64,000 nt of DNA, from the NCBI GenBank assembly GCA_019239975.1, contig JAFAZE010000035.1, positions 1 to 64,000 of the forward strand, read 5' to 3'. Shown piece by piece: positions 1 through 64,000 of this stretch. A model generated the notes under the pieces. The model saw nothing but the letters and a program-made list of their open reading frames with translations. It was not told the DNA's origin and made no database searches. Position numbers and translations under genes: made by a program. Position 1 is the stretch's first letter, and each line of letters starts with the position of its first letter. This stretch comes from Streptosporangiaceae bacterium (GTDB lineage Bacteria > Actinomycetota > Actinomycetes > Streptosporangiales > Streptosporangiaceae).

Positions 1-89
1 CCCGCCCCACCGGCCGTACCCGCCGTACCCCCCACCCGCCGTACACCCCGCCCGCGCCCGCCCCTCGCCCGCCCGCACGCCCCAAGCGC

Positions 90-144
90 GGGGCCGCTGG
101 CGCATATGGCCCCGCCCAGTGGGGCCGATTGCGCCAGCGGCCCC
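90..144. repeat. 55-bp palindromic repeat, copy 1 (inverted orientation)
   Basis: Imperfect 55-bp palindrome with 14-bp perfect outer arms (ggggccgctggcgc / gcgccagcggcccc) and an inner ggcccc/ggggcc hairpin. Its reverse complement differs from copy 2 (1165-1219) at only two positions. It lies upstream of the nuclease-like gene at 190 and opposes copy 2, so the gene is bracketed by inverted copies. There is no T-tract, so a simple terminator role is unproven; a REP-like dispersed element is the closest description. Confidence 0.85.
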
Positions 145-189
145 GCCTGGACCGCCCGTTTTGTCAGAGGGCGGTGACATTGTGTCCGC

Positions 190-1155
190 ATGCGGAATGG
201 GTCTGTAGTTGATTTTGAGCGGCTGAACCGAACGCTCGAGGCGCAACATCAGGTGATCCGGAGATCGCAGGCGCTGTCGTGCGGCGTGCCGCACACCACC
301 GTCGACCGCCGGATAGCACCGGGAGGCGCATGGCAGGTGCTGCTGCCCGGTGTCTACCTCGCGGTCACCGGAGCGGTCACGCAGTTGCAGCGCGAGGTGG
401 CGGCGCTGCTCCACGCGGGCGAGCACGGCGTGATCACGGGTCCGTCCGCGGTGCGGCTTCACCGTCTGCGGTCGCCAGGACCGGATACGGTCGACGTCCT
501 CGTGCCGGTATCGGTGCGGCGGCAAAGCGCGGGCTTTGCGCGGTTGCACCGAACGGAGCGCATGCCAAGGACCTGGTGTGCCGCCGGCCCGGTGCGGTTC
601 GCGGAGGTCCCCAGGGCGGTGTCGGATACGGCCCGGATCCTTGCTCGCCTGGACGATGTGCGCGCGGTTGTCTGCGAGGCGGTTCAGCGACGGGCCTGCA
701 GCGTGCATGACCTGCTCGCCGAGCTGGGCGAAGGACCGTCCGCTGGCTCCGCGCTGCTGCGCCGCGCGCTGGCGGAGGCGGGCGACGGCGTCCGGTCGGT
801 GGCCGAGGGCGATTTTCGGCGGCTGATCATCCGCGGCCGGCTGCCCAAGCCGATGTTCAACGCGAAGCTTTTCACCCTTGACGGAACCTTTATCGCCATG
901 GTCGATGCCTGGTGGCAGGACGCAGGGGTCGCGGCCGAGGTCGACTCGCGCGCCTACCATCTGTCGCCCGACGCGCAGGACCGTGACCGGAAGCGCCACG
1001 CCAGGCTCGCCAAGTACGGCGTGTTCCCGCTGCATTTCGCTCCCCACCGAATCAGGACTGAGGGCCACGAGGTCCTGGAGGAGATCCGGTCCACAATCGA
1101 GAAAGGGCTTCAGCGTCCCCCGTTGCCCATAGTCGCGATCCCGCCAGAGCGGTAG
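190..1155 (+). CDS. AbiEi-like winged-helix plus DUF559-type nuclease-fold protein
   Basis: 321 aa. Residues about 18-60 look like the AbiEi-type antitoxin N-terminal winged helix (a short HTH followed by 'LLPGVYL'). Residues about 200-310 look like a DUF559/Vsr-type PD-(D/E)XK fold: E206, then D239 in 'MVDAWW', then E250-V-D252, then a basic helix (RDRKRHARL). Such proteins are common in actinobacteria and usually stand alone; their function is not established, and membership is judged from pattern alone. No partner toxin (AbiEii) is adjacent; the nucleotidyltransferase at 61.5 kb is far away. The gene is isolated and bracketed by inverted 55-bp repeats at 90-144 and 1165-1219. The ATG at 190 is used; no strong ribosome site is seen. 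Confidence 0.7.
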   Translation: MRNGSVVDFERLNRTLEAQHQVIRRSQALSCGVPHTTVDRRIAPGGAWQVLLPGVYLAVTGAVTQLQREVAALLHAGEHGVITGPSAVRLHRLRSPGPDTVDVLVPVSVRRQSAGFARLHRTERMPRTWCAAGPVRFAEVPRAVSDTARILARLDDVRAVVCEAVQRRACSVHDLLAELGEGPSAGSALLRRALAEAGDGVRSVAEGDFRRLIIRGRLPKPMFNAKLFTLDGTFIAMVDAWWQDAGVAAEVDSRAYHLSPDAQDRDRKRHARLAKYGVFPLHFAPHRIRTEGHEVLEEIRSTIEKGLQRPPLPIVAIPPER

Positions 1156-1164
1156 GCCGCCGGC

Positions 1165-1219
1165 GGGGCCGCTGGCGTAACCGGCCCCACTGGGCGGGGC
1201 CATATGCGCCAGCGGCCCC
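1165..1219. repeat. 55-bp palindromic repeat, copy 2
   Basis: Same element as 90-144 but in the opposite orientation, 10 bp after the stop of the nuclease-like gene. Outer arms ggggccgctggcg / cgccagcggcccc, with an inner hairpin around 1184-1200. It could fold as a strong transcript 3' end, but no T-run follows. Confidence 0.85.
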
Positions 1220-1340
1220 GCCCAGTGGAGCCGCCCGGTGGGGGCGCCGGGGGGCCACCAGGGGGCTGGCCCGCGGTGCGTAACGGAGGAATCCGCCACA
1301 CTTCCTTGCACGGCGGGCGGGCAGTGCCGATACTCCTCTC

Positions 1341-2063
1341 ATGGCCGGGTCCACGGCGGAGGCGCCGACATCCCCCGATCTCGTCACGCGCGCGTCCGAC
1401 GCCGAGCGCGAGAAGGCGGTGGACGAGCTCAAGGAACAGTTCGTCGCCGGACGGCTTTCCCAGGAGACGTTCCTGCACCGCATGCAGTCGGCTCTGGGCG
1501 CGCGGCACCGGGAGGAGCTGCCGCCGCTGCTGGCGGACCTGCCACCCGCCGGCGGGCCAGCGGGGCTGCTGAGCCGGTTCCGCGCGGGGATCGCGGTCCG
1601 GGCCGCCTCGGCCCGCGACACGCTGGCAGACGCGGCGGCGGGCGCGCGGGACGCCGTCGGCGCCGCCGTCCGCGATATATCCCCGGGCGCCGTCGCCCGC
1701 CGGCGTCGCGCCGCCCCGTATCCCGTCCCGCCGGCGGCACGTCCCGGCGGCCATGAACCCGTTCCGCTCCCGTTCCCGCGCGGCGCCGCACGAGTCTTCA
1801 CGATCGGCCGGGACGCAGGATGTGACCTGTTCATCGGGGACATGACGGTCTCCCGCGTGCACGCGAAACTGGAGCGCGGGCACGGCGCCGGCGGTGACTG
1901 GGTGGTCACGGACCTTGGCTCCACGAACGGGACGAGGGTGAACGGCTGGCGCGTCCGCGATCCCGTCCCGGTGCGGCCGGGAGACCGGGTCCGCTTCGGC
2001 GAGGCGGAGTTTCTGATCCCGGGGGCGGAGCCCCCGGTTACCCGCTCACAGTCCTCGCCGTAG
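1341..2063 (+). CDS. DUF1707 and FHA domain protein
   Basis: 240 aa. Residues about 14-66 form a DUF1707 (SHOCT-like) domain, recognised by 'ASDAEREKAVDELKEQF' and the following helix. A proline/alanine/arginine-rich linker follows. Residues about 150-232 form a forkhead-associated domain with the phosphothreonine-binding signature: G-R-D, S-R-V-H and GSTNGT. FHA domains bind phosphothreonine, so the protein is probably a cytoplasmic reader of Ser/Thr-kinase signalling. No kinase gene is adjacent, so the partner is unknown. The ATG at 1341 is the only start that keeps the whole DUF1707 domain. Confidence 0.85.
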   Translation: MAGSTAEAPTSPDLVTRASDAEREKAVDELKEQFVAGRLSQETFLHRMQSALGARHREELPPLLADLPPAGGPAGLLSRFRAGIAVRAASARDTLADAAAGARDAVGAAVRDISPGAVARRRRAAPYPVPPAARPGGHEPVPLPFPRGAARVFTIGRDAGCDLFIGDMTVSRVHAKLERGHGAGGDWVVTDLGSTNGTRVNGWRVRDPVPVRPGDRVRFGEAEFLIPGAEPPVTRSQSSP

Positions 2064-2155
2064 CATCGCGCTGCCGGGGCCCGTGGGGCTCCGTGGGGCC
2101 CCGCGGGCCGCACGATCGTCGTTCATTGCCGTGTGGTGCTTTAAAGTCGGGAAGC

Positions 2156-2950
2156 GTGACCACCGTTCTGCTCGTCCGGCACGGGCTCACCGCGACCACC
2201 GGGCATGTGCTGACCGGCTGGCTGCCCGGCATCGGCCTCGACGACCGGGGACGCGATCAGGCGGCGGCGCTCGCCGCCCGGCTCGCCCCGCTGCCGCTCG
2301 ACGCGATCATCACCAGCCCGCTGGAGCGCTGCCGGCAGACCGCCGAGCCGATCGCGGTCGCGCGCAACGGCCACCCGGCGGTGATCACCGAGGACCCGCG
2401 GCTTGGCGAGTGCCGCTACGGGGACTGGACCGGCAGGCCGCTCAGGAAGCTGGCCAGGGAGCCGCTCTGGCGGGTCGTCCAGGCGCACCCCAGCGCCGTC
2501 CGGTTCCCGGGCGCCGAAGGCGAGTCGATGCTGGACATGCAGCACCGGGCCGTGACGGCGGTGAGGGAGTGGAACGCCGCGCTCGGCAAGGACGCGACCT
2601 ACCTGATCTGTTCCCACGGGGACGTCATCAAGGCCATCGTGGCCGATAGCCTGGGATTGCACCTCGACCAGTGCCAGCGCATCCAGGCGGATCCCTGCTC
2701 GCTGACGGTGATCCGCTACACGCCGCTGCGGCCTTTCCTTGTCCGGATGAACGACAGAGGAGGTGGCGTGGAAGACCTCATGCCGCGCCGGGCGGCGGCA
2801 CACGGCGCCGCCGACAGCGACGCGGTGGTCGGCGGGGGAGACGGCACGACGCCCGGCCCCGCCCCTGTCCCCGCCGTCCCCGCGGTCCCCGCGGTCCCCG
2901 CGGTCCCCGCGGATGCTGGTCGTGGCGGCCCGGCCGACACGCGAGGATAG
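2156..2950 (+). CDS. Histidine phosphatase family protein (MSMEG_4193-type phosphoglycerate mutase-like)
   Basis: 264 aa from the GTG at 2156, which places the phosphatase core at the N-terminus (RHG at residues 8-10). An upstream start would add an unlikely low-complexity leader. The second catalytic histidine is in 'CSHGD'. The family is the MSMEG_4193-like branch, whose gene usually sits beside DUF3090, SCO1664-type genes and mshC; here the first two follow and mshC is not in the window. The substrate is unknown. The last ~65 residues are low complexity, with four to five 'PAV' repeats encoded by a 9-bp tandem repeat (ccccgcggt) at about 2867-2912. Confidence 0.85.
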   Translation: MTTVLLVRHGLTATTGHVLTGWLPGIGLDDRGRDQAAALAARLAPLPLDAIITSPLERCRQTAEPIAVARNGHPAVITEDPRLGECRYGDWTGRPLRKLAREPLWRVVQAHPSAVRFPGAEGESMLDMQHRAVTAVREWNAALGKDATYLICSHGDVIKAIVADSLGLHLDQCQRIQADPCSLTVIRYTPLRPFLVRMNDRGGGVEDLMPRRAAAHGAADSDAVVGGGDGTTPGPAPVPAVPAVPAVPAVPADAGRGGPADTRG

Positions 2951-2954
2951 GACT

Positions 2955-3515
2955 ATGCCGGTCTACTACTATGACCCGCCGGACAGGTTCGTCGCCGGCG
3001 CGGTCGGGCAGCCCGGGGAACGGACCTTCTACCTGCAGGCGAGTTCCCTTGGCCGCGTCACCAGCGTCGTGCTGGAGAAATTCCAGGTGACCCTGCTCGC
3101 CGAGCGCATCGACGAGCTGCTCGACGAGGTGCTGCGGCGTACCGGTGGCAGCACCGGGGTTCCGGCCTCCGCTCCCGCCGCGCTCCGCGATGACGGGCCG
3201 CTCGACCTGCCGCTGACCGAAGAGTTCCGCGTCGGCGCGATCGCGCTGGCGTGGGACAGCGACGGCGACCGGGTCGTCATCGAGGCACAGGAGGAGAGCG
3301 ACGAGCCGGTGGAGCCGCTCGCCGAGGACGTGCCGCCGGACGGGCCCGGGGTGCTGCGGGTGCGGATCTCGGCGGGCGCTGCCCGGGCGTTCGCGCAGCG
3401 CGCGCTGCGGCTGGTCGCCGCCGGCCGGCCGCCATGCCCGCTGTGCGGGCTGCCGCTGGATGCGGGCGGCCACATCTGCCCGCGGCAGAACGGCCACCGG
3501 GTAAGCCATGGCTGA
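2955..3515 (+). CDS. DUF3090 family protein with zinc-ribbon tail
   Basis: 186 aa. The start 'MPVYYYDPPDRF' is typical of the DUF3090 family. The C-terminal part ends in a probable zinc ribbon (CPLCG ... HICP at residues about 163-178). The family has no established biochemical role. The ATG is 4 bp after the stop of the preceding phosphatase gene, and the next gene overlaps it by 8 bp (ATGGCTGA), so the three genes are translationally coupled. The phosphatase/DUF3090/SCO1664 order is conserved in actinomycetes, which suggests a shared job. Confidence 0.9.
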   Translation: MPVYYYDPPDRFVAGAVGQPGERTFYLQASSLGRVTSVVLEKFQVTLLAERIDELLDEVLRRTGGSTGVPASAPAALRDDGPLDLPLTEEFRVGAIALAWDSDGDRVVIEAQEESDEPVEPLAEDVPPDGPGVLRVRISAGAARAFAQRALRLVAAGRPPCPLCGLPLDAGGHICPRQNGHRVSHG

Positions 3516-4263
3516 CCGGGCCACCGCGGGGGCGACCGGCGTCCCGGCCGGCGAGCACGCTGCGCTCGAGTTGCTCGAGCACGGGACGCTGGAGGTGGAA
3601 GGGCGGCTCGTGGACGCGTCGAACGCGACCCTGTACTGCAGGGTGCGCGGCGGCGGCGCCGAGGCCGCGTGCGTGTACAAGCCGGTCGCGGGCGAGCGGC
3701 CGCTGTGGGACTTCCCCGCCGGCACCCTGGCGGGCCGCGAGGTGGCCGCGTACGCGGTGTCCCGCTCCGCGGGCTGGAACATCGTGCCGCCGACCGTCAT
3801 GCGGGACGGGCCGTTCGGGCCCGGAATGTGCCAGCTGTGGATCGAGCCCGACCCGGGCGTCGATCTCCTCGCGCTCGCCCGCCGCACCGACCACGGCGGG
3901 CTGCGCGATATGGCGGTCTTCGACGCCGTGGTGAACAACGCCGACCGCAAGATCGGCCACCTGCTGCCGGTTCCCGACGGCCACCTGTACGGCTGCGACC
4001 ACGGCGTCTGCTTCGCCGAGGACTACAAGCTGCGAACCGTCCTGTGGCAGTGGCGCGGCAAGACCCTGCCGCGGCGCTCCGTCGAGGTGCTGCGCCGCCT
4101 GCAGGCCGAACTCGCCGAAGGCTGGCTGGCCGATGAGCTCGCCAGATGGCTGTCCACGGGCGAGCTCGGCGCCACCAGGATCCGGGTCGACAAGCTCCTC
4201 AAGCACCGCGTCCATCCCTATCCCCCCGAAGACTGGCCCGCCGTCCCCTGGCCTCCCGTCTAG
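3508..4263 (+). CDS. SCO1664 family protein (kinase-like fold)
   Basis: 251 aa. It matches the SCO1664 family, which is distantly related to the PI3/PI4-kinase fold: 'CVYKPVAGERPLWDFP' holds a nucleotide-loop lysine, 'DAVVNNADRKIGHLL' resembles the catalytic loop, and 'CDHGVCF' a metal-binding DHG-type motif. The substrate is unknown and activity is inferred from fold only. The gene overlaps DUF3090 by 8 bp. Its stop codon (TAG, 4261-4263) interlocks with the stop of the convergent esterase gene in a shared ctag at 4260-4263, so no transcription terminator can lie between them. Confidence 0.85.
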   Translation: MADRATAGATGVPAGEHAALELLEHGTLEVEGRLVDASNATLYCRVRGGGAEAACVYKPVAGERPLWDFPAGTLAGREVAAYAVSRSAGWNIVPPTVMRDGPFGPGMCQLWIEPDPGVDLLALARRTDHGGLRDMAVFDAVVNNADRKIGHLLPVPDGHLYGCDHGVCFAEDYKLRTVLWQWRGKTLPRRSVEVLRRLQAELAEGWLADELARWLSTGELGATRIRVDKLLKHRVHPYPPEDWPAVPWPPV

Positions 4264-5177
4264 GACGGGCTGGCTTCGCGGGCGGCGGACTGCTGCCAGT
4301 AGGCGGCGACGGAGGGCAGCGCGTCCTGCAGGGCCTCCAGCGCGAACGCCCAGCTGTGCGTGCCGGGCGCGACCCGTACGGTCGCGGGCACCTTGGCCTT
4401 CGCCAGCAGCCCGCCCATCCACTCGGCCTGGCCGCGGACGAGGGTCAGCGGGTCGCCGGAGTCCTCCTCCAGGATGACGTGCATCCCGCGCGCCCTGGCG
4501 GGGTGCGCGGACGGGTCGTTCCTGGCGACGGCCGCCGCGTCGCTCCCGAACATGCCCGACAGGTCGTTGATGATGAAGTAACCGTCGATCGAGAGAACCT
4601 GGCCGAACATCCCGGGGTTCTGCATTGCGATGTTCATCGCGCCGTACCCGCCCATCGAGAACCCCGCGATGACCCGGTTCGCCCGCGCCCGCCGGTGCGG
4701 GCCCTCCACCGCGGCGACGTCGGGGCCGACCACCCGCGACATCACCCGATCCGTCCCGTCGTAGGAGTTCGCCCACTCGGTGTCGGAATGGTGCTCGCCG
4801 TTGCCGTCCGGGCAGGCCACGACGAACGGCTCATAGCCCTGCCGGAGGCGCTGGTTCAGGATGTCCGCGAGGCCGCTGTCGAACGCCTGGCTCCCGTTGC
4901 CCGGGTAGCCGTGCAGCAGGTACATCACCGGGATGGACGCCGAATCCGGGCCGGGCGGCCGCCACACCCAGACCGGGTGCGGCGTCTTGTCCGACGGCCC
5001 GCGCACCTGGAACACGGTCACGGTCCCGCGCAGCCTCGACGTGATGCGCACGTCCGAGCTCGCCAGCCTGGTCACGCCCGAGGGGATGACCATGAGCACG
5101 CAGAAGACCGCGAACATGGCCATGAAGTCCGCCGAGCGTGACAGCCGGCGCGCCCTGGCGGAGCCGTGCCGCTGCAT
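4260..5177 (-). CDS. Membrane-anchored esterase-fold alpha/beta hydrolase
   Basis: 305 aa. A hydrophobic segment at residues about 18-38 suggests a signal anchor. The rest is an esterase-D/PHB-depolymerase/antigen-85-like hydrolase: 'YLLHGYPG' oxyanion region, nucleophile elbow GFSMGG, and a late histidine in 'GTHSW'. The enzyme probably acts outside the membrane on an ester or acyl substrate that cannot be named. The start is the ATG at 5177, 4 bp downstream of the PAC2 stop, which indicates an operon with that gene. Confidence 0.8.
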   Translation of the reverse strand: MQRHGSARARRLSRSADFMAMFAVFCVLMVIPSGVTRLASSDVRITSRLRGTVTVFQVRGPSDKTPHPVWVWRPPGPDSASIPVMYLLHGYPGNGSQAFDSGLADILNQRLRQGYEPFVVACPDGNGEHHSDTEWANSYDGTDRVMSRVVGPDVAAVEGPHRRARANRVIAGFSMGGYGAMNIAMQNPGMFGQVLSIDGYFIINDLSGMFGSDAAAVARNDPSAHPARARGMHVILEEDSGDPLTLVRGQAEWMGGLLAKAKVPATVRVAPGTHSWAFALEALQDALPSVAAYWQQSAAREASPS

Positions 5178-5181
5178 CGAA

Positions 5182-6042
5182 TCAGCCCGGTTCTCCCTGG
5201 TTGCCACGCCTGCGCAGGTAACGCTCGAACTCCCGCGCGATGGCGTCGCCGCTGGCCTCCGGGAGGTCGGTCGCGTCCTTCGCCTCCTCCAGGGTCCGTA
5301 CGTACTCCGCGACGTCGGAGTCCTGCTGGGCCAGCTCATCGACGCCGCGCTCCCAGGCGCGTGCCTCCTCCGGCAGGTCGGCCAGGGGCAGCGGCGCGTC
5401 GAGGACGTCCTCCACGCCACGCAGCAGCGCGAGCGTGGCCTTCGGGCTCGGCGCCTGCGCCACGTAGTGCGGCACCGACGCCCACAGCGAGACCGCCGGG
5501 ATCGACGCGCCCGCGCACGCGTGCTGCAGCACGCCGACGATGCCCGAGGATCCCTTGTAGTCCACCGGCTCCGCGCCCATGCCGCGCAGCAGCCGCAGGC
5601 TCGACCCGCTGGCCTGGACCGGCACCGGGCGGGTGTGCGGGGAGTCGGCGAGCAGCGCGCCGAGCACGATCACCAGCTCGACGCCGAGTTCGGTGAAGCC
5701 CTCGATCAGCTCGTCGGTGAAGGCGCGCCAGCGCATGTTGGGCTCGACGCCGTGCACGAGCACGATGTCCCGCGGCAGGCCGGTGGCCCCGGCGCGAGCC
5801 AGCGAAAGCCTCGTCGTCGGCCAGACCAGGCGCTCGGTCTTGCCGCCGCTGACCTCGATCACCGGCCGGTTCACCTGGAAGTCGTAGAAGTCCTCCGGGT
5901 CGATGGCGCCGACCGGCGCCGACTGCCAGGCTATGCCGAGGTGGTTCACCACGCCGCTGGCGGCTTCCGCCGCGTCATTCCAGCCCTCGAAGGCGGCGAT
6001 GGCCACCGGGCTGTCAAGCGTGCCGATGTCGCTGAACTTGAT
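5182..6042 (-). CDS. PAC2 family protein
   Basis: PAC2 (proteasome-assembly-chaperone-like) family; the core signature 'AAFEGWNDA' is near the N-terminus. In archaea and eukaryotes the fold helps proteasome assembly; the bacterial role is not established. The first usable standard start is GTG at 6006 (274 aa) but it has no ribosome site. A perfect AGGAGG lies 9 nt before an in-frame ATC at 6042, which would give an N-terminus 'IKFSDIGTLDSPVAIAAFEG' aligning with my recollection of homologues that start with Met-Ile/Val-Glu-Phe. I therefore propose a rare AUC start (286 aa). Confidence 0.8.
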   Translation of the reverse strand: MKFSDIGTLDSPVAIAAFEGWNDAAEAASGVVNHLGIAWQSAPVGAIDPEDFYDFQVNRPVIEVSGGKTERLVWPTTRLSLARAGATGLPRDIVLVHGVEPNMRWRAFTDELIEGFTELGVELVIVLGALLADSPHTRPVPVQASGSSLRLLRGMGAEPVDYKGSSGIVGVLQHACAGASIPAVSLWASVPHYVAQAPSPKATLALLRGVEDVLDAPLPLADLPEEARAWERGVDELAQQDSDVAEYVRTLEEAKDATDLPEASGDAIAREFERYLRRRGNQGEPG

Positions 6043-6191
6043 GGCTTTCCACCTCCTGATCGCCGGACCTGCCGCCTGTCACTACCAGCCTACGTTGCCG
6101 GCCGGCCTCAGCGCGTGACCAGGCCGGCGATGGCGTGCCGGGCGGACAAAAGCAGCAGTGATACCGGTGCTGTCCGTAGACTAGGGAAGCT

Positions 6192-9100
6192 ATGGGCGGG
6201 CTGGCGGCCAATCAGGGTACTGAACGGGCGGTGGAGCTTCGATCGGCTCTTGCCGAGCGCGTCGTCGTGGCCGACGGCGCGATGGGCACGATGCTGCAGG
6301 CAAGCGAGGCCACCGCCGACGATTTCGGCGGCCTGGAGGGCTGCAACGAGATCCTCAACTCCACGCGCCCGGACATCGTGCGGTCCGTGCACAAGGCGTA
6401 CCTGGCCGCCGGCGCCGACTGCGTCACCACCAACACGTTCGGCGCGAACCTGGGCAACCTCGGCGAGTACGGGATACCGGAGAGGATCGGCGAGCTGTCC
6501 GAGCTGGGCGCCATGCTGGCCAGGGAAACCGCCGACCGGTTCGCGACCGGGGACAGGCCCCGGTGGGTCCTGGGCTCGATCGGCCCCGGCACCAAGCTGC
6601 CGACGCTCGGCCATGTGACGTTCCGCGAGCTGCGCGACTCCTACCAGGAGAATGCCGAGGGCCTGCTGCGCGGCGGCGCCGACGCGCTGATCATCGAGAC
6701 CTGCCCCGACCTGCTCCAGGCCAAGGCCGCGGTCATAGGCGCCAAACGGGCGGTGGCCCGGCTCGCACCGCACGCCCTTGTGATAGCGCAGCTGACCATC
6801 GAGACCTCGGGCACGATGCTGCTCGGCACCGAGATCGGCGCCGCGCTGACGGCGCTCGAGCCCCTCGGCATCGACATGATCGGGCTGAACTGCGCGACAG
6901 GGCCCGGCGAGATGAGCGAGCACCTGCGCTACCTCGCGGCGCACTCGCGGATACCGCTGTCCTGCGAGCCGAACGCCGGCCTGCCGGAGCTCAGCGCCGT
7001 CGGCGCGCACTACCCGCTGACCCCCGCGCAGCTCGCCGACGCCCATGACAGGTTCACCAGGGAGTTCGGGCTGTCGCTGGCGGGCGGCTGCTGCGGCACC
7101 ACGCCCGAGCACATCGCGGCGGTCGCGGAGCGGGTCGGCGGCCGCGAGCTGGCCAGGCGCAGGCCGCGCCCGGAGCCCGGCGTCGCGTCGCTGTACAGCC
7201 ACGTCCCGTTCCGCCAGGACACCGCGTTCCTGGCGATCGGCGAGCGGACCAACGCGAACGGGTCGAAGGCGTTCCGCGAGGCGATGACCGAGGGCCGGTA
7301 CGAGGACTGCGTCGCGATCGCGCGCGGGCAGACCAGGGACGGCGCGCACCTGCTCGACGTGTGCGTCGACTACGTGGGCCGGGACGGCGTCCGGGACATG
7401 CGGGAGATCGCGGGCAGGCTCGCCACCGCCGCGACGCTGCCGCTCGTCCTCGACTCCACCGAGCCGTCGGTCATCGAGGCGGGCCTCGAGCTGATCGGCG
7501 GCCGCACGGTGATCAACTCGGTCAACTACGAGGACGGCGACGGGCCGAAGTCACGCACCGCCCGGGTGATGCCCATGGTCCGCGAGCACGGCGCCGCCGT
7601 GATCGCGCTCACGATCGACGAGAACGGGCAGGCGCGCACCGCGGATTGGAAGCTCGCCGTCGCCACCCGGCTGATCGAGGACCTGACGGGGAACTGGGGC
7701 ATGCGCCTCGAGGACATCATCGTCGACTGCCTGACGTTCCCGATCGCCACCGGGCAGGAGGAGACAAGGCGGGACGCGCTGGAGACGATCGAGGCGATCG
7801 CGGCGCTGAAGCGCCGCTACCCGGACGTGCAGACGACGCTCGGCATCTCCAACGTGTCGTTCGGCCTGAAGCCGGCCGCGCGGGCGGTGCTGAACTCGGT
7901 CTTCCTCGCCGAGTGCGTGCGGGCCGGCCTGGACTCCGCGATCGTGCACCCGTCGCGGATCGTGCCCCTGGCCCGCATCCCGGACGAGCAGCGGCAGGTC
8001 GCCCTGGACCTCGTCTACGACCGGCGCCGGGACGGCTACGACCCGCTCGCGAGGCTGCTGGAGCTGTTCGAGGGCGCCGGCACCGCGGAGCTGAAGGCCG
8101 GGCGCGCCGCCGAGCTGGCGGCGCTGCCGCTGTGGGAGCGGCTGAAGCGGCGGATCATCGACGGCGAGCGGAACGGCCTCGAGGGGGACCTGGAGGAGGC
8201 GCTGGCGCAGCGTCCCGCGCTGGCCATCGTCAACGACGTGCTGCTCGACGGCATGAAGACGGTCGGTGACCTGTTCGGCTCCGGCCAGATGCAGCTGCCG
8301 TTCGTGCTGCAGTCCGCCGAGGTGATGAAGGCGGCGGTCGGCTACCTCGAGCCGCACATGGACCGGTCGGGGGAGTCCGGCCGCGGCACGATCGTGCTCG
8401 CCACGGTCAAGGGCGACGTGCACGACATCGGCAAGAACCTGGTCGACATCATCTTGTCCAACAACGGCTACGACGTCGTCAACATCGGCATCAAGCAGCC
8501 GATCTCGGCGATCATCGCCGCGGCCGAGGAGCACGACGCCGACGTGATCGGCATGTCCGGCCTGCTGGTCAAGTCGACGGTGGTCATGCGTGACAACCTC
8601 GCCGAGCTGAATTCCCGCGGCCTGGCCGGCCGCTGGCCGGTGCTGCTCGGCGGCGCCGCGCTGACCCGCGCCTACGTGGAGCAGGACCTGGCCGCGCTGT
8701 TCTCCGGCGAGGTGCGCTACGCGCGGGACGCCTTCGAGGGACTGCGCCTGATGGACGCGGCGATGGCCGTCAAGCGCGGCGAGCCCGGCGCCGCGCTCCC
8801 CGAGCGGCGCACCCGCCGCGTCCGTCAGCGCCCGTCCTCCGGCGAGCTCGCCGGCCAGGGACCCGATGACGCATCGGATCCCGCCGGAGGGACCCGGTGG
8901 CGCAGCGGGTCCCCGGAGAAAGACGTTGCCGGGGGAGACACCACCGCCCGTTCCGGCATATCAAAAGATTTTCCCGTGCCGGAGCCGCCGTTCTGGGGGA
9001 CGCGGGTCATCAAGGGCATACCGCTCGCCGAGTACGCGGCCTTCCTGGACGAGCGCGCCACGTTCATGGGGCAGTGGGGCCTCAAGCCCGGCAGGGGCCA

Positions 9101-9800
9101 GGGCGGCGGGCCGGGGGCGGCGGGGTGGGCGGAAAAAAGATCCAGCGTCGGCTACGAGGAGCTGGTCGAGACCGAGGGGCGGCCGCGGCTGCGGATGTGG
9201 CTGGAGCGGATGCAGACCGAGGGGCTGCTGCAGGCCGCCGTCGTCTACGGCTACTTCCGGTGCGCGAGCGCGGGCAACGACCTCATCGTGCTCGGCGAGG
9301 ACGGCCGGGAGCTCGAGCGGTTCACGTTCCCCCGGCAGCGGCGCGACCGGCGGCTGTGCCTGGCCGACTACTTCCGGCCCGCGCCGGAGACCGACGTGGT
9401 GGCCCTCCAGCTCGCGACGATGGGGTCACGGGTGAGCGAGGCGACGGCCGAGCTGTTCGCGAAGAATGCCTACCGTGATTACCTCGAGCTGCACGGGCTG
9501 TCCGTCCAGCTCACCGAGGCGCTCGCTGAGTACTGGCACGCGAGGGTCAGGCGTGAGCTCGGGATCGACGGGGCCGACCCGGACGACCTCGAGGGCTTCT
9601 TCCGCGTCGGCTACCAGGGCGCCCGGTACTCGATCGGCTACCCCGCCTGCCCGGATCTCGCCGACCGCGCGAAGATCGCCAGGCTGCTCGAGCCCGGGCG
9701 GGTCGGCGTCGAGCTCTCGGAGGAGATGCAGCTGCACCCGGAGCAGTCCACCGACGCGATCGTCGTCCACCACCCCGAAGCAAAGTACTTCAGCGTATGA
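6192..9800 (+). CDS. metH: Cobalamin-dependent methionine synthase
   Basis: 1202 aa. MetH transfers a methyl group from 5-methyltetrahydrofolate to homocysteine through methylcobalamin. Domains in order: homocysteine/zinc barrel (1-325, zinc ligands C234, C300, C301), pterin barrel (about 345-610), cap (about 620-720), cobalamin domain (about 725-860, axial ligand H744 in 'DVHDIG'), AdoMet activation domain (about 927-1202). All modules are intact. A ~60-residue Gly/Ser/Arg-rich linker between the cobalamin and activation domains is unusual and contains two similar DNA hairpins (8858-8913). Start ATG 6192 has 'aggga' upstream. No cobalamin riboswitch is visible in the 150-bp leader. The HAD gene overlaps its stop by 4 bp. 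Confidence 0.95.
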   Translation: MGGLAANQGTERAVELRSALAERVVVADGAMGTMLQASEATADDFGGLEGCNEILNSTRPDIVRSVHKAYLAAGADCVTTNTFGANLGNLGEYGIPERIGELSELGAMLARETADRFATGDRPRWVLGSIGPGTKLPTLGHVTFRELRDSYQENAEGLLRGGADALIIETCPDLLQAKAAVIGAKRAVARLAPHALVIAQLTIETSGTMLLGTEIGAALTALEPLGIDMIGLNCATGPGEMSEHLRYLAAHSRIPLSCEPNAGLPELSAVGAHYPLTPAQLADAHDRFTREFGLSLAGGCCGTTPEHIAAVAERVGGRELARRRPRPEPGVASLYSHVPFRQDTAFLAIGERTNANGSKAFREAMTEGRYEDCVAIARGQTRDGAHLLDVCVDYVGRDGVRDMREIAGRLATAATLPLVLDSTEPSVIEAGLELIGGRTVINSVNYEDGDGPKSRTARVMPMVREHGAAVIALTIDENGQARTADWKLAVATRLIEDLTGNWGMRLEDIIVDCLTFPIATGQEETRRDALETIEAIAALKRRYPDVQTTLGISNVSFGLKPAARAVLNSVFLAECVRAGLDSAIVHPSRIVPLARIPDEQRQVALDLVYDRRRDGYDPLARLLELFEGAGTAELKAGRAAELAALPLWERLKRRIIDGERNGLEGDLEEALAQRPALAIVNDVLLDGMKTVGDLFGSGQMQLPFVLQSAEVMKAAVGYLEPHMDRSGESGRGTIVLATVKGDVHDIGKNLVDIILSNNGYDVVNIGIKQPISAIIAAAEEHDADVIGMSGLLVKSTVVMRDNLAELNSRGLAGRWPVLLGGAALTRAYVEQDLAALFSGEVRYARDAFEGLRLMDAAMAVKRGEPGAALPERRTRRVRQRPSSGELAGQGPDDASDPAGGTRWRSGSPEKDVAGGDTTARSGISKDFPVPEPPFWGTRVIKGIPLAEYAAFLDERATFMGQWGLKPGRGQGGGPGAAGWAEKRSSVGYEELVETEGRPRLRMWLERMQTEGLLQAAVVYGYFRCASAGNDLIVLGEDGRELERFTFPRQRRDRRLCLADYFRPAPETDVVALQLATMGSRVSEATAELFAKNAYRDYLELHGLSVQLTEALAEYWHARVRRELGIDGADPDDLEGFFRVGYQGARYSIGYPACPDLADRAKIARLLEPGRVGVELSEEMQLHPEQSTDAIVVHHPEAKYFSV
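8858..8913. repeat. Twin palindromes inside metH linker
   Basis: Two 25-bp palindromic units (8858-8882 and 8889-8913) are 84 % identical to each other and repeat with a 31-bp spacing. Unit 2 has a perfect 8-bp stem (gggacccg / cgggtccc) around a 9-nt loop. Unit 1 has the same layout with a shorter perfect core (cgatg-acg-catcg). They encode part of the non-conserved linker of MetH. They look like a REP-type element that has inserted in frame. Confidence 0.7.
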
Positions 9801-10447
9801 CGGCAGGCCTCGCGGCGGTGCTGTTCGACATGGATGGGCTCCTGGTCGACTCCGAGCCGCTCTGGCTGGAGGTCGAAACCCAGGTCATGGCGCGGCTCGG
9901 CGCGCCGTGGTCCGAGACCGACCAGCAGGCCCTGCTCGGCGGCAGCCTGGAGCGGACCGTGAGTTACCTGCTCGCGAAGGCGACCCGGCCGGTGCCCCGT
10001 GCGGTGGTCGCCGAGTGGATGATGGACGGGATCGTGGAGCTCGTCCACGAGCGCGGCGTGCCGGTGCGGCCGGGCGCGCGCGAGCTGCTCGCCGAGGTGG
10101 CCGCGGCGGGCGTGCCGTACGCGCTGGTGACGTCCTCGCAGCGGGTGTTCGCGGACGTGGTGCTCGCGAGCACTGGGATGAGGTTCGGTGTGGTGGTGTG
10201 CGGGGAGGACGTGACCGCGACCAAGCCCGACCCCGAGCCGTACCTCCTGGCGGCCAAGCTGCTCTGCACCGACCCGGCGCGCTGCGTCGTGCTCGAGGAC
10301 TCGCCGAACGGGGTGGCCTCCGCCGAGGGCGCGGGCTGCCGCGTCGTCGCCGTCCCCTCGCTGGTGCCCATTCCCCCCGCCCCGGGCCGGGTCGTGGTGG
10401 GCTCGCTGCGCGATGTCGGTCTCGCCGCCCTGCGCGCGCTCGCGTGA
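9797..10447 (+). CDS. HAD superfamily hydrolase (beta-phosphoglucomutase-like)
   Basis: 216 aa. Motif I is 'FDMDGLLVDSE' (nucleophile D9, acid/base D11), motif II is a Thr/Ser in 'ALVTSSQ', and motif III/IV are a lysine in 'TKPDPEPY' and 'VLEDSPNG'. This is a typical subclass I phosphatase or phosphomutase with a helical cap. The substrate is unknown. The ATG overlaps the metH stop (ATGA), so the gene is co-translated with metH, an arrangement I recall from other actinomycetes. Confidence 0.9.
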   Translation: MTAGLAAVLFDMDGLLVDSEPLWLEVETQVMARLGAPWSETDQQALLGGSLERTVSYLLAKATRPVPRAVVAEWMMDGIVELVHERGVPVRPGARELLAEVAAAGVPYALVTSSQRVFADVVLASTGMRFGVVVCGEDVTATKPDPEPYLLAAKLLCTDPARCVVLEDSPNGVASAEGAGCRVVAVPSLVPIPPAPGRVVVGSLRDVGLAALRALA

Positions 10448-10526
10448 CTCCCACTCCCCGGGATGTGTAACGATGGATGGAGCCGGGGGCTACGGGGCCG
10501 CTCCCCGGGCTAGCAGGGAGGCGCCG

Positions 10527-11078
10527 ATGTCGACCTACAACAGCATCGCCTGGCTGCCCCTGTGCGCCGGGCTGACCGGCATCGGGGTGGTCCTCAGCGT
10601 CACCATCGGCCGCCGGCGGGGCATGCGGGCGATGCTCCGCGGCGTCGCGTGGTCGCTGCTGCCGCTCGCCGCGTACCTGACCGGCTCGATCGAGATGTTC
10701 TGGAAGATCGGGTCGGCGATCGGGGACTACGCGAAGTCGTTCGTGTTCTCGCCCAAGGTGTGGTCGGGTATCGCCGTGGCCGGGCTCGCGCTCGTCCTGT
10801 TCGTGGCGTCCGGCGGAAGACGGCGCGCGCGGGCCAGGCGGCGCGCGGCGCGCGAGGGCACCGGCACGGACGTCGTCCCGGCGGGGGATCAGCGGGCGGT
10901 GCCGGCGGCGTCACGGCCGGCCGCCACGGCGACGGCCGGCGATGCTGCTAAGGTACCCGTCGTGGCGGACACCAGAGCCGCCGCGGGGGCGAAGCGGGGC
11001 AGGAAGGGCGGCGGCGACGCGGATGACGATGACATGAGGGAGATCGAGGAGATACTGCGCCGCCGCGGGATCAGCTGA
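10527..11078 (+). CDS. Small integral membrane protein
   Basis: 183 aa from ATG 10527, chosen because 'gggagg' lies 6 bp upstream. There are two to three hydrophobic segments (residues about 8-28, 38-55 and 78-98), then a strongly basic stretch and a charged tail ending in 'DDDDMREIEEILRRRGIS'. I recognise it only as a membrane protein often found behind metH in actinomycetes. No catalytic motif is visible. Confidence 0.7.
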   Translation: MSTYNSIAWLPLCAGLTGIGVVLSVTIGRRRGMRAMLRGVAWSLLPLAAYLTGSIEMFWKIGSAIGDYAKSFVFSPKVWSGIAVAGLALVLFVASGGRRRARARRRAAREGTGTDVVPAGDQRAVPAASRPAATATAGDAAKVPVVADTRAAAGAKRGRKGGGDADDDDMREIEEILRRRGIS

Positions 11079-11454
11079 CGCAGGGCGCTGCTCCGCACGC
11101 AGCCCGCGTACGGTCAGCACCCAGCTCGCGGGTACCCGCTAGTAACTTACCGTGATCCGGTGGAGGCTGTCCGGATTGTCACAATCCGGTGTAGGGGACC
11201 CCGTACGTCGCGTTTCGTACCTCAAGTAATGGTCTGCGGCATATCATCGCAGCGAACACCGGATGTAACTTCCGCGTATCCCCGCATGACGAACAAGGAC
11301 GATTTTAGTCACAATCGAGCCACGACAGCAGGTTTGGGCTGGATTTTGGCGCCGGAAACGCACAATCTCTCCGGTAGGCAGTGATCATTAGCCAGGGGCC
11401 CAAGCGTTGCTGCCTCGCTTCAAGCTGACTGACATGACCAAAGGAACTTGACCC
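11079..11454. promoter_or_regulatory. 376-bp leader of the peptide-transport operon, with dyads
   Basis: No credible gene. It holds a 12-bp palindrome gcgggtacccgc at 11128-11139 and a 19-bp dyad ccggattgt-c-acaatccgg at 11171-11189 (9-bp perfect arms, one central base), which is the best operator candidate for the transporter. AT content is higher than in flanking genes, as expected for a promoter region. The binding-protein gene starts at 11455 with 'aaagga' upstream. Confidence 0.5.
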
Positions 11455-13311
11455 ATGATCAGCATGTCCAAGCGCATCGCTGGACTGACGATGGCGGCGG
11501 TGGCCGCCGCGGGCGGACTGGCCGCGTGCTCGTCGTCTGCTTCGTCGTCCGGCCCGGCGGCCAGCTCCGCGAAACCCGTGATGGGCGGGACGCTGCGCAT
11601 CGTCGCGGCCTCGGGACCGGACCACATCGACACGGTTCCCGCCTACTACACCGCGGATTACCAGCTGGAGCACGCCTACACCCGCCAACTCGTGCAGTAC
11701 CCGACCCAGGCGGCGACCAGCATCTCGAGCTCGGGCTGGAACGCAGACGTCACACCGGTCGCCGACATGGCCACCGAGGTGCCGACCACGGCCAACGGCG
11801 GGATCACCAACGGCGGAAAGACCTACACCTTCCACATCAAGCCCGGCGTGGACTGGAACACCACCCCGCCGCGCCCGGTCACCTCCCAGGACTTCGTCCG
11901 CGAGTTCAAGGCGTTCTTCAACCCGGTCAGCCCGGTCGGCAACCCGGTGTACTACACGAGCGCGATCGCCGGCCTGGCGAACTACGACAGCCAGGAGACC
12001 GCGTACTTCGCGAACGCCAAGACCCACCCGCCGACGGCGGCGAACATCGCGAACTTCCAGAACACGCACAGCATCTCCGGCATCGCGACGCCGAACTCCT
12101 CGACCATCCAGTTCACGCTGACGTCGGCGGCCACCGACTTCGTCTACATGCTGGCGATGCCGTTCGCCTCGGCCCGGCCGGTGGAGTACGACAGCTACGT
12201 GCCGAACAGCCTGCAGCTCGACCAGCACACGATCTCCGACGGCCCGTACCAGATCAGCTCCTACATCCCGGGCAAGTCGATCACGCTGGTCCGCAACCCG
12301 GCATGGAAGCAGTCCACGGACCCGCTGCGGCACGACTACGTGAACCAGATCGTGCTGACCGAGGGCGTCACCTCCGCCGAGACCCAGCTGTCCGACATGC
12401 AGGCCGGAACGCAGGACGTCATCAACGACACCCCGCTGAACGCGGCGTCGATCCCGTCGCTGGAGTCGTCGCACTCGCCGAACTTCTTCGTTTTCCCGTG
12501 GTCGACCACCCAGCCGTACCTGGTGTTCAACCTGCGCAGCCCGGACGCGAACGGCGCCGCCGGCAAGCTGCTGGTGCGCCAGGCGGTCGAGTACGGACTG
12601 GACAAGGTGGCCGTGCAGAAGGCCTACGGCGGCCCGACGGTCGCGACGATCATCAACTCGGCGATCCCGCCGGGCAACGTGGGCTACCAGAACTACAACC
12701 TGTACCCGGACAACAACGGGGCGGGCAACGTGGCCATGTGCAAGTCCGACCTGAGCAAGGCGGGCTACCCGAACGGGCTGTCGCTCGTCTACATGTACCC
12801 GAACGACTCGTCCAACACCCGCGCGTTCACCGCCATCCAGGCGTCGCTCGCGGCCTGCGGCATCCACCTCCAGGGCAAGCCGGAGCCCGGCTCCACGTTC
12901 TTCACCGACATGGGCAACGCGCCGGAGAACAACAAGCCCAATCAGTTCGACATCGGCCAGGCGGCCTGGGTGCCCGACTGGTTCGGCAACAATGGCCGCA
13001 CTATCATTCAGGCTCTGTTCCAGGGCCCGAACTGCGTCGTCAACACCGTTAACTACGGCTGCTATGACAACTCGCAGGTCAACTCGCTGATCACGCAGGC
13101 GGAGTCGGCGACCTCGCTGTCCGCCGCGGGTGCGGCCTGGCACCAGGCGGATGTGGACATCATGAAGGACGCCGCGATCGTGCCGATCGTCAGCCAGAAC
13201 TTCCCGCAGTACTCGAGCGCCCGGGTCAAGGGCATCGGCTATCAGACGGCGATGTTCGCGCCGAACATCGGCGCGCCGGACATCACCAACCTCTGGATAT
13301 CCGGCAGCTGA
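11455..13311 (+). CDS. Oligopeptide-type ABC transporter substrate-binding lipoprotein
   Basis: 618 aa, family 5 (DppA/OppA-like) solute-binding protein. The signal peptide ends in the lipobox 'GLAAC' (C25 would be lipidated), followed by a Ser-rich tether. The mature part begins with the family pattern 'GGTLRIV' and contains 'DGPYQISSY'. It should capture peptides (or a nickel or opine-like solute) outside the membrane for the four following gene products. Codons are strongly biased to GC-ending ones. A long hairpin after the stop separates it from the ATPase genes, which would raise its level over theirs. Confidence 0.92.
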   Translation: MISMSKRIAGLTMAAVAAAGGLAACSSSASSSGPAASSAKPVMGGTLRIVAASGPDHIDTVPAYYTADYQLEHAYTRQLVQYPTQAATSISSSGWNADVTPVADMATEVPTTANGGITNGGKTYTFHIKPGVDWNTTPPRPVTSQDFVREFKAFFNPVSPVGNPVYYTSAIAGLANYDSQETAYFANAKTHPPTAANIANFQNTHSISGIATPNSSTIQFTLTSAATDFVYMLAMPFASARPVEYDSYVPNSLQLDQHTISDGPYQISSYIPGKSITLVRNPAWKQSTDPLRHDYVNQIVLTEGVTSAETQLSDMQAGTQDVINDTPLNAASIPSLESSHSPNFFVFPWSTTQPYLVFNLRSPDANGAAGKLLVRQAVEYGLDKVAVQKAYGGPTVATIINSAIPPGNVGYQNYNLYPDNNGAGNVAMCKSDLSKAGYPNGLSLVYMYPNDSSNTRAFTAIQASLAACGIHLQGKPEPGSTFFTDMGNAPENNKPNQFDIGQAAWVPDWFGNNGRTIIQALFQGPNCVVNTVNYGCYDNSQVNSLITQAESATSLSAAGAAWHQADVDIMKDAAIVPIVSQNFPQYSSARVKGIGYQTAMFAPNIGAPDITNLWISGS

Positions 13312-13335
13312 TACGGGTAGTCCCGGCAGCGCACG

Positions 13336-13374
13336 ACTGACCCGGGGGGAGGACTACCGTCCCCCCGGGTCAGT
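13336..13374 (+). terminator. Strong hairpin between binding protein and ATPase genes
   Basis: Perfect 15-bp stem (actgacccgggggga / tccccccgggtcagt) with a 9-nt loop, 24 bp after the stop of the binding-protein gene. No U-run follows. Such intercistronic hairpins in binding-protein-first operons usually act as partial terminators or 3' stabilisers. Confidence 0.7.
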
Positions 13375-13520
13375 GCGGTAAGAAATCCAGATAGGCTCTC
13401 TGCCGGCTCCGTCACCGGACGGAGGGACTTGAGAGGCAACGTAGCGGTTTACGCGATGTTGTGCGACGCTTGCCGTGTCACCCCGCGCGTTGTGCCAGGT
13501 TGACCGGCTGGAGGAAAACA

Positions 13521-14632
13521 GTGACCCTGCTAGAAGTGAGGGACCTGACCGTCAGCTTCAACACGGCTGACGGGGTGGTCCAGGCAGTGCGCGGTGTGTC
13601 GTTCGGCGTCGATGCCGGGCGGACACTCGGCATCGTGGGTGAGTCAGGCAGCGGCAAGACCGTCCTGACGCAGACGCTGCTCGGGCTGACGCCGGGCGCG
13701 GACATCTCGGGCAGCGCGCGGTTCGACGAAAGGGACCTGCTGCAGCTGACCGAAGAAGAGATGCGCCACATCAGAGGCGAGCGCATCTCGGTGATCTTCC
13801 AGGATCCGCTGACGAGCCTGCACCCGCTGTACAAGGTCGGATGGCAGATATCGGAGCTGATCCGCGCCCACGACAAGTCCGTCTCGAAGAAAGATGCGGC
13901 CGAACGGGCGGTGGAGCTTCTCAGCCGGGTCGGCATCCCCCGCGCGGAGCGCCGGGTCAACGACTATCCCCACCAGTTCTCCGGCGGCATGCGGCAGCGG
14001 GCGATGATCGCGATGGCGCTGGCGCTGTCACCTCAGATGATCATCGCTGACGAGCCCACCACGGCGCTCGACGCCACCGTCCAGGCGCAGATCCTCGACC
14101 TGCTGCTCAGGCTGCAACGGGAGTCGGGGACCGCGCTGATCATGATCACCCACGACCTCGGGGTGGTGGCGGACATCGCCGACGAGGTCCTGGTCATGTA
14201 CGCCGGGCGGGCCGCGGAGAAGGCGCCCAAGCGGGAGGTCTTCTACACACCGCACCACCCGTATACGAAGGGCCTGCTGGAGTCGATACCCAGCAGCTCC
14301 GCCGCGGGCGACCGGCTGCGGCCGATCGCCGGCCAGCCGCCCAGCCTGATCAACCTGCCGTCTGGCTGCAAGTTCCACCCGCGGTGCGGTTATGTGATGG
14401 ACCGCTGCCTGTCCGAGGAGCCAGATCTGCGGCAGGTCGGCGAGTCCGGGTTCCACAATTCGGCCTGCTGGCTGCCTGCCGGGGCGGCGGGTCTCTCGGA
14501 GGAGGCGGAGGAACTCCGCGAGGAGGCCGTGCACGAGGAGCGTGGCGAGGCGGCGGCCGAGGTGGCGGAGGCCGTGGCCGCGGACGTGCCCGGCGTCGCG
14601 GTGGTCGGCATCGAGGGCGAAGGGGCGGCGGA

Positions 14633-14636
<4 letters not shown>
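13521..14636 (+). CDS. Peptide ABC transporter ATPase 1 (DppD/OppD-like)
   Basis: 371 aa. ABC ATPase with Walker A 'GESGSGKT', signature 'FSGGMRQR', Walker B 'MIIADEP' and the C-terminal oligopeptide-transporter extension that carries the Cys-containing 'GCKFHPRC' motif. Start GTG 13521 is preceded by ggagg. The last ~50 residues are acidic and Ala/Glu-rich, beyond the usual family end. Its stop overlaps the next start (GTGA). It energises the importer with the next ATPase. Confidence 0.93.
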
Positions 14637-15795
<1,159 letters not shown>

Positions 15796-15799
<4 letters not shown>

Positions 15800-16854
15800 G
15801 CATCACCGAAGTCGAGTTCGAGGCACAGGGCGCCGAGGCCGCGCAGGAGGTCGCCGGCAGAAGGATCGAGGGCCGCAGCCAGTGGCAGCTCACCTGGGCG
15901 CGGCTGCGGCGCGACAAGGTGGCCATCGGCTCGCTGATCGTGATCGTGATCATGGTCGCGCTGGCCATCGCCGCGCCGGCGTTCGTCTCCCTCACGGGGC
16001 ATCCGCCGAACACGGCGTACCCCATCACCGGCCAGGACGCGGCCGGCAACCCGGTGGGCCCGGGGACCAACGGCTTCTGGCTGGGCACCGACGGCACCGG
16101 CCGTGACCTGTTCATCCGCATCCTCTACGGCGCGCGCATCTCGCTGTTCGTCGGCGTGCTGACCACCGCGATCGGCACCGTCGCCGGCGTGGCCGTGGGC
16201 CTGATGGCCGGGTTCTTCGGCGGGTTCGTGGACAACGTTCTCGCCCGCATCACGGACGCTGTGCTCGCCTTCCCATACATCGTGCTCGCGCTCGCGCTCG
16301 CGGTCGTGCTCGGCCCGAGCCTCAGCGTGATCATCGCGGTCATCTCGTTCTTCGCCTGGGCCGGGATCGCCCGGATAGTCCGCGGGCAGACGCTGTCCAT
16401 CAAGGAGAAGGAGTACATCGAGGCGGCCAGATCGCTCGGTGCGGGACCGTTCCGGATCATGTTCTTCGACATCCTGCCGAACCTGCTGGCCCCCGTGCTG
16501 GTGCTCGCCACGCTGTACATCCCGCAGGCCGTGGTCTTCGAGGCCACGCTGTCCTACCTCGGCCTGGGCATCCAGCCGCCGACGGCGAGCTGGGGAAACC
16601 TCCTGTCCGACGCGCAGAACTTCTACCAGCAGGCGTGGTGGTACGTCGTGTTCCCGGCCGCCGCCCTGCTGATCACGACGCTCGCCTTCAACCTGCTCGG
16701 CGACGGCATCAGGGACGCGATGGACCCGCGCACCGAGCGCGTGCTCGCCGGCCGGCGGCGGCGCAAGCGCCGCAAGCCGCGGGCGTCCGGGCCTGGCGGT
16801 CCCACGGCCGAGTTCCCCGACCCGGTGCGCCAGGTAGCACCGCCGACACCGTAG
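15796..16854 (+). CDS. Peptide ABC transporter permease (DppC/OppC-like)
   Basis: 352 aa. A cytoplasmic N-terminus, a first membrane segment at about 50-75, a large external loop with 'WLGTDGTGRDLF', then the five-helix BPD_transp_1 core with the EAA-type loop 'EAARSLGAGPFRIMFFDILPN', which docks onto the ATPases. The C-terminus is basic and Pro-rich. It overlaps the preceding gene by 4 bp and is 12 bp from the next permease. Confidence 0.93.
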
Positions 16855-16866
16855 GAGGGCGGTCTC

Positions 16867-17832
16867 ATGGCAATCGCTGGTTTCCTCATCCGCCGCATCC
16901 TCACCGGGATCGTGGTGGTCTGGCTGGTCTCCACGGGAGCGTTCTTCCTGTTCTTCGCCCGCCCGGTGGCGACCGTCGCCCGCCAGCTGGCGGGCCATGC
17001 GGCCACCCCGCAGGTTATCGCCGAGGTCATCAGGAACCTCGGCCTCGACCAGCCGATCATGGTGCAGTACTGGCACTTCCTCGACAACCTCGTGCACGGC
17101 AACCTGGGTTACTCGTACTTCACCCAGGAGCCGGTGAACACGATGCTCAAGCAGGACCTGCCGCCCACCATCTCAGTGGTCGTCGGCGGCGTGATCATCT
17201 GGCTGGTGGTCGGGATCGGGGTCGGCATCATCAGCGCCACCAGGCCGCGCAGCTGGTTCGACCGGGTTTCCAACATCCTGGTGCTTGTCGGCCTGTCGAT
17301 GCCGGTGTTCGTGATCGGCGAGCTGCTCATCCTCGTCGTGTTCCTGCCGCTGAACCGGCACGGGATCACCTGGATCAATACCGGCTACGCCGGTATCTCG
17401 CAGGGCATCGGCGTCTGGATGGGCCACATGATCCTGCCCTGGATCACGCTCGCGGCCGTGTACGCCGCCGTCTACACCCGGCTGACCCGCGGCCAGCTGC
17501 TGGACACGCTCGGCGAGGACTACATCCGCACGGCCAGGGCCAAGGGCCTGTCGGAGCGGCGGGTTACCTTCCGGCACGGCGTCCGCGCGGCGCTCACGCC
17601 GGTGGTCTCCCAGCTTGGCGTGGACGTCGGGCAGCTGCTCGGCGGCGTCGTCGTGGTGGAGTCGGTGTTCGGGCTCGGCGGCCTCGGCCAGACGTCCGTG
17701 CAGGCGATCTACACCGACAACCTCCCAGTGATCATCGGCTTCGTGATCGTCGCCGCCGCGTTCGTCGTGATCGCGAACATCATCGTGGACCTGACGTACG
17801 CGCTGCTCGACCCGCGGGTCCGGATCACCTGA
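16867..17832 (+). CDS. Peptide ABC transporter permease (DppB/OppB-like)
   Basis: 321 aa. Starts with the family pattern 'FLIRRILTGIVVVWLVSTGAFF' (first membrane helix), followed by the external domain and five further helices; the EAA loop is 'RTARAKGLSERRVTFRHG'. It forms the channel with the preceding permease. Ribosome site 'aggagggcg' precedes the ATG. It is the last gene of the importer operon. Confidence 0.93.
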   Translation: MAIAGFLIRRILTGIVVVWLVSTGAFFLFFARPVATVARQLAGHAATPQVIAEVIRNLGLDQPIMVQYWHFLDNLVHGNLGYSYFTQEPVNTMLKQDLPPTISVVVGGVIIWLVVGIGVGIISATRPRSWFDRVSNILVLVGLSMPVFVIGELLILVVFLPLNRHGITWINTGYAGISQGIGVWMGHMILPWITLAAVYAAVYTRLTRGQLLDTLGEDYIRTARAKGLSERRVTFRHGVRAALTPVVSQLGVDVGQLLGGVVVVESVFGLGGLGQTSVQAIYTDNLPVIIGFVIVAAAFVVIANIIVDLTYALLDPRVRIT

Positions 17833-17835
17833 CCC

Positions 17836-18699
17836 GTGTCGCCCGGCCCAGCTCAGCCCGGCAGGCCCGTTCGTCCCGCCCCGGCCGAGCCCCCTTCGCG
17901 GCCCGAACCCACCTTCGGCGCGCCGGCCGAGCCCGCCTCCGCCGGGGCGCGCGAGTCCGCCTCACCCGGGGTGCGCCGGCCCGCCTCCGCTTCCGCCGCG
18001 GCCGCGGGCCGCGAGGTCTTCCGCCTCGCTCCGCCCGTCGTCTTCTGGTGGGTGTGGGTCGCCTTCGCCGTGGCGAACGTCGCCGACTTCGCGATCCAGG
18101 GCGCGTCGGCCCGGTTCGCGGCCGTGGTGACCGCCATCCTGATGACGGTCACCGGGCTCGCCTATGCCCTCGCGCTGCGCCCGAAGGTAGCCGCCGACGA
18201 GACCGGGGTCACCGTGGTGAACCCGTTCCGCCTGCATCACGTGCCCTGGAGCCTGATCCAGGCCGTGGACACGGGGGACTGGGTGCGGATCCATTACGCC
18301 CCGGCCGGCGGCGCGCCGAGCAGCGCGAAGGCGAAGGTCGTCTATTGCTGGGCGCTGTATGTCTCGGCGCGGACCAAGCGCAAGACAGCGCGCCTGACCC
18401 GTCGCCCGGAGCGCTACGGGATGCCGCGGCAGGGCGGCCTGTTCCGGTTCCAGACTCCCGGCTGGCTCGCCGGGCAGCAGGGGAACGCCGAGGACTCGCG
18501 GCTCCCGGAGGAGGCCAGATACCTGGCCTCGCTGCCGGTGACCAAGGCGATAGCCGTCCGGCTGGACACCCGCGCGGAGAAGGAACGCGCCCGCGCTGCG
18601 GACGCCGCCCCCGCCGGGGTGACCGCGCGCTGGATGTGGCTGCCCGCCGCCGCCATAGCGGTACCGGCCCTCGCCCTCCTCATCATCGCGCTGCTCTAA
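17836..18699 (+). CDS. Membrane protein with bacterial PH-like domain
   Basis: 287 aa from GTG 17836, only 4 bp after the permease stop. A Pro/Ala-rich cytoplasmic N-terminus (1-60) is followed by two membrane helices (about 68-88 and 93-113). A globular domain follows, with 'ADETGVTVVNPFRLHHVPWSLI', the pattern of bacterial PH (bPH_6-type) domains. A single C-terminal helix closes the protein. The function is unknown. The close spacing implies co-transcription with the peptide importer, but I see no functional link. Confidence 0.75.
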   Translation: MSPGPAQPGRPVRPAPAEPPSRPEPTFGAPAEPASAGARESASPGVRRPASASAAAAGREVFRLAPPVVFWWVWVAFAVANVADFAIQGASARFAAVVTAILMTVTGLAYALALRPKVAADETGVTVVNPFRLHHVPWSLIQAVDTGDWVRIHYAPAGGAPSSAKAKVVYCWALYVSARTKRKTARLTRRPERYGMPRQGGLFRFQTPGWLAGQQGNAEDSRLPEEARYLASLPVTKAIAVRLDTRAEKERARAADAAPAGVTARWMWLPAAAIAVPALALLIIALL

Positions 18700-18789
18700 C
18701 GCCCCTCCGCCCACCCCCGGGCACCTGCGCCCCCAGCCACGTCCCGCCCGGCTCCCTCACGCCCGGCACCTGCGCCCCCCGACACTTCC

Positions 18790-18844
18790 GGGGCCGCTGG
18801 CGCAATCGGCCCCACTGGACGGGGCCAGATACGCCAGCGGCCCC
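18790..18844. repeat. 55-bp palindromic repeat, copy 3
   Basis: Third copy of the element at 90-144 and 1165-1219, same orientation as copy 2 with a few substitutions, mostly in the inner hairpin. It lies between two convergent genes (stops at 18699 and 18860), so here it could also act as a bidirectional transcript end. Confidence 0.85.
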
Positions 18845-18859
18845 GCGGCAAGAGCGCGC

Positions 18860-19624
18860 TCAGGCGTTCTCGCGGAGAAAGACGCGCGAGCCAAGCCAGA
18901 GGAACATCGCCGCCATGCCGGCGGCGACCGCGATGCCCTCCACCATGATCGTGTTGAAGTAATGCCCCTGGAACGCCTCGCGCATCGCGTCGATGATGTA
19001 GCGGAACGGGCTGATCCGCGCGATGCCCTGCAGCCAGCCGGGTCCCAGGGTCATCGGCAGCATGATCCCCGACAGCAGCATGAGCGGCACGACGATCGTG
19101 TTGACCATCGGGGCGAACGCGTCCTCGCTCTTGGTCAGCAGCCCCGTCGCGTAGGACACGGATGCCAGGCCGACCGCGACGAGGACGATGAAGCCGAAGC
19201 TGATCAGGATGGCGCCGAGCTGCGCCCGCAGGCCAAACGCCAGGCCGGCCAGGACAAGTACCAGCGCCTGGACGACGAGCGTGACGACGTCGCGCAGCAC
19301 CCGGCCGGCCATGATCGCGAGCCTGCTCACCGGCGTGACCCGGAACCGCTCGATCACGCCGGACCGCCAGTCGGCGATGATGGTGAACCCGACAAACGTC
19401 GATCCGAACAACCCAAGCTGGATGAGCAGCCCAGGCACGAAGAACTTGTAGGCGTTGCCCGCAGGGACGCCCAGCGAGCTGGCTGGCAGCCTGGTCAGCA
19501 GCGGGCCGAAGAGGGCGAGGTAGAGGATCGGCTGCGTCAAGCCGATGATGACCCACGCGGGGTTGCGCAGCGCCAGCTTCTCCTGGCGGCGGAAGATCAC
19601 CATGGTGTCGCGGAGAAAGGACAT
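18860..19624 (-). CDS. ABC-2 type exporter permease (DrrB-like)
   Basis: 254 aa with six predicted membrane helices and the ABC-2 permease pattern 'SPFRYIIDAMREAFQG' near the C-terminus, typical of DrrB/NodJ-type drug exporters. It should form the membrane channel powered by the ATPase encoded 6 bp upstream. The substrate is not deducible. The PadR regulator upstream suggests induction by a small toxic compound. Confidence 0.9.
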   Translation of the reverse strand: MSFLRDTMVIFRRQEKLALRNPAWVIIGLTQPILYLALFGPLLTRLPASSLGVPAGNAYKFFVPGLLIQLGLFGSTFVGFTIIADWRSGVIERFRVTPVSRLAIMAGRVLRDVVTLVVQALVLVLAGLAFGLRAQLGAILISFGFIVLVAVGLASVSYATGLLTKSEDAFAPMVNTIVVPLMLLSGIMLPMTLGPGWLQGIARISPFRYIIDAMREAFQGHYFNTIMVEGIAVAAGMAAMFLWLGSRVFLRENA

Positions 19625-19630
19625 CTCGGG

Positions 19631-20698
19631 CTACTCCTTCGTGGCGGTACCGGCCGGGACGGCATCTTCCTGGGCTGCGGATCGCCGTTCCCGCGGGGGA
19701 GCCGCCGCGTCTTCCGGCCGGTCGTTCGGCGCGTCGTCCCGCAGCGAGCGCCCGGTCAGGGTCAGGAACACGTCGTCGAGGGTCGGGCGGGACAGGTTGA
19801 TCGAGTGCAGCGTGACGCCGGCCGCGTCGAGCACCCGCAGCAGCAGGGGCAGCGCCTCCTCGCCGTGCTCCACGGTCAGCCGGAGAGTGCCGTCGGCGGA
19901 GGAGATGTCCCGGACGAGCGCCTGCGCGCGGAGCAGCGCGGCGGCATCCGCCGTCGCGCCGGCGTCGACGCTGAGCGACACGACGTCACCGGAGATGCGC
20001 CGCTTGAGCGCGTCGGGAGTGCCCTCGGCCACGATCATCCCGTGATCGATGATGAACACCCGGTCGCACAGGGCGTCCGCCTCCTCCAGGTAGTGGGTGG
20101 TGAGGAAGACCGTGGTGCCGAGATCCGACCGCAGGCCGCGGATGTGATCCCAGAGGTTGCTGCGCGCCTGGGGGTCCAGGCCTGTGGTCGGCTCGTCAAG
20201 GAAGACCAGCCGCGGTTCGTGCACGAGGCCCAGCGCGATCTCCAGGCGGCGCCGCTGGCCGCCGGACAGCGTCTTGACCAGCCGCTGGTCAAGACCGGTC
20301 AGGTCGAGCTGATCGGTGAGCAGCCGCGCGCGCCGTACGGCGTCGTCCCTGCCCATGTGATAGAGCGCCGCCTGGTCGAGCAACTCCTCGCGTACCAGGC
20401 AGGATGGGTCGGTGCCGCCCATGGTGGCGCCGATGGCCTGGGGCACGTAACCAATCCGCCTGCGGACCCCTACCGGGTCCCGGAGCAGGTCAGCGCCGGC
20501 CACCGTCGCGCTGCCCGCGGTGGGCTTCAGCAGCGTGGTCAGCATCCGCAGCGTCGTGGTCTTGCCGGCCCCGTTCGGCCCGAGAAAGCCGACGATCTCC
20601 CCGTCGGCGACGGTGAGATCGACGCCCCGTACGGCCTCCACCGTCCGTTTCCTGCTTGTGAACGTGCGCGCGAGGCCCCGTGCCTCGATGATCGCCAT
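19631..20698 (-). CDS. ABC exporter ATPase (DrrA-like)
   Basis: 355 aa from ATG 20698, chosen because 'gggagg' sits 7 nt upstream and 'MAIIEARGLARTF' is the normal family N-terminus. Walker A 'GPNGAGKT', signature 'LSGGQRRR', Walker B 'LVFLDEPTTGLD' are present. The C-terminal ~90 residues (after residue 245) match the DrrA-type extension. Partner permease follows 6 bp downstream. A PadR-type operator (20873-20888) lies between a candidate -35 and -10 in its promoter region. Confidence 0.93.
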   Translation of the reverse strand: MAIIEARGLARTFTSRKRTVEAVRGVDLTVADGEIVGFLGPNGAGKTTTLRMLTTLLKPTAGSATVAGADLLRDPVGVRRRIGYVPQAIGATMGGTDPSCLVREELLDQAALYHMGRDDAVRRARLLTDQLDLTGLDQRLVKTLSGGQRRRLEIALGLVHEPRLVFLDEPTTGLDPQARSNLWDHIRGLRSDLGTTVFLTTHYLEEADALCDRVFIIDHGMIVAEGTPDALKRRISGDVVSLSVDAGATADAAALLRAQALVRDISSADGTLRLTVEHGEEALPLLLRVLDAAGVTLHSINLSRPTLDDVFLTLTGRSLRDDAPNDRPEDAAAPPRERRSAAQEDAVPAGTATKE

Positions 20699-20868
20699 GT
20701 CCCTGCCTCCCGTCGAGGGGCGGCCGCCCCAATTTCCCGGCCGAGCATAGCCATCGCGTTTCTCGTGTCCAGGGCGGCCAATGAAGATTTTTGTCAAGAC
20801 CAGGCGGCCCGGTCCTCTTGCCGGGTGCCCCGCCCGCCGGCGTCTTGCCGGGCGTCCCCACCAGCATC

Positions 20869-20898
20869 ATTGTTGAGTAATATCTCAAGCCGAGTCAA
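20869..20898 (-). promoter_or_regulatory. drrAB promoter with PadR operator 2
   Basis: On the minus strand TTGACT (20898-20893) is followed after 18 bp by AACAAT (20874-20869). The dyad TTGAG-N6-CTCAA (20873-20888) fills the spacer. It shares the (A/T)TGAG-N6-CTCA(A/T) layout with the dyad in the PadR gene's own promoter, so repression of the exporter by PadR is likely. Confidence 0.6.
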
Positions 20899-20902
20899 GT
20901 AA

Positions 20903-21466
20903 TTACGCATCATTGGCCCCATCCTCCGGCGCGCCGCAGGCGTTGCCGAGCTCGTCGTGCCACCGGATCTCGGTCTCGAGATGCATGACTCCGCGCTGCA
21001 TCACCGCGGCGGCGGCCGGGCCGATATAGCCCTTTGCCAGCAGGCGCTCGCGCTCGGTCCTTAGTTCCTGCGCCGAGATCGCGAGCCTATTGCGGCGCGC
21101 GCGCAGCGCGTCCCGCATCTCGTCGCGATCGGCTCCCTCGAAGGCGAATGTCAGCGCCACCCCCAGCGGGTCCGGCCCGGTAATCATCGACTTGATCGCA
21201 CGTTCCCGCAGTGTTGCCAGCTCCAGCCCGCCCGCATCCGTGATGCGGTACACGGTCCGCGCGGGCCGCCGCCCGACCCGCTCGGTCCGCACCGGCTCGA
21301 CCAGCCCCTCACCCTCCATGATGCGGAGTTCCCGGTACAGCGCCCCGACGCTCACCCCGCCCCACTCGCCCACGTTGGAGACCTCGGCGAGCCGGCGGAT
21401 CTGGTGCCCGTGAGTTGGCCCGTGCGCACTGAGCGTGCCGAGCACCATGAGCCGGGTCAGATTCAC
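20903..21466 (-). CDS. PadR family transcriptional regulator
   Basis: 187 aa. The N-terminal winged helix has the PadR pattern 'GPTHGHQIRRLAE' and 'SVGALYRELRIMEGEGLV'; the C-terminal half is the helical Vir dimerisation region (subfamily with long C-terminal helices). It lies directly upstream of the drrAB-like exporter and presumably represses it until a ligand binds. The start is GTG 21466 with no ribosome site; the promoter -10 ends 6 nt before it, so the mRNA is probably leaderless. Confidence 0.9.
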   Translation of the reverse strand: MNLTRLMVLGTLSAHGPTHGHQIRRLAEVSNVGEWGGVSVGALYRELRIMEGEGLVEPVRTERVGRRPARTVYRITDAGGLELATLRERAIKSMITGPDPLGVALTFAFEGADRDEMRDALRARRNRLAISAQELRTERERLLAKGYIGPAAAAVMQRGVMHLETEIRWHDELGNACGAPEDGANDA

Positions 21467-21502
21467 GAGATTAGTATCATGAGACTAATCTCATGATGTC
21501 AA
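21467..21502 (-). promoter_or_regulatory. Autoregulated leaderless PadR promoter with operator 1
   Basis: On the minus strand: perfect TTGACA (21502-21497), 18-bp spacer, GATACT (21478-21473), then 6 nt to the GTG start. The spacer and -10 are covered by two overlapping perfect dyads: atcatgag-N6-ctcatgat (21476-21497) and gagattagt-N8-actaatctc (21467-21492). The core ATGAG-N6-CTCAT recurs as TTGAG-N6-CTCAA in front of the exporter genes. Confidence 0.75.
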
Positions 21503-21529
21503 CCCCTTTTTGCCCAAGCGGCCCCTCAA

Positions 21530-22190
21530 CGGCCGTGGACCTGCAGCCGCACGGACCCGCAGCCGCCGCGGACCTGCAGCCGCCGCGGACCCGCAGTCGC
21601 TGCGGACCCGCAGCCGCCGCGGACCCGCAAATGCCCTGGACCCGGCAGATGCCTCTGGACGCGCAGATGCCCGTAGACTCGCGGACGCCCTGGACGCGCA
21701 GTCGCCCGTAGACTCGCGGACGCCCTGGACGCGCAGTCGCCCGCGGTCGCCCGTAGGCCCAGGCAATCGCCCGCAACCGCCGCATTCTCGTTTTTGCGTG
21801 CGAAACTGTTCGGCTTTCCGAACACAACAACACTCAATAGCAGGACAACACGCAATAACGGCGCTGGCCGCGCCGAGGTGGGACAGCGGGGACAGTGCAC
21901 CGGCGGACGGGGCAGGTGGGATTGGCAGACTGGGACGGTGGGTGAGCTGGGGGACGGCGCGCCAGGGCTGGGGACAGCGGGTGAGCTGGGGGGCGGTCCA
22001 GTTGGGACGGAGGTGAGCTGGGGACGCGGGCCAGCTGGGAACGGCTCGCCTGGCGGGGATGGGGGTGAGCTGGGACGCGGGCCAGCTGGGAACGGCGCGC
22101 CAGGCGGGGGCGGGGACGAGCTGGGGACAGCGGGTGAGTTGGGAACGGCGGGTGGGCTGGGGACAGCGGGTGCTGGGACGGCGGGGTTGG
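21530..22190. repeat. Two adjacent low-complexity tandem-repeat tracts
   Basis: No credible gene between the PadR promoter and the RecB-like gene. 21540-21640 repeats an ~18-bp unit (gcggacccgcagccgcc). 21661-21745 is a 35-bp unit repeated about 2.5 times (starts 21661, 21696, 21731). 21880-22190 is a G-rich plus-strand tract with repeated gggacagcgggtgagctg and gggccagctgggaacggc units. All frames read as repetitive peptides, so I call no coding sequence. Confidence 0.75.
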
Positions 22191-23054
<864 letters not shown>

Positions 23055-23150
23055 ACCGCAACCGTATGGCAGGGCACCGACAATCCGCAGTATTACCCGG
23101 GGCGTGGCGGCCGGGTCCGTGCAGCCGCAGTTGCACGTAGCATCGGTGAT

Positions 23151-24293
23151 GTGGCAAGCAGCGGTGAGCAGGAGCCAGACAAGCGCCCGGGGCGGGAAGC
23201 CGGGTCGGGGATCATCGTGGCGCGGCCGTTTGGTATCCCGGTGTACATCTCGCCGTACTGGTTCGTCATCGCCGGCGTGTTCATCGTCATCTACGCCAAC
23301 GACCTCGCGTCAACGCTCCACGGCGGTATCAGGTTCGTGGTCGCCGCCGCGTTCGTGGTGCTGCTCTACCTGTCGGTTCTCGTCCACGAGCTCAGCCACT
23401 CCGTGGTCGCGCGGGGTTACGGGCTGCCGGTTCGGCGCATCCTGCTCTACCCGCTCGGCGGCGTGTCCGAGATCGACCGCGAGCCGCAGACGCCCGCGCG
23501 CGAGTTCCTGGTGTCGGCCGCGGGGCCTGCGCTCTCGCTCGCGCTCGGCGCCGCCGGGTGGGGGCTGACCAAGGTCGTCGCCACGGGAACCATCCCGTGG
23601 ACGCTGGTCAGGCAGCTGATGGTCGCCAACATCATCGTCGGGATCTTCAACCTGCTGCCCGGGCTGCCGCTGGACGGCGGCCGGATGCTGCGCGCCGGAG
23701 TGTGGAAGCTGACCGGCCGGCCGGGCACCGCCACGATCGCCGCCGCGTGGGCCGGCCGCATCCTCGCCCTCGGCCTGCTGGTCCTGCCGTTCTACACCGG
23801 CGCGCTGTCCGGCGGTGACCTGGTCAGCACGCTGTGGGTGGTCGTGATCGCCGCCTTCATGTGGGTCGGCGCGGGGCAGGCCATCCGCGCCACCAGGTTC
23901 CGCGAGCGGCTGCCCCAGCTGCAGGCGCGGAAGCTGGCACGGAAGGCGATCTCGGTGCCAGCCAGCCTGCCCCTCGCCGAGGCGGTCCGCCGTGCCGACG
24001 AGTCGCGCGCGCGGGCCCTGGTCATCGTGGACCACGACAGCAAGCCCATCGCGATCGTCAACGAGTCCGCCGTGCAGGCCACCCCGCCGCAGCGTCGGCC
24101 GTGGATCGAGGCAGGCACTCTGGCCAGGACGATCGAGCCGGGCCTGGTGCTGCCCGCGGATCTGTCCGGGATGGCGCTGCTTGACGCCGTCCGGCGCTCA
24201 CCGGCCACCGAGTACCTGCTCGTGGAGCCGTCCGGGCAGGTGTACGGGGTGCTCGCGGCGCGCGATCTCGACGCGCAGTTCGCTGGCGTGTGA
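23151..24293 (+). CDS. Site-2 protease family (M50) membrane metalloprotease with CBS region
   Basis: 380 aa from GTG 23151. A six-helix membrane core carries the zinc motif HELSH (HExxH) and the distal 'LPGLPLDGGRML' motif supplying the third ligand. The C-terminal ~130 residues form a CBS-pair-like domain ('RALVIVDHDSKPIAIV'). The family cleaves transmembrane helices of regulators such as anti-sigma factors; the target here is unknown. The gene diverges from the RecB-like gene with a shared ~100-bp promoter region. Confidence 0.9.
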   Translation: MASSGEQEPDKRPGREAGSGIIVARPFGIPVYISPYWFVIAGVFIVIYANDLASTLHGGIRFVVAAAFVVLLYLSVLVHELSHSVVARGYGLPVRRILLYPLGGVSEIDREPQTPAREFLVSAAGPALSLALGAAGWGLTKVVATGTIPWTLVRQLMVANIIVGIFNLLPGLPLDGGRMLRAGVWKLTGRPGTATIAAAWAGRILALGLLVLPFYTGALSGGDLVSTLWVVVIAAFMWVGAGQAIRATRFRERLPQLQARKLARKAISVPASLPLAEAVRRADESRARALVIVDHDSKPIAIVNESAVQATPPQRRPWIEAGTLARTIEPGLVLPADLSGMALLDAVRRSPATEYLLVEPSGQVYGVLAARDLDAQFAGV

Positions 24294-25232
<939 letters not shown>

Positions 25233-25252
25233 CGGTGATATAGGGCTCTTGT

Positions 25253-25268
25253 GCCGGAAGGTTCCGGC
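25253..25268. terminator. Short palindrome after trmI
   Basis: gccggaa-gg-ttccggc, 7-bp perfect arms, 20 bp after the trmI stop and just before the putative arc promoter. It may end trmI transcription or be an operator; the short loop makes an RNA hairpin less likely. Confidence 0.4.
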
Positions 25269-25292
25269 GCGGGAACAATGCAGGCAAGGCGC

Positions 25293-25319
25293 GGGAACAA
25301 TGCAAGACAGCGCCGAGTT
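25293..25319 (+). promoter_or_regulatory. SigR-type promoter candidate of the proteasome operon
   Basis: GGGAAC (25293-25298), exactly 18 bp, then GTT (25317-25319). This fits the SigR/SigH consensus GGGAAT-N18-GTT with one mismatch. It lies 65 bp before the arc start. A second GGGAAC sits at 25271 because a 17-bp sequence (ggcgcgggaacaatgca) is repeated with a 22-bp period, but that copy lacks a correctly spaced GTT. Confidence 0.5.
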
Positions 25320-25383
25320 GGGTGTGACAGGTTAGGGAAGACCCACAAGGTAGGGTCGTACTAGATCAGCTCCCCGGGAGGAA

Positions 25384-27183
25384 GTGAGGGCCGTGGCAGC
25401 TAGTAGGGACGACAGTGGGCGGGCTTCGCGGCACGAGGATGAGGTGAACAGCCTTACCGCGCAGATCTCCTTTCTTGACGAGGAGATCGCCGTGCTGCGC
25501 AGGAGGCTCGCTGACTCGCCGCGCCAGGTCCGGCTGCTTGAGGAGAGGCTCCGCGAGACCGAGACCAGCCTGACCGCGGTCACCGGGCAGAACGAGCGGC
25601 TCGCTGCCACGCTGCGTGAGGCGCGGGACCAGATCGTGGCCCTGAAGGAGGAGGTCGACCGGCTGGCGCAGCCGCCGTCCGGCTTCGGCGTGTTCCTGCA
25701 GCCGTGCGATGAGAACACCGCTGACGTGTTCACCGGCGGCCGCAAGATGCGGGTGAACGTCAGCCCGAACGTCGACCTCGACGAGCTGCGGCCCGGCCAG
25801 GAAGTCGTACTGAACGAGGCGCTCAACGTCGTCATAGCCCAGGGCTACGAGACGGCCGGCGAGGTCGTCATGCTCAAGGAACTGCTGGCCGACGGGGAAC
25901 GGGCGCTGGTCATCTCCCACGCGGACGAGGAGCGGGTGGTCCGGCTCGCCGAGCCGCTGCTGCACGAGACGCTGCGCGGCGGCGACTCGCTGCTGCTCGA
26001 GCCGCGGTCCGGGTACGTCTACGAGCGGATCCCCAAGGCCGAGGTCGAGGAGCTGATCCTGGAGGAAGTCCCGGACATCTCCTACAGGGACATCGGCGGT
26101 CTGGCCCCGCAGATCGAGCAGATCCGGGACGCGATCGAGCTGCCCTACCTGCACGCGGACCTGTTCCGCGAGCACCAGCTCAAGCCGCCGAAGGGCGTGC
26201 TGCTGTACGGGCCGCCCGGCTGCGGGAAGACGCTGATCGCCAAGGCGGTAGCGAACTCGCTGGCCAAGCAGGTCGCGGCCAAGACCGCCGAGATCAGCGC
26301 CGAGGACGGCAAGAAGGTCGAGGGCAAGAGCTTCTTCCTGAACATCAAGGGGCCGGAGCTGCTGAACAAGTACGTCGGCGAGACCGAGCGGCACATCCGG
26401 CTCGTCTTCCAGCGGGCCAGGGAGAAGGCCAGCGAGGGCATGCCGGTGATCGTGTTCTTCGACGAGATGGACTCGATCTTCCGCACCCGCGGCTCGGGCG
26501 TGTCCTCGGACGTGGAGAACACGATCGTCCCGCAGCTGCTGAGCGAGATCGACGGCGTGGAGGGGCTGGAGAACGTCATCGTCATCGGCGCCTCCAACCG
26601 CGAGGACATGATCGACCCGGCGATCCTGCGGCCCGGCCGGCTGGACGTCAAGATCAAGATCGAGCGGCCGGACGCCGAGGCGGCGAAGGACATTTTCTCC
26701 AAGTACGTGCTCACCGCGCTTCCGCTGCACCCCGATGACATGAAAGAGCACGGCGGCTCCCCCGAGGCGACCGTGGACGCGATGATCCAGCGGGTCGTCG
26801 AGCGGATGTACACCGAGTCCGAGGAGAACCGGTTCCTGGAGGTCACGTACGCGAACGGGGACAAAGAGGTCCTGTACTTCAAGGACTTCAACTCCGGCGC
26901 CATGATCGAGAACATCGTGGCCCGCGCCAAGAAGATGGCGATCAAGGAGTTCCTGGAGACCGGGCAGAAGGGCCTGCGGGTGGCCCACCTGCTGGCCTCG
27001 TGCGTCGATGAGTTCAGCGAGAACGAGGACCTGCCCAACACCACCAACCCGGACGACTGGGCGCGTATCTCCGGCAAGAAGGGCGAGCGCATCGTCTACA
27101 TCAGGACCCTGGTCTCCGGCAAGACCGGCACGGAGGCGGGCCGTTCGATCGACACCGTTGCGAATACCGGTCAGTACCTCTGA
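25384..27183 (+). CDS. arc: Proteasome-associated AAA ATPase (ARC/Mpa)
   Basis: 599 aa. N-terminal coiled coil (about 18-95), which recruits pupylated proteins. Two OB folds follow (about 96-225), then an AAA domain with Walker A GPPGCGKT (276-283), Walker B '[10 protein letters not shown]' and a sensor region '[11 protein letters not shown]'. The protein ends in Gln-Tyr-Leu, the C-terminal motif that docks into the proteasome alpha ring. As a hexamer it unfolds Pup-tagged proteins and feeds them to PrcBA. GTG start after 'gggaggaa'. First gene of arc-dop-pup-prcB-prcA. Confidence 0.97.
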
Positions 27184-27238
27184 TGGAGCATGTGTGGCCT
27201 GGCGACGCGTTTGCCCCCCGGCACTAGGCTGCTTAGCT

Positions 27239-28756
27239 ATGAGCGTGCTGCGCGTAATGGGTACCGAGACCGAGTACGGCATCGCCGTGCCAGGGCAACC
27301 GGGTGCCAACGCGATGGTGACTTCGTCTCAGATCGTCAATGCGTATCAGGCGGCCACCGCCGCCCGGGCGCGCCGGGCGCGGTGGGATTTCGAGGAGGAG
27401 AACCCGCTGCGGGACGCACGCGGGTTCGACCTCGCCCGTGAGGCGGCCGACTCCTCGCAGCTCACCGACGAGGATCTCGGTCTGGCGAACGTCATCCTCA
27501 CCAACGGCGCCCGGCTGTACGTCGACCACGCACACCCGGAGTACTCCGCGCCGGAGTGCACCAACCCGCTGTCGGTCGTCATCTGGGACAAGGCCGGCGA
27601 GCGGATCATGGCGGAGGCCGCCGGGCGCGCGGCGACCGTGCCGGGCAGCTCGGGCATACAGCTGTACAAGAACAACACCGACAACAAGGGCGCCTCGTAC
27701 GGGTGCCACGAAAATTACCTGATGCGGCGGGCTACGCCGTTCGCCGACATCGTGCGGTACCTGACCCCGTTCTTCGTCTCCCGCCAGGTGGTCTGCGGTG
27801 CCGGGCGGGTCGGGATCGGCGCGGACGGCAGGGGATCGGGATTCCAGATCAGCCAGCGCGCCGACTTCTTCGAGGTCGAGGTCGGGCTGGAGACCACGCT
27901 GAAGCGCCCGATCATCAACACCAGGGACGAGCCGCACGCGGACCCGGAGAAGTACCGCAGGCTGCACGTGATCATCGGCGACGCGAACATGAGCGAGGTG
28001 GCAACCTACCTGAAGGTCGGCACCACAGCGCTCGTCCTCGCGATGATCGAGGACAAGTTCATCAACGTCGACTTGTCGCTGGAGGCGGCGGTCGCCGACC
28101 TGCGCGCGGTGTCGCACGACCCGTCATGTAAGTATCTGGTTACGCTCCGCGATGGCCGGAAGATGACCGCGGTGCAGCTGCAGACCGAGTACCTCGAGCA
28201 CGCCCGCAAGTACGTGGAGGACAAGTACGGCACCGATGTCGACGACCTGACGACGGACGTGCTTGACCGCTGGGAGTCGATGCTGAACCGGCTGGCCGAC
28301 GACCCGATGCAGCTGTCCAGGGAGCTGGACTGGGTGGCCAAGCTCGAGATCCTGGAGGGTTACCGGACGCGCGACGGCCTGGGCTGGGATCACCCGCGGC
28401 TGCAGCTGGTCGACCTGCAGTACTCCGACGTGCGGCCGGAACGCGGCCTCTACAACCGTCTCGCCGCCCGGGGCCGGATGGTCCGGCTTACCGACGAGGA
28501 CGCCGTGACCTGGGCGATCGACAACCCGCCGGAGGACACCAGGGCGTACTTCCGCGGCCGCTGCCTGCGCCAGTACGCGGACTCGGTGGCGGCCGCGTCC
28601 TGGGATTCGGTCATCTTCGACATACCCGGCCGGGAGTCGCTGCAGCGGGTGCCCACGCTGGAGCCATTGCGCGGCACCCGCGCACACGTCGGCGAGCTGC
28701 TGGACCGCTGCAGGACGGCCGGCGAGCTCGTCGCGGCGCTCACCGGTCAGGACTGA
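27239..28756 (+). CDS. dop: Pup deamidase/depupylase Dop
   Basis: 505 aa. Glutamine-synthetase-like carboxylate-amine fold. The N-terminal '[13 protein letters not shown]' with an insertion before '[17 protein letters not shown]' is the Dop-loop signature that separates Dop from the ligase PafA. Dop removes Pup from substrates and deamidates Pup ending in Gln. The Pup here already ends in Glu, so depupylation should be its main job. Start ATG 27239 has no ribosome site, so a leaderless mRNA or readthrough from arc is possible. Confidence 0.95.
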
Positions 28757-28988
28757 TCGCTGTCATGTTCACCGGCCGGGACTGATCGCCGTGCGGCACT
28801 GAGTGCCGGGGAGCTCACGGGGCGGGATTCACCGGGCGGGACTCACCTGATGCCGGTCACATCGGTTAGCGTCGTCTACATCGCGAGTTCGTACCGATGC
28901 CGCGTAGCAGGGTTGGACAGGACTGCGACGGGCGACGATAGCGTTGAAGTTGCTGGGGGATCACCCCCGGATCGACGGAGGTACCGAC

Positions 28989-29198
28989 ATGGCAACGAAG
29001 GACACCGGCGGACAGCGGCAGACCACCAGGCGAGCCGAGGAGACCGAGGAGACCGAGGCGCAGTCCGCCGAGGAGGTCAGGGAACGGCACGAGAAGCTGT
29101 CCGACGACGTCGACGCGATCCTCGACGAGATCGACGAGGTTCTCGAGGAGAACGCGGAGGAGTTCGTCAGGTCGTACGTCCAGAAGGGCGGCGAGTAA
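28989..29198 (+). CDS. pup: Prokaryotic ubiquitin-like protein Pup
   Basis: 69 aa from ATG 28989 (ggagg 8 bp upstream). Disordered, highly acidic. The central helix 'RHEKLSDDVDAILDEIDEVL' contacts ARC, and the C-terminus is '...VQKGGE'. The last codon is GAG (Glu) rather than the CAG (Gln) seen in mycobacterial Pup, so it is ready for ligation without deamidation. PafA would join the terminal Glu to substrate lysines; pafA is not in the window. Confidence 0.97.
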   Translation: MATKDTGGQRQTTRRAEETEETEAQSAEEVRERHEKLSDDVDAILDEIDEVLEENAEEFVRSYVQKGGE

Positions 29199-29356
29199 CG
29201 GACGCGCCGATCCGCCGCGCGGGCCTGCGGGTCCGCCGCGTGGGCCTGCGGGCCTGTCGCCCGGTTCGCCGTGAGCGGACGCCGGCCGCGCACATCGCGC
29301 TCCGGCGGCACAGTAGGGTCTGTTCAGGAGATCACTGACACCAAGGGGAGGGCCGC

Positions 29357-30325
29357 GTGAGCGCTTTCTTCAACGGCACTGGACGGCCTGCCGCCCCGGC
29401 CCCCGGACCGGCAGGCCTCCACGGCGGGCCGACGTCCTCGTTCGCGGACTTTCTCGCCTCCTACGCTCCGGGGCTGCTGCCGGGTGCCGCCGGCGCGGCC
29501 GCGGCGGCCGCCGCCGGCCCGGCTCCGGGCGCCGTGAGCGTTCCGGGCGCAGCGGTGCCGGGTGCTGGCTCCGATGTGCTGCGCGAACTGCCGCACGCCA
29601 CCACGATCGTGGCGGCGATCTGCGACCATGGCGTGGTGCTCGCGGGTGACCGGCGGGCCACGGCCGGCTCGATGATCTCCAAGCGCGACGTGGAGAAGGT
29701 GTTCCGCAGCGACGAGTACTCCGCGATCGGCATGGCGGGTGTGGCGAGCGTCGGCCTCGAGTTCATCCGGCTGTTCCAGGTCGAGCTCGAGCACTACGAG
29801 AAGATGGAGGGCCGGTCCCTGTCCCTGGAGGGCAAGGCGAACCGCCTGGGCACCATGATCCGGGGGAACATCGGAGGGGCGATGCAGGGGCTGGTGGTCG
29901 TCCCGATCTTCGCCGGCTACGACGAGGAGAATGACACCGGGCGGATCTTCAGCTACGACGTGGCCGGCGGTCCCTATGAGGAGCACCGGTACCATTCCAT
30001 CGGGTCCGGCTCCGTCTTCGCGCGCGGCTCGCTGAAGAAGCTCTACCGCGACGATATGCCCGTGCAGGACGCCGTGCTCGCCTGCGTGCAGGCGCTGTAC
30101 GACGCGGCCGACGATGACTCGGCCACCGGCGGGCCGGACATCACGCGGCGGATCTTCCCCGTGGTCGCCACGGTTACCGAGGACGGCTTCCGCAAGCTGC
30201 CGGAGACCGAGGCCGCCGAATACAGCCAGCGGGTCATCGAGAGCCGGATGATCTCGCCGGACGGTCCGGCCGCCCCGCTGCTCGCCGGTCAGGAGCGCCC
30301 GGGGCTGGAGTCATCCGCCGAGTAG
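29357..30325 (+). CDS. prcB: 20S proteasome beta subunit
   Basis: 322 aa from GTG 29357 with 'ggggaggg' upstream. Propeptide residues 1-81 contain the conserved '[15 protein letters not shown]' followed by an unusual Ala/Gly/Pro-rich stretch (43-72). The mature chain would begin at T82 ('HA|TTIVA'), the N-terminal nucleophile; partners D ('LAGDRR') and K ('SKRDVEKVF') are present. The residue before the cleavage point is Ala rather than the usual Gly. Proteolytic rings of this subunit sit inside rings of PrcA. Confidence 0.96.
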
Positions 30326-30373
30326 CCAAGACAAGACCAGAGCAGCACGACCGAAGAGAAGGAAGCTCCTGCG

Positions 30374-31291
30374 GTGTCCATGCCGTTCTATGTGTCGCCC
30401 GAGCAGATCATGCGGGACAAGGCCGACTACGCGCGGAAGGGGATCGCGCGCGGCCGTAGCTGCGTGGCACTGCAGTACGCCGGCGGGATCCTGATGGTGG
30501 CGCCCAACCCGTCCAGCGCGCTGCACAAGATCAGCGAGATCTACGACCGGATCGCGTTCGCCGCCGTCGGCAGGTACAACGAGTACGAGAGCCTGCGCAA
30601 GCAGGGCGTCACCTACGCCGACATCACCGGTTACCAGTTCGACCGGAACGACGTGACGGCCCGCGGCATCGCGAACTGGTACGCCCAGATGCTGGGCACG
30701 ATCTTCACGGACAGCAACAAGCCGTTCGAGGTCGAGATCGTCGTCGCCGAGGTGGGCGAGCAGCCGCACGATGACCAGATCTACCGGATCACGTTCGACG
30801 GCTCGGTGACCGATGAGCCCGGGTTCGTCGCGTTCGGCGGCCAGGCCGACCAGGTGGCCGCGCAGCTCAAGGAGCGGTTCTCTGAGGGCATGTCGCTGGC
30901 CGAGGCGATGGGCGCGGCGCTCGCGGCGCTCGCGGCGCCCTCGCAGCCTGGAAACGGCGAGCAGTCCCCACTGAGCGCCGCGCAGCTCGAGGTCGCCATC
31001 CTGGACCGGGCCCGGGCACACCGCACCTTCCGGCGGCTGCGCGGCGTCCGCCTGGAGGAACTGCTCGCCGAGAGCCGTGCCATCGCCGGGTCTGGATCCG
31101 GGGCCGCGGGCGCGCTGGACAGCGGCGGTGGCTCAGGTGCGAACGACGCGGGCTCCGGCGGCACGAGCGGCCCCGGCTCCGGCGGCCCCGGCTCCGGCGG
31201 CCCCGGCTCGGGCGGCCCCGGCTCGGGCGGCTCCGGCGAACCGCCCACCGGCCCCGCCCCCGGCGGGTCTGACGGCATCCCGCGCCCCTGA
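30374..31291 (+). CDS. prcA: 20S proteasome alpha subunit
   Basis: 305 aa from GTG 30374 ('VSMPFYVSPEQ', matching the usual start). The outer-ring subunit forms the gated entry pore and binds ARC's C-termini. The fold ends near residue 235. The remaining ~60 residues are a Gly/Ser/Pro-rich tail with four to five 'PGSGG' repeats encoded by a 15-bp tandem unit at about 31170-31240. Last gene of the operon; pafA does not follow. Confidence 0.96.
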   Translation: MSMPFYVSPEQIMRDKADYARKGIARGRSCVALQYAGGILMVAPNPSSALHKISEIYDRIAFAAVGRYNEYESLRKQGVTYADITGYQFDRNDVTARGIANWYAQMLGTIFTDSNKPFEVEIVVAEVGEQPHDDQIYRITFDGSVTDEPGFVAFGGQADQVAAQLKERFSEGMSLAEAMGAALAALAAPSQPGNGEQSPLSAAQLEVAILDRARAHRTFRRLRGVRLEELLAESRAIAGSGSGAAGALDSGGGSGANDAGSGGTSGPGSGGPGSGGPGSGGPGSGGSGEPPTGPAPGGSDGIPRP

Positions 31292-31310
31292 CCGTTCCCG
31301 CGCCGCCATA

Positions 31311-31360
31311 AGCGGCTTGATCAAGCCAAGCGGCGTCTTCAAGCCAAGCGGCTTGATCAA
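31311..31360. terminator. Compound inverted repeat between prcA and accD
   Basis: Two related arms: a perfect 14-bp palindrome ggcttgatcaagcc at 31314-31327, and a second copy of the same half (aagccaagcggcttgatcaa) at 31341-31360. It fills the 73-bp gap between convergent genes and is the likely bidirectional terminator of the proteasome and fatty-acid operons. Confidence 0.65.
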
Positions 31361-31364
31361 CCCC

Positions 31365-32792
31365 TCACAGCGGGATGTTCGCGTGTGCTCCGCGCTTGGC
31401 CGGCGCCGACGCGATCGCCTCCGCGATCGCCGCGGCCGTGCCCGCGGGGGACACGATCTCGTCGACGACGCCGATCTCGACGGCGCGCCCGAGTCCGCCC
31501 ACGGTCGCCTCGTGCTCGGCCGCGAGCGCCGCCTCGGCGTCGTGCAGCTCGGCGGCCGGGACCTTCGCGAGGCGCCGCTTGTGCAGGATGCGCACCGCCG
31601 CGACGGCGCCCATCACCGCCACTTCGGCATCGGGCCAGGCGAAGACCCGCGTCGCCCCGAGCGAGCGCGAGTTCATCGCGATGTACGCGCCGCCGTACGC
31701 CTTGCGCGTCACGAGAGTCACGCGGGGCACGACAGCCTCGGCGAACGCGTGCAGCAGCTTCGCCCCGCGCCGCACGACGCCGTCCCACTCCTGCCCGACT
31801 CCGGGCAGGTATCCCGGCGTGTCCACCACAACGACCAGCGGAACACCGAAGGCGTCGCAGAACCGGACGAACCGCGCGGCCTTCTCCGCGGACGCCGTGT
31901 CCAGGCAGCCGCCGAGGCGCATCGGATTGTTCGCGATCACGCCCACGGTGCGGCCGGCCAGCCGGCCAAGGGTCGTGACGATGTTCGGCGCCCACTTCGG
32001 GTGCAGCTCGATCCCCGGCGAGTCCAGCAGCCGCGAGATCACCGTGTGCACGTCGTAGGCGCGCCGCGCTGAGTCGGGCAGGATGCCCGACAGGTCCCGT
32101 GATGCCACCGACTCGGCGGAAACCGTGCCCTGGGAGGAGAGCAGCGCGGCGACCGAACGGGCGTAGCCGACCGCCTCCGTGTCGGTATCCGCGACCAGGT
32201 GCACGACACCCGACCGTCGGCTGTGCGGCTCTGGGCCGCCGAGCCGTGCCATGTCGACATCCTCGCCGGTCACCGAGCGCACCACGTCCGGGCCGGTCAC
32301 GAAGATCCGCCCCTGCCTGGACAGGATCACGATGTCGGTGAGCGCCGGCCCGTAGGCGGCGCCGCCCGCCGCCGGCCCGAGTACGACGGAGATCTGCGGC
32401 ACGACGCCGGACGCCGCGGTCATCGCGGCGAACACCGTGCCGACGCCGTGCAGGCTCGCGACGCCCTCGGCGATCCGGGCGCCGCCGGAGTGCCACAGCC
32501 CGATCACCGGGACGCCGCGCGCCACCGCCTCGTCGTAGGCGGACACGATCACAGCGCACCCCTCCGAGCCCGACGCGCCGCCCTGCACCCGCGGGTCGGA
32601 GGCGAAGGCGACGGCGCCCGCGCCCTCGACCAGCCCGGCGGCGGCGGCCACCCCGCTGCCCTCCGGCGAGTCGAGCAGCTCCATGGAGCCCGCGTCGAAC
32701 AGCGCCGCGAGCCGGGCCACCGGGTCACGGGGCAGTGAAAGCGAACCCGCCCCGGCTGCCGAACCGGCAGAAACATCCGAAACGATCGTCAT
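31365..32792 (-). CDS. accD: Acyl-CoA carboxylase carboxyltransferase (beta) subunit
   Basis: 475 aa. Crotonase-fold carboxyltransferase of the actinobacterial PccB/AccD type. It has two homologous halves, with acyl-CoA oxyanion glycine pairs in 'LWHSGGARIAEG' and 'GPAAGGAAYGPAL' in the first and 'DTPGYLPGVGQEW' and 'RKAYGGAYIAMNS' in the second. Located last in the fab operon, it should supply malonyl-CoA; the biotinylated alpha subunit is not in the window. SD gaggagg precedes ATG 32792. The start lies 12 bp from the fabF stop. Confidence 0.92.
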   Translation of the reverse strand: MTIVSDVSAGSAAGAGSLSLPRDPVARLAALFDAGSMELLDSPEGSGVAAAAGLVEGAGAVAFASDPRVQGGASGSEGCAVIVSAYDEAVARGVPVIGLWHSGGARIAEGVASLHGVGTVFAAMTAASGVVPQISVVLGPAAGGAAYGPALTDIVILSRQGRIFVTGPDVVRSVTGEDVDMARLGGPEPHSRRSGVVHLVADTDTEAVGYARSVAALLSSQGTVSAESVASRDLSGILPDSARRAYDVHTVISRLLDSPGIELHPKWAPNIVTTLGRLAGRTVGVIANNPMRLGGCLDTASAEKAARFVRFCDAFGVPLVVVVDTPGYLPGVGQEWDGVVRRGAKLLHAFAEAVVPRVTLVTRKAYGGAYIAMNSRSLGATRVFAWPDAEVAVMGAVAAVRILHKRRLAKVPAAELHDAEAALAAEHEATVGGLGRAVEIGVVDEIVSPAGTAAAIAEAIASAPAKRGAHANIPL

Positions 32793-32803
32793 CTCAAGCC
32801 TCC

Positions 32804-34174
32804 TCAGTTACCAATGGGTGAAACCGCAGAACCAGCCGCACCAGCAGAATCAGCCGCACCAGCCACACCAGTCGCACCAGAACCAGCGGCACCAACAGAA
32901 CCGGAAGACTCAGAAGAACCAAGAGGGGGCTCGATGAACGCCAGCGACACGTTCGCCCCGCCGAAGCCGAACGCGTTGTTCAGCACCGCCATCGGCCCGT
33001 CATCGCGGGCCGCGAGCGGCGTCGCCTTCGTGGCTATCTCGACGGGCACGTCGTCGTCGAGGTCATCGAGGTTGATGGTGGGCGGCGCGGTGCGCTCATG
33101 CAGCGCGAGGATCGCCGCCACCGACTCGATCGCGCCGGCACCGCCGAGCAGATGTCCCGTCATCGACTTGGTCGACGACACGACGACGCCCGGGGCGGCG
33201 TCACCGAACGCGGCGGCGATCGCCTGCGCCTCGACCGCGTCGCCCTCCGGGGTGGACGTGGCGTGCGCGTTGACGTGCACCACCTGCGAAGGCCGCAGCC
33301 CGGCGCTGGCCAGCGCCGCGGACACGGCGTGCCGCACGCCGGCGCCGTCCGGCGCCGGGTGCGCGATGTGATAGGCGTCCGAGGAGTAACCCGCGCCCGC
33401 CGCGACCGCGTACACCCGCGCGCCGCGCGCGGCGGCGTGCGCCGCGGACTCCAGCACGAGCACGCCGGCGCCCTCGCCGAGCACGAAACCGTCCCGGCCC
33501 TTGTCGAACGGCCGGGAGGCCCGTTCCGGCTCGTCGTTGCGGGTGGACATAGCGCGCATCACCGCGAACGCCCCGATGTTCAGCGGCATGATCGCCGCCT
33601 CGGTGCCGCCGGCCAGGACGACGTCGGCCCGGCCGGAGCGGATCATGTCGATCGCGTACCCGATCGCCTCGGCACCGGACGCGCACGCGCTGACCAGGGC
33701 GTGCGCGCCGGCCCTGGCGCCGAACTCCATGCTGATCCAGCCGGCCGACCCGTTCGGCATCAGCATCGGGACGGTGTACGGCGAGATGCGCTGCCAGCCC
33801 TGCTCGCGCAGCGTGTCATACGCGGCGAGGGTGGATCCGATACCGCCGATCCCGCTGGTGACCGCCACGCCCAGCCGCCACGGGTCGATCGCGGGCTCAC
33901 CCGCGTCGGCCCATGCCTCGCGGGCCGCCACCAGGGCCATCTGCTCGCAGCGGTCCATCCGGCGGGCCTGCACCCGGCCGATCGCCGTTGCGGGGTCGGC
34001 GGCGGCGCGCGCGGCTATCCGCACCGGCAGCGACCGCGCCCAGTCCTCGCTGAGGCGCTGCACGCCGCTGCGGCCCGCGAGCATCGCTGACCAGGTGGAC
34101 GCGACATCACCGCCGAGCGGCGTGATCGCGCCGAGCCCGGTGACGACGACGCTGACCTGATCAATGTTGCTCAC
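32804..34174 (-). CDS. fabF: 3-oxoacyl-ACP synthase II (KAS II)
   Basis: 456 aa. Condensing enzyme of type II fatty-acid synthesis. The catalytic triad is C164 ('SACASGAEA'), H304 ('NAHATSTPEGD') and H341 ('TGHLLGGAG'), with K336. The usual fold ends near residue 415; about 40 further residues are a Gly/Ala/Ser low-complexity tail coded by short repeats (32815-32925). Start GTG 34174 with aggag 6 nt upstream. That ribosome site lies in a 12-bp palindrome (34180-34191) that also includes the acpP stop. Confidence 0.95.
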   Translation of the reverse strand: MSNIDQVSVVVTGLGAITPLGGDVASTWSAMLAGRSGVQRLSEDWARSLPVRIAARAAADPATAIGRVQARRMDRCEQMALVAAREAWADAGEPAIDPWRLGVAVTSGIGGIGSTLAAYDTLREQGWQRISPYTVPMLMPNGSAGWISMEFGARAGAHALVSACASGAEAIGYAIDMIRSGRADVVLAGGTEAAIMPLNIGAFAVMRAMSTRNDEPERASRPFDKGRDGFVLGEGAGVLVLESAAHAAARGARVYAVAAGAGYSSDAYHIAHPAPDGAGVRHAVSAALASAGLRPSQVVHVNAHATSTPEGDAVEAQAIAAAFGDAAPGVVVSSTKSMTGHLLGGAGAIESVAAILALHERTAPPTINLDDLDDDVPVEIATKATPLAARDDGPMAVLNNAFGFGGANVSLAFIEPPLGSSESSGSVGAAGSGATGVAGAADSAGAAGSAVSPIGN

Positions 34175-34183
34175 TGCGTACTC

Positions 34184-34423
34184 CTAGGAGTTCTTGCTCA
34201 CGTAGTTGACGACGTCCTGGACTGTCTTGAGGTCCTTGAGCTGCTCGTCGGGGATCTCGACGCCGAACTTGTCCTGGGCGGCGACCGCGATCTCGACCAT
34301 GGACAGCGAGTCGATGTCCAGGTCCTCGACGAAGTTCTTCTCCGGCGTCACCTCATCGGCCGGCACGCCGGCGATCTCGTCGATGATCTCGGCCAGCCCG
34401 GCGAGGATTTCCTGATCAGTCAA
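34184..34423 (-). CDS. acpP: Acyl carrier protein
   Basis: 79 aa, four-helix acidic protein. The phosphopantetheine attachment serine is S39 in 'DIDSLSMVE'. It carries growing acyl chains between the enzymes encoded around it. Start ATG 34423; 72 bp separates it from fabH, the widest gap in the operon, so its translation may be set independently, as is usual for the abundant ACP. Confidence 0.96.
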   Translation of the reverse strand: MTDQEILAGLAEIIDEIAGVPADEVTPEKNFVEDLDIDSLSMVEIAVAAQDKFGVEIPDEQLKDLKTVQDVVNYVSKNS

Positions 34424-34495
34424 TGTCAGCTCCTTTTCGTTGACTGTTGTTGTGCGATGTCGCCGCGGGCGTCCAGCGCCCGTGACGGGGCGCGG

Positions 34496-35476
34496 CTAGG
34501 GTACCGTGACCACCTGGGCCGCGTAGCACATCCCCGCGCCGAACCCGAGCAGAAGCGCCGGGGTGCCCGGCTCGAGTTCCCCGCGCTCGGCCATGCGCGC
34601 CAGCGCCAGCGGGATCGACGCCGAGGATGTGTTGCCCGCGTGGATGATGTCGTCCGCGACACGCTCGCGCGGGATACCGAGCTTGCGGGCGATGGCCTCG
34701 ATGATGCGCAGGTTCGCCTGGTGGGGAACGAAAACCGACACGTCACGCGGCTTGACGCCGGCGCGCTCGCACGCCTGCAGCGCCACCGGGTGCAGCGCCG
34801 TGGTCGTCCACCGGAACACCGCCTGCCCGTCCTGGCGCAGACCCGCGTTCCGGCCGGGAATCGTGATCCGCTCGGCCAGGTCGCCCGCACTGCCCCACAC
34901 CACGGGGCCGATGCCGTCCGGCCCCCCGGCGCGGGCAGGCCCCACCACCGCGGCTCCCGCGCCGTCGGCGAAGATGATGCACGTCGACCGGTCGTCCCAG
35001 TCCATCCAGGCGGACATCCGCTCGGCGCCGACCACCAGCACGTTCCGCGCGCTGCCGGCCCGGATCGCGTCGGATGCGTTGGCCAGCGCGTAGCAGAACC
35101 CGGCACACGCGGCGTTGAGGTCGTACGCGCCGGGCGCGGCGATGCCGAGCCGGTGCGCGACCGAGGCCGAGACGTTCGGTATCGGCACCTCGGTCGAGCA
35201 CGTGGCGACGATGACCAGATCGATGTCCCCGGCGGACAGCCCGCTCCCGGCCAGCGCCTTGCCGCCGGCCGCGGTCGCCATGTCCGTCACGGTCTCCTCA
35301 GGCCCGGCGATACGGCGGCTGACGACGCCCACCCGGCTCCGGATCCACTCGTCGCTGGTGTCCACGCGCCGCGCCAGGTCGTCGTTGGTGACGACGTTGT
35401 CCGGCTGGTAGCCGCCGAACGCCAGGATCCGCGCGCCACCGGCCGTCCCCCCCAAAGGGTTCACGCCGGCCGGCAA
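34496..35476 (-). CDS. fabH: 3-oxoacyl-ACP synthase III (KAS III)
   Basis: 326 aa from TTG 35476. It primes fatty-acid synthesis by condensing an acyl-CoA with malonyl-ACP. Triad: C124 ('NAACAGFCYA'), His in 'VFVPHQANLR' and Asn in 'HAGNTSSAS'. Two starts are possible. GTG 35497 overlaps the fabD stop but has no good ribosome site. TTG 35476 has gggggagg 7 nt upstream, so I prefer TTG. Either way it is translationally linked to fabD. Confidence 0.93.
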   Translation of the reverse strand: MPAGVNPLGGTAGGARILAFGGYQPDNVVTNDDLARRVDTSDEWIRSRVGVVSRRIAGPEETVTDMATAAGGKALAGSGLSAGDIDLVIVATCSTEVPIPNVSASVAHRLGIAAPGAYDLNAACAGFCYALANASDAIRAGSARNVLVVGAERMSAWMDWDDRSTCIIFADGAGAAVVGPARAGGPDGIGPVVWGSAGDLAERITIPGRNAGLRQDGQAVFRWTTTALHPVALQACERAGVKPRDVSVFVPHQANLRIIEAIARKLGIPRERVADDIIHAGNTSSASIPLALARMAERGELEPGTPALLLGFGAGMCYAAQVVTVP

Positions 35477-35493
35477 GCGCTCGCCTCCCCCCT

Positions 35494-36693
35494 TCACTGG
35501 CCGTCCTGCGCGGCCAGTTCCAGGCGGGCCAGCGGCTGGCCCTCGCTCACCGGGTCGCCGTCCTCGGCGAGCCACTCTACGAGCACCGCGGGCCACGGCG
35601 AGGTGACCGGCCGCACGCCGCCGCGCGCCTCGACCTGGCCAAGCTCCGCACCGGCCGGGACCGTAGCGCCGGCTCCCGCCGCGTCTTCTCCCGATATATC
35701 TGCCGAACGGAAGGTGCCTGACGCCGGGGCGACGGCGATTTTCCACTCCGGTGGATGGCCGGCGGCGGTGGCGTAGCCGGCCACGGCGGTCGCGTGTTCC
35801 GCGATGAGCTGGCGTGCCGCGCCGAGCTGGTCCGGCGTCTTCAGCGCGAGCAGCTCCACGCCGGGCAGCGCGCGCCTGGCCAGGCCGGTGAGGGTGCCCG
35901 CCGGAGGCAGCTCGAGAATCGCGGTGACCCCGATGTCCGTCATCGTCTCCATGCACAGGTCCCAGCGAACCGGCGCGGCGACCTGGGCGACGATGCGGTC
36001 CAGCCAGGCGGTGCCTGACGTGACCACCGCGCCGTCTCTGTTGGACAGCAGCGTGATCGCCGGGTCCTTCACCACGGCGTCGGCGGCGGCGCTGGCCAGC
36101 GCGGCGACCGCGGCGGCCATGTGCGAGGTGTGGAAGGCGCCGGCCACCCGCAGCGGGCGCAGCCGGGCACCGGGCGGCGGGTTGTCGGCGAAGCCCTGGA
36201 GCTGCCCGAGCGTGCCCGCGGCAACGATCTGCCCGGCCCCGTTCACGTTTGCCGGGGTGAGGCCGGCCGCCTCGACCGCGGCGAGCACCGTCGCCTCGTC
36301 GCCGCCGAGCACCGCGGTCATCCCCGTGGGCTCCGCGGCCGTCGCCGCCGCCATGGCGCGGCCGCGCACGCCGGTGAGCCGCATGGCGTCCTCGGCGCTC
36401 AGCACCCCGGCGATCGCCCCGGCGGCCAGCTCGCCGACGCTGTGCCCGGCCGCGCCATCCGGCTCACCGGGCAGCAGGCCCGCCGCCGCGAGCGCGGCGG
36501 CGACCAGCAGCGGCTGGGCGACGGCCGTATCGGTGATCTCGTCGGCGCCACCGGTGGTTCCCGACCGGATCAGGTCGAGGTCGGCCAGCTCGGACCACGT
36601 ACCGAGGCGCTCGGCGACACCGGGCAGCTCGAGCCAGGGGGCGAGGAAGCCCGGAGTCTGGGCGCCCTGTCCTGGAGCGGTGATGATCAGCAC
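35494..36693 (-). CDS. fabD: Malonyl-CoA:ACP transacylase fused to a biotinyl-carrier-like barrel
   Basis: 399 aa. Residues 1-305 are the transacylase: S85 in 'GHSVGE', catalytic H188 in 'VAGAFHTSH', and the usual 'SNRDG'. Residues about 315-392 resemble a BCCP/lipoyl barrel: 'IAVAPASGTFRSA' at its start, 'GQVEARGG' where BCCP has E-A-M-K-M, and 'WLAEDGDPVSEGQPLARLE' at its end. The lysine that would carry biotin is absent (G358). The start is GTG 36693, directly behind a perfect dyad (36694-36719) that contains its ribosome site. First gene of fabD-fabH-acpP-fabF-accD. Confidence 0.93.
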   Translation of the reverse strand: MLIITAPGQGAQTPGFLAPWLELPGVAERLGTWSELADLDLIRSGTTGGADEITDTAVAQPLLVAAALAAAGLLPGEPDGAAGHSVGELAAGAIAGVLSAEDAMRLTGVRGRAMAAATAAEPTGMTAVLGGDEATVLAAVEAAGLTPANVNGAGQIVAAGTLGQLQGFADNPPPGARLRPLRVAGAFHTSHMAAAVAALASAAADAVVKDPAITLLSNRDGAVVTSGTAWLDRIVAQVAAPVRWDLCMETMTDIGVTAILELPPAGTLTGLARRALPGVELLALKTPDQLGAARQLIAEHATAVAGYATAAGHPPEWKIAVAPASGTFRSADISGEDAAGAGATVPAGAELGQVEARGGVRPVTSPWPAVLVEWLAEDGDPVSEGQPLARLELAAQDGQ

Positions 36694-36719
36694 GACTCCT
36701 ACACTGCCCTGTAGGAGTC
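36694..36719 (-). promoter_or_regulatory. 10-bp perfect dyad over the fabD ribosome site
   Basis: gactcctaca-N6-tgtaggagtc, immediately before the fabD GTG. In RNA it would form a 10-bp stem with a 6-nt loop that hides AGGAG. As DNA it is a plausible operator for a TetR-type regulator such as FasR, which controls this operon in Streptomyces; which of the two applies cannot be decided from sequence. Confidence 0.65.
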
Positions 36720-36825
36720 CGCCATCCTCCTGACGGACAGCACGAAGTTTCCGGCACAAGGCTTGTAGCTTTACGACAAATAACGTTCACCCGCGCGTCA
36801 CCGGCCCGCTACCCGATCCCATACT

Positions 36826-39315
36826 GTGGCGGAAATGTTTGACCAGCTCATGCGCCAGTCCTACGGTGATATGGCCATGACTGTGATGGCGGCGGGCCGG
36901 CGGGCGGGCAACCTTCCCGCCGAACTGACTAGTTTCGTGGGCCGTCGGCGTGAGGTGGCCGAGGTCAGACGTCTGCTGTCCGTGTCCCGGCTGGTTACGC
37001 TGACCGGCGTCGGAGGCGTCGGGAAGACCAGGCTGGCCCTGCGGGCCGCCGTGGAGTTCCGCCGCGCGTTCGACGAAACCTGGCTGGTCGACCTGGCGGG
37101 CCTGATCGATCCCTCGCTCGTGGTCCCGACGGTCGCCGCGACCGTCGGGCTGTGCGATCAGTCCGAGCGCCCGCCGCTGCCGGTCTTGTCCGACTTTCTC
37201 GCCCCCAAGCGGATGCTGCTGGTGCTGGACAACTGCGAGCACCTGCTCGACGCGTGCGCCGAGCTGGCCGACGCGCTGCTGCGGGCCGCACCTGAGTTGC
37301 GGATCCTGGCGACCAGCAGGCAGTCGCTGCGTATCGAGGGCGAGTTCACGATGGCGATAGCGCCGCTGCCGGTGCCGGCGGGGGACCAGCCGCCGCTGTC
37401 GCCGGAGGCGCTCGGCCAGTACGAGGCGGTCAGCCTGTTCGCCGACCGGGCTGCGGCGGTGCTCCCCGGGTTCATACTGGACGGCAGCAACGCGATGGCG
37501 GTCGCCAGGCTCTGCCGGCAGCTGGACGGCATACCGCTGGCCATCGAGCTGGCGGCGGTGCGCCTGCGGGCGCTGTCGGTGGGCGAGATCGAGGAACGTC
37601 TCGGTGACCGTTACGGGCTGCTCACCGGCGGCAGCAGGGCCGCGCTGCCCCGCCAGCGGACCCTGCGCGCCCTGGTCGACTGGAGCTTCAGCCTGCTCTC
37701 GACCGCCGAACGGCATCTGTGGGCACGGCTGTCGGTGTTCGCCGGGGATTTCGGCCTCGATGCCGTCGAGGGGACGTGCGCGGGCGAGGGCATCTCCGCC
37801 GATGAGCTGCCGGATCTTCTCGCCGACCTGGTCGACAAGTCGCTGCTGCTCCGCCACGAGCACCTCGGCGAGGGCCGGTACCGGCTGCTGGAGACCCTCC
37901 GCCAGTTCGGCCAGGAGAAGCTCAGCGAGTACGGCCAGCGGGAGCTGATGCTGTCCCGGCACCGGGACTGGTACCAGCGCCTGGCCGAGCAGGCGCTGGC
38001 CGAGTGGTTCGGGCCCCGGCAGGTCTCGTGGTTCAACCGCCTCCGGCTCGAGCGGGCCAACCTCCGGGCCGCTCTGGAGTACTGCCTCAGCGAGCCGGGC
38101 GAGGCCGAGACCGGGCTGCGGATGGCTTCGGTCCTGCTCCGGCCTTTCTGGCTGCCGAACGCCTTCTTCAGCGAGGGAAGGATGTGGCTGGCGCGCCTGC
38201 TGGAGAAGGTCACGGCCGGGACGGCCCGGGCGAAGGGGCTCTGCGCGAACGCCTGGCTTGCCCTCATGCAAGGCGACGCCGCGACCGCGCTGTCCATGCT
38301 CGAGGAGGGTGGCCGGCTCGCAGACCAGCTGGACGACCCGGCGAGCAGCGCCTGCGTCCTTTACCTGTCCGGGCTGGCCGCGCTGTACCTCAAGGATGAG
38401 CCGGCGGGGACGCGGCTGCTGCGGGAGGCGGTGGACAGCCACACTCGGATCGGCGACCCGTACGGCATCGCGATGTCATCGGTCGCGCTCGCGGTGTCTC
38501 TCGGCGAACAGGGCGACAGCGGCCAGGCGGTGGCGCTGTGCGAGCGGAGCCTGGCGCTGACCGCGAGCCGGGCCGAGACCTGGTGCCGGAGCTACGCACT
38601 GCGCACGCTCGCCATCGAGACGTGGCACCGGGGCGAAAGCGCCCTGGCGGCCTCGCTGGCGCGCGAAGGGCTGCTGGCGAGCCGCACGTTCGACGACCGG
38701 TTCGGCATGGCCGTTGACGTCGATGTCCTGGGATGGGTCGCGGCTGGGCCTGCCGGAGGCAACCCACGGCGCGCCGCGCTGCTGATGGGCGCCGCGGAAG
38801 CCATCGCCCGCACCGTCGGTGCGTCCAGGCTCCGTATCGGCATATACGTCGGTCACCACGAGCGCTGCCGGGCACGCGTCAAGGCCGCGCTGGGCAGCCA
38901 GGACTTCGCCAGGGCCCTCGCCGACGGCGCGCGGCTCACCCTGGAGCAAGCCGTCGCCGAGGCGCTGGCGGACGCAACCGGCACGTCGGCCTCCCTGACC
39001 GCAGCCTCCCCCCCGACGCCAGGGTCTGCGTCGTCCGCTTCGCCTCCGCGGCCGTCTTCGCCTCCCGGGCCGTCTTCGCCTCCGGGGCCCTCTCTAACTC
39101 CAGAGCCCTCTCCGACCCCGCCGTCCCCTCTCACACGACGGGAGACGGAGATCGCGGAACTGGTCGCGGGCGGCCTGAGCAACAAGGCGATCGCCGCCAC
39201 CCTGGTGATATCCCAGCGCACCGCGGAAGGCCACGTGGAGCGCATCCTGTCCAAGCTCGGCTTCACCTCGCGCGCCCAGATCGCCGCCTGGGTCACCGCC
39301 CGCAAAAACGGCTGA
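36826..39315 (+). CDS. Large ATP-binding LuxR-family transcriptional regulator
   Basis: 829 aa. NB-ARC-like ATPase with Walker A GVGGVGKT (61-68) and Walker B 'MLLVLDNCEHLL', followed by the winged-helix 'LPRQRTLRALVDWSFSLL' typical of AfsR/MalT-like regulators. A TPR-like helical region covers about 400-720. A Ser/Pro repeat linker (about 725-765) precedes a C-terminal LuxR HTH ('LTRRETEIAELVAGGLSNKAI'). It is probably a signal-dependent activator; ligand and targets are unknown. It diverges from fabD across ~130 bp, so it might act on the fatty-acid operon, but that is only positional. GTG 36826; ATG 36835 is possible. Confidence 0.88.
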   Translation: MAEMFDQLMRQSYGDMAMTVMAAGRRAGNLPAELTSFVGRRREVAEVRRLLSVSRLVTLTGVGGVGKTRLALRAAVEFRRAFDETWLVDLAGLIDPSLVVPTVAATVGLCDQSERPPLPVLSDFLAPKRMLLVLDNCEHLLDACAELADALLRAAPELRILATSRQSLRIEGEFTMAIAPLPVPAGDQPPLSPEALGQYEAVSLFADRAAAVLPGFILDGSNAMAVARLCRQLDGIPLAIELAAVRLRALSVGEIEERLGDRYGLLTGGSRAALPRQRTLRALVDWSFSLLSTAERHLWARLSVFAGDFGLDAVEGTCAGEGISADELPDLLADLVDKSLLLRHEHLGEGRYRLLETLRQFGQEKLSEYGQRELMLSRHRDWYQRLAEQALAEWFGPRQVSWFNRLRLERANLRAALEYCLSEPGEAETGLRMASVLLRPFWLPNAFFSEGRMWLARLLEKVTAGTARAKGLCANAWLALMQGDAATALSMLEEGGRLADQLDDPASSACVLYLSGLAALYLKDEPAGTRLLREAVDSHTRIGDPYGIAMSSVALAVSLGEQGDSGQAVALCERSLALTASRAETWCRSYALRTLAIETWHRGESALAASLAREGLLASRTFDDRFGMAVDVDVLGWVAAGPAGGNPRRAALLMGAAEAIARTVGASRLRIGIYVGHHERCRARVKAALGSQDFARALADGARLTLEQAVAEALADATGTSASLTAASPPTPGSASSASPPRPSSPPGPSSPPGPSLTPEPSPTPPSPLTRRETEIAELVAGGLSNKAIAATLVISQRTAEGHVERILSKLGFTSRAQIAAWVTARKNG

Positions 39316-39356
39316 TCTCACCTGACCGCCAGGTAGAAGCCGGTGGCCGCACCATA

Positions 39357-39371
39357 TACCCTGTACGGGTA
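39357..39371. promoter_or_regulatory. CsoR-type operator before the permease
   Basis: TACCC-TGTAC-GGGTA, a perfect 5-bp-arm dyad 28 bp before the permease start, of the TACCC-N5-GGGTA type bound by copper-sensing CsoR repressors. The same pattern (TACCC-TGCTG-GGGTA) precedes csoR at 40856-40870. Confidence 0.7.
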
Positions 39372-39399
39372 CGGGGTTACTGTCCACCCGGAGGGTTAG

Positions 39400-40578
39400 G
39401 TGAGCGAGATGCACGCGGTCACGCACGCGCTGTCCATCGCCGGGTCGATGACATGGCAGATCACCTGGGCGCTCATACTGGGGTTCTTCCTCGCGGCGAT
39501 CGTGGAGGCCGTGGTCCGCAAGTCCACGATCGTCCGGCTGCTTGGCGACGCCCGGCCGCGCACGCTCGCGGTCGCCGCGGGGCTCGGTGCCGCGTCGTCG
39601 TCCTGCTCCTACGCGGCAGTCGCACTCGCCCGCGCACTGTTCCGCAAGGGCGCGAACTTCACCGCGGCGATGGCGTTCGAGATCGCCTCCACGAACCTGG
39701 TGATCGAGCTCGGCCTCATCCTGGCGCTGCTGATGGGCTGGCAGTTCACGCTCGCCGAGTTCACCGGCGGCCCGATCATGATCGTCATCATGGCCGTGCT
39801 GTTCCGCCTCTTCCTTGGCGAGCGGCTGCTGCGCGGGGCGCGCCAGCAGGCCGACCGTGGCCTAGCGGGGGCGATGGAGGGCCACGCCGCGATGGACATG
39901 TCCATCGGGCGGCAGGGATCGTTCGCGCGGCGGCTGCTCTCCGGCGAGGGCTTCACCTCGGTCAGCCACGTCTTCGTGATGGAGTGGGCCGCGATCCTCC
40001 GCGACCTGGTGGTTGGCTTGCTCGCCGCTGGGGCGATCGCCGCGTGGGTGCCGGACAGCTTCTGGCGGGCGTTCTTCTTCACCGGGCACCCGCTGGCCGC
40101 GAAGCTGTGGGGGCCGCTGATCGGCCCCCTGGTGGCGGTGATCTCGTTTGTCTGCTCGATCGGGAACGTGCCGCTGGCCGTCGTGCTGTGGAAGGGCGGG
40201 ATCAGCTTCGGCGGCGTGGTCGCGTTCATCTTCGCGGACCTGATCATCGCACCGATCCTGAACATCTACCGCAAGTACTACGGCGGCCGGATGGCGCTGT
40301 TCATCCTGGCAGCCTTCTACCTGGCGATGGCCGCGGCCGGATACGTCATAGAGCTCGTTTTCGGCGGTCTCGGGCTCGTGCCCGGCAAGGCGAGCGCGAA
40401 GATACCCGACCAGGGCGTCAGCCTGGACTACACCACCTGGCTCAACATCGTCTTCCTGATCCTGGCCGGCGTTCTGATCATCCGGTTCGTGCGCACGGGA
40501 GGCGCGGCGATGCTGCGCATGATGGCCGGCGCGCCCGAGCCGGCGGACGCCGCCGGCGGCCACGCGCATAGCCGGTGA
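39400..40578 (+). CDS. UPF0718/YraQ-like permease, probable copper-linked metal efflux
   Basis: 392 aa with about eight to ten membrane helices. The duplicated permease repeats carry Cys/Ser motifs 'GAASSSCSYAAVAL' and 'SFVCSIGNVPLAVVLW', typical of the DUF318/SO_0444-type transporters. Homologues have been linked to copper, zinc or organo-arsenical efflux. The CsoR-type operator upstream and csoR/copZ downstream favour copper here. GTG 39400 follows ggagg by 5 nt. The C-terminus is His-containing ('GGHAHSR'). Confidence 0.85.
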   Translation: MSEMHAVTHALSIAGSMTWQITWALILGFFLAAIVEAVVRKSTIVRLLGDARPRTLAVAAGLGAASSSCSYAAVALARALFRKGANFTAAMAFEIASTNLVIELGLILALLMGWQFTLAEFTGGPIMIVIMAVLFRLFLGERLLRGARQQADRGLAGAMEGHAAMDMSIGRQGSFARRLLSGEGFTSVSHVFVMEWAAILRDLVVGLLAAGAIAAWVPDSFWRAFFFTGHPLAAKLWGPLIGPLVAVISFVCSIGNVPLAVVLWKGGISFGGVVAFIFADLIIAPILNIYRKYYGGRMALFILAAFYLAMAAAGYVIELVFGGLGLVPGKASAKIPDQGVSLDYTTWLNIVFLILAGVLIIRFVRTGGAAMLRMMAGAPEPADAAGGHAHSR

Positions 40579-40586
40579 CTTCGCCC

Positions 40587-40877
40587 ATACCGTGCTGGGT
40601 GCGGGCGCGTATAGCCCGTTCCCTCCTCAATACCCTGCTGGGGTGCGGGCGCGCATAGCCGGTGACTTCGCCCATACCGTGCGAGGGTGCGGCCACGCGC
40701 ATAGCCGGTGACTTCCTCCATACCGTGCTGGGGTGCGGGCGCGCATAGCCGGTGACTTCGTCCATACCGTGCGAGGGTGCGGCCACGCGCATAGCCGGTG
40801 ACTTCGTCCATACCGTGCTGGGGTGCGGGCGCGGGCATAATCGTCCCTTCCTCCATACCCTGCTGGGGTACGGTATG
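40587..40877. repeat. Tandem array of seven CsoR-operator-like units
   Basis: Units start at 40587, 40630, 40674, 40720, 40764, 40810 and 40855, spacing 43-46 bp. Each begins ATACC and contains a TACC(C/G)-N5-GGGT(A/G) dyad. Units alternate between a 44-bp form (tgctggggtgcggg) and a 46-bp form (tgcgagggtgcggcca), so 2+3 and 4+5 form a 90-bp higher-order repeat. The last unit (40856-40870) has the perfect TACCC-TGCTG-GGGTA and lies 36 bp before csoR. The whole 328-bp gap between permease and csoR is this array. Confidence 0.85.
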
Positions 40878-40906
40878 TTAGAAGAGGGGGAGAGCGGAGA
40901 GGTGAC

Positions 40907-41188
40907 GTGTACGGGTACGCGCCGAACAGGGAGGACTACCTCAAGCGGCTGCGCCGGATCGAGGGACAGGTACGCGGGCTGCAGAAGATGGTGGAGGAGG
41001 ACAAGTACTGCATAGATATCCTGACCCAGGTGTCGGCCGCCACCAGGGCGCTGCAGTCGGTCGCGCTGGGTCTGATGGAAGACCACCTGGGGCACTGCGT
41101 CACTCAGGCGGCCGCCGAGGGCGGCGAGGTCGCGGCGATGAAGGTTCGCGAGGCGTCTGAGGCGATCGCCCGCTTGGTGAAGTCCTGA
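40907..41188 (+). CDS. csoR: Copper-sensing transcriptional repressor CsoR
   Basis: 93 aa, all-helical metal-sensitive repressor. The Cu(I) ligand set C35 ('DKYCIDILTQ'), H60 and C64 ('DHLGHCV') is complete, and the N-terminal DNA-contact arginines 'KRLRRIEGQVRG' are present. It should release TACCC-N5-GGGTA operators when Cu(I) binds. GTG 40907 with ggagagg upstream. The copZ gene follows 22 bp downstream. Confidence 0.93.
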   Translation: MYGYAPNREDYLKRLRRIEGQVRGLQKMVEEDKYCIDILTQVSAATRALQSVALGLMEDHLGHCVTQAAAEGGEVAAMKVREASEAIARLVKS

Positions 41189-41210
41189 CAACCACGACAG
41201 AAGGCGACTG

Positions 41211-41432
41211 ATGACATCGGCGACCTACCACGTCACCGGGATGACATGCGAGCACTGCGTGCACGCGGTTACCGGGGAGCTGAAGAACCTGGCGGGCGTC
41301 ACCGGCGTAACCGTCGATCTTGTCCCGGAGGGCCGCTCCGCTGTGACCGTCACCAGCGAGGCGCCGCTGCCGTCGGCGGCGGTCGCGGACGCCCTCGACG
41401 AGGCCGGTGGCTACCGGCTCGCGGGGAACTGA
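41211..41432 (+). CDS. copZ: CopZ-like heavy-metal-associated (HMA) domain protein
   Basis: 73 aa ferredoxin-like HMA fold. The MTCEHC motif supplies Cu(I) ligands C13 and C16. It is a cytoplasmic copper chaperone that normally hands Cu(I) to a CopA ATPase or to CsoR. Ribosome site 'gaaggcg' before ATG 41211. Only a remnant of copA follows, so the chaperone's normal target is missing at this locus. Confidence 0.92.
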   Translation: MTSATYHVTGMTCEHCVHAVTGELKNLAGVTGVTVDLVPEGRSAVTVTSEAPLPSAAVADALDEAGGYRLAGN

Positions 41433-41889
41433 GCGGCTGGGGAGACACGGATACCACCGTGACAGGCAAGAGCCTGCGGCGATCGAGGCCGCCGACCTGA
41501 CCCTGGTCCGCGGCGACCCGGCCGCGGTGCCCGACGCGATCGCGTTGTCCAGGCGGACACTGGGCGCCATCGAGGACAACATGACCTGGGCGTTCGGCTA
41601 CAACATCGCCGTGATACCGCTCGCCGCCCTGGGCCTGCTCAGCCCGCTGATCGCCGCCGCCGCGATGGCGTTCGGCTCCGTCTTCGTGGTCACCAACAGC
41701 CTCCAGGTGCGCCGCTTCCGGGACGTCTCCGAGTTACCCGGCCGCACCCATCGCCGCCGGGGCCCCGGGCGGCTCAGCGATGCTGGCGGGCAGGCGGCTG
41801 TGCGTCCTGCTGGTATCCGGCGGCGTGCGCGCCGTTCCTCCGGCGGCGGAAGTGGAGCACCAGCGCGACCACGATGGCGACCACGATGA
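41433..41889 (+). pseudogene. Remnant of a copper P-type ATPase (CopA C-terminus)
   Basis: From about 41476 the frame reads 'AAIEAADLTLVRGDP', 'AIALSRRT', 'NMTWAFGYNIAVIPLAALGL' and 'FGSVFVVTNSLQVRRF', which is the end of CopA: the hinge after the GDGxND motif plus the last two membrane helices. The N-terminal ~600 residues, including the phosphorylation DKTG and the CPC channel motif, are absent. After RRF (41718) the frame runs on as unrelated sequence to 41889, overlapping the 3' end of the DedA gene. This is a deletion remnant, not a working pump. Confidence 0.85.
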
Positions 41890-42424
41890 TCGCGGCGATG
41901 GCGTAGGTGGGGCCGTGGAAGTCGTTTGCGATGGTCTGCCAGTTGCTGCCGACCGCGTAGCCGGCGGCGCCAAGCGCGGCCGTCCAGGGTATGCACCCGG
42001 CCGTGGTGTACAGACCGAACCGCAACGCGGGCATCTGCGCGAACCCAGCCGGAAGCGAGATGAACGTGCGCACCACCGGAAGCAGCCGGCCGAAGAAAAC
42101 CGCCGCCGGACCGTACCGGTCGAACCACTTGACTGCCCGGTCGATCTCATGCTCCCTGACCCCGATGAAGCGCCCCCACCGGCGCACCGCAGGAGGTCCC
42201 CAGAAGTAGCCGACCGCCCAGGCCACATAGCTGCCCACCACGTTGCCGGCCACTCCGGCGACGATGACACCCACCAGGTTGAGATGAGCCCCCGCGACAG
42301 CGCCCGCGGCGACCGCGCCGCCGAACAGCATGATCAGCTCGGACGGGATGGGGATGCACGCCGACTCGGCCAGCATGAGCAAGAACACCGCGAGATAGCC
42401 GTAACTGGCGATGAAGTGCTGCAC
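41774..42424 (-). CDS. DedA family membrane protein
   Basis: 216 aa from GTG 42424 (ggaagga 7 nt upstream). SNARE-associated/DedA fold with 'ESACIPIPSELIM' in the first half and the re-entrant 'FGRLLPVVRTFISLPAGFAQM' loop with conserved Gly, Arg and Pro. DedA proteins are polytopic inner-membrane proteins, several of which move undecaprenyl phosphate or lipids. Convergent with the CopA remnant; the 3' ends overlap. Confidence 0.9.
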   Translation of the reverse strand: MQHFIASYGYLAVFLLMLAESACIPIPSELIMLFGGAVAAGAVAGAHLNLVGVIVAGVAGNVVGSYVAWAVGYFWGPPAVRRWGRFIGVREHEIDRAVKWFDRYGPAAVFFGRLLPVVRTFISLPAGFAQMPALRFGLYTTAGCIPWTAALGAAGYAVGSNWQTIANDFHGPTYAIAAIIVVAIVVALVLHFRRRRNGAHAAGYQQDAQPPARQHR

Positions 42425-42505
42425 GGGCTGTTCCTTCCAATAGGCTGAGGCATCATGGCCGGGGAGCAGGCAGGCACGCCTGGACAGCACCCGAAGCCAG
42501 CTTCT

Positions 42506-42521
42506 TCTACAGTACTGTAGA
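42506..42521. promoter_or_regulatory. 16-bp perfect palindrome
   Basis: tctacagtactgtaga, between the divergent DedA and BASS-type genes. The TACA...TGTA half-sites recall operators of BlaI/MecI/CopY-family repressors. No gene of that family is in the window. Confidence 0.55.
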
Positions 42522-42576
42522 TATCGGTTGGCTGTGTGCCGTCGATCGTCATCGGCCGGTCCTCAGCGCGCAACAC

Positions 42577-42591
42577 TACCCTATCCGGGCA
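42577..42591. promoter_or_regulatory. Possible degenerate CsoR-type site
   Basis: TACCC-TATCC-GGGCA, nine of ten arm positions of the TACCC-N5-GGGTA pattern, 58 bp before the BASS-type transporter. Weak by itself; listed because it sits in the same copper island. Confidence 0.3.
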
Positions 42592-42648
42592 GGCCCCCGC
42601 CCGTGCCCGCCGCACCCGGGCCGCGTTCTTCCTGGCAAGATCAGCGAG

Positions 42649-43632
42649 ATGATCCTGGTGCCGGCCCGCGTGCGGCTGCTGATCGCGGGTTACCCGGAGC
42701 TGACCGCCGTGCTCGCCGCCACGGCCATCGGCCTGACGGTGCGACCGCCGCTGGCGTGGCTGGCCGGCCACCAGGGCATCGGCGTTCTGCTGGCGATCCT
42801 GGTCTTCGCCACCGCGGTGGCCATCGAGCCCGCCGCGCTGCGTCGTCTCGCCGTCACGTGGCGTTCGGTGCTCGCCGCGCTCGCCGCCGGGATCACCGTG
42901 CTGCCGGCGCTGGCCTGGGCCGCCTCGCAGGTCGTTCCGGCTGGACCGCTGCGCGACGGCGTCATGACTGTGGGCCTTGCGCCGTGCGAGATCGCATCGG
43001 TCGCCACCACGGCCATGGCCGGAGGTGCGGCGGCCGTGTCCGCCGGGGTGCTCATCGGCTCCACCGTGACCGCCGTCGCCTGCGCCGGGCCCATCCTGGC
43101 CCTCGAAGCCGGGCACGCCATCCGGCCGGGTCACATCATCGCCGCCCTCGCCGTCGTGGTGGCGCTTCCCCTTGCCGCCGGCATCTTCGTGCGCGCTCGC
43201 GTGCCGCTGACGGCAAGGGCCGAGCAGGCGGCCCCGGCAACCGCCATGCTCTCCGTCGCAGCCCTGGTCGCCCTCATCGCCGCCGAAGTGCGCCTCTCCG
43301 CCCGTTACGCGGCCGTGGCGCTCGCGCTGGCCGTGTTCCTGGCCGGCTCGGCGCTGACTGGCCGCATCCTGGGAACCGGAATCGGCCGGGCAGCCGCTGT
43401 CGCCTTGCTGCTGACGACCTCGATGCGTGATTTCGCCATCGCCGCCGGCCTGGCCGCCGCGGCGTTCGGGCCGGCCGCGGCCGCGCCGCTCGGCCTGTAC
43501 GGCATCCTCGTCCTGGTCTGGGGAACAGCCGCCGCCGGAGTGCTGCGCCGCTGGCCGGGCCGGGACGCTACCGCGGGGGACGAGACGCCGGCCACGCCGA
43601 ATGCTGGTCCCGGCTCCCGAGACGAACCGTAA
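42649..43632 (+). CDS. BASS-type (bile acid:sodium symporter-like) membrane transporter
   Basis: 327 aa with about nine to ten membrane helices. 'VGLAPCEIASVATTAMAGG' and the late 'TTSMRDFAIAAGLAAAAFG' match the crossing-helix motifs of the BASS/arsenite-permease-like superfamily (compare E-A-S and the second repeat). The substrate is unknown. ATG 42649 has only a weak ribosome site. It may belong to the copper/metal island by position. Confidence 0.75.
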   Translation: MILVPARVRLLIAGYPELTAVLAATAIGLTVRPPLAWLAGHQGIGVLLAILVFATAVAIEPAALRRLAVTWRSVLAALAAGITVLPALAWAASQVVPAGPLRDGVMTVGLAPCEIASVATTAMAGGAAAVSAGVLIGSTVTAVACAGPILALEAGHAIRPGHIIAALAVVVALPLAAGIFVRARVPLTARAEQAAPATAMLSVAALVALIAAEVRLSARYAAVALALAVFLAGSALTGRILGTGIGRAAAVALLLTTSMRDFAIAAGLAAAAFGPAAAAPLGLYGILVLVWGTAAAGVLRRWPGRDATAGDETPATPNAGPGSRDEP

Positions 43633-43675
43633 CCCGAGGTAGGTGACCGGAAGGTTTGCGCCTACTGGCCGGGCC

Positions 43676-44086
43676 TCACGCACAGGCCGACCAGTCGAAC
43701 GATGCCCAGACGGTCCGCCCGTAGGCGGTCGCCTGGCTGCCCCAGTCCGCTGCGAGCGCGGACACTATGCCCAGGCCGCGGCCACTAGCCGGGTGGACGC
43801 TCCGCTCCAGCCAGGGACCGCCGTCATCTTGCACCTCGATCAGCACGTACTCGCCCGGGCTTACCACGGCCCGCACCGTGAACGTGCCGCTGGCTTTGCG
43901 GCTGTCGCTGTGCAGGACGGCGTTCGCGGCGAGTTCGGAAGCACAGAGGATGATGTCATCGGCGGCCGGGCACCCGTCGAGCTCACGCCTGAGGGCGGCA
44001 CGCACGCGGCGCACCTCCTCCGGCTCGCTCCGGAAGGAGGCCACCGTCGAACGACGCAGCCTCGTCACAGTGGCGGGCGGCTGCAC
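43676..44086 (-). CDS. RsbW-like ATP-binding anti-sigma factor/kinase
   Basis: 136 aa from GTG 44086, whose first base is the last base of the preceding stop (TAGTG); ggagg precedes. HATPase_c_2 fold with the N-box 'ELAANAVLHS', G1 'VQDDGG' and 'SGRGLGIVSALA', so nucleotide binding should be intact. Such stand-alone proteins bind sigma factors or STAS antagonists in actinomycetes. Last of four small genes reading from 44828. Confidence 0.85.
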   Translation of the reverse strand: MQPPATVTRLRRSTVASFRSEPEEVRRVRAALRRELDGCPAADDIILCASELAANAVLHSDSRKASGTFTVRAVVSPGEYVLIEVQDDGGPWLERSVHPASGRGLGIVSALAADWGSQATAYGRTVWASFDWSACA

Positions 44087-44292
44087 TACGCCTCCGCCGG
44101 GATCGCGACAAGCCGGCGAAATGCGCTGCCCGGGGGGAGACACTCGCCCAGCAGATCTGTCATCCTGCTCCGGCAGCTCGGGCACCACTCCCGCGCCACG
44201 TATTCCAGCGCGATCGCGAACTCGGGCTGCTTCTCCCTGAGCAGGCGCCGGACGTACACCCTGTTTGCCTGAGCTTTTTCGAGATTACTCAT
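44086..44292 (-). CDS. Small Cys-containing protein of unknown function
   Basis: 68 aa, 'MSNLEKAQANRVYVRRLLREKQPEF' as two lines of basic/acidic helix, then 'REWCPSCRSRMTDLLGEC' with a CPSC pair and a third Cys. It could bind zinc. I do not recognise a named family. It overlaps the following ATPase gene by one base and is preceded by 39 bp, so it belongs to the same operon. Confidence 0.6.
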   Translation of the reverse strand: MSNLEKAQANRVYVRRLLREKQPEFAIALEYVAREWCPSCRSRMTDLLGECLPPGSAFRRLVAIPAEA

Positions 44293-44331
44293 TCATTAAC
44301 ACCCATGAAGCTGACGGGGGTTCTTCCCTGG

Positions 44332-44568
44332 CTAGTTCTGTTCGTACTCACGCCCGGCCGGGGCGCGCAGGTGAGGCCCGGGGTGCCCCCGGGGAAGCTC
44401 GCAGGCGACGGTGCTCCACGACCCTGCCTCAGGTGACCCGCCCGCTGACAAGCCGGGCACCGCCGGCGCGCCGCAGACAGGGGGAACGCTCGTGTGCGTT
44501 TCATCAAGGCATGACCAGCCGTCGACGCAGGCCGTACCGTCTCCGTGATAAAGCTTCGCGATGTTCAT
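44332..44568 (-). CDS. Small hypothetical protein
   Basis: 78 aa from ATG 44568 (gtggag 3-4 nt upstream). N-terminus 'MNIAKLYHGDGTACVDGWSC', then a Pro/Gly-rich region with four further Cys or His residues ('VACELPRGHPGPHLR'). The 'CELPRGHPGPH' end resembles short peptide motifs in actinobacterial small proteins, but no function is known. It lies between DUF5999 and the CPSC protein with gaps of 35 and 39 bp. Confidence 0.55.
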   Translation of the reverse strand: MNIAKLYHGDGTACVDGWSCLDETHTSVPPVCGAPAVPGLSAGGSPEAGSWSTVACELPRGHPGPHLRAPAGREYEQN

Positions 44569-44603
44569 GATCTCCACCCCGGCCCTGGAACCCAGGCCAA
44601 CGA

Positions 44604-44828
44604 TCAGGCAGCGGCCCCGGTCACAGGAACCAGTCCTCGGCCCGCTGCCCGCGGTGGCGGGCCGCCGGAGAACGGTGCCCTCTCGAGGACGAGTACGCCC
44701 GCATCGTCGAAAAGCACCACGCCGTTGCAGAGCAGGCTCCATCCCTGCTCGGGGTGGCTGGCCACGACCCTGGCAACACAGCGGTCCGTCGCGCGCGCGT
44801 CCGGGCATGGGGGTGTGTGCGTGCACAT
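44604..44828 (-). CDS. DUF5999 family protein
   Basis: 74 aa from ATG 44828 (ggagg 5 nt upstream). 'MCTHTPPCPDARATDRCVARV' and 'SHPEQGWSLLCNGVVLFDD' are diagnostic of DUF5999, a short Cys-rich actinobacterial family of unknown function. First gene of a four-gene operon ending in an RsbW-like ATPase. Its leader carries a hairpin (44845-44862) and, 105 bp upstream, a 28-bp perfect palindrome. Confidence 0.88.
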   Translation of the reverse strand: MCTHTPPCPDARATDRCVARVVASHPEQGWSLLCNGVVLFDDAGVLVLERAPFSGGPPPRAAGRGLVPVTGAAA

Positions 44829-44844
44829 GTTGTCCTCCGTCACT

Positions 44845-44862
44845 GCAGCCGAACACGGCTGC
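44845..44862 (-). promoter_or_regulatory. Leader hairpin of the DUF5999 operon
   Basis: gcagccg-N4-cggctgc, a perfect 7-bp stem with a 4-nt loop, ending about 7 nt before the ribosome site of the DUF5999 gene. It may modulate translation or simply be a stable leader. Confidence 0.45.
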
Positions 44863-44932
44863 GGCTCTCCAGCAGCCTCGCCTTTACTTCCGTGCGGGGG
44901 AACGGGAGAACTACCTAGACGGGTACCTGTTT

Positions 44933-44960
44933 TGTTAGCGTTAACATGTTAACGCTAACA
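44933..44960. promoter_or_regulatory. 28-bp perfect palindrome of two LacI-type operators
   Basis: Two 14-bp sequences, tgttagcgttaaca and tgttaacgctaaca, are exact reverse complements placed back to back. Each resembles the TGTTAGCGCTAACA-type operators of actinobacterial LacI-family sugar repressors. No sugar gene or LacI regulator is in the window. The nearest start is the DUF5999 gene. Confidence 0.75.
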
Positions 44961-45930
44961 TCCCAGTGGCGCTCTGGTCACGGCACAAATAAATATCCGG
45001 CCCGCGCCGCACTGCCGCGCAGCCCTGCACGAGCGCCCGTAACCGTTGCGCCTCAAAACCACCCGAGCGCAGCACCGCTGCGCCTCACACTCCGTGCCCT
45101 GCATCGCCGCGGCCCCACGCCGCCTGAGACCTGCATCGTTGCGCCCGCCGGCGTTTGAGCACCGCTTGCGCCTCATACTCCGTGCCCTGCATCGCCGCGG
45201 CCCCACGCCCCCTGAGTCCTGCATCGTTGCGCCCGCCGGCGTTTGAGCACCGCTTGCGCCTCACACTCCGTGCCTGCACCGCTGCGCCTCACCCTGCCCG
45301 AGCCCAGTACCGTTGCGCCTCCGGTCGCTTGAGCCCAGAAAGAGTTATGGCGCCTCAAGCTGCGCAATGTCCTCAGAGACTTCATCGCCCCCTCAGCCAC
45401 AGAAGCCGCAAACGCCATAATGCCCGCAAAGCATCCAACAGTCTCAGGAGTTTGACATCACCTGAGTCCCTTGCACCGCACCGGCACCGTGCACCCTCTT
45501 CGTGGAAACGTAGGGGTCGTATACGGCCCGTAACTACCACGATCATGAAATAGGCCAGCAGCCAGCGAGGCGGGTCACTGGTGAGCGGGGCCCCAGCTGC
45601 TACCGGCTCAGGGCGTGCATCACCCCACAAGTCACGAGGACCCCACTGGCACAATACCCGGCCGCGCTCCTGGGCAACGACGGTGATGAATCGCGAGAAT
45701 GGCGGCTGGCTGGCGCTAGGGGTCTGCGGTGCGCTGGGGTCTGCGGGGCGTTAGGGTCTGCGGGGCGTTAGGTGTCTGGGGTGCGCTAAGGGTCTGCGGT
45801 GCGCTAAAGGTCTGCGGTGCGCTAAAGGTCTGCAGGGCGCTAGGATTCTGCAGGGCGCTGAGGTCTGCGGTGCGCTAAGAGGTCTGCAGGGCGCTGAGGT
45901 CTGCGGTGCGCTGGGGCTACAGGACTGGGG
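44961..45930. repeat. Repeat island without genes
   Basis: 970 bp with no credible gene. 45080-45167 and 45168-45255 are two 88-bp direct repeats differing at a few positions, followed by a partial third copy from 45256. A 51-bp element at 45500-45550 is shared with 55160-55210. 45710-45925 is about eleven degenerate copies of an 18-20-bp unit (ggtctgcggtgcgcta). The last tract ends just inside the 3' flank of the PucR gene. Confidence 0.8.
45500..45550 (-). repeat. 51-bp dispersed element, copy A
   Basis: Read on the minus strand it begins tttcatgatcg and ends gtttccacga, the same ends and exact length as 55160-55210; 37 of 51 positions agree without gaps. It lies in a gene-free repeat island. 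The function is unknown. Confidence 0.65.
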
Positions 45931-47118
45931 CTACAGGGTGGCCTTGGGGGCTAGGCGGCCGAGGATAATGGCTACCCAGAGGGTGAAGCCGTCGCGGCCT
46001 ATGGATGGCGTGTACTCCGTGAGTTCGGCGACCCGGCGCAGCCGGTAGCGCACCGTGTTGGGGTGCACGAAAAGGAGCCGGGCCGTAGCCTCCAGCGAGG
46101 AGCCCTGCTCCAGGTACGTGGTCAGCGTGTCGAGCAGCGCCGTGCCGCCGGCCAGCAGCGGCTCGTACGCGTCGGCGATGAGCACGGCGCGGGCATCGGC
46201 GTCCCCGTTGAGGGCCCGCTCCGGCAGCAGTTCATCGGCGCCCACGGGCCGCGGCGCATCCGGCCAGGCGGGGGCGGCGCGCAGCGCCGCGAGCGCGGCG
46301 CGCGCCGAGATGGATGCCGAGCGCAGGTCACGGACCAGGGGCCCGGCGATGACGGGCCCGGGCCCGAACCGCCCGGCGAACCGCTCGGCGACCGCCATCG
46401 GGTCGTTGGCGCCGCCCACCACGACGATCAGCCTGCTCCCCTGGACGCCGGCGAGCAGATCCAGCCTGGCCCGCCTGGCCTGGTTGCGGAGGTCGTCGAT
46501 GATCGGCTCGGCCTCCTCACCGTCGATGGTGCCGACGATCACCGCGACGGGGGAGGACGACCAGTTCAGCGCCGAAGACCAGGAGTGCAGTGACTCCTGT
46601 GATTCGCCGCGCACCAGGGAGTCCACGACGAGTGCTTCGAGCCGGGCGTCCCACGCGCCACGCGTCTCCGCGGTCCGCGCGTACACCTGCGCCGCGCTGA
46701 AGGCGATCTCCCTGGCGTAGGTCAGCACCGCCTCGCGCAGCTCGGCCTCGCCGCCCGGCGCGGCGAGGCCGTCGACCTGGGCCTCCACCACGTCGATGAT
46801 GACCCGGACCATCTCGACGGCGTGCTGCAGGCTCACCGCGCGGGCGAGTTCCCGCGGCGCGGTGCTGAACACCTCGGTGACCGCAGGCCGGTTGCGCTCG
46901 GGATGCCTGATCCAGTCGACGAAAGCGGCGATCCCCGCCTGCGCGACCAGTCCCAGCCAGGACCGGTTCTCCGCGGACATCTTGCGGAACCACGGCAGCC
47001 GCGCATCCATGGCCGCGATCGCCGCCGTGCCCAGCGTTCCCATCGCGCGCTCGATCCGCTGCACGGTTTCCGGGTGCACCCTGCTGGCCGCGGCCTGCTG
47101 CTTCGCCTTTGCCTGCAC
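45931..47118 (-). CDS. PucR/CdaR family transcriptional regulator
   Basis: 395 aa from GTG 47118. Middle GGDEF-like regulatory region (about 170-300) and a C-terminal PucR-type helix-turn-helix: 'EATARLLFVHPNTVRYRLRR'. PucR/CdaR regulators respond to small metabolites; in actinomycetes they often control neighbouring catabolic genes. The divergent amidohydrolase gene, 224 bp away, is the natural target candidate. Confidence 0.88.
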   Translation of the reverse strand: MQAKAKQQAAASRVHPETVQRIERAMGTLGTAAIAAMDARLPWFRKMSAENRSWLGLVAQAGIAAFVDWIRHPERNRPAVTEVFSTAPRELARAVSLQHAVEMVRVIIDVVEAQVDGLAAPGGEAELREAVLTYAREIAFSAAQVYARTAETRGAWDARLEALVVDSLVRGESQESLHSWSSALNWSSSPVAVIVGTIDGEEAEPIIDDLRNQARRARLDLLAGVQGSRLIVVVGGANDPMAVAERFAGRFGPGPVIAGPLVRDLRSASISARAALAALRAAPAWPDAPRPVGADELLPERALNGDADARAVLIADAYEPLLAGGTALLDTLTTYLEQGSSLEATARLLFVHPNTVRYRLRRVAELTEYTPSIGRDGFTLWVAIILGRLAPKATL

Positions 47119-47342
47119 GCAACCAGCGTGCCACGACCCTGGTCATTTCCGAACAGCCACGGTGCCTGATGGGCTCCGGTCACCCACGCGCCGCCGCCCT
47201 CCGGATGCCGGCTAACGATCTTCAAACGGGGAATAGCAACACTATTCACCGCATGCCGCACATATGCTGCACAGAGGGCCGAGGCGGGCGGACGTGATGG
47301 TGTGGCGGGTAGTTGTATCCGGGGAGATCAGGTGAGCTGATC

Positions 47343-48503
47343 ATGGCCGACGAGGCAGCGCCCCTGAACACGGCGCCCCTGAACACGGCGCCGCTGGCGA
47401 ACACGGCGGTGCCCGCGAACACGGCGCCCGCGAACACGGCGCCCGCGAACACGGCGTCGCTGAAGACAGGTGGCGGCCAGGGGTACCTGCGGATCGCCAC
47501 GGAAGAGGCTTTCGCGCCGCCGGAGCTGATGGCCCTGTGGCGCGACATGCTCGCATCCGGCGAGAGCGACGAGCCGGGGTTCGCCAGCCTGTCGGGGTTC
47601 TACCTCACCAGCGACGCCGAGCGCCCGGCGTGGGTCCGCAGCCGCCTCGCCGACGTGGGCGACCTGCGGCTCGCGGACATGGACGCGGCCGGCATCGACC
47701 GCCAGGTCGTCTCGCTGACCGCGCCAGGAACCCACGTGCTGCGCGCCGCGGACGCCGTCGCGATGGCCACGCTGGCGAACGACCAGCTCGCGGCCGCCTG
47801 CCGCGCGCACCCCACGAGGTTCAGCGGCCTGACCGCGATCGCGCCGCAGGACCCGGTCGCCGCGGCGAAGGAGATCGAGCGCGGCGCGCGCGAACTGGGC
47901 TTCCACGGGGTGATCGTCAACTCGCACGTCAACAGCGAGTACCTGGATAACCGCAGGTACTGGCCGGTCTTCGAGGCCGCGGAGGCGGTTGACGTTCCGG
48001 TCTACCTGCACCCGAACTTTCCGTCCCGCGGCCTGATCCAGCCGCTGCTCGAGGCCGGCCTCGACGGCGCGATCTACGGCTTCGCCGTGGAGACCGGGCT
48101 GCACCTGCTGCGGCTGATCACCGCGGGCGTCTTCGACGCCTTCCCCCGGCTCCGGATCGTGGTGGGCCACCTGGGCGAGGCGCTGCCGTTCTGGCTGTAC
48201 CGGCTCGACTACATGCACGCCGCCGGCGTGCGCTCGGGACGGTATGAGAGCATGAAGCCGATCAGCAGAAAGCCCAGTGAGTACCTGCGGTCGAACGTCT
48301 GGGTGACCACCAGCGGCATGCCGGACCCGGCGCCGATCATGTTCTGCCGCGAGGTGCTCGGCCCGGAGCACGTCCTGTATGCGATGGACTATCCGTACGA
48401 GTACGTCCCCGATGAGGTTCGCGTCCAGGACGGCCTCCCGCTGAGCCCGGCGGAGAAGAAGGCGTTCTTCCAGGGCAACGCGGAAACCGTGTTCGGCTTG
48501 TAG
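47343..48503 (+). CDS. Amidohydrolase family protein (ACMSD/decarboxylase-like)
   Basis: 386 aa from ATG 47343. The N-terminal ~35 residues are a five-residue tandem repeat (variations of Ala-Asn-Thr-Ala-Pro). A TIM-barrel amidohydrolase_2 domain follows: 'VNSHVNSEYLD', 'PVYLHPNFPSRG', 'VVGHLGEALPFW' and 'YAMDYPYEY' match metal-binding and active-site positions of the ACMSD/2,3-dihydroxybenzoate decarboxylase group. The first metal motif, usually H-x-H, is E-E-A ('IATEEAF'), as in the decarboxylase branch. It probably decarboxylates or hydrolyses an aromatic acid. Confidence 0.85.
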   Translation: MADEAAPLNTAPLNTAPLANTAVPANTAPANTAPANTASLKTGGGQGYLRIATEEAFAPPELMALWRDMLASGESDEPGFASLSGFYLTSDAERPAWVRSRLADVGDLRLADMDAAGIDRQVVSLTAPGTHVLRAADAVAMATLANDQLAAACRAHPTRFSGLTAIAPQDPVAAAKEIERGARELGFHGVIVNSHVNSEYLDNRRYWPVFEAAEAVDVPVYLHPNFPSRGLIQPLLEAGLDGAIYGFAVETGLHLLRLITAGVFDAFPRLRIVVGHLGEALPFWLYRLDYMHAAGVRSGRYESMKPISRKPSEYLRSNVWVTTSGMPDPAPIMFCREVLGPEHVLYAMDYPYEYVPDEVRVQDGLPLSPAEKKAFFQGNAETVFGL

Positions 48504-48563
48504 GGAGGTAAAGCCCTGCGGTCCCAGATGAGCAACCGCCCGGTAGCGGGGTAGTGCCTGCGT

Positions 48564-50030
48564 ATGGGGACAGCACCGGAGGAAACCGACCGTAAGTCGG
48601 AGGAGACTGACCGTAAAGCCGGCGGCCGGTGGCGTGCGTGGCGTAACTGGCTGCCGTTCCTCGCCAAGCCGCTGCGCCGCGGCGTTCTGCTGTTCGTCCT
48701 CCTGCTGATCATCGAGTACCTCGTCGTGCCCGAGCTCGTGGGCGCCAGCAAGGATCTGTACCTGCTCGGGCAGGTGAACGCCGCGTGGCTGGCCGCGGGC
48801 GTGATACTGGAGGGCGTGGCGCTGTTCTGTTACGCGCTGCTGAGCAAGGTCCTGCTGCCGCCGGACACGCCGGGCCTGTGGGTGCTGTTCCGCATCGATC
48901 TCGCCGCGGCGGCGGTGGCGCACGTGATCCCGGCCGGGACGGTGGGCAGCGCCGGGGTCGGCTACCGGCTGTTCACCACCAACGGCATCTCCGGCAAGGA
49001 CGCCGCCGTGATGATGGCGACCAAGGGTCTCGGGTCGACCGTGGTGCTGAACGTGCTGGTGTGGCTGTCCTTGGTGATCTCCATACCGCTGGCGGGGTTC
49101 CAGCCCATCTACGGGACCGTGGCCGTCATCGGGGCCGTCGCGATGACGGCGATCGGGATCCTGGTCTTCGGCATCACCAAGGGGTCCACGCGCGCCGCGC
49201 GCATCCTGTGTCTCATCGGCGACAGGATCCCGGGCGTGAGCGGCGAGCGGCTCGAAGAGACCATCCGCGACGCGGCGAACCGGTTCTCCATACTCGCGCG
49301 CAACCGGAGGGTGATGGCCTGGGCGCTGACCTGGGCCGCGCTGAACTGGCTGCTCGACGCCGCGTCGCTGTGGTGTTTCGTGGCGGCCTTCGGCCACGTG
49401 GTCAACCCCGTGGAGCTGTTCGCCGCCTATGGGGTCGCGAACATGGCGGGCGCCATTCCGCTGACCCCGGGCGGCCTGGGCGTGGTCGACTCGGTGACCC
49501 CGCTGCTGCTCGTCAGCTTCGGCGTCACCCGCAGCGTCGCCACCCTCGGCGTGCTCGGCTGGCGGCTGGTCAACTTCTGGCTGCCGATCCCCACCGGCGC
49601 CCTCAGCTACGTCTCACTGAAGGTGCCACGCGGTGCCGGCCTCAAGGCGATGCGCTCCGCCATCGCCGCCATGCGCAAGAACCTCGCGCCCCACCCCTGG
49701 AGCGAGCCGCGGCACGATGACGAGATCCGCGCCGGCGCCCTCGCCGGGGATCCGCCCCCCGGGGATCCGCCCGCCGACGGACCGCTCGCCGGGGATCCGG
49801 CCGCCGGCGATCCGGCCGCCGAAGAACCGCCCGTCGGCAGCCCGGCAGGCGGCAGACCGCCCGTCGGCAGCCCGGCCGTCGGCGAACCTGCAGGCGGTGA
49901 ACCGGCAGGCGGCGAACCGCCCGTCGGCAGCCCGGCCGTCGGCGAACCTGCAGGCGGTGAACCGGCAGGCGGCAGACCGCCTGTCGGCAGCCCGGCCGTC
50001 GGCGAACCGCCGCCGGACGCTACTGCTTGA
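48564..50030 (+). CDS. YbhN/UPF0104 (LPG synthase TM region-like) membrane protein
   Basis: 488 aa. Basic N-terminus, then about eight membrane helices with the family signature '[25 protein letters not shown]'. This is the transmembrane part of MprF-type proteins without the catalytic domain, so a lipid-flipping or related role is inferred. The last ~100 residues are Gly/Pro/Glu repeats; DNA at about 49860-49980 contains a 60-bp unit repeated almost exactly. The 3' end overlaps the convergent aceE stop by 11 bp. Confidence 0.85.
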
Positions 50031-52947
50031 GGGCCTCGCTGACCGAGAGGTCCAGCCGGTACCTGGCGATCGCCTGGGCGGGCAGGCTCGCGTCCACCGC
50101 GCCGCCACGGGCCAGCTCCCACAGCACAGCGACCGTGATCGACTCGGCGTCCACGTGGAAGAACCGCCGCGCCGCCGGGCGGGTGTCGGAGAAACCGAAC
50201 CCGTCGGTGCCCAGCGACGTGTACGCTCCCGGCACCCAGCGGGCGATCTGGTCCGGGACCGCCTTGATCCAGTCGCTCACCGCCACCACCGGGCCTGGCG
50301 CGCTGGACAGCGCGGAGGTCACGTACGGCACCCGCGGCGCCTCGTCCGGGTGCAGCATGTTCCACGACTCGCAGGCGAGCGCGTCGCGCCGCAGCTCCGT
50401 CCACGACGTCGCCGACCACACGTCCGCCGCGACGCCCCAGTCTTCCGCCAGCAGCTGCTGTGCGTTCAGCGCCCAGCGCATCGCCACGCCGGAGGCGAGG
50501 ATCTGCGCGCGCGCCCCGGTACCGGCCGCCCCACCGGCGCCCGCCCCGGCACCGGTACCGACCGCCCCGGCGGAAACAGGGAAGCCGCCCGGTGATACCA
50601 CCGCTCGTTCGGCGGAACCCGAACCCCGGCCAAGGGCGGCGAGCCAGTCTTCCGCGGTGGCCGGCCGGTCACCTGCCTGGGAGCCGGAATCCCCGGCGCC
50701 AGGAGCCGCGGCGTACCGGTACAGCCCGCGCAGGATGCCCTGCTCCAGCGCTGCGGGACCGCCCTCGTAGCCCGCGGGCTCGGGCGGCTGCGGGTACGGC
50801 TCGTTGTAGACGGTGAGGTAGTAGAAGATGTTCTCGCCGTCCGGGTGCTCCGGCGTGGCGTCGTACATCCGGCGCAGCGCGTCCCGCATGACGTACGCGA
50901 GCTCGTACGCCCACGCGCAGTCGTACGACACGCACGCCTCGCTCACCGACGACAGCAGCACCGAGTGCCCGTCGTTGTGCTGCAGGCCCTCGCCGGTCAG
51001 CGTGGTCCGCCCGGCGGTCGCCCCCAGCAGGAAACCCCGCCCGAGCTGGTCGCCGAGCGCCCACATCTGGTCGCCCGTGCGCTGCCAGCCGAACATCGAG
51101 TAGAACACGTACACCGGGATCATGTGCGTGCCGTGGGTGGCGTATGAGGTGCCCGCGGCGATCACCGAGCCCATCGCGCCGGCCTCGCTGATGCCCTCGT
51201 GCAGGATCTGGCCGCGCGTCGACTCCTTGTACGACAGCAGCAGGTTGCGGTCCACGGCCTCGTATGTCTGGCCGAGCGAGGAGTAGATCTTCGCGGTCGG
51301 GAACAGCGAGTCCATGCCGAACGTGCGCGCCTCGTCGGGGATGACCGGCACGAAGCGGTCACCGGTCACCGGGTCCTTCATGAGCTCCTTGAGCAGCCGC
51401 ACGAACGCCATCGTGGTCGCGACCGCCTGCCTGCCCGAGCCCTTGCGCAGTTCCTCGTAGACCGAGTCGGCCGGCTGCGACAGCGGCTTGGCGCGCACCA
51501 CCCGGCGCGGCAGCACCCCGCCCAGGGCGGCGCGCCGCTCCCGCATGTACTGGATCTCGTGGGAGTCCTCGCCCGGGTGGTAGTACGGGGGCAGTTCGGC
51601 CTCGAGCGCCGCGTCGGAGATCGGCAGGTAGAGCCGGTCCCTGAACTCCTTCAGCTCCGCCACGGTGAGCTTCTTCATCTGATGGGTGGCGTTGCGGGCC
51701 TCGAAGTCCTTGCCCAGCGTCCAGCCCTTGATCGTGTGCGCGAGAATCACCGTCGGCTGGCCGGTGTGCTCGCGCGCCGCCTTGAACGCCGCGTACACCT
51801 TCCGGTAGTCGTGCCCGCCGCGGGACAGGTTCCGCAGCTCGTCGTCGGACAGGTGCTCCACCATCTTGCGCAGCCGCGGGTCGCCGCCGAAGAAGTTCTC
51901 CCTGATGTACGCGCCCGACTCCACGCTGTACGTCTGGAACTGGCCGTCCGGCGTGGTGTTCATCTTGTTGACGAGCACGCCGTCGGTGTCCTGGGCCAGC
52001 AGCGGGTCCCAGTCGCGGCCCCAGATCACCTTGATCACGTTCCACCCGGCGCCGCGGAAGTACGCCTCGAGCTCCTGGATGATCTTCCCGTTGCCGCGCA
52101 CCGGGCCGTCCAGCCGCTGCAGGTTGCAGTTGATGACGAACGTGAGGTTGTCGAGCTCCTCGCGCGCGGCGAGGCCGATCGCGCCGAGCGCCTCCGGCTC
52201 GTCCATCTCGCCGTCGCCGAGGAACGCCCATACGTGCGACCGCGACGTGTCGTGCAGCTCGCGGGCCAGCAGGTAGCGGTTGAACCGCGCCTGGTAGATC
52301 GCGTTGAGCGCACCGAGGCCCATGGATACCGTCGGGAACTCCCAGAAGTCGGGCATCAGCCGGGGGTGCGGGTAGGAGGGCAGCCCGCCGCCCGGGTGGG
52401 ACAGCTCCTGCCGGAACCCGTCGAGCTGGTGCTCGGCGAGCCGGCCCTCCAGGAAGGCGCGGGCGTAGATGCCGGGCGCCGCGTGGCCCTGGATGAACAC
52501 CTGGTCGCCGGACTCGCCGTGGTCCTTGCCGCGAAAGAAGTGGTTGAACCCGACCTCGTACAGGCTCGCCGCCGACGCGTACGTCGCTATGTGGCCGCCC
52601 ACCCCCAGGCCGGGCCGGTTCGCCCGGGACACCATGATGGCGGCGTTCCACCGGATGTACGCCCTGATCCGCCGCTCGACGTACTCGTCGCCGGGGAACC
52701 ACGGCTCCCGCTCCGGCGGGATCGTGTTGATGTAGTCGGTGCTGCGCAGGCCGGGCACGCCGACCTGCTGCTCGCGCGCGCGCTCGAGCAGCCTCAGCAT
52801 GAGGTAACGGGCGCGGCCGCGGCCGCGGGTCCGCGTGACCGCGTCGAAGGAGTCGACCCATTCCCTGGTCTCGTCCGGGTCTATGTCGGGTAGCTGCGTG
52901 GGCAGCCCGTCGCTGATGATCGAGAAGCGCTGTCGTCCGGAAGCCAC
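50020..52947 (-). CDS. aceE: Pyruvate dehydrogenase E1 component (homodimeric type)
   Basis: 975 aa from GTG 52947. Thiamine-diphosphate enzyme that decarboxylates pyruvate and passes the acetyl group to E2. The ThDP motif is '[10 protein letters not shown]...[17 protein letters not shown]'; the phosphate-contacting and active-site loop regions ('[11 protein letters not shown]', 'GGHIATYAS', 'LQHNDGHS') are intact. A Gly/Ala/Ser-rich segment of about 65 residues near residues 775-840 (50510-50690) interrupts the C-terminal domain and makes the protein longer than the usual ~890-930 aa. E2 and E3 are not in the window. Confidence 0.95.
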
Positions 52948-53402
52948 GGGGTAGCCTCGCCTTCCGCAGGTTTCGGGGCGGCTCTTGGCCGCAGGTGCTG
53001 TCACTACTTGTTGTCCAGACCAATCGTCGTACGACTTGGCCGGATTTGCATCTCTACCAGACGGTAACCGCTGCGGAGGGGTATCGAGTCCCGTGCCGAT
53101 GTCGCGGGAAGCAGCCATACCCCTTACGGTACGTGGCAGCGGGGACATCGGCGCCGCGGCAGCCGGCGCACTGGCACCGCCGCGGGTAACGCCGGCGCAC
53201 CGCTGGGAAGATCAATATATGGCGGCGGTTTTTCGGGCTGGGAGCATTGCCACTTGCGCGCGGAGCCGACCCAGTGTGAACTGTCCCAACAAGAAGAACT
53301 GACGCGGCATCATCGTCAGGCGGCTGACCAGGGGGGAGACACGCCCGTGGTCGGTGGGCAGGACGTAGCGATGGCGCGGGAAAGGACTGGGGAGGAAAGT
53401 CA
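52948..53402. promoter_or_regulatory. 455-bp divergent promoter region of aceE and DUF3052
   Basis: No convincing gene. The aceE leader occupies the left part (gcgagg before its GTG). A 10-bp palindrome gtcgtacgac at 53026-53035 is the clearest symmetric site, in a relatively AT-rich stretch. Around 53210-53240 there is another AT-rich patch that could serve the DUF3052 gene. No repeats. Confidence 0.4.
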
Positions 53403-53831
53403 GTGAGCGCGACCGCGCGCCAGGCGCAGGATGAACGCGGCCAGGCCGAGCGGCTCGGCATAAAGTCGGGCCAGGTGGTGCAGGAAATCGGCTATGACAC
53501 CGATTGCGACGAGCAGCTGCGCGGCGCGATCGCCGGGATCGAGGGCGTTGAGCTCGTCGGCGAGGACTACGACGACGTCGTCGACGTGGTCCTGATGTGG
53601 TGGCGGGAGGATGACGGCGACCTCGTCGACGCGCTGGTCGATGCCCTCACACCGCTGACCGACGGCGGGTACATCTGGCTGCTGACGCCCAAGGCGGGCA
53701 GGCCCGGCCACGTCGAGCCGAGCGATATCGGCGAGGCGGCGCCGACGGCGGGACTGTCTCAGACATCGAGTGTGAGTGCCGGCCGTGACTGGTCGGGGAC
53801 ACGGCTGGTGGCACCCCGGGCGCGCCGCTGA
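53403..53831 (+). CDS. DUF3052 family protein
   Basis: 142 aa from GTG 53403 with 'ggaggaaag' upstream. 'AERLGIKSGQVVQEIGYDTDCDEQLR' and 'WWREDDGDLVDALVDAL' are typical of this small actinobacterial family, usually encoded beside aceE. The function is unknown. The acidic core and lack of membrane segments suggest a cytoplasmic partner protein. The last ~35 residues are poorly conserved. Confidence 0.9.
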   Translation: MSATARQAQDERGQAERLGIKSGQVVQEIGYDTDCDEQLRGAIAGIEGVELVGEDYDDVVDVVLMWWREDDGDLVDALVDALTPLTDGGYIWLLTPKAGRPGHVEPSDIGEAAPTAGLSQTSSVSAGRDWSGTRLVAPRARR

Positions 53832-53935
53832 CCGTCTGATCATTCCTGGATTTCTGAACGGGCCGTGGCTTCGCGTGTACCGGAGCGGTGGCACACTTGG
53901 GGGCGATGCAAGAGTCGGCGCGAAAGGAACCAGGA

Positions 53936-54397
53936 ATGGCAGTAGAGGTGGGCGACCGGGCCCCGGACTTCGAGCTGAAGGACCAGCACGGCACGCCGGT
54001 GCGCCTGTCGGGCTTCCGTGGCGCCAAGAACGTGGTGCTCGTGTTCTACCCGCTCGCGTTCAGCGGCGTGTGCACCAGCGAGCTGTGCGCGATGCGCGAC
54101 GACTTCCCCGAGGTCAACCGGGACGACGTGGAGCTGCTCACGGTCTCGGTGGACTCCACGTTCACGCACCGGGCCTGGTCCGACGCCGAGCACTTCGAGT
54201 TCCCCCTGCTGTCCGACTTCTGGCCGCACGGCGCGGTCGCGACGGAATACGGGGTGTTCGATGCCGAGCGCGGGATCGCGACGCGCGGGACTTTCGTCAT
54301 CGACAAGGACGGCGTCGTCCGGTGGAAGGTGGTCCACCCGGTGCCGCAGGCGCGGGACATCGCCGACTACCAGAAGGCGCTCGCCGAGCTGGACTAG
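53936..54397 (+). CDS. Peroxiredoxin (AhpE/Bcp-like)
   Basis: 153 aa from ATG 53936 ('MAVEVGDRAPDFELKDQHG'), with 'aaggaaccagga' upstream. Thioredoxin fold; the peroxidatic Cys lies in 'LAFSGVCTSELCAMRDDFP' (P-x-x-x-T/S-x-x-C), with a further Cys four residues later. It reduces hydrogen peroxide or organic peroxides. The AhpE group, close to this sequence, uses mycothiol or mycoredoxin. Followed by a double hairpin (54409-54448). Confidence 0.9.
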   Translation: MAVEVGDRAPDFELKDQHGTPVRLSGFRGAKNVVLVFYPLAFSGVCTSELCAMRDDFPEVNRDDVELLTVSVDSTFTHRAWSDAEHFEFPLLSDFWPHGAVATEYGVFDAERGIATRGTFVIDKDGVVRWKVVHPVPQARDIADYQKALAELD

Positions 54398-54408
54398 ATT
54401 TTGCGCAG

Positions 54409-54448
54409 CCCCCGCTCCGCGCGGGGGATCGAGGGGGTCGCCCCCTCG
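54409..54448 (+). terminator. Double hairpin after the peroxiredoxin gene
   Basis: Hairpin 1: cccccgc-N5-gcggggg (54409-54427). Hairpin 2: cgaggggg-tcg-ccccctcg (54430-54448), an 8-bp perfect stem with a 3-nt loop. They begin 11 bp after the stop. GC-only stems without U-tract are common actinobacterial transcript ends. Confidence 0.6.
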
Positions 54449-54481
54449 GGAACATGTAGAGCGTACAGAGGGGACGACGGG

Positions 54482-54820
54482 GTGCCGTGTTATCGCTGCG
54501 GCATACGGCAGGTGGACCCGGAGCGGGGCAAGAGCCCCTGGCGGCGTGGCGTGCTCCAGGACCACCAGGTGCTCGTGTGCCCGGCGTGCCAGGCGTCCAC
54601 GGACTGGGCGGCCGAACTTGACCACTGCGGCGGGTGCGGCAGCGCGCACCTGATCAGGCGGCTGGGCCAGGTGGAGTGCCTCGACTGCGGTTTGGTGCGC
54701 GGTGAGGAGTCCTGGCCGGCCCCCTCACCGCCGCCCCCGCCGCCCGGGCGCCGCGGCAGTGACCCCGCGCTCGCCGCCGAAGTAGCGCGCGCCCTGGAAC
54801 GCGTCCTAGGCCACCGCTAA
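54482..54820 (+). CDS. Small zinc-ribbon protein
   Basis: 112 aa from GTG 54482. Four Cys pairs: 'CYRCG' at the very N-terminus, 'CPAC', 'CGGCG' and 'CLDCG', making two zinc ribbons. A Pro-rich linker and a short Ala/Glu helix finish the protein. No catalytic motif. It may bind nucleic acid or protein; I do not recognise a named family. Confidence 0.7.
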   Translation: MPCYRCGIRQVDPERGKSPWRRGVLQDHQVLVCPACQASTDWAAELDHCGGCGSAHLIRRLGQVECLDCGLVRGEESWPAPSPPPPPPGRRGSDPALAAEVARALERVLGHR

Positions 54821-55159
54821 CCGCCCCGCCCCGTCGTGCCCCGCGCCCAGCGTCCCGCGCCCCGCACCCGCCCGCGCCCCAGCGTGCCCCGTACCCAGCG
54901 TCCCGCGCCCCGCACCCGCCCGCGCTCCAGCGTGCCCTGCGTCGGCCGACGTCATTGGCACCGACGGCACCGTCGGTCCCACAGCCACCCCAGGTATCGC
55001 ACTGACCCGCACGTCCGCAGCGGAGGCGCCTCCGCATCGGCCCGCAACGGCCTGCGTGGTCTGTGCCCCCTTCCTCTGGCCGCCCACCCCCCGCCGTCGG
55101 CCCCCAAAACCCCCTCATACGCCCCAGATGCCCGATTCGCCCCACTCGCTAAGGCGGCG
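54821..55159. repeat. GC-rich spacer with duplicated segment
   Basis: A ~48-bp segment (cccagcgtcccgcgccccgc and its continuation) occurs twice in 54841-54940. The rest up to 55159 is low-complexity GC-rich DNA with no supported gene. Confidence 0.6.
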
Positions 55160-55210
55160 TTTCATGATCGCGGAATCGGCGGGTCGTGGGTGACACCTTT
55201 GTTTCCACGA
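55160..55210 (+). repeat. 51-bp dispersed element, copy B
   Basis: Starts tttcatgatcg and ends gtttccacga; the same length as copy A at 45500-45550 (minus strand), 37/51 identical, with fully conserved ends. Like copy A it sits in a ~1-kb gene-free island beside tandem repeats. Confidence 0.65.
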
Positions 55211-55309
55211 CACCGTTACCGGCTGGTAGGCCGTGGAAATTAGGGGTCACGGGCACATGGCGCTCTTGTCACATCGGACACCCCGTTCTCTTCGTGCCTA
55301 TTTGCCCCA

Positions 55310-55790
55310 CCCCGGCTGGGCCGCTGGCCAACGGCTTGCCTCATCCCGGCTGGGTCGGCGGCCGGTGGCTTGTCCCATCCTGGCTGGGCGGCTGGCCGGT
55401 GGCTTGTCCCACTCCGGCTGGGCCGCTGGCTAACGGCTTGCCTCATCCCGGCTGGGCCGCTGGCCGACGGCTTGCCTCATCCCGGCTGGGCCGGCGGCCG
55501 GTGGCTTGTTCCATCTTGGCTGGGCCGCCGGCCGACGGCTTGTCCCATCCCCGGCCGGGGCGGCGGCCGACGGCTTGCCTCATCCCCGCCGGGCCGCTGG
55601 CCGGTGGCTTGTCCCACCCCCGGCCTGGCCGCCGGCCGACGGCTTGTCCCATCCCCCGGGGCGGCGGCCGACGGCTTGTCCCATCCCCGGCCGGGCCGCT
55701 GGCCGGTGGCTTGTCCCACCCCCGGCCGGGGCGTCGACCGACGGCTTGCCCACCCCCGGCCGGGGCGCCGGCCGGTGGCTTGCCCCACCC
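55310..55790. repeat. Minisatellite of about 14 units of 33-36 bp
   Basis: Imperfect tandem repeat with a core of ggcttgtcccatcccggctg then ggccgctggccgac; most units are 36 bp. It stays open in several frames because of the unit length, but the frames give only Pro/Gly/Ala repeats with no ribosome site, so I do not call a gene. It ends ~100 bp before the CBS gene. Confidence 0.85.
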
Positions 55791-55894
55791 CTCACCCTCT
55801 ATGGCCGTCGGCCGGCGGGTTTGGGCTTGGGTTTAGCACGTGCGGGGGCTGGTAGCGAGACGGGCGGGGGAGACGCGAAGCGAGGAGGCATCTC

Positions 55895-56311
55895 ATGGGC
55901 ACCAAGGTGCGAGACGTGATGACGCCAGATCCGATCGGCGTGTACTACGACCAGACGATCGGCGAGGCCGCGCAGGTGATGCGGGACGCGGGCGTCGGGG
56001 CTGTGCTCGTGGTCAACGGCCAGGAGCTCTGCGGTGTCGTAACCGACCGTGACCTGGTGGTCCGCGCCGTGGCCGAGTCGATGGGGCCGGATCACGCGGT
56101 GGGTCCCCTGGCGAGCCCGGACCTCGTCGGCGTGCATGCCGACGACGACACGAGCGAAGCCGTCCGGCTGATGCGCCGGCACGCGATCCGCAGGCTTCCG
56201 GTCATCGATGAGGGGCAGGTCGCCGGAATGGTCTCGCTGGGCGACATCGCCATCGCCCGCGACTCGGGATCCGCGCTCGCCGACGTGTGCAGGGCGAAGC
56301 CGAACACCTGA
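55895..56311 (+). CDS. CBS domain pair protein
   Basis: 138 aa consisting of two CBS motifs: 'VRDVMTPDPIGVYYDQTIGEA' with 'GVVTDRDLVVRAV', and 'SEAVRLMRRHAIRRLPVIDEG' with 'GMVSLGDIA'. Such pairs bind adenine nucleotides and act as energy or stress sensors. gaggagg precedes the ATG. Its stop overlaps the next start (TGATG), so it is co-translated with the LigD-type polymerase gene. Confidence 0.92.
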   Translation: MGTKVRDVMTPDPIGVYYDQTIGEAAQVMRDAGVGAVLVVNGQELCGVVTDRDLVVRAVAESMGPDHAVGPLASPDLVGVHADDDTSEAVRLMRRHAIRRLPVIDEGQVAGMVSLGDIAIARDSGSALADVCRAKPNT

Positions 56312-57219
56312 TGTCCGGGGACATGACGGTCGAGGGGGTACGGCTGTCCAGGCCGGAGAAGATCCTCTTCCCGGAGGACGGCGTCAGCAAGGCCGATCTG
56401 GCCACCTACTACTCCCGTGTTGCCGGGCGGATGCTGCCGTTCCTGCGTGACCGCCCCATCTCGATGACACGGTTCCCTGACGGTATAACGGGCCACAGTT
56501 TCGTTCAGAAGAACGTGCCGGAGTACTTCCCCGACTGGATGCGCCGGGTCGAGGTGAAGAAGCAGGACGGGATCGTCGAGCACGTCATCTGCGACAAGGC
56601 CGCCACCCTGGTGTATCTGGCCAACCAGGCCTGCATAGAGCCGCACGCGTTTCTCAGCCGCGCCGGCCGGCTCGACTTCCCCGACCAGCTCATCATCGAT
56701 CTCGACCCGCCAGGCGAGGAGCGGTTTCCCGACGCGCGGCGTGCCGCGCTGTGGGTGCGGGAGCTTCTCGAGGGCGACCTCGGCCTGCGCGGCTACGTGA
56801 GGACCACCGGCGGGAACGGCCTCCACGTGCACGTGCCGCTCAACCGGCAGGCCGGCTTCGATGCGGTACGGGACTTCGCGCACCAGGTCGCGCGGGTGCT
56901 CGCGGCCCGGCATCCCGACGTGCTCACCGCCGAGCAGCGCAAGGACAAGCGCGGTGACCGGGTGTATCTGGACATGATGCGCAACGGCTACGCGCAGACG
57001 GCCGTGGCGTCGTACGCCGTCCGCGCCCGCACCGGGGCGACGGTCGCCACGCCGCTGAGCTGGGAAGAGGCGGAGGACGACGGGTTGACGCCGCGCCGGT
57101 TCACGATCCGCAGCGTGCTCGACCGGGAGCCGCCCGGCCCGTGGGACGGCTTCGCCCGGCACGCCCAGGGGCTTACCAAGGCGGCGGATCGCCTGGCTGC
57201 CCTGGCTGACCCGGTTTAG
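56311..57219 (+). CDS. Stand-alone LigD-type polymerase/primase domain (PolDom)
   Basis: 302 aa from ATG 56311 in the TGATG overlap; ATG 56323 is possible. Archaeo-eukaryotic primase fold: 'LIIDLDPPGEE' holds the D-x-D metal pair and 'GGNGLHVHVPL' the H-x-H, followed by 'KDKRGDRVYLDMMRN' with the third acid. In multi-domain LigD this module adds ribonucleotides at double-strand-break ends. Here ligase and phosphoesterase modules are absent and no Ku gene is in the window, so any end-joining partners are elsewhere. Confidence 0.9.
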   Translation: MSGDMTVEGVRLSRPEKILFPEDGVSKADLATYYSRVAGRMLPFLRDRPISMTRFPDGITGHSFVQKNVPEYFPDWMRRVEVKKQDGIVEHVICDKAATLVYLANQACIEPHAFLSRAGRLDFPDQLIIDLDPPGEERFPDARRAALWVRELLEGDLGLRGYVRTTGGNGLHVHVPLNRQAGFDAVRDFAHQVARVLAARHPDVLTAEQRKDKRGDRVYLDMMRNGYAQTAVASYAVRARTGATVATPLSWEEAEDDGLTPRRFTIRSVLDREPPGPWDGFARHAQGLTKAADRLAALADPV

Positions 57220-57420
57220 GGCTCGAGCTCGCCGGCATCGACATGGCATCGACATGGCCTCCATCGCCGCTGCCGCTGACCCGCAAGCTAACGGCGAGTA
57301 GCGCGGTGCCGGTCCGGGGGCGGCCGTCCGGAACGCCTTACCACACGTTTTATCTCCGTGCACAGGGTAGAGAAATTTTTTACCCGAAGTACCAAAGAGG
57401 GGCCGCCAAAAGCGGCTCCG

Positions 57421-58173
57421 ATGGAGAGCACGATGGTAAGTGAGCTAGACGGTGATGTTCCAGGAAACCTCATCGAACTGCAGAATGCGATCCTTACCAC
57501 GGAGAGCGTCGAGCAGTTCCTGAAGGAGATGGCCGGGCTGGCGGCCCGCCTGGTCGCCGACGGGCTGGCCTGCGGCATGACGCTGCAGCCGAACGGGCGC
57601 TCGGTGACCGTGGCGTGCAGCGACCCGCTGGCGGCGTGCGCTGACGAGGCGCAGTACCAGATGGATGACGGCCCGTGCATGCACGCGATGCGTGGCGGCC
57701 ATATGGTGCGCATCGACAACACCGCCGACATGAGGCGCTGGCCCGAGTTCGAGAAGAAGGCGGCCTCGCTCGGGATCCGGTCGTGCCTGGCCTTCCCGCT
57801 GAGTGCGAATGGCAAGTCAATCGGCGCGCTGAATTTTTATGCGCGTGCCGCCGCCGCTTTCGGGATGACGGAAACGCGGCGCGCAGAGAACTTCGCGAAG
57901 AATGCATCGGGCGCGCTGGCACTCGCCTTGCGGCTGGCCTCCTACGCCGCACTGAATACGCAATTGCGTTCTTCGCTGACCTCCCGGACGATCATCGATC
58001 AGGCGATCGGGATCATCATGGCGAGGGAGCGCTGCACCCAGGCGCACGCGTTCGAGACCCTGCGCAACGCCTCCCAGAACGGCAACGTCAAGCTGCGCGA
58101 CCTTGCCGCGTCGATAGTGACCAGCGTGAGTGGCGAGGAGCCGCAGCCAGCGTCCCCCTTCGAGGAGGACTAG
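57421..58173 (+). CDS. GAF and ANTAR domain protein
   Basis: 250 aa from ATG 57421. GAF sensor (residues about 18-155, 'DDGPCMHAMRGGHMVRI' and 'SCLAFPLSANGKSIGALNFY') followed by an ANTAR RNA-binding domain (about 170-228, 'IDQAIGIIMARERCTQAHAF'). ANTAR proteins bind paired hairpins in leader RNAs to prevent termination. The ligand of the GAF domain is unknown. First gene of a partner-switching-type cluster. Confidence 0.92.
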   Translation: MESTMVSELDGDVPGNLIELQNAILTTESVEQFLKEMAGLAARLVADGLACGMTLQPNGRSVTVACSDPLAACADEAQYQMDDGPCMHAMRGGHMVRIDNTADMRRWPEFEKKAASLGIRSCLAFPLSANGKSIGALNFYARAAAAFGMTETRRAENFAKNASGALALALRLASYAALNTQLRSSLTSRTIIDQAIGIIMARERCTQAHAFETLRNASQNGNVKLRDLAASIVTSVSGEEPQPASPFEED

Positions 58174-58259
58174 CGCGGACGGCGGGCAGGAACAGCTAGC
58201 GAGCGGAGCGAGCGGCGACGGCGAGCGACCGCGGGCCGGCGCCGGGGAAGGAGGCGGCT

Positions 58260-58688
58260 GTGACGCGCAACGGTACGAGCCAGGGCAGGACACCCGTGGC
58301 TGCTCCGGCATGGAACAGGGACCGCTATGAGGTGACGTTCGGCTTCGAGGATCTCCCCGGAATTCGCCACCTCGCGCGGGCCTACGGCAGCACGGCCGGG
58401 CTCGGCGCCACCCGGCTCGCCGACTTCGTGCTGGCCGTCAGCGAGTGCGGGGCCAACGCGCTGTGCCACGGCGAGGAGCGCGCCATCCTGCGCCTCTGGG
58501 TCGCGTCCGGGCACGTGTACTGCGAGGTTCAGGGCGGGACGTGGATGTTCCGCCACCGGCCGGTCGTCATCCCGCCGGATGACGTGGAAAGCCTGCGGCT
58601 GTGGGTGCTACAGCGGGTCTGCGACGACATCGCCGTCTCCATTGGTTCGGACGGCACCACCGTGCTGTTCTCCATGGCGGTACGGTGA
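58260..58688 (+). CDS. Degenerate RsbW-like ATPase-fold protein
   Basis: 142 aa from GTG 58260 with 'aaggagg' upstream. HATPase_c_2-like fold. The N-box 'SECGANALCHG' is retained, but the G1 region reads 'CEVQGGTWMFRH' without the usual D-x-G, and the G2 region has Arg in place of Gly ('LRLWVLQRVCDD'). ATP binding is therefore doubtful; it may be a pure binding partner. The last 81 bp overlap the convergent STAS gene. Confidence 0.75.
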   Translation: MTRNGTSQGRTPVAAPAWNRDRYEVTFGFEDLPGIRHLARAYGSTAGLGATRLADFVLAVSECGANALCHGEERAILRLWVASGHVYCEVQGGTWMFRHRPVVIPPDDVESLRLWVLQRVCDDIAVSIGSDGTTVLFSMAVR

Positions 58689-59126
58689 GGCATCGCTCCC
58701 GTTCGCCGGTGAAGCCAAAGGCGACGGCGCAGGCGCGGATTTGCTCTCGCCCGGCTCCAGCCCGGGCGTAGCCGCGGCTTCCGCGTCCAGCCCGGCCATG
58801 GCCGCGGCTACCGTCGGATAGCGGTTGATGAAGTGGCCGACGCCGATGAGCGTAAGCACCCGCTCGACGGCCGGCGACGTGATCACGAGCCGCACGTCGG
58901 CGCTGCTCGCGGTCGCTCGCTTGTACGCGCGGACCAATGCGCTCACGCCGGCCGAATCGCAGAACGTGGTCGTCGACATATCGGCTATCAGTGCCGACGC
59001 GCCCTGGTTCAGGAGCGAGAGCATGTCCTCGCGGAGGGCGTCGGCGTTGGTCACATCTATCTCAGGAGGCAGCGTCAGCACCGCAGTCTGGCCGATCCAC
59101 AGCACGGGGTAGCGTTCCGGAGACAC
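58608..59126 (-). CDS. STAS-domain anti-sigma factor antagonist
   Basis: 172 aa. STAS domain (about 10-112) with the phosphorylation-loop motif 'TTFCDSAGVSALVRAYKRA', the serine following Asp being the expected kinase target. A ~55-residue low-complexity tail follows, whose coding DNA overlaps the 3' end of the facing ATPase-fold gene. Together with the neighbouring RsbW-like proteins it suggests a partner-switching module; the sigma factor involved is not identifiable. Confidence 0.9.
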   Translation of the reverse strand: MSPERYPVLWIGQTAVLTLPPEIDVTNADALREDMLSLLNQGASALIADMSTTTFCDSAGVSALVRAYKRATASSADVRLVITSPAVERVLTLIGVGHFINRYPTVAAAMAGLDAEAAATPGLEPGESKSAPAPSPLASPANGSDASPYRHGEQHGGAVRTNGDGDVVADPL

Positions 59127-59331
59127 GCAGCGTCACCACCTTTCCAGGCGTGGAAAGAAAAATGCAGGCCACGTCTCCGGACCCCATGACGAGCACCCCC
59201 CGGGCGCCGCCGCACGACGTATTATGCCGGCCCGGGTGTCACGGCACAAGCGAGCACGAGCGAAACAACGAGCGAAAGGACACGCGGAAGGACGAACAGG
59301 AGCGGCAGAACGCTGATGGGCGGCGGGCCGG

Positions 59332-60255
59332 TCACTCGCCGCGGCACCGCATGTGGATACGCGTCGTGGTCCCCGCGGGGCCCGTTCGCGTCTCGACGAG
59401 GTCACAGAGCTGGTTGACGAGCCACAGGCCGTGGCCGCTGGGGGCGTCCGGCGGGCGGCGGCGGCGGCCCGCCAGGGGGTCGGTGATATGCCCGGCGTCC
59501 TCCACCTGGCAGATGAGCTCGCCGCCGGGGCACCAGGCGCGGATCACGCCGCCGCCATGATCGAGCGCGTTGCCGGCTATCTCGCTTACCGCGATCACCA
59601 GGTCACTGACCCGCCCGGAATCCAGCCCGGCCGCCCGCGCGTGCCGGGCGGCGAATTCGCGGACACCCGAGATATCAGCACCGAAAGCCAGCGGTTCGGC
59701 ATCAGCGGCGGCGGGCGGCAGCGGTTCGTCGCAGCCGGGCGGGAGCCGTCCCGGTCCGAGGTAGGCGGCGCTGGGACAGAGCGGACTGCCTCCCTTGCTG
59801 AGGAGCGGATGCGTGTACTCGGCGTTGCGTATCACGCCGTCGCCAAGGCCGGCCGCGTCGTAGAGGCACAGAATCGTCATGTTCTGGTCGCGGAAGGCCA
59901 GGTTGACCAGCGCCTCGTGCCTGGCCACCTCGCGCAGTTCCGCCGCCGACCGGGCGGGCCAGGCCGGCTCCCACAGGCAGTAGACCCCTGTGCCCGCGTG
60001 GTCGTCGGCGAACGCTTGCGCGGCGGGAATGATCCGCGCGGGGTTGCCGCCGAGGTCGGTCATGTCGTCCGCGCGGAGCCTGGGCGTCAGGCGAACCGCC
60101 TCGCCCGTCAGCCGCCCGGTCATGGCGGGCACCGCGACATGCAGCGGCGCGGCCACCCCCTCCGAAAATCGCAATACTGCATCCACCGCGCTGAGGTACT
60201 CGCCCTGTCCGCGGTACAGCAGCGCGGCGTGGCTGAATCCGCCGCCCTCGGTCAT
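59332..60255 (-). CDS. MEDS-domain sensor with HATPase domain
   Basis: 307 aa from ATG 60255. N-terminal MEDS domain (about 5-165, 'FSHAALLYRGQGEYLSAV'), thought to bind small organic ligands. The C-terminal HATPase_c_2 domain has an intact N-box ('SEIAGNALDHGGG'), G1 'VEDAGHI' and 'SGHGLWLVNQLCDL'. It looks like an anti-sigma kinase with a built-in sensor, and it is the intact counterpart of the degenerate protein at 58260. Confidence 0.88.
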   Translation of the reverse strand: MTEGGGFSHAALLYRGQGEYLSAVDAVLRFSEGVAAPLHVAVPAMTGRLTGEAVRLTPRLRADDMTDLGGNPARIIPAAQAFADDHAGTGVYCLWEPAWPARSAAELREVARHEALVNLAFRDQNMTILCLYDAAGLGDGVIRNAEYTHPLLSKGGSPLCPSAAYLGPGRLPPGCDEPLPPAAADAEPLAFGADISGVREFAARHARAAGLDSGRVSDLVIAVSEIAGNALDHGGGVIRAWCPGGELICQVEDAGHITDPLAGRRRRPPDAPSGHGLWLVNQLCDLVETRTGPAGTTTRIHMRCRGE

Positions 60256-60496
60256 CACGTAGTGCGCGTCGATGGCGCTGCACTTCCCCGTATGCCCGGG
60301 ATCATGCTGATGCTTTTGAGAAGCTGTCCGGACGCCCCCCGAAAAACTGCCGGAAACGCCCAGTAGGACAGGAAATGCAGCTGTGCGCGTGGCCACGGGA
60401 GACGCGTGGCCACGGTAGATCGGTGATGCGCACGGGCGAGGCCGGCGGGCGGGCTACCGGCGGGCGGGCTGTTCGCCCCGCAGCAAACCGCACGGG

Positions 60497-61210
60497 CTAT
60501 TCGCCCAGGCAGTAAACCGCGTAGGCGCGGTGCAGCACCGGAAGCGCCACGTTGCGGACCGGCGCGCCGCCCGGCGTCTTGCCGCACTCGCTGCCGGCGT
60601 GGGCGTGTCCGTGGACGAGCAGGTCCGCCTCCGCGTTGTCGGCAGCCTCGGCGAGGAAGTAGCTGCCGAGGAACGGGTAGATCTCGCACGGCTCGCCCTC
60701 GAGCGTGTCGGCGACCGGCGCGTAATGGGTGAGCGCGACCCGGTAGTCGGCGTCCAGGCCGCACAGCGCCTCGCCCATCGCCGTGGCGAGGCGGCGTGAA
60801 TGCCGGACAAAAGCCTTCATCTCCGGCTCGCCGAACTCGCTTCCGCCGCGCCCGGGGAAGCCGCCTCCGAAACCCTTGCTCCCGGCCACCCCGAGCCGGC
60901 CGCCCGGCAGGCTGAGCACGATGCCCGAGCCCTCGAGCACGGTCATGCCCGCGTCCCGCAGCACCGCGGTGATCTCCTCCTCCATGTCGCACTGGTAGTC
61001 ATGGTTGCCGAGCACCGCGACCACCGGCACGCCGAGATCGCGGAACTCGGTGGCGACCACCTCGATCTCGTCCATGGTGCCGTGCTGGGTCAGGTCGCCG
61101 GCCAGCAGGAGCACGTCCGCGTGCTCACCGATCCCGGACAGGTGCGGCCGGATGCGCCCTCGCACGTCGGGACCGAGATGGACATCACCGACCGCGGCGA
61201 CCCGGATCAT
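60497..61210 (-). CDS. Metallophosphoesterase family protein
   Basis: 237 aa calcineurin-like phosphoesterase. Metal-binding motifs are complete: 'GDVHLG' (D-x-H), 'LAGDLTQHG' (GD), 'LGNHDY' (GNHD), and the late 'LTHYAP' and 'HGHAHAG' histidines. It hydrolyses a phosphodiester or phosphomonoester not predictable from sequence. Its ATG overlaps the stop of the BON gene (ATGA). Confidence 0.92.
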   Translation of the reverse strand: MIRVAAVGDVHLGPDVRGRIRPHLSGIGEHADVLLLAGDLTQHGTMDEIEVVATEFRDLGVPVVAVLGNHDYQCDMEEEITAVLRDAGMTVLEGSGIVLSLPGGRLGVAGSKGFGGGFPGRGGSEFGEPEMKAFVRHSRRLATAMGEALCGLDADYRVALTHYAPVADTLEGEPCEIYPFLGSYFLAEAADNAEADLLVHGHAHAGSECGKTPGGAPVRNVALPVLHRAYAVYCLGE

Positions 61211-61518
61211 AGATGTTCCTCCTGCGGCTCCGGCGGCAGCACCTCGGTCACCGAGACCTCGTTGCGCGCGGCCAGGCCCGGCACCGCGTCCCTGGCCACC
61301 TCCCCGATGAGCTGGCGGCGCTCCTCGCCGGCGACCTGGCCGCGCAGGATGACCACGCCGTCGGCCACCTCGGCGCGGACGCCCAGCTCATGGGTGCGCG
61401 GATCCCGCGCAAGCGCGCGCTCGACCTGCGCCGCGATGTAGTCAGGAGGCTGATCCTCCAGCGGCTGGCCGGCCGCCGGCTGGGCACCGGTGTGCTTGCC
61501 CGGTTCCCTACTGGTCAT
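61207..61518 (-). CDS. BON domain protein
   Basis: 103 aa. The core 'VERALARDPRTHELGVRAEVADGVVILRGQV' is the BON fold. Canonical periplasmic BON proteins have signal peptides, but none is visible here, so a cytoplasmic role is likely. It lies between the nucleotidyltransferase (11-bp overlap) and the phosphoesterase (4-bp overlap), forming a tight three-gene operon. Confidence 0.85.
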   Translation of the reverse strand: MTSREPGKHTGAQPAAGQPLEDQPPDYIAAQVERALARDPRTHELGVRAEVADGVVILRGQVAGEERRQLIGEVARDAVPGLAARNEVSVTEVLPPEPQEEHL

Positions 61519-62149
61519 CGCCGTCCTCCGGCCCGGTCATCCGGCCGTCCTCCGGCCCGACTATCCGCAGCCGCCTGAGCAGCACGAGAAACGCGTGCGC
61601 GAAGGCAGAATCGTCGGTGGCCGCGCGGACCTCGTCCCAGTCGACCTGTTCCCGGAGCGGGCGCACGCAGGTCAGCGTGCCGGCGAAATCAGCGTGATGC
61701 TCGGAGAACGAGCCCAGCCAGGAGATAACCAGGTCAGTCGCGCTGAGCACCGGCATCGGAACGGCCGCGACGTCGAGTTCCTCGGCGCGGTCGAGAAGTT
61801 CGGTAGCTACCGGCGTGCCGGCCAGCCGGAAGATCAGATCGATCATCCGGTCGCCGGAGTCGAACGCCTTGATCAGCCATCCCTCCGGCGGGTGCTCAAC
61901 CCGCATGCCGCTGGCCTCGAACGCCCTGGCAACCGCCTCGGCGTCCGCCTCCAGAATGACGAAATCCACGTCGTGGATCGGGGGCGCGGCGCCCCGGGCG
62001 TACGCGGCGGCGCCGCCGGCGAGGGCGAACGGCAGGCCGGACTTCCGCAGCACGGTGGCCGCCTCTTTCAACGTCTCCAGCAGCGGAAACGGCATGCCCG
62101 GCGCCTCGCTCACTCCCGCCCCCTCGCTCACGCTGGTCCCATCGCCCAC
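61508..62149 (-). CDS. Nucleotidyltransferase-fold protein (AbiEii/MNT-like)
   Basis: 213 aa. 'FALAGGAAAYARG' followed by 'HDVDFVI' gives the GG...D-x-D core of minimal nucleotidyltransferases, and a third acid may be in 'DLIFRL'. The AbiEii toxin family and tRNA-modifying MNT toxins share this pattern, but no antitoxin gene is adjacent. Operonic BON and phosphoesterase genes argue for a housekeeping role. Activity unproven. Confidence 0.75.
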   Translation of the reverse strand: MGDGTSVSEGAGVSEAPGMPFPLLETLKEAATVLRKSGLPFALAGGAAAYARGAAPPIHDVDFVILEADAEAVARAFEASGMRVEHPPEGWLIKAFDSGDRMIDLIFRLAGTPVATELLDRAEELDVAAVPMPVLSATDLVISWLGSFSEHHADFAGTLTCVRPLREQVDWDEVRAATDDSAFAHAFLVLLRRLRIVGPEDGRMTGPEDGDDQ

Positions 62150-62310
62150 GTTCGCTCCTCACCCGCCGCCCGGAGCACCGCCCACTGGGTCATGGCCGGT
62201 CGGCTACCCGTGGCACCTCCGCTAAACATGACGGTGGCCACGTTTCCGCTTGCGTGTGAGGGTAGTGACCTGTCGCGGTCAATGAAGCGTTCCTAACGGA
62301 GGAGGAACTG

Positions 62311-62916
62311 GTGGCGAGCATTACCGCGGTCCCGGACGCCGAGGCGGCCCCGGACACGGAAACGGCTGAGCAGTTCACCGACCAGGCGATGCCGTACGTC
62401 GGGCAGCTTTACGGCGCGGCGCTGCGGATGACCGGGAACCCGGCAGACGCGGAAGACCTCGTGCAGGAGACCTACGCCAAGGCCTACGCGGGTTTCCACG
62501 GCTTCGAGCAGGGAACCAACCTGCGCGCGTGGCTGTACCGGATTCAGGCCAACGCCTACTTCACCGCCTACCGTTCCCGGCGCCGGCGCCCGCAGGAGGT
62601 ATCGGTGGATTCGGTCGAGTCCGCCGCGTACGGCCACGCGGCCGAGCGGTCCGCGGAGGACATGGCGCTCGAGCGGCTTCCCGACAAGGTGGTCAGGCAC
62701 GCGCTCAGGGAACTGCCCGACCACATGCGCGTCGCCGTCTACCTGGCCGACGCCGAGGGCTTCAGGTACGCCGAGATCGCCGAGATCATGCGGGTGCCGA
62801 TAGGCACCGTCATGTCCAGGCTGCACCGCGGAAGGGCGCGGCTTCGCGAGCTGCTCGAGGATCACGCGAGGGACCTCGGCCTGGCCGGCGGCGTGGACAG
62901 CCGTTCCGCCGCGTAG
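62311..62916 (+). CDS. ECF sigma factor of the SigR/SigH group
   Basis: 201 aa from GTG 62311 (aggagga 6 nt upstream). Region 2 '[37 protein letters not shown]' (split here by eye) and region 4 '[19 protein letters not shown]', '[13 protein letters not shown]' match the thiol-oxidative-stress SigR/SigH group. The cognate RsrA-type anti-sigma gene that normally follows is absent; the next gene is a HhH-GPD protein. A promoter fitting this group precedes arc in the same window. Confidence 0.9.
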
Positions 62917-62992
62917 CCGGGCGCCAGCTCATCCGGGACCGCACCTGACGGGCCCGTGGATTAGCAGCGCGCCGGGCGGGTAGCGCGGCGTT

Positions 62993-63649
62993 ATGTCTGA
63001 CAAGCCGGAACGCATCATCAAGGAGCTGCTGGAGCGGTTCGGCCACAGCTACGCCGAGGAGGCGGGCATCCGGCTCGCCGACCGGCCGGGGCCGCTGTAC
63101 CAGCTGCTGGTTCTCGCCACCTTGCTGAGCGCCCGCATCTCCGCGGACATCGCGGTGCCGGCGGCCCGCGAGCTCTTCGCGGCCGGCTGCAAAACGGCGG
63201 CGGCCATGACCGAGTCGGGCTGGCAGGACAGGGTTGACGCGCTGGGCCGGGCGCACTACCGGCGGTACGACGAGCGCACGGCGACGATGCTCGGCGACGG
63301 AGCCGAGCTTCTTCTCCGTAAGTGGCGGGGCGACCTGCGCAAGCTGCGCGACGAGGCCGGCGGGGATACCGGCCGCGTCAGCTCATTGCTCACCGAGTTC
63401 CCGGGCGTCGGGCCGGCCGGCGCGAGCATCTTCCTGCGCGAGGTGCAGGAGGTGTGGCCCACGGTGGCGCCGTACGTGGACCCGCGGATGATCGAGGGCG
63501 CCCGCCGGATCGGGCTCCCCGATCGCCGTGAACAGCTCGCGGAGGTCCTGGCCGAGTCCGGCCGCCCCGCCGTGCTGGCGGCCGCGCTGGTCCGCGTCTC
63601 CCTGAGCCACCGCGCCGCCGGCGAGATAACCGCCGTCGCGGGCGCGTAG
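62993..63649 (+). CDS. HhH-GPD (endonuclease III-like) protein
   Basis: 218 aa. Endonuclease III fold: hairpin 'FPGVGPAGASIFL' and catalytic-type aspartate in 'APYVDPRMIEGARRIG'. The lysine that makes bifunctional glycosylases (normally just after the hairpin GVG) is missing, and there is no C-terminal four-Cys iron-sulphur motif. It is therefore a reduced family member, possibly a mono-functional glycosylase or a DNA-binding relic. Confidence 0.8.
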   Translation: MSDKPERIIKELLERFGHSYAEEAGIRLADRPGPLYQLLVLATLLSARISADIAVPAARELFAAGCKTAAAMTESGWQDRVDALGRAHYRRYDERTATMLGDGAELLLRKWRGDLRKLRDEAGGDTGRVSSLLTEFPGVGPAGASIFLREVQEVWPTVAPYVDPRMIEGARRIGLPDRREQLAEVLAESGRPAVLAAALVRVSLSHRAAGEITAVAGA

Positions 63650-63720
63650 CCGTCGCGGGCGCGTAGCGGCATCCCGCCGAAAATCATGCTGGGGCCGAAG
63701 ACCACACTCGGCCGGGGCGC

Positions 63721-63930
63721 TCACGCGTCGTTCGCCTGGGCTCGCCGTTCCGCCCCGCTTTCCCGTGTGTCGCCGCCGCTGTCGCCCGTCACGCGACCGA
63801 CACCGCTGCCGTCCTCGCCGGAACTCGGCGGGGCGGAGGAGACGTTCGCGGGGTCGTAGGAAACGTCAGCTTCCGGCTTGCGGCCTCCCACTCCGATTGC
63901 CGCGAGAATCCTGTCCATCCACCGGGCCAT
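63721..63930 (-). CDS. Small hypothetical protein
   Basis: 69 aa. An amphipathic N-terminus 'MARWMDRILAAIGVGG' is followed by a disordered Ser/Gly/Asp/Glu-rich tail. ATG 63930; 'gcgggga' lies upstream on the minus strand. It is the only frame with a sensible start here, but there is no recognisable domain, so it remains tentative. Confidence 0.45.
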   Translation of the reverse strand: MARWMDRILAAIGVGGRKPEADVSYDPANVSSAPPSSGEDGSGVGRVTGDSGGDTRESGAERRAQANDA

Positions 63931-64000
63931 GGTGACCGGCTACCCGCTCCCCGCGGGTCAAAACAGAGCGGCCGCGACCGGCTTCCCCGCCCTCTGCGGC

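Follow-up and report, generated by a model that had tools for sequence, protein, structure and literature searches.

A tandem array of CsoR-operator-like units upstream of an actinobacterial csoR gene is probably a minisatellite beside one working operator

Introduction

In the stretch of DNA analysed here (64,000 nucleotides of a Streptosporangiaceae genome, hereafter the window), seven tandem units of 43–47 bp occupy positions 40562–40876, between a permease gene and csoR, and every one of them holds a TACC...GGT(A/G) element resembling the operator of the copper-sensing repressor CsoR. This arrangement raises the question of whether the copies act together in copper regulation, by titrating the repressor, spreading it along the DNA or sharpening the response, or whether they are a minisatellite that grew from one operator; the original prediction for this locus had put forward both readings. 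Minisatellites are tandem repeats of 10–100 bp, and at other CsoR loci it is established that the repressor acts without copper and is released by it. In copper-type CsoR proteins, the ligands are spaced Cys-x24-His-x3-Cys.

Results

Genes flanking the array

The features of the locus are collected in Table 1. The permease scored 50.6 bits against the NCBIfam model for Cu/Zn efflux SO_0444, far under its cut-off of 300. Downstream of the array, the csoR product belongs to the CsoR/RcnR family (PF02583, 104.8 bits against a cut-off of 22.8) and is RicR-like, though under the cut-off of that model (NCBIfam NF052430, 149.2 bits against 175). Reading of the sequence and its alignment to 4adz, the S. 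lividans CsoR that is its best match among solved structures, place it with the copper-type proteins, with C35, H60 and C64 as ligands, an RLXR motif at R14–R17, and Q41. The alignment also retains the equivalents of S. lividans Q81 and R129, and R132 is replaced by lysine, such that four of the five residues mutated in PMC3902906 are kept, given an inferred offset of 3 between the 4adz chain and the residue numbering of that paper. Beyond copZ, an ORF at 41407–41889 matches only the last 83 of 542 positions of the copper-ATPase family and, judged from this, is likely a remnant of a copper ATPase; a copper ATPase scoring above the cut-off is on contig C150.

Table 1. Coordinates of features at the csoR locus (positions within the window)
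Feature	Position	Strand	Basis or remark
Perfect dyad TACCCTGTACGGGTA, predicted CsoR operator of the permease	39357..39371		motif match
ArsP_1 family permease, 392 aa	39400..40578	+	PF03773, E 2e-72; final codons and stop in unit 1
Unit 1	40562..40604	+	permease gene end; 14-nt element TACCGTGCTGGGTG at 40588
Unit 2	40605..40648	+	element TACCCTGCTGGGGTG at 40631; flank unlike units 3–6
Unit 3	40649..40694	+	element TACCGTGCGAGGGTG at 40675
Unit 4	40695..40738	+	element TACCGTGCTGGGGTG at 40721; 90-bp dimer with unit 3
Unit 5	40739..40784	+	element TACCGTGCGAGGGTG at 40765; 98% identical to unit 3
Unit 6	40785..40829	+	element TACCGTGCTGGGGTG at 40811; 96% identical to unit 4
Unit 7	40830..40876	+	sole complete dyad of the array, TACCCTGCTGGGGTA at 40856–40870; predicted csoR operator
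GGTATGTT, likely -10 region	40872..40879	+	directly 3' of the unit 7 dyad; function inferred; same string after the operator in relative L192
csoR, copper-sensing repressor by homology, 93 aa	40907..41188	+	PF02583, E 3.1e-30; 4adz, E 1.3e-32
copZ-like HMA protein, 73 aa	41211..41432	+	PF00403, E 5.9e-10

The units are alike along their full length

Tandem Repeats Finder (TRF) described the array as 7.0 copies of a 46-bp period (80% matches, 40563–40873) and, at a second level, as 3.0 copies of a 90-bp period (92%, 40563–40833). The latter reflects dimers, units 3+4 and units 5+6 being near copies of each other, and successive elements are spaced 43, 44, 46, 44, 46, and 45 bp apart. Units 1 and 3–6 share 85–98% identity over their whole length, the non-operator part included. 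Head-to-tail copies of a unit of 10–100 bp, alike along the full unit, are what defines a minisatellite. The seven units that had been described as filling the gap between permease and csoR are real, except that the 5' edge, at 40562/40563, lies inside the permease ORF, whose stop codon is at 40576–40578. The longest unit is 47 bp. Unit 1 therefore consists in part of the last permease codons, and the gene-end string GGCCACGCGCATAGCCGGTGACTTC was found again, by reading the sequence, at units 4 and 6. The pattern TACC(C/G)-N5-GGGT(A/G), originally ascribed to each unit, is present in six of the seven, where the elements are 15 nt long; unit 1 has N4 in place of N5.

Only unit 7 carries a complete dyad

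The perfect TACCC-N5-GGGTA that had been reported for the final unit was confirmed, as was the same dyad at the permease promoter. The S. lividans repressor binds TAC-N9-GTA as two tetramers (Tan et al. 2013, PMC3902906), and in that study binding measured by ITC was lost when G, T or A was swapped for its complement at both dyad ends and was absent for a half site. Among the seven array sites and the permease promoter site, the TAC-N9-GTA inverted repeat of type 2 CsoR operators is found at unit 7 and at the permease site, whereas units 1–6 all end in GTG, and unit 1 is in addition one base short. Because an A-to-G change at one end only lies outside the duplex set of PMC3902906, weak binding of CsoR at units 1–6 is possible. 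Unit 7 is also the only one in which TAC...GTA is followed by GGTATGTT; no similar string occurs in the internal units. A scan for consensus sigma-70 promoters found none, including over GGTATGTT.

Counts of the motif were examined in the window and genome-wide. Allowing at most one mismatch, TACCN7GGTA has 18 matches in the window where 6.4 would be expected, an excess that is not independent evidence because six of the matches are copies of one array unit. The strict form TACCCN5GGGTA occurs at three places in the 6.41-Mb genome (reversed control, one), of which two belong to this locus (unit 7, permease site) and the third lies inside a 637-aa ORF; for the looser TACCSN5SGGTR, 82 + 68 matches compare with 41 + 33 in the reversed control. 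With the strict form present only three times, a wider regulon that the array might titrate was rejected.

Relatives typically have a single site

A search for the CsoR protein in 297 genomes of the family, the present one included and no other of its genus among them, returned a match in 291. We compared csoR upstream regions from 69 relatives, one per genome, comprising 29 loci and 40 more from the same search, the latter taken with best scores first and some left out. Within 400 bp upstream of csoR, strict TACC-N7-GGTA occurred once in 41 regions, twice in two, not at all in 26, and three or more times in none; because 26 of these 69 promoters are without a strict site, the motif is not shared by the whole family. 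Where TACC-N7-GG lay within 110 bp of csoR (n = 47 matches), the following letters were TA in 43, CG in two, TG in one, and CA in one. Relatives L192 and L193 share the operator TACCCTGCGGGGGTA, which differs from the unit 7 dyad by a single letter and is followed by GGTATGTT in the former and by GGTATGGT in the latter.

Permease loci from 32 relatives contained strict TACC-N7-GGTA somewhere in 13 cases, and in all 32 the number of TACC-N6-8-GGT(A/G) sites on the strand that was read never exceeded two. In a chosen set of 13 permease loci (L023, L024, L168–L174, L178–L180, and L184), several of them encoding His-rich tails, a CsoR-type site lay at most 120 bp upstream of the gene in 11, a proportion that is not unbiased, as 11 loci had been picked for an already visible site. 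On this sequence pattern, the ArsP_1 permease and its relatives are possibly copper-linked. One of these loci, L023, encodes a permease 84% identical to the present one and carries a perfect TACCCTAGGGGGGTA that begins 6 nt beyond the stop codon of that gene, followed by copZ. This is where unit 1 lies in our array, its element starting 10 nt after the stop, and the comparison points to a pre-existing operator at the permease gene end as the source of the array. In the other 12 chosen relatives, the 330 bp downstream of the permease gene contained no strict site.

Minisatellites are common in the window

We counted tandem repeats with a period of at least 25, at least three copies, and a length of at least 150 bp, finding five in the 64-kb window, seven in 400 kb of the same genome (20 stretches), and two in 400 kb from a single contig of relative G208. 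Among arrays scoring at least 150, 8/9 in the window and 6/13 in the 400 kb lay outside long high-GC3 ORFs or overlapped them by no more than 5%. This genome, and the window especially, makes such repeats often. Long minisatellites fill the intergenic gaps 21518–22185, 45071–45916, and 54821–55791, and those at 22004–22150, 45713–45916, and 54821–54941 lie 41, 15, and 1 bp, respectively, from the 3' end of a long ORF.

Multi-site clusters elsewhere are of another kind

Three TACCSN5SGGTR sites at gaps of 15–45 bp were found in five of 297 family genomes and five of 394 class genomes, the present genome and G004 appearing in both searches. An array of the present type was seen only in the present genome among the 297. 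The other family matches comprised repeats of different sequence with no csoR found in the locus (G073 and G004), three different sites, likewise with no csoR found in the locus (G143), and a non-repeat triple site adjoined by csoR and copZ (G223). The class matches G599, G476, and G640 were not repeats; csoR and copZ lie near the first and a weak copZ near the third, and neither gene was found at G476.

A scan of 84,980 species genomes for triple sites returned at least 117 stretches. Calling a tandem repeat wherever one TRF row with a score of at least 50 spanned the cluster, we obtained 48 repeats and 69 non-repeats among the 117 matches listed, some of the 69 being plainly other things, such as certain Acidobacteria repeats. 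The fetched loci, at most 8 kb, contained csoR in 21 of the 117 listed, up to several kb away, and all 21 belong to the 69 non-repeats; csoR was found beside none of the 48 tandem-repeat stretches. None of the matches listed was thus found to combine a repeat array with csoR as the present locus does, in a collection that may omit the present genome and its near kin. Triple complete, non-repeat sites do adjoin csoR in Micromonospora, Kribbella, and others among these matches, and the statement that known CsoR loci have one operator was accordingly too strong. Triple sites next to csoR with irregular spacing were noted at 15 loci, and Streptomyces loci such as L056 and L093 have sites spaced 47–48/35 beside a heavy-metal ATPase or HMA protein. 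Nine ORFs flanking six such loci (two of them from Streptomyces) encoded two heavy-metal ATPases, one HMA protein, two MFS transporters, one below-cut-off YtkA, and three products of no family.

Repeats containing dyads were also met in other settings. One of the 48 tandem repeats, in Streptomyces sp. CB01373, has 46-bp units, as here, but with TACCGGACGACGGTG elements, and the adjacent ORF, read by eye only, is FAD-monooxygenase-like; this repeat beside a non-csoR ORF indicates that dyads in minisatellites also arise without CsoR. The Acidobacteria MAG JALOKP01 carries a dispersed repeat family in which the dyad TACCGACTTACGGTA, in either orientation, occurs three times 37–57 bp apart on each of six contigs. 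At a further locus (L159, 1680–2002), eight TACCCAAAATGGGTA-like palindromes form a tandem array with exact 44-bp spacing, and csoR was not found in the locus.

Do the internal sites act?

If the array were a functional decoy or cooperative structure, its six TAC/GTG sites would bind CsoR weakly, and the pool of tetramers kept beside the promoter would reduce the amount of free repressor or make its release by copper sharper. We reasoned from the aligned units, counting cells that carry a minority letter and leaving out columns with gaps in two or more units; the cells counted are not independent of one another. Across all seven units, minority cells made up 8/105 in the 15 operator columns and 20/203 outside them (p = 0.68; 8/105 against 29/231 with gapped columns included), and in units 1–6 the counts were 6/90 and 13/174 (p = 1.0). 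Conservation of the operator copies therefore does not significantly exceed that of their flanks. Over all seven units, TACC and GGT are nearly invariant, with one minority cell in 49 against 20/203 outside (p = 0.09), a slight lean towards conservation of this core that favours the decoy reading; as a whole, the counts give no clear support for selection on the internal sites. Units 2 and 7 agree at 14 of 15 operator positions and 21 of 29 outside, a pattern that would fit some selection on site 2.

Two further observations favour a decoy: S. lividans copZA1, which has external GTA dyads, shows an extra high-affinity binding mode (PMC3902906), and the triple complete dyads near copper genes in other actinobacteria indicate that multi-site promoters are not foreign to CsoR. 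Those clusters, however, consist of complete dyads and are not repeats, whereas the GTA end is missing from all six internal sites here, the TG in its place being found in 1/47 of the matches in relatives. Nor do the sites share one helical face, with offsets from unit 7 of 4.3, 8.7, 12.9, 17.2, 21.4, and 25.5 turns at 10.5 bp per turn. On balance, we regard a decoy or cooperative array as unlikely. The titration, spreading, or sharpening by degenerate sites that had been proposed gained no positive evidence, six of the seven sites breaking the TAC/GTA dyad that the S. lividans CsoR requires (PMC3902906). Slightly less probable still is a working CsoR sponge, in which six low-affinity sites, born by slippage from one operator, would hold tetramers beside one strong site and the number of units would tune the copper threshold; were it true, the copper response could shift by gain or loss of units.

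The genome is in 176 contigs, and 90-bp dimers that are 96–98% identical unit for unit are a hard case for short reads, such that the true number of units could differ from seven. Against this, the units differ from one another at several places, with units 1, 2, and 7 standing clearly apart; the locus therefore likely does contain a repeat of some length, and we give an assembly effect little credence. Least probable is an insulator or terminator that blocks permease transcripts and leaves csoR to its own promoter, for although the array fills the gap between co-directional genes that each have a perfect dyad upstream, RNA from 40563–40906 folds no better than its shuffles (z = 0.03, 47/100 at least as good) and the sole terminator-like site in 39300–41300 lies at 40211, inside the permease gene, with none in the array. 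An RNA structure or attenuator within the array was rejected on the same z score.

Discussion

We conclude, with a probability of roughly three in four, that the array is a minisatellite, grown most likely by tandem duplication of a segment containing the permease end and a CsoR operator, and that unit 7 alone is predicted to bind CsoR and to control csoR-copZ. The process was probably ordinary repeat expansion beside one working site. Between the two readings first offered for this locus, growth of a minisatellite from one operator is the better supported: identity of 85–98% extends over whole units, the operator is not significantly better conserved than the remaining columns, the permease end forms part of a unit, and no relative examined has the array.

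The ancestral order would have been permease, operator, and then csoR or copZ. A copy that had already lost its GTA end may then have been duplicated until it filled the interval, and the minisatellite would thereby have widened the gap between permease and csoR, leaving one working operator next to csoR. By analogy with other CsoR loci, copper-free CsoR would repress from unit 7 and copper would release it. The effect of the six internal sites would be small, because little or no CsoR binding is expected at them and none is accompanied by GGTATGTT.

The locus illustrates how a repeat can copy a regulatory site into something that looks like an operator array, the published binding rule and the relatives together singling out one likely working site. 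Were the internal sites to bind CsoR after all, the number of repeats would offer an easy means of tuning a metal response. For cooperative CsoR binding, the multi-site promoters with complete dyads found elsewhere are the better place to look, and the multi-operator CsoR-type promoter of other actinobacteria may deserve a study of its own. We found no tandem CsoR-site array in the literature, within a search whose coverage of subscription journals was limited.

Placed among known systems, the array shares with bacterial intergenic minisatellites its head-to-tail units, a unit dimer, and a position abutting a gene end; it differs in that a regulatory site happens to sit in each copy. The clusters of Micromonospora, Kribbella, and Streptomyces resemble it in having several CsoR-type sites, 33–60 bp apart, near csoR or a copZ- or heavy-metal-ATPase-like gene, but there the dyads are complete, sites and spacers are not copies of one another by TRF, and the spacing is irregular (for example, 47/36 and 50/37). 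The operators of S. lividans csoR, copZA1, and copZA2 (PMC3902906) are like unit 7 and the permease site in their TAC-N9-GTA dyad and C/G tracts, and the repressors of the two organisms belong to the same family. Those three are single operators, with outer overlapping GTA motifs at copZA1 and no tandem repeat there, whereas the present locus has seven tandem units, the first six of them without the GTA end.
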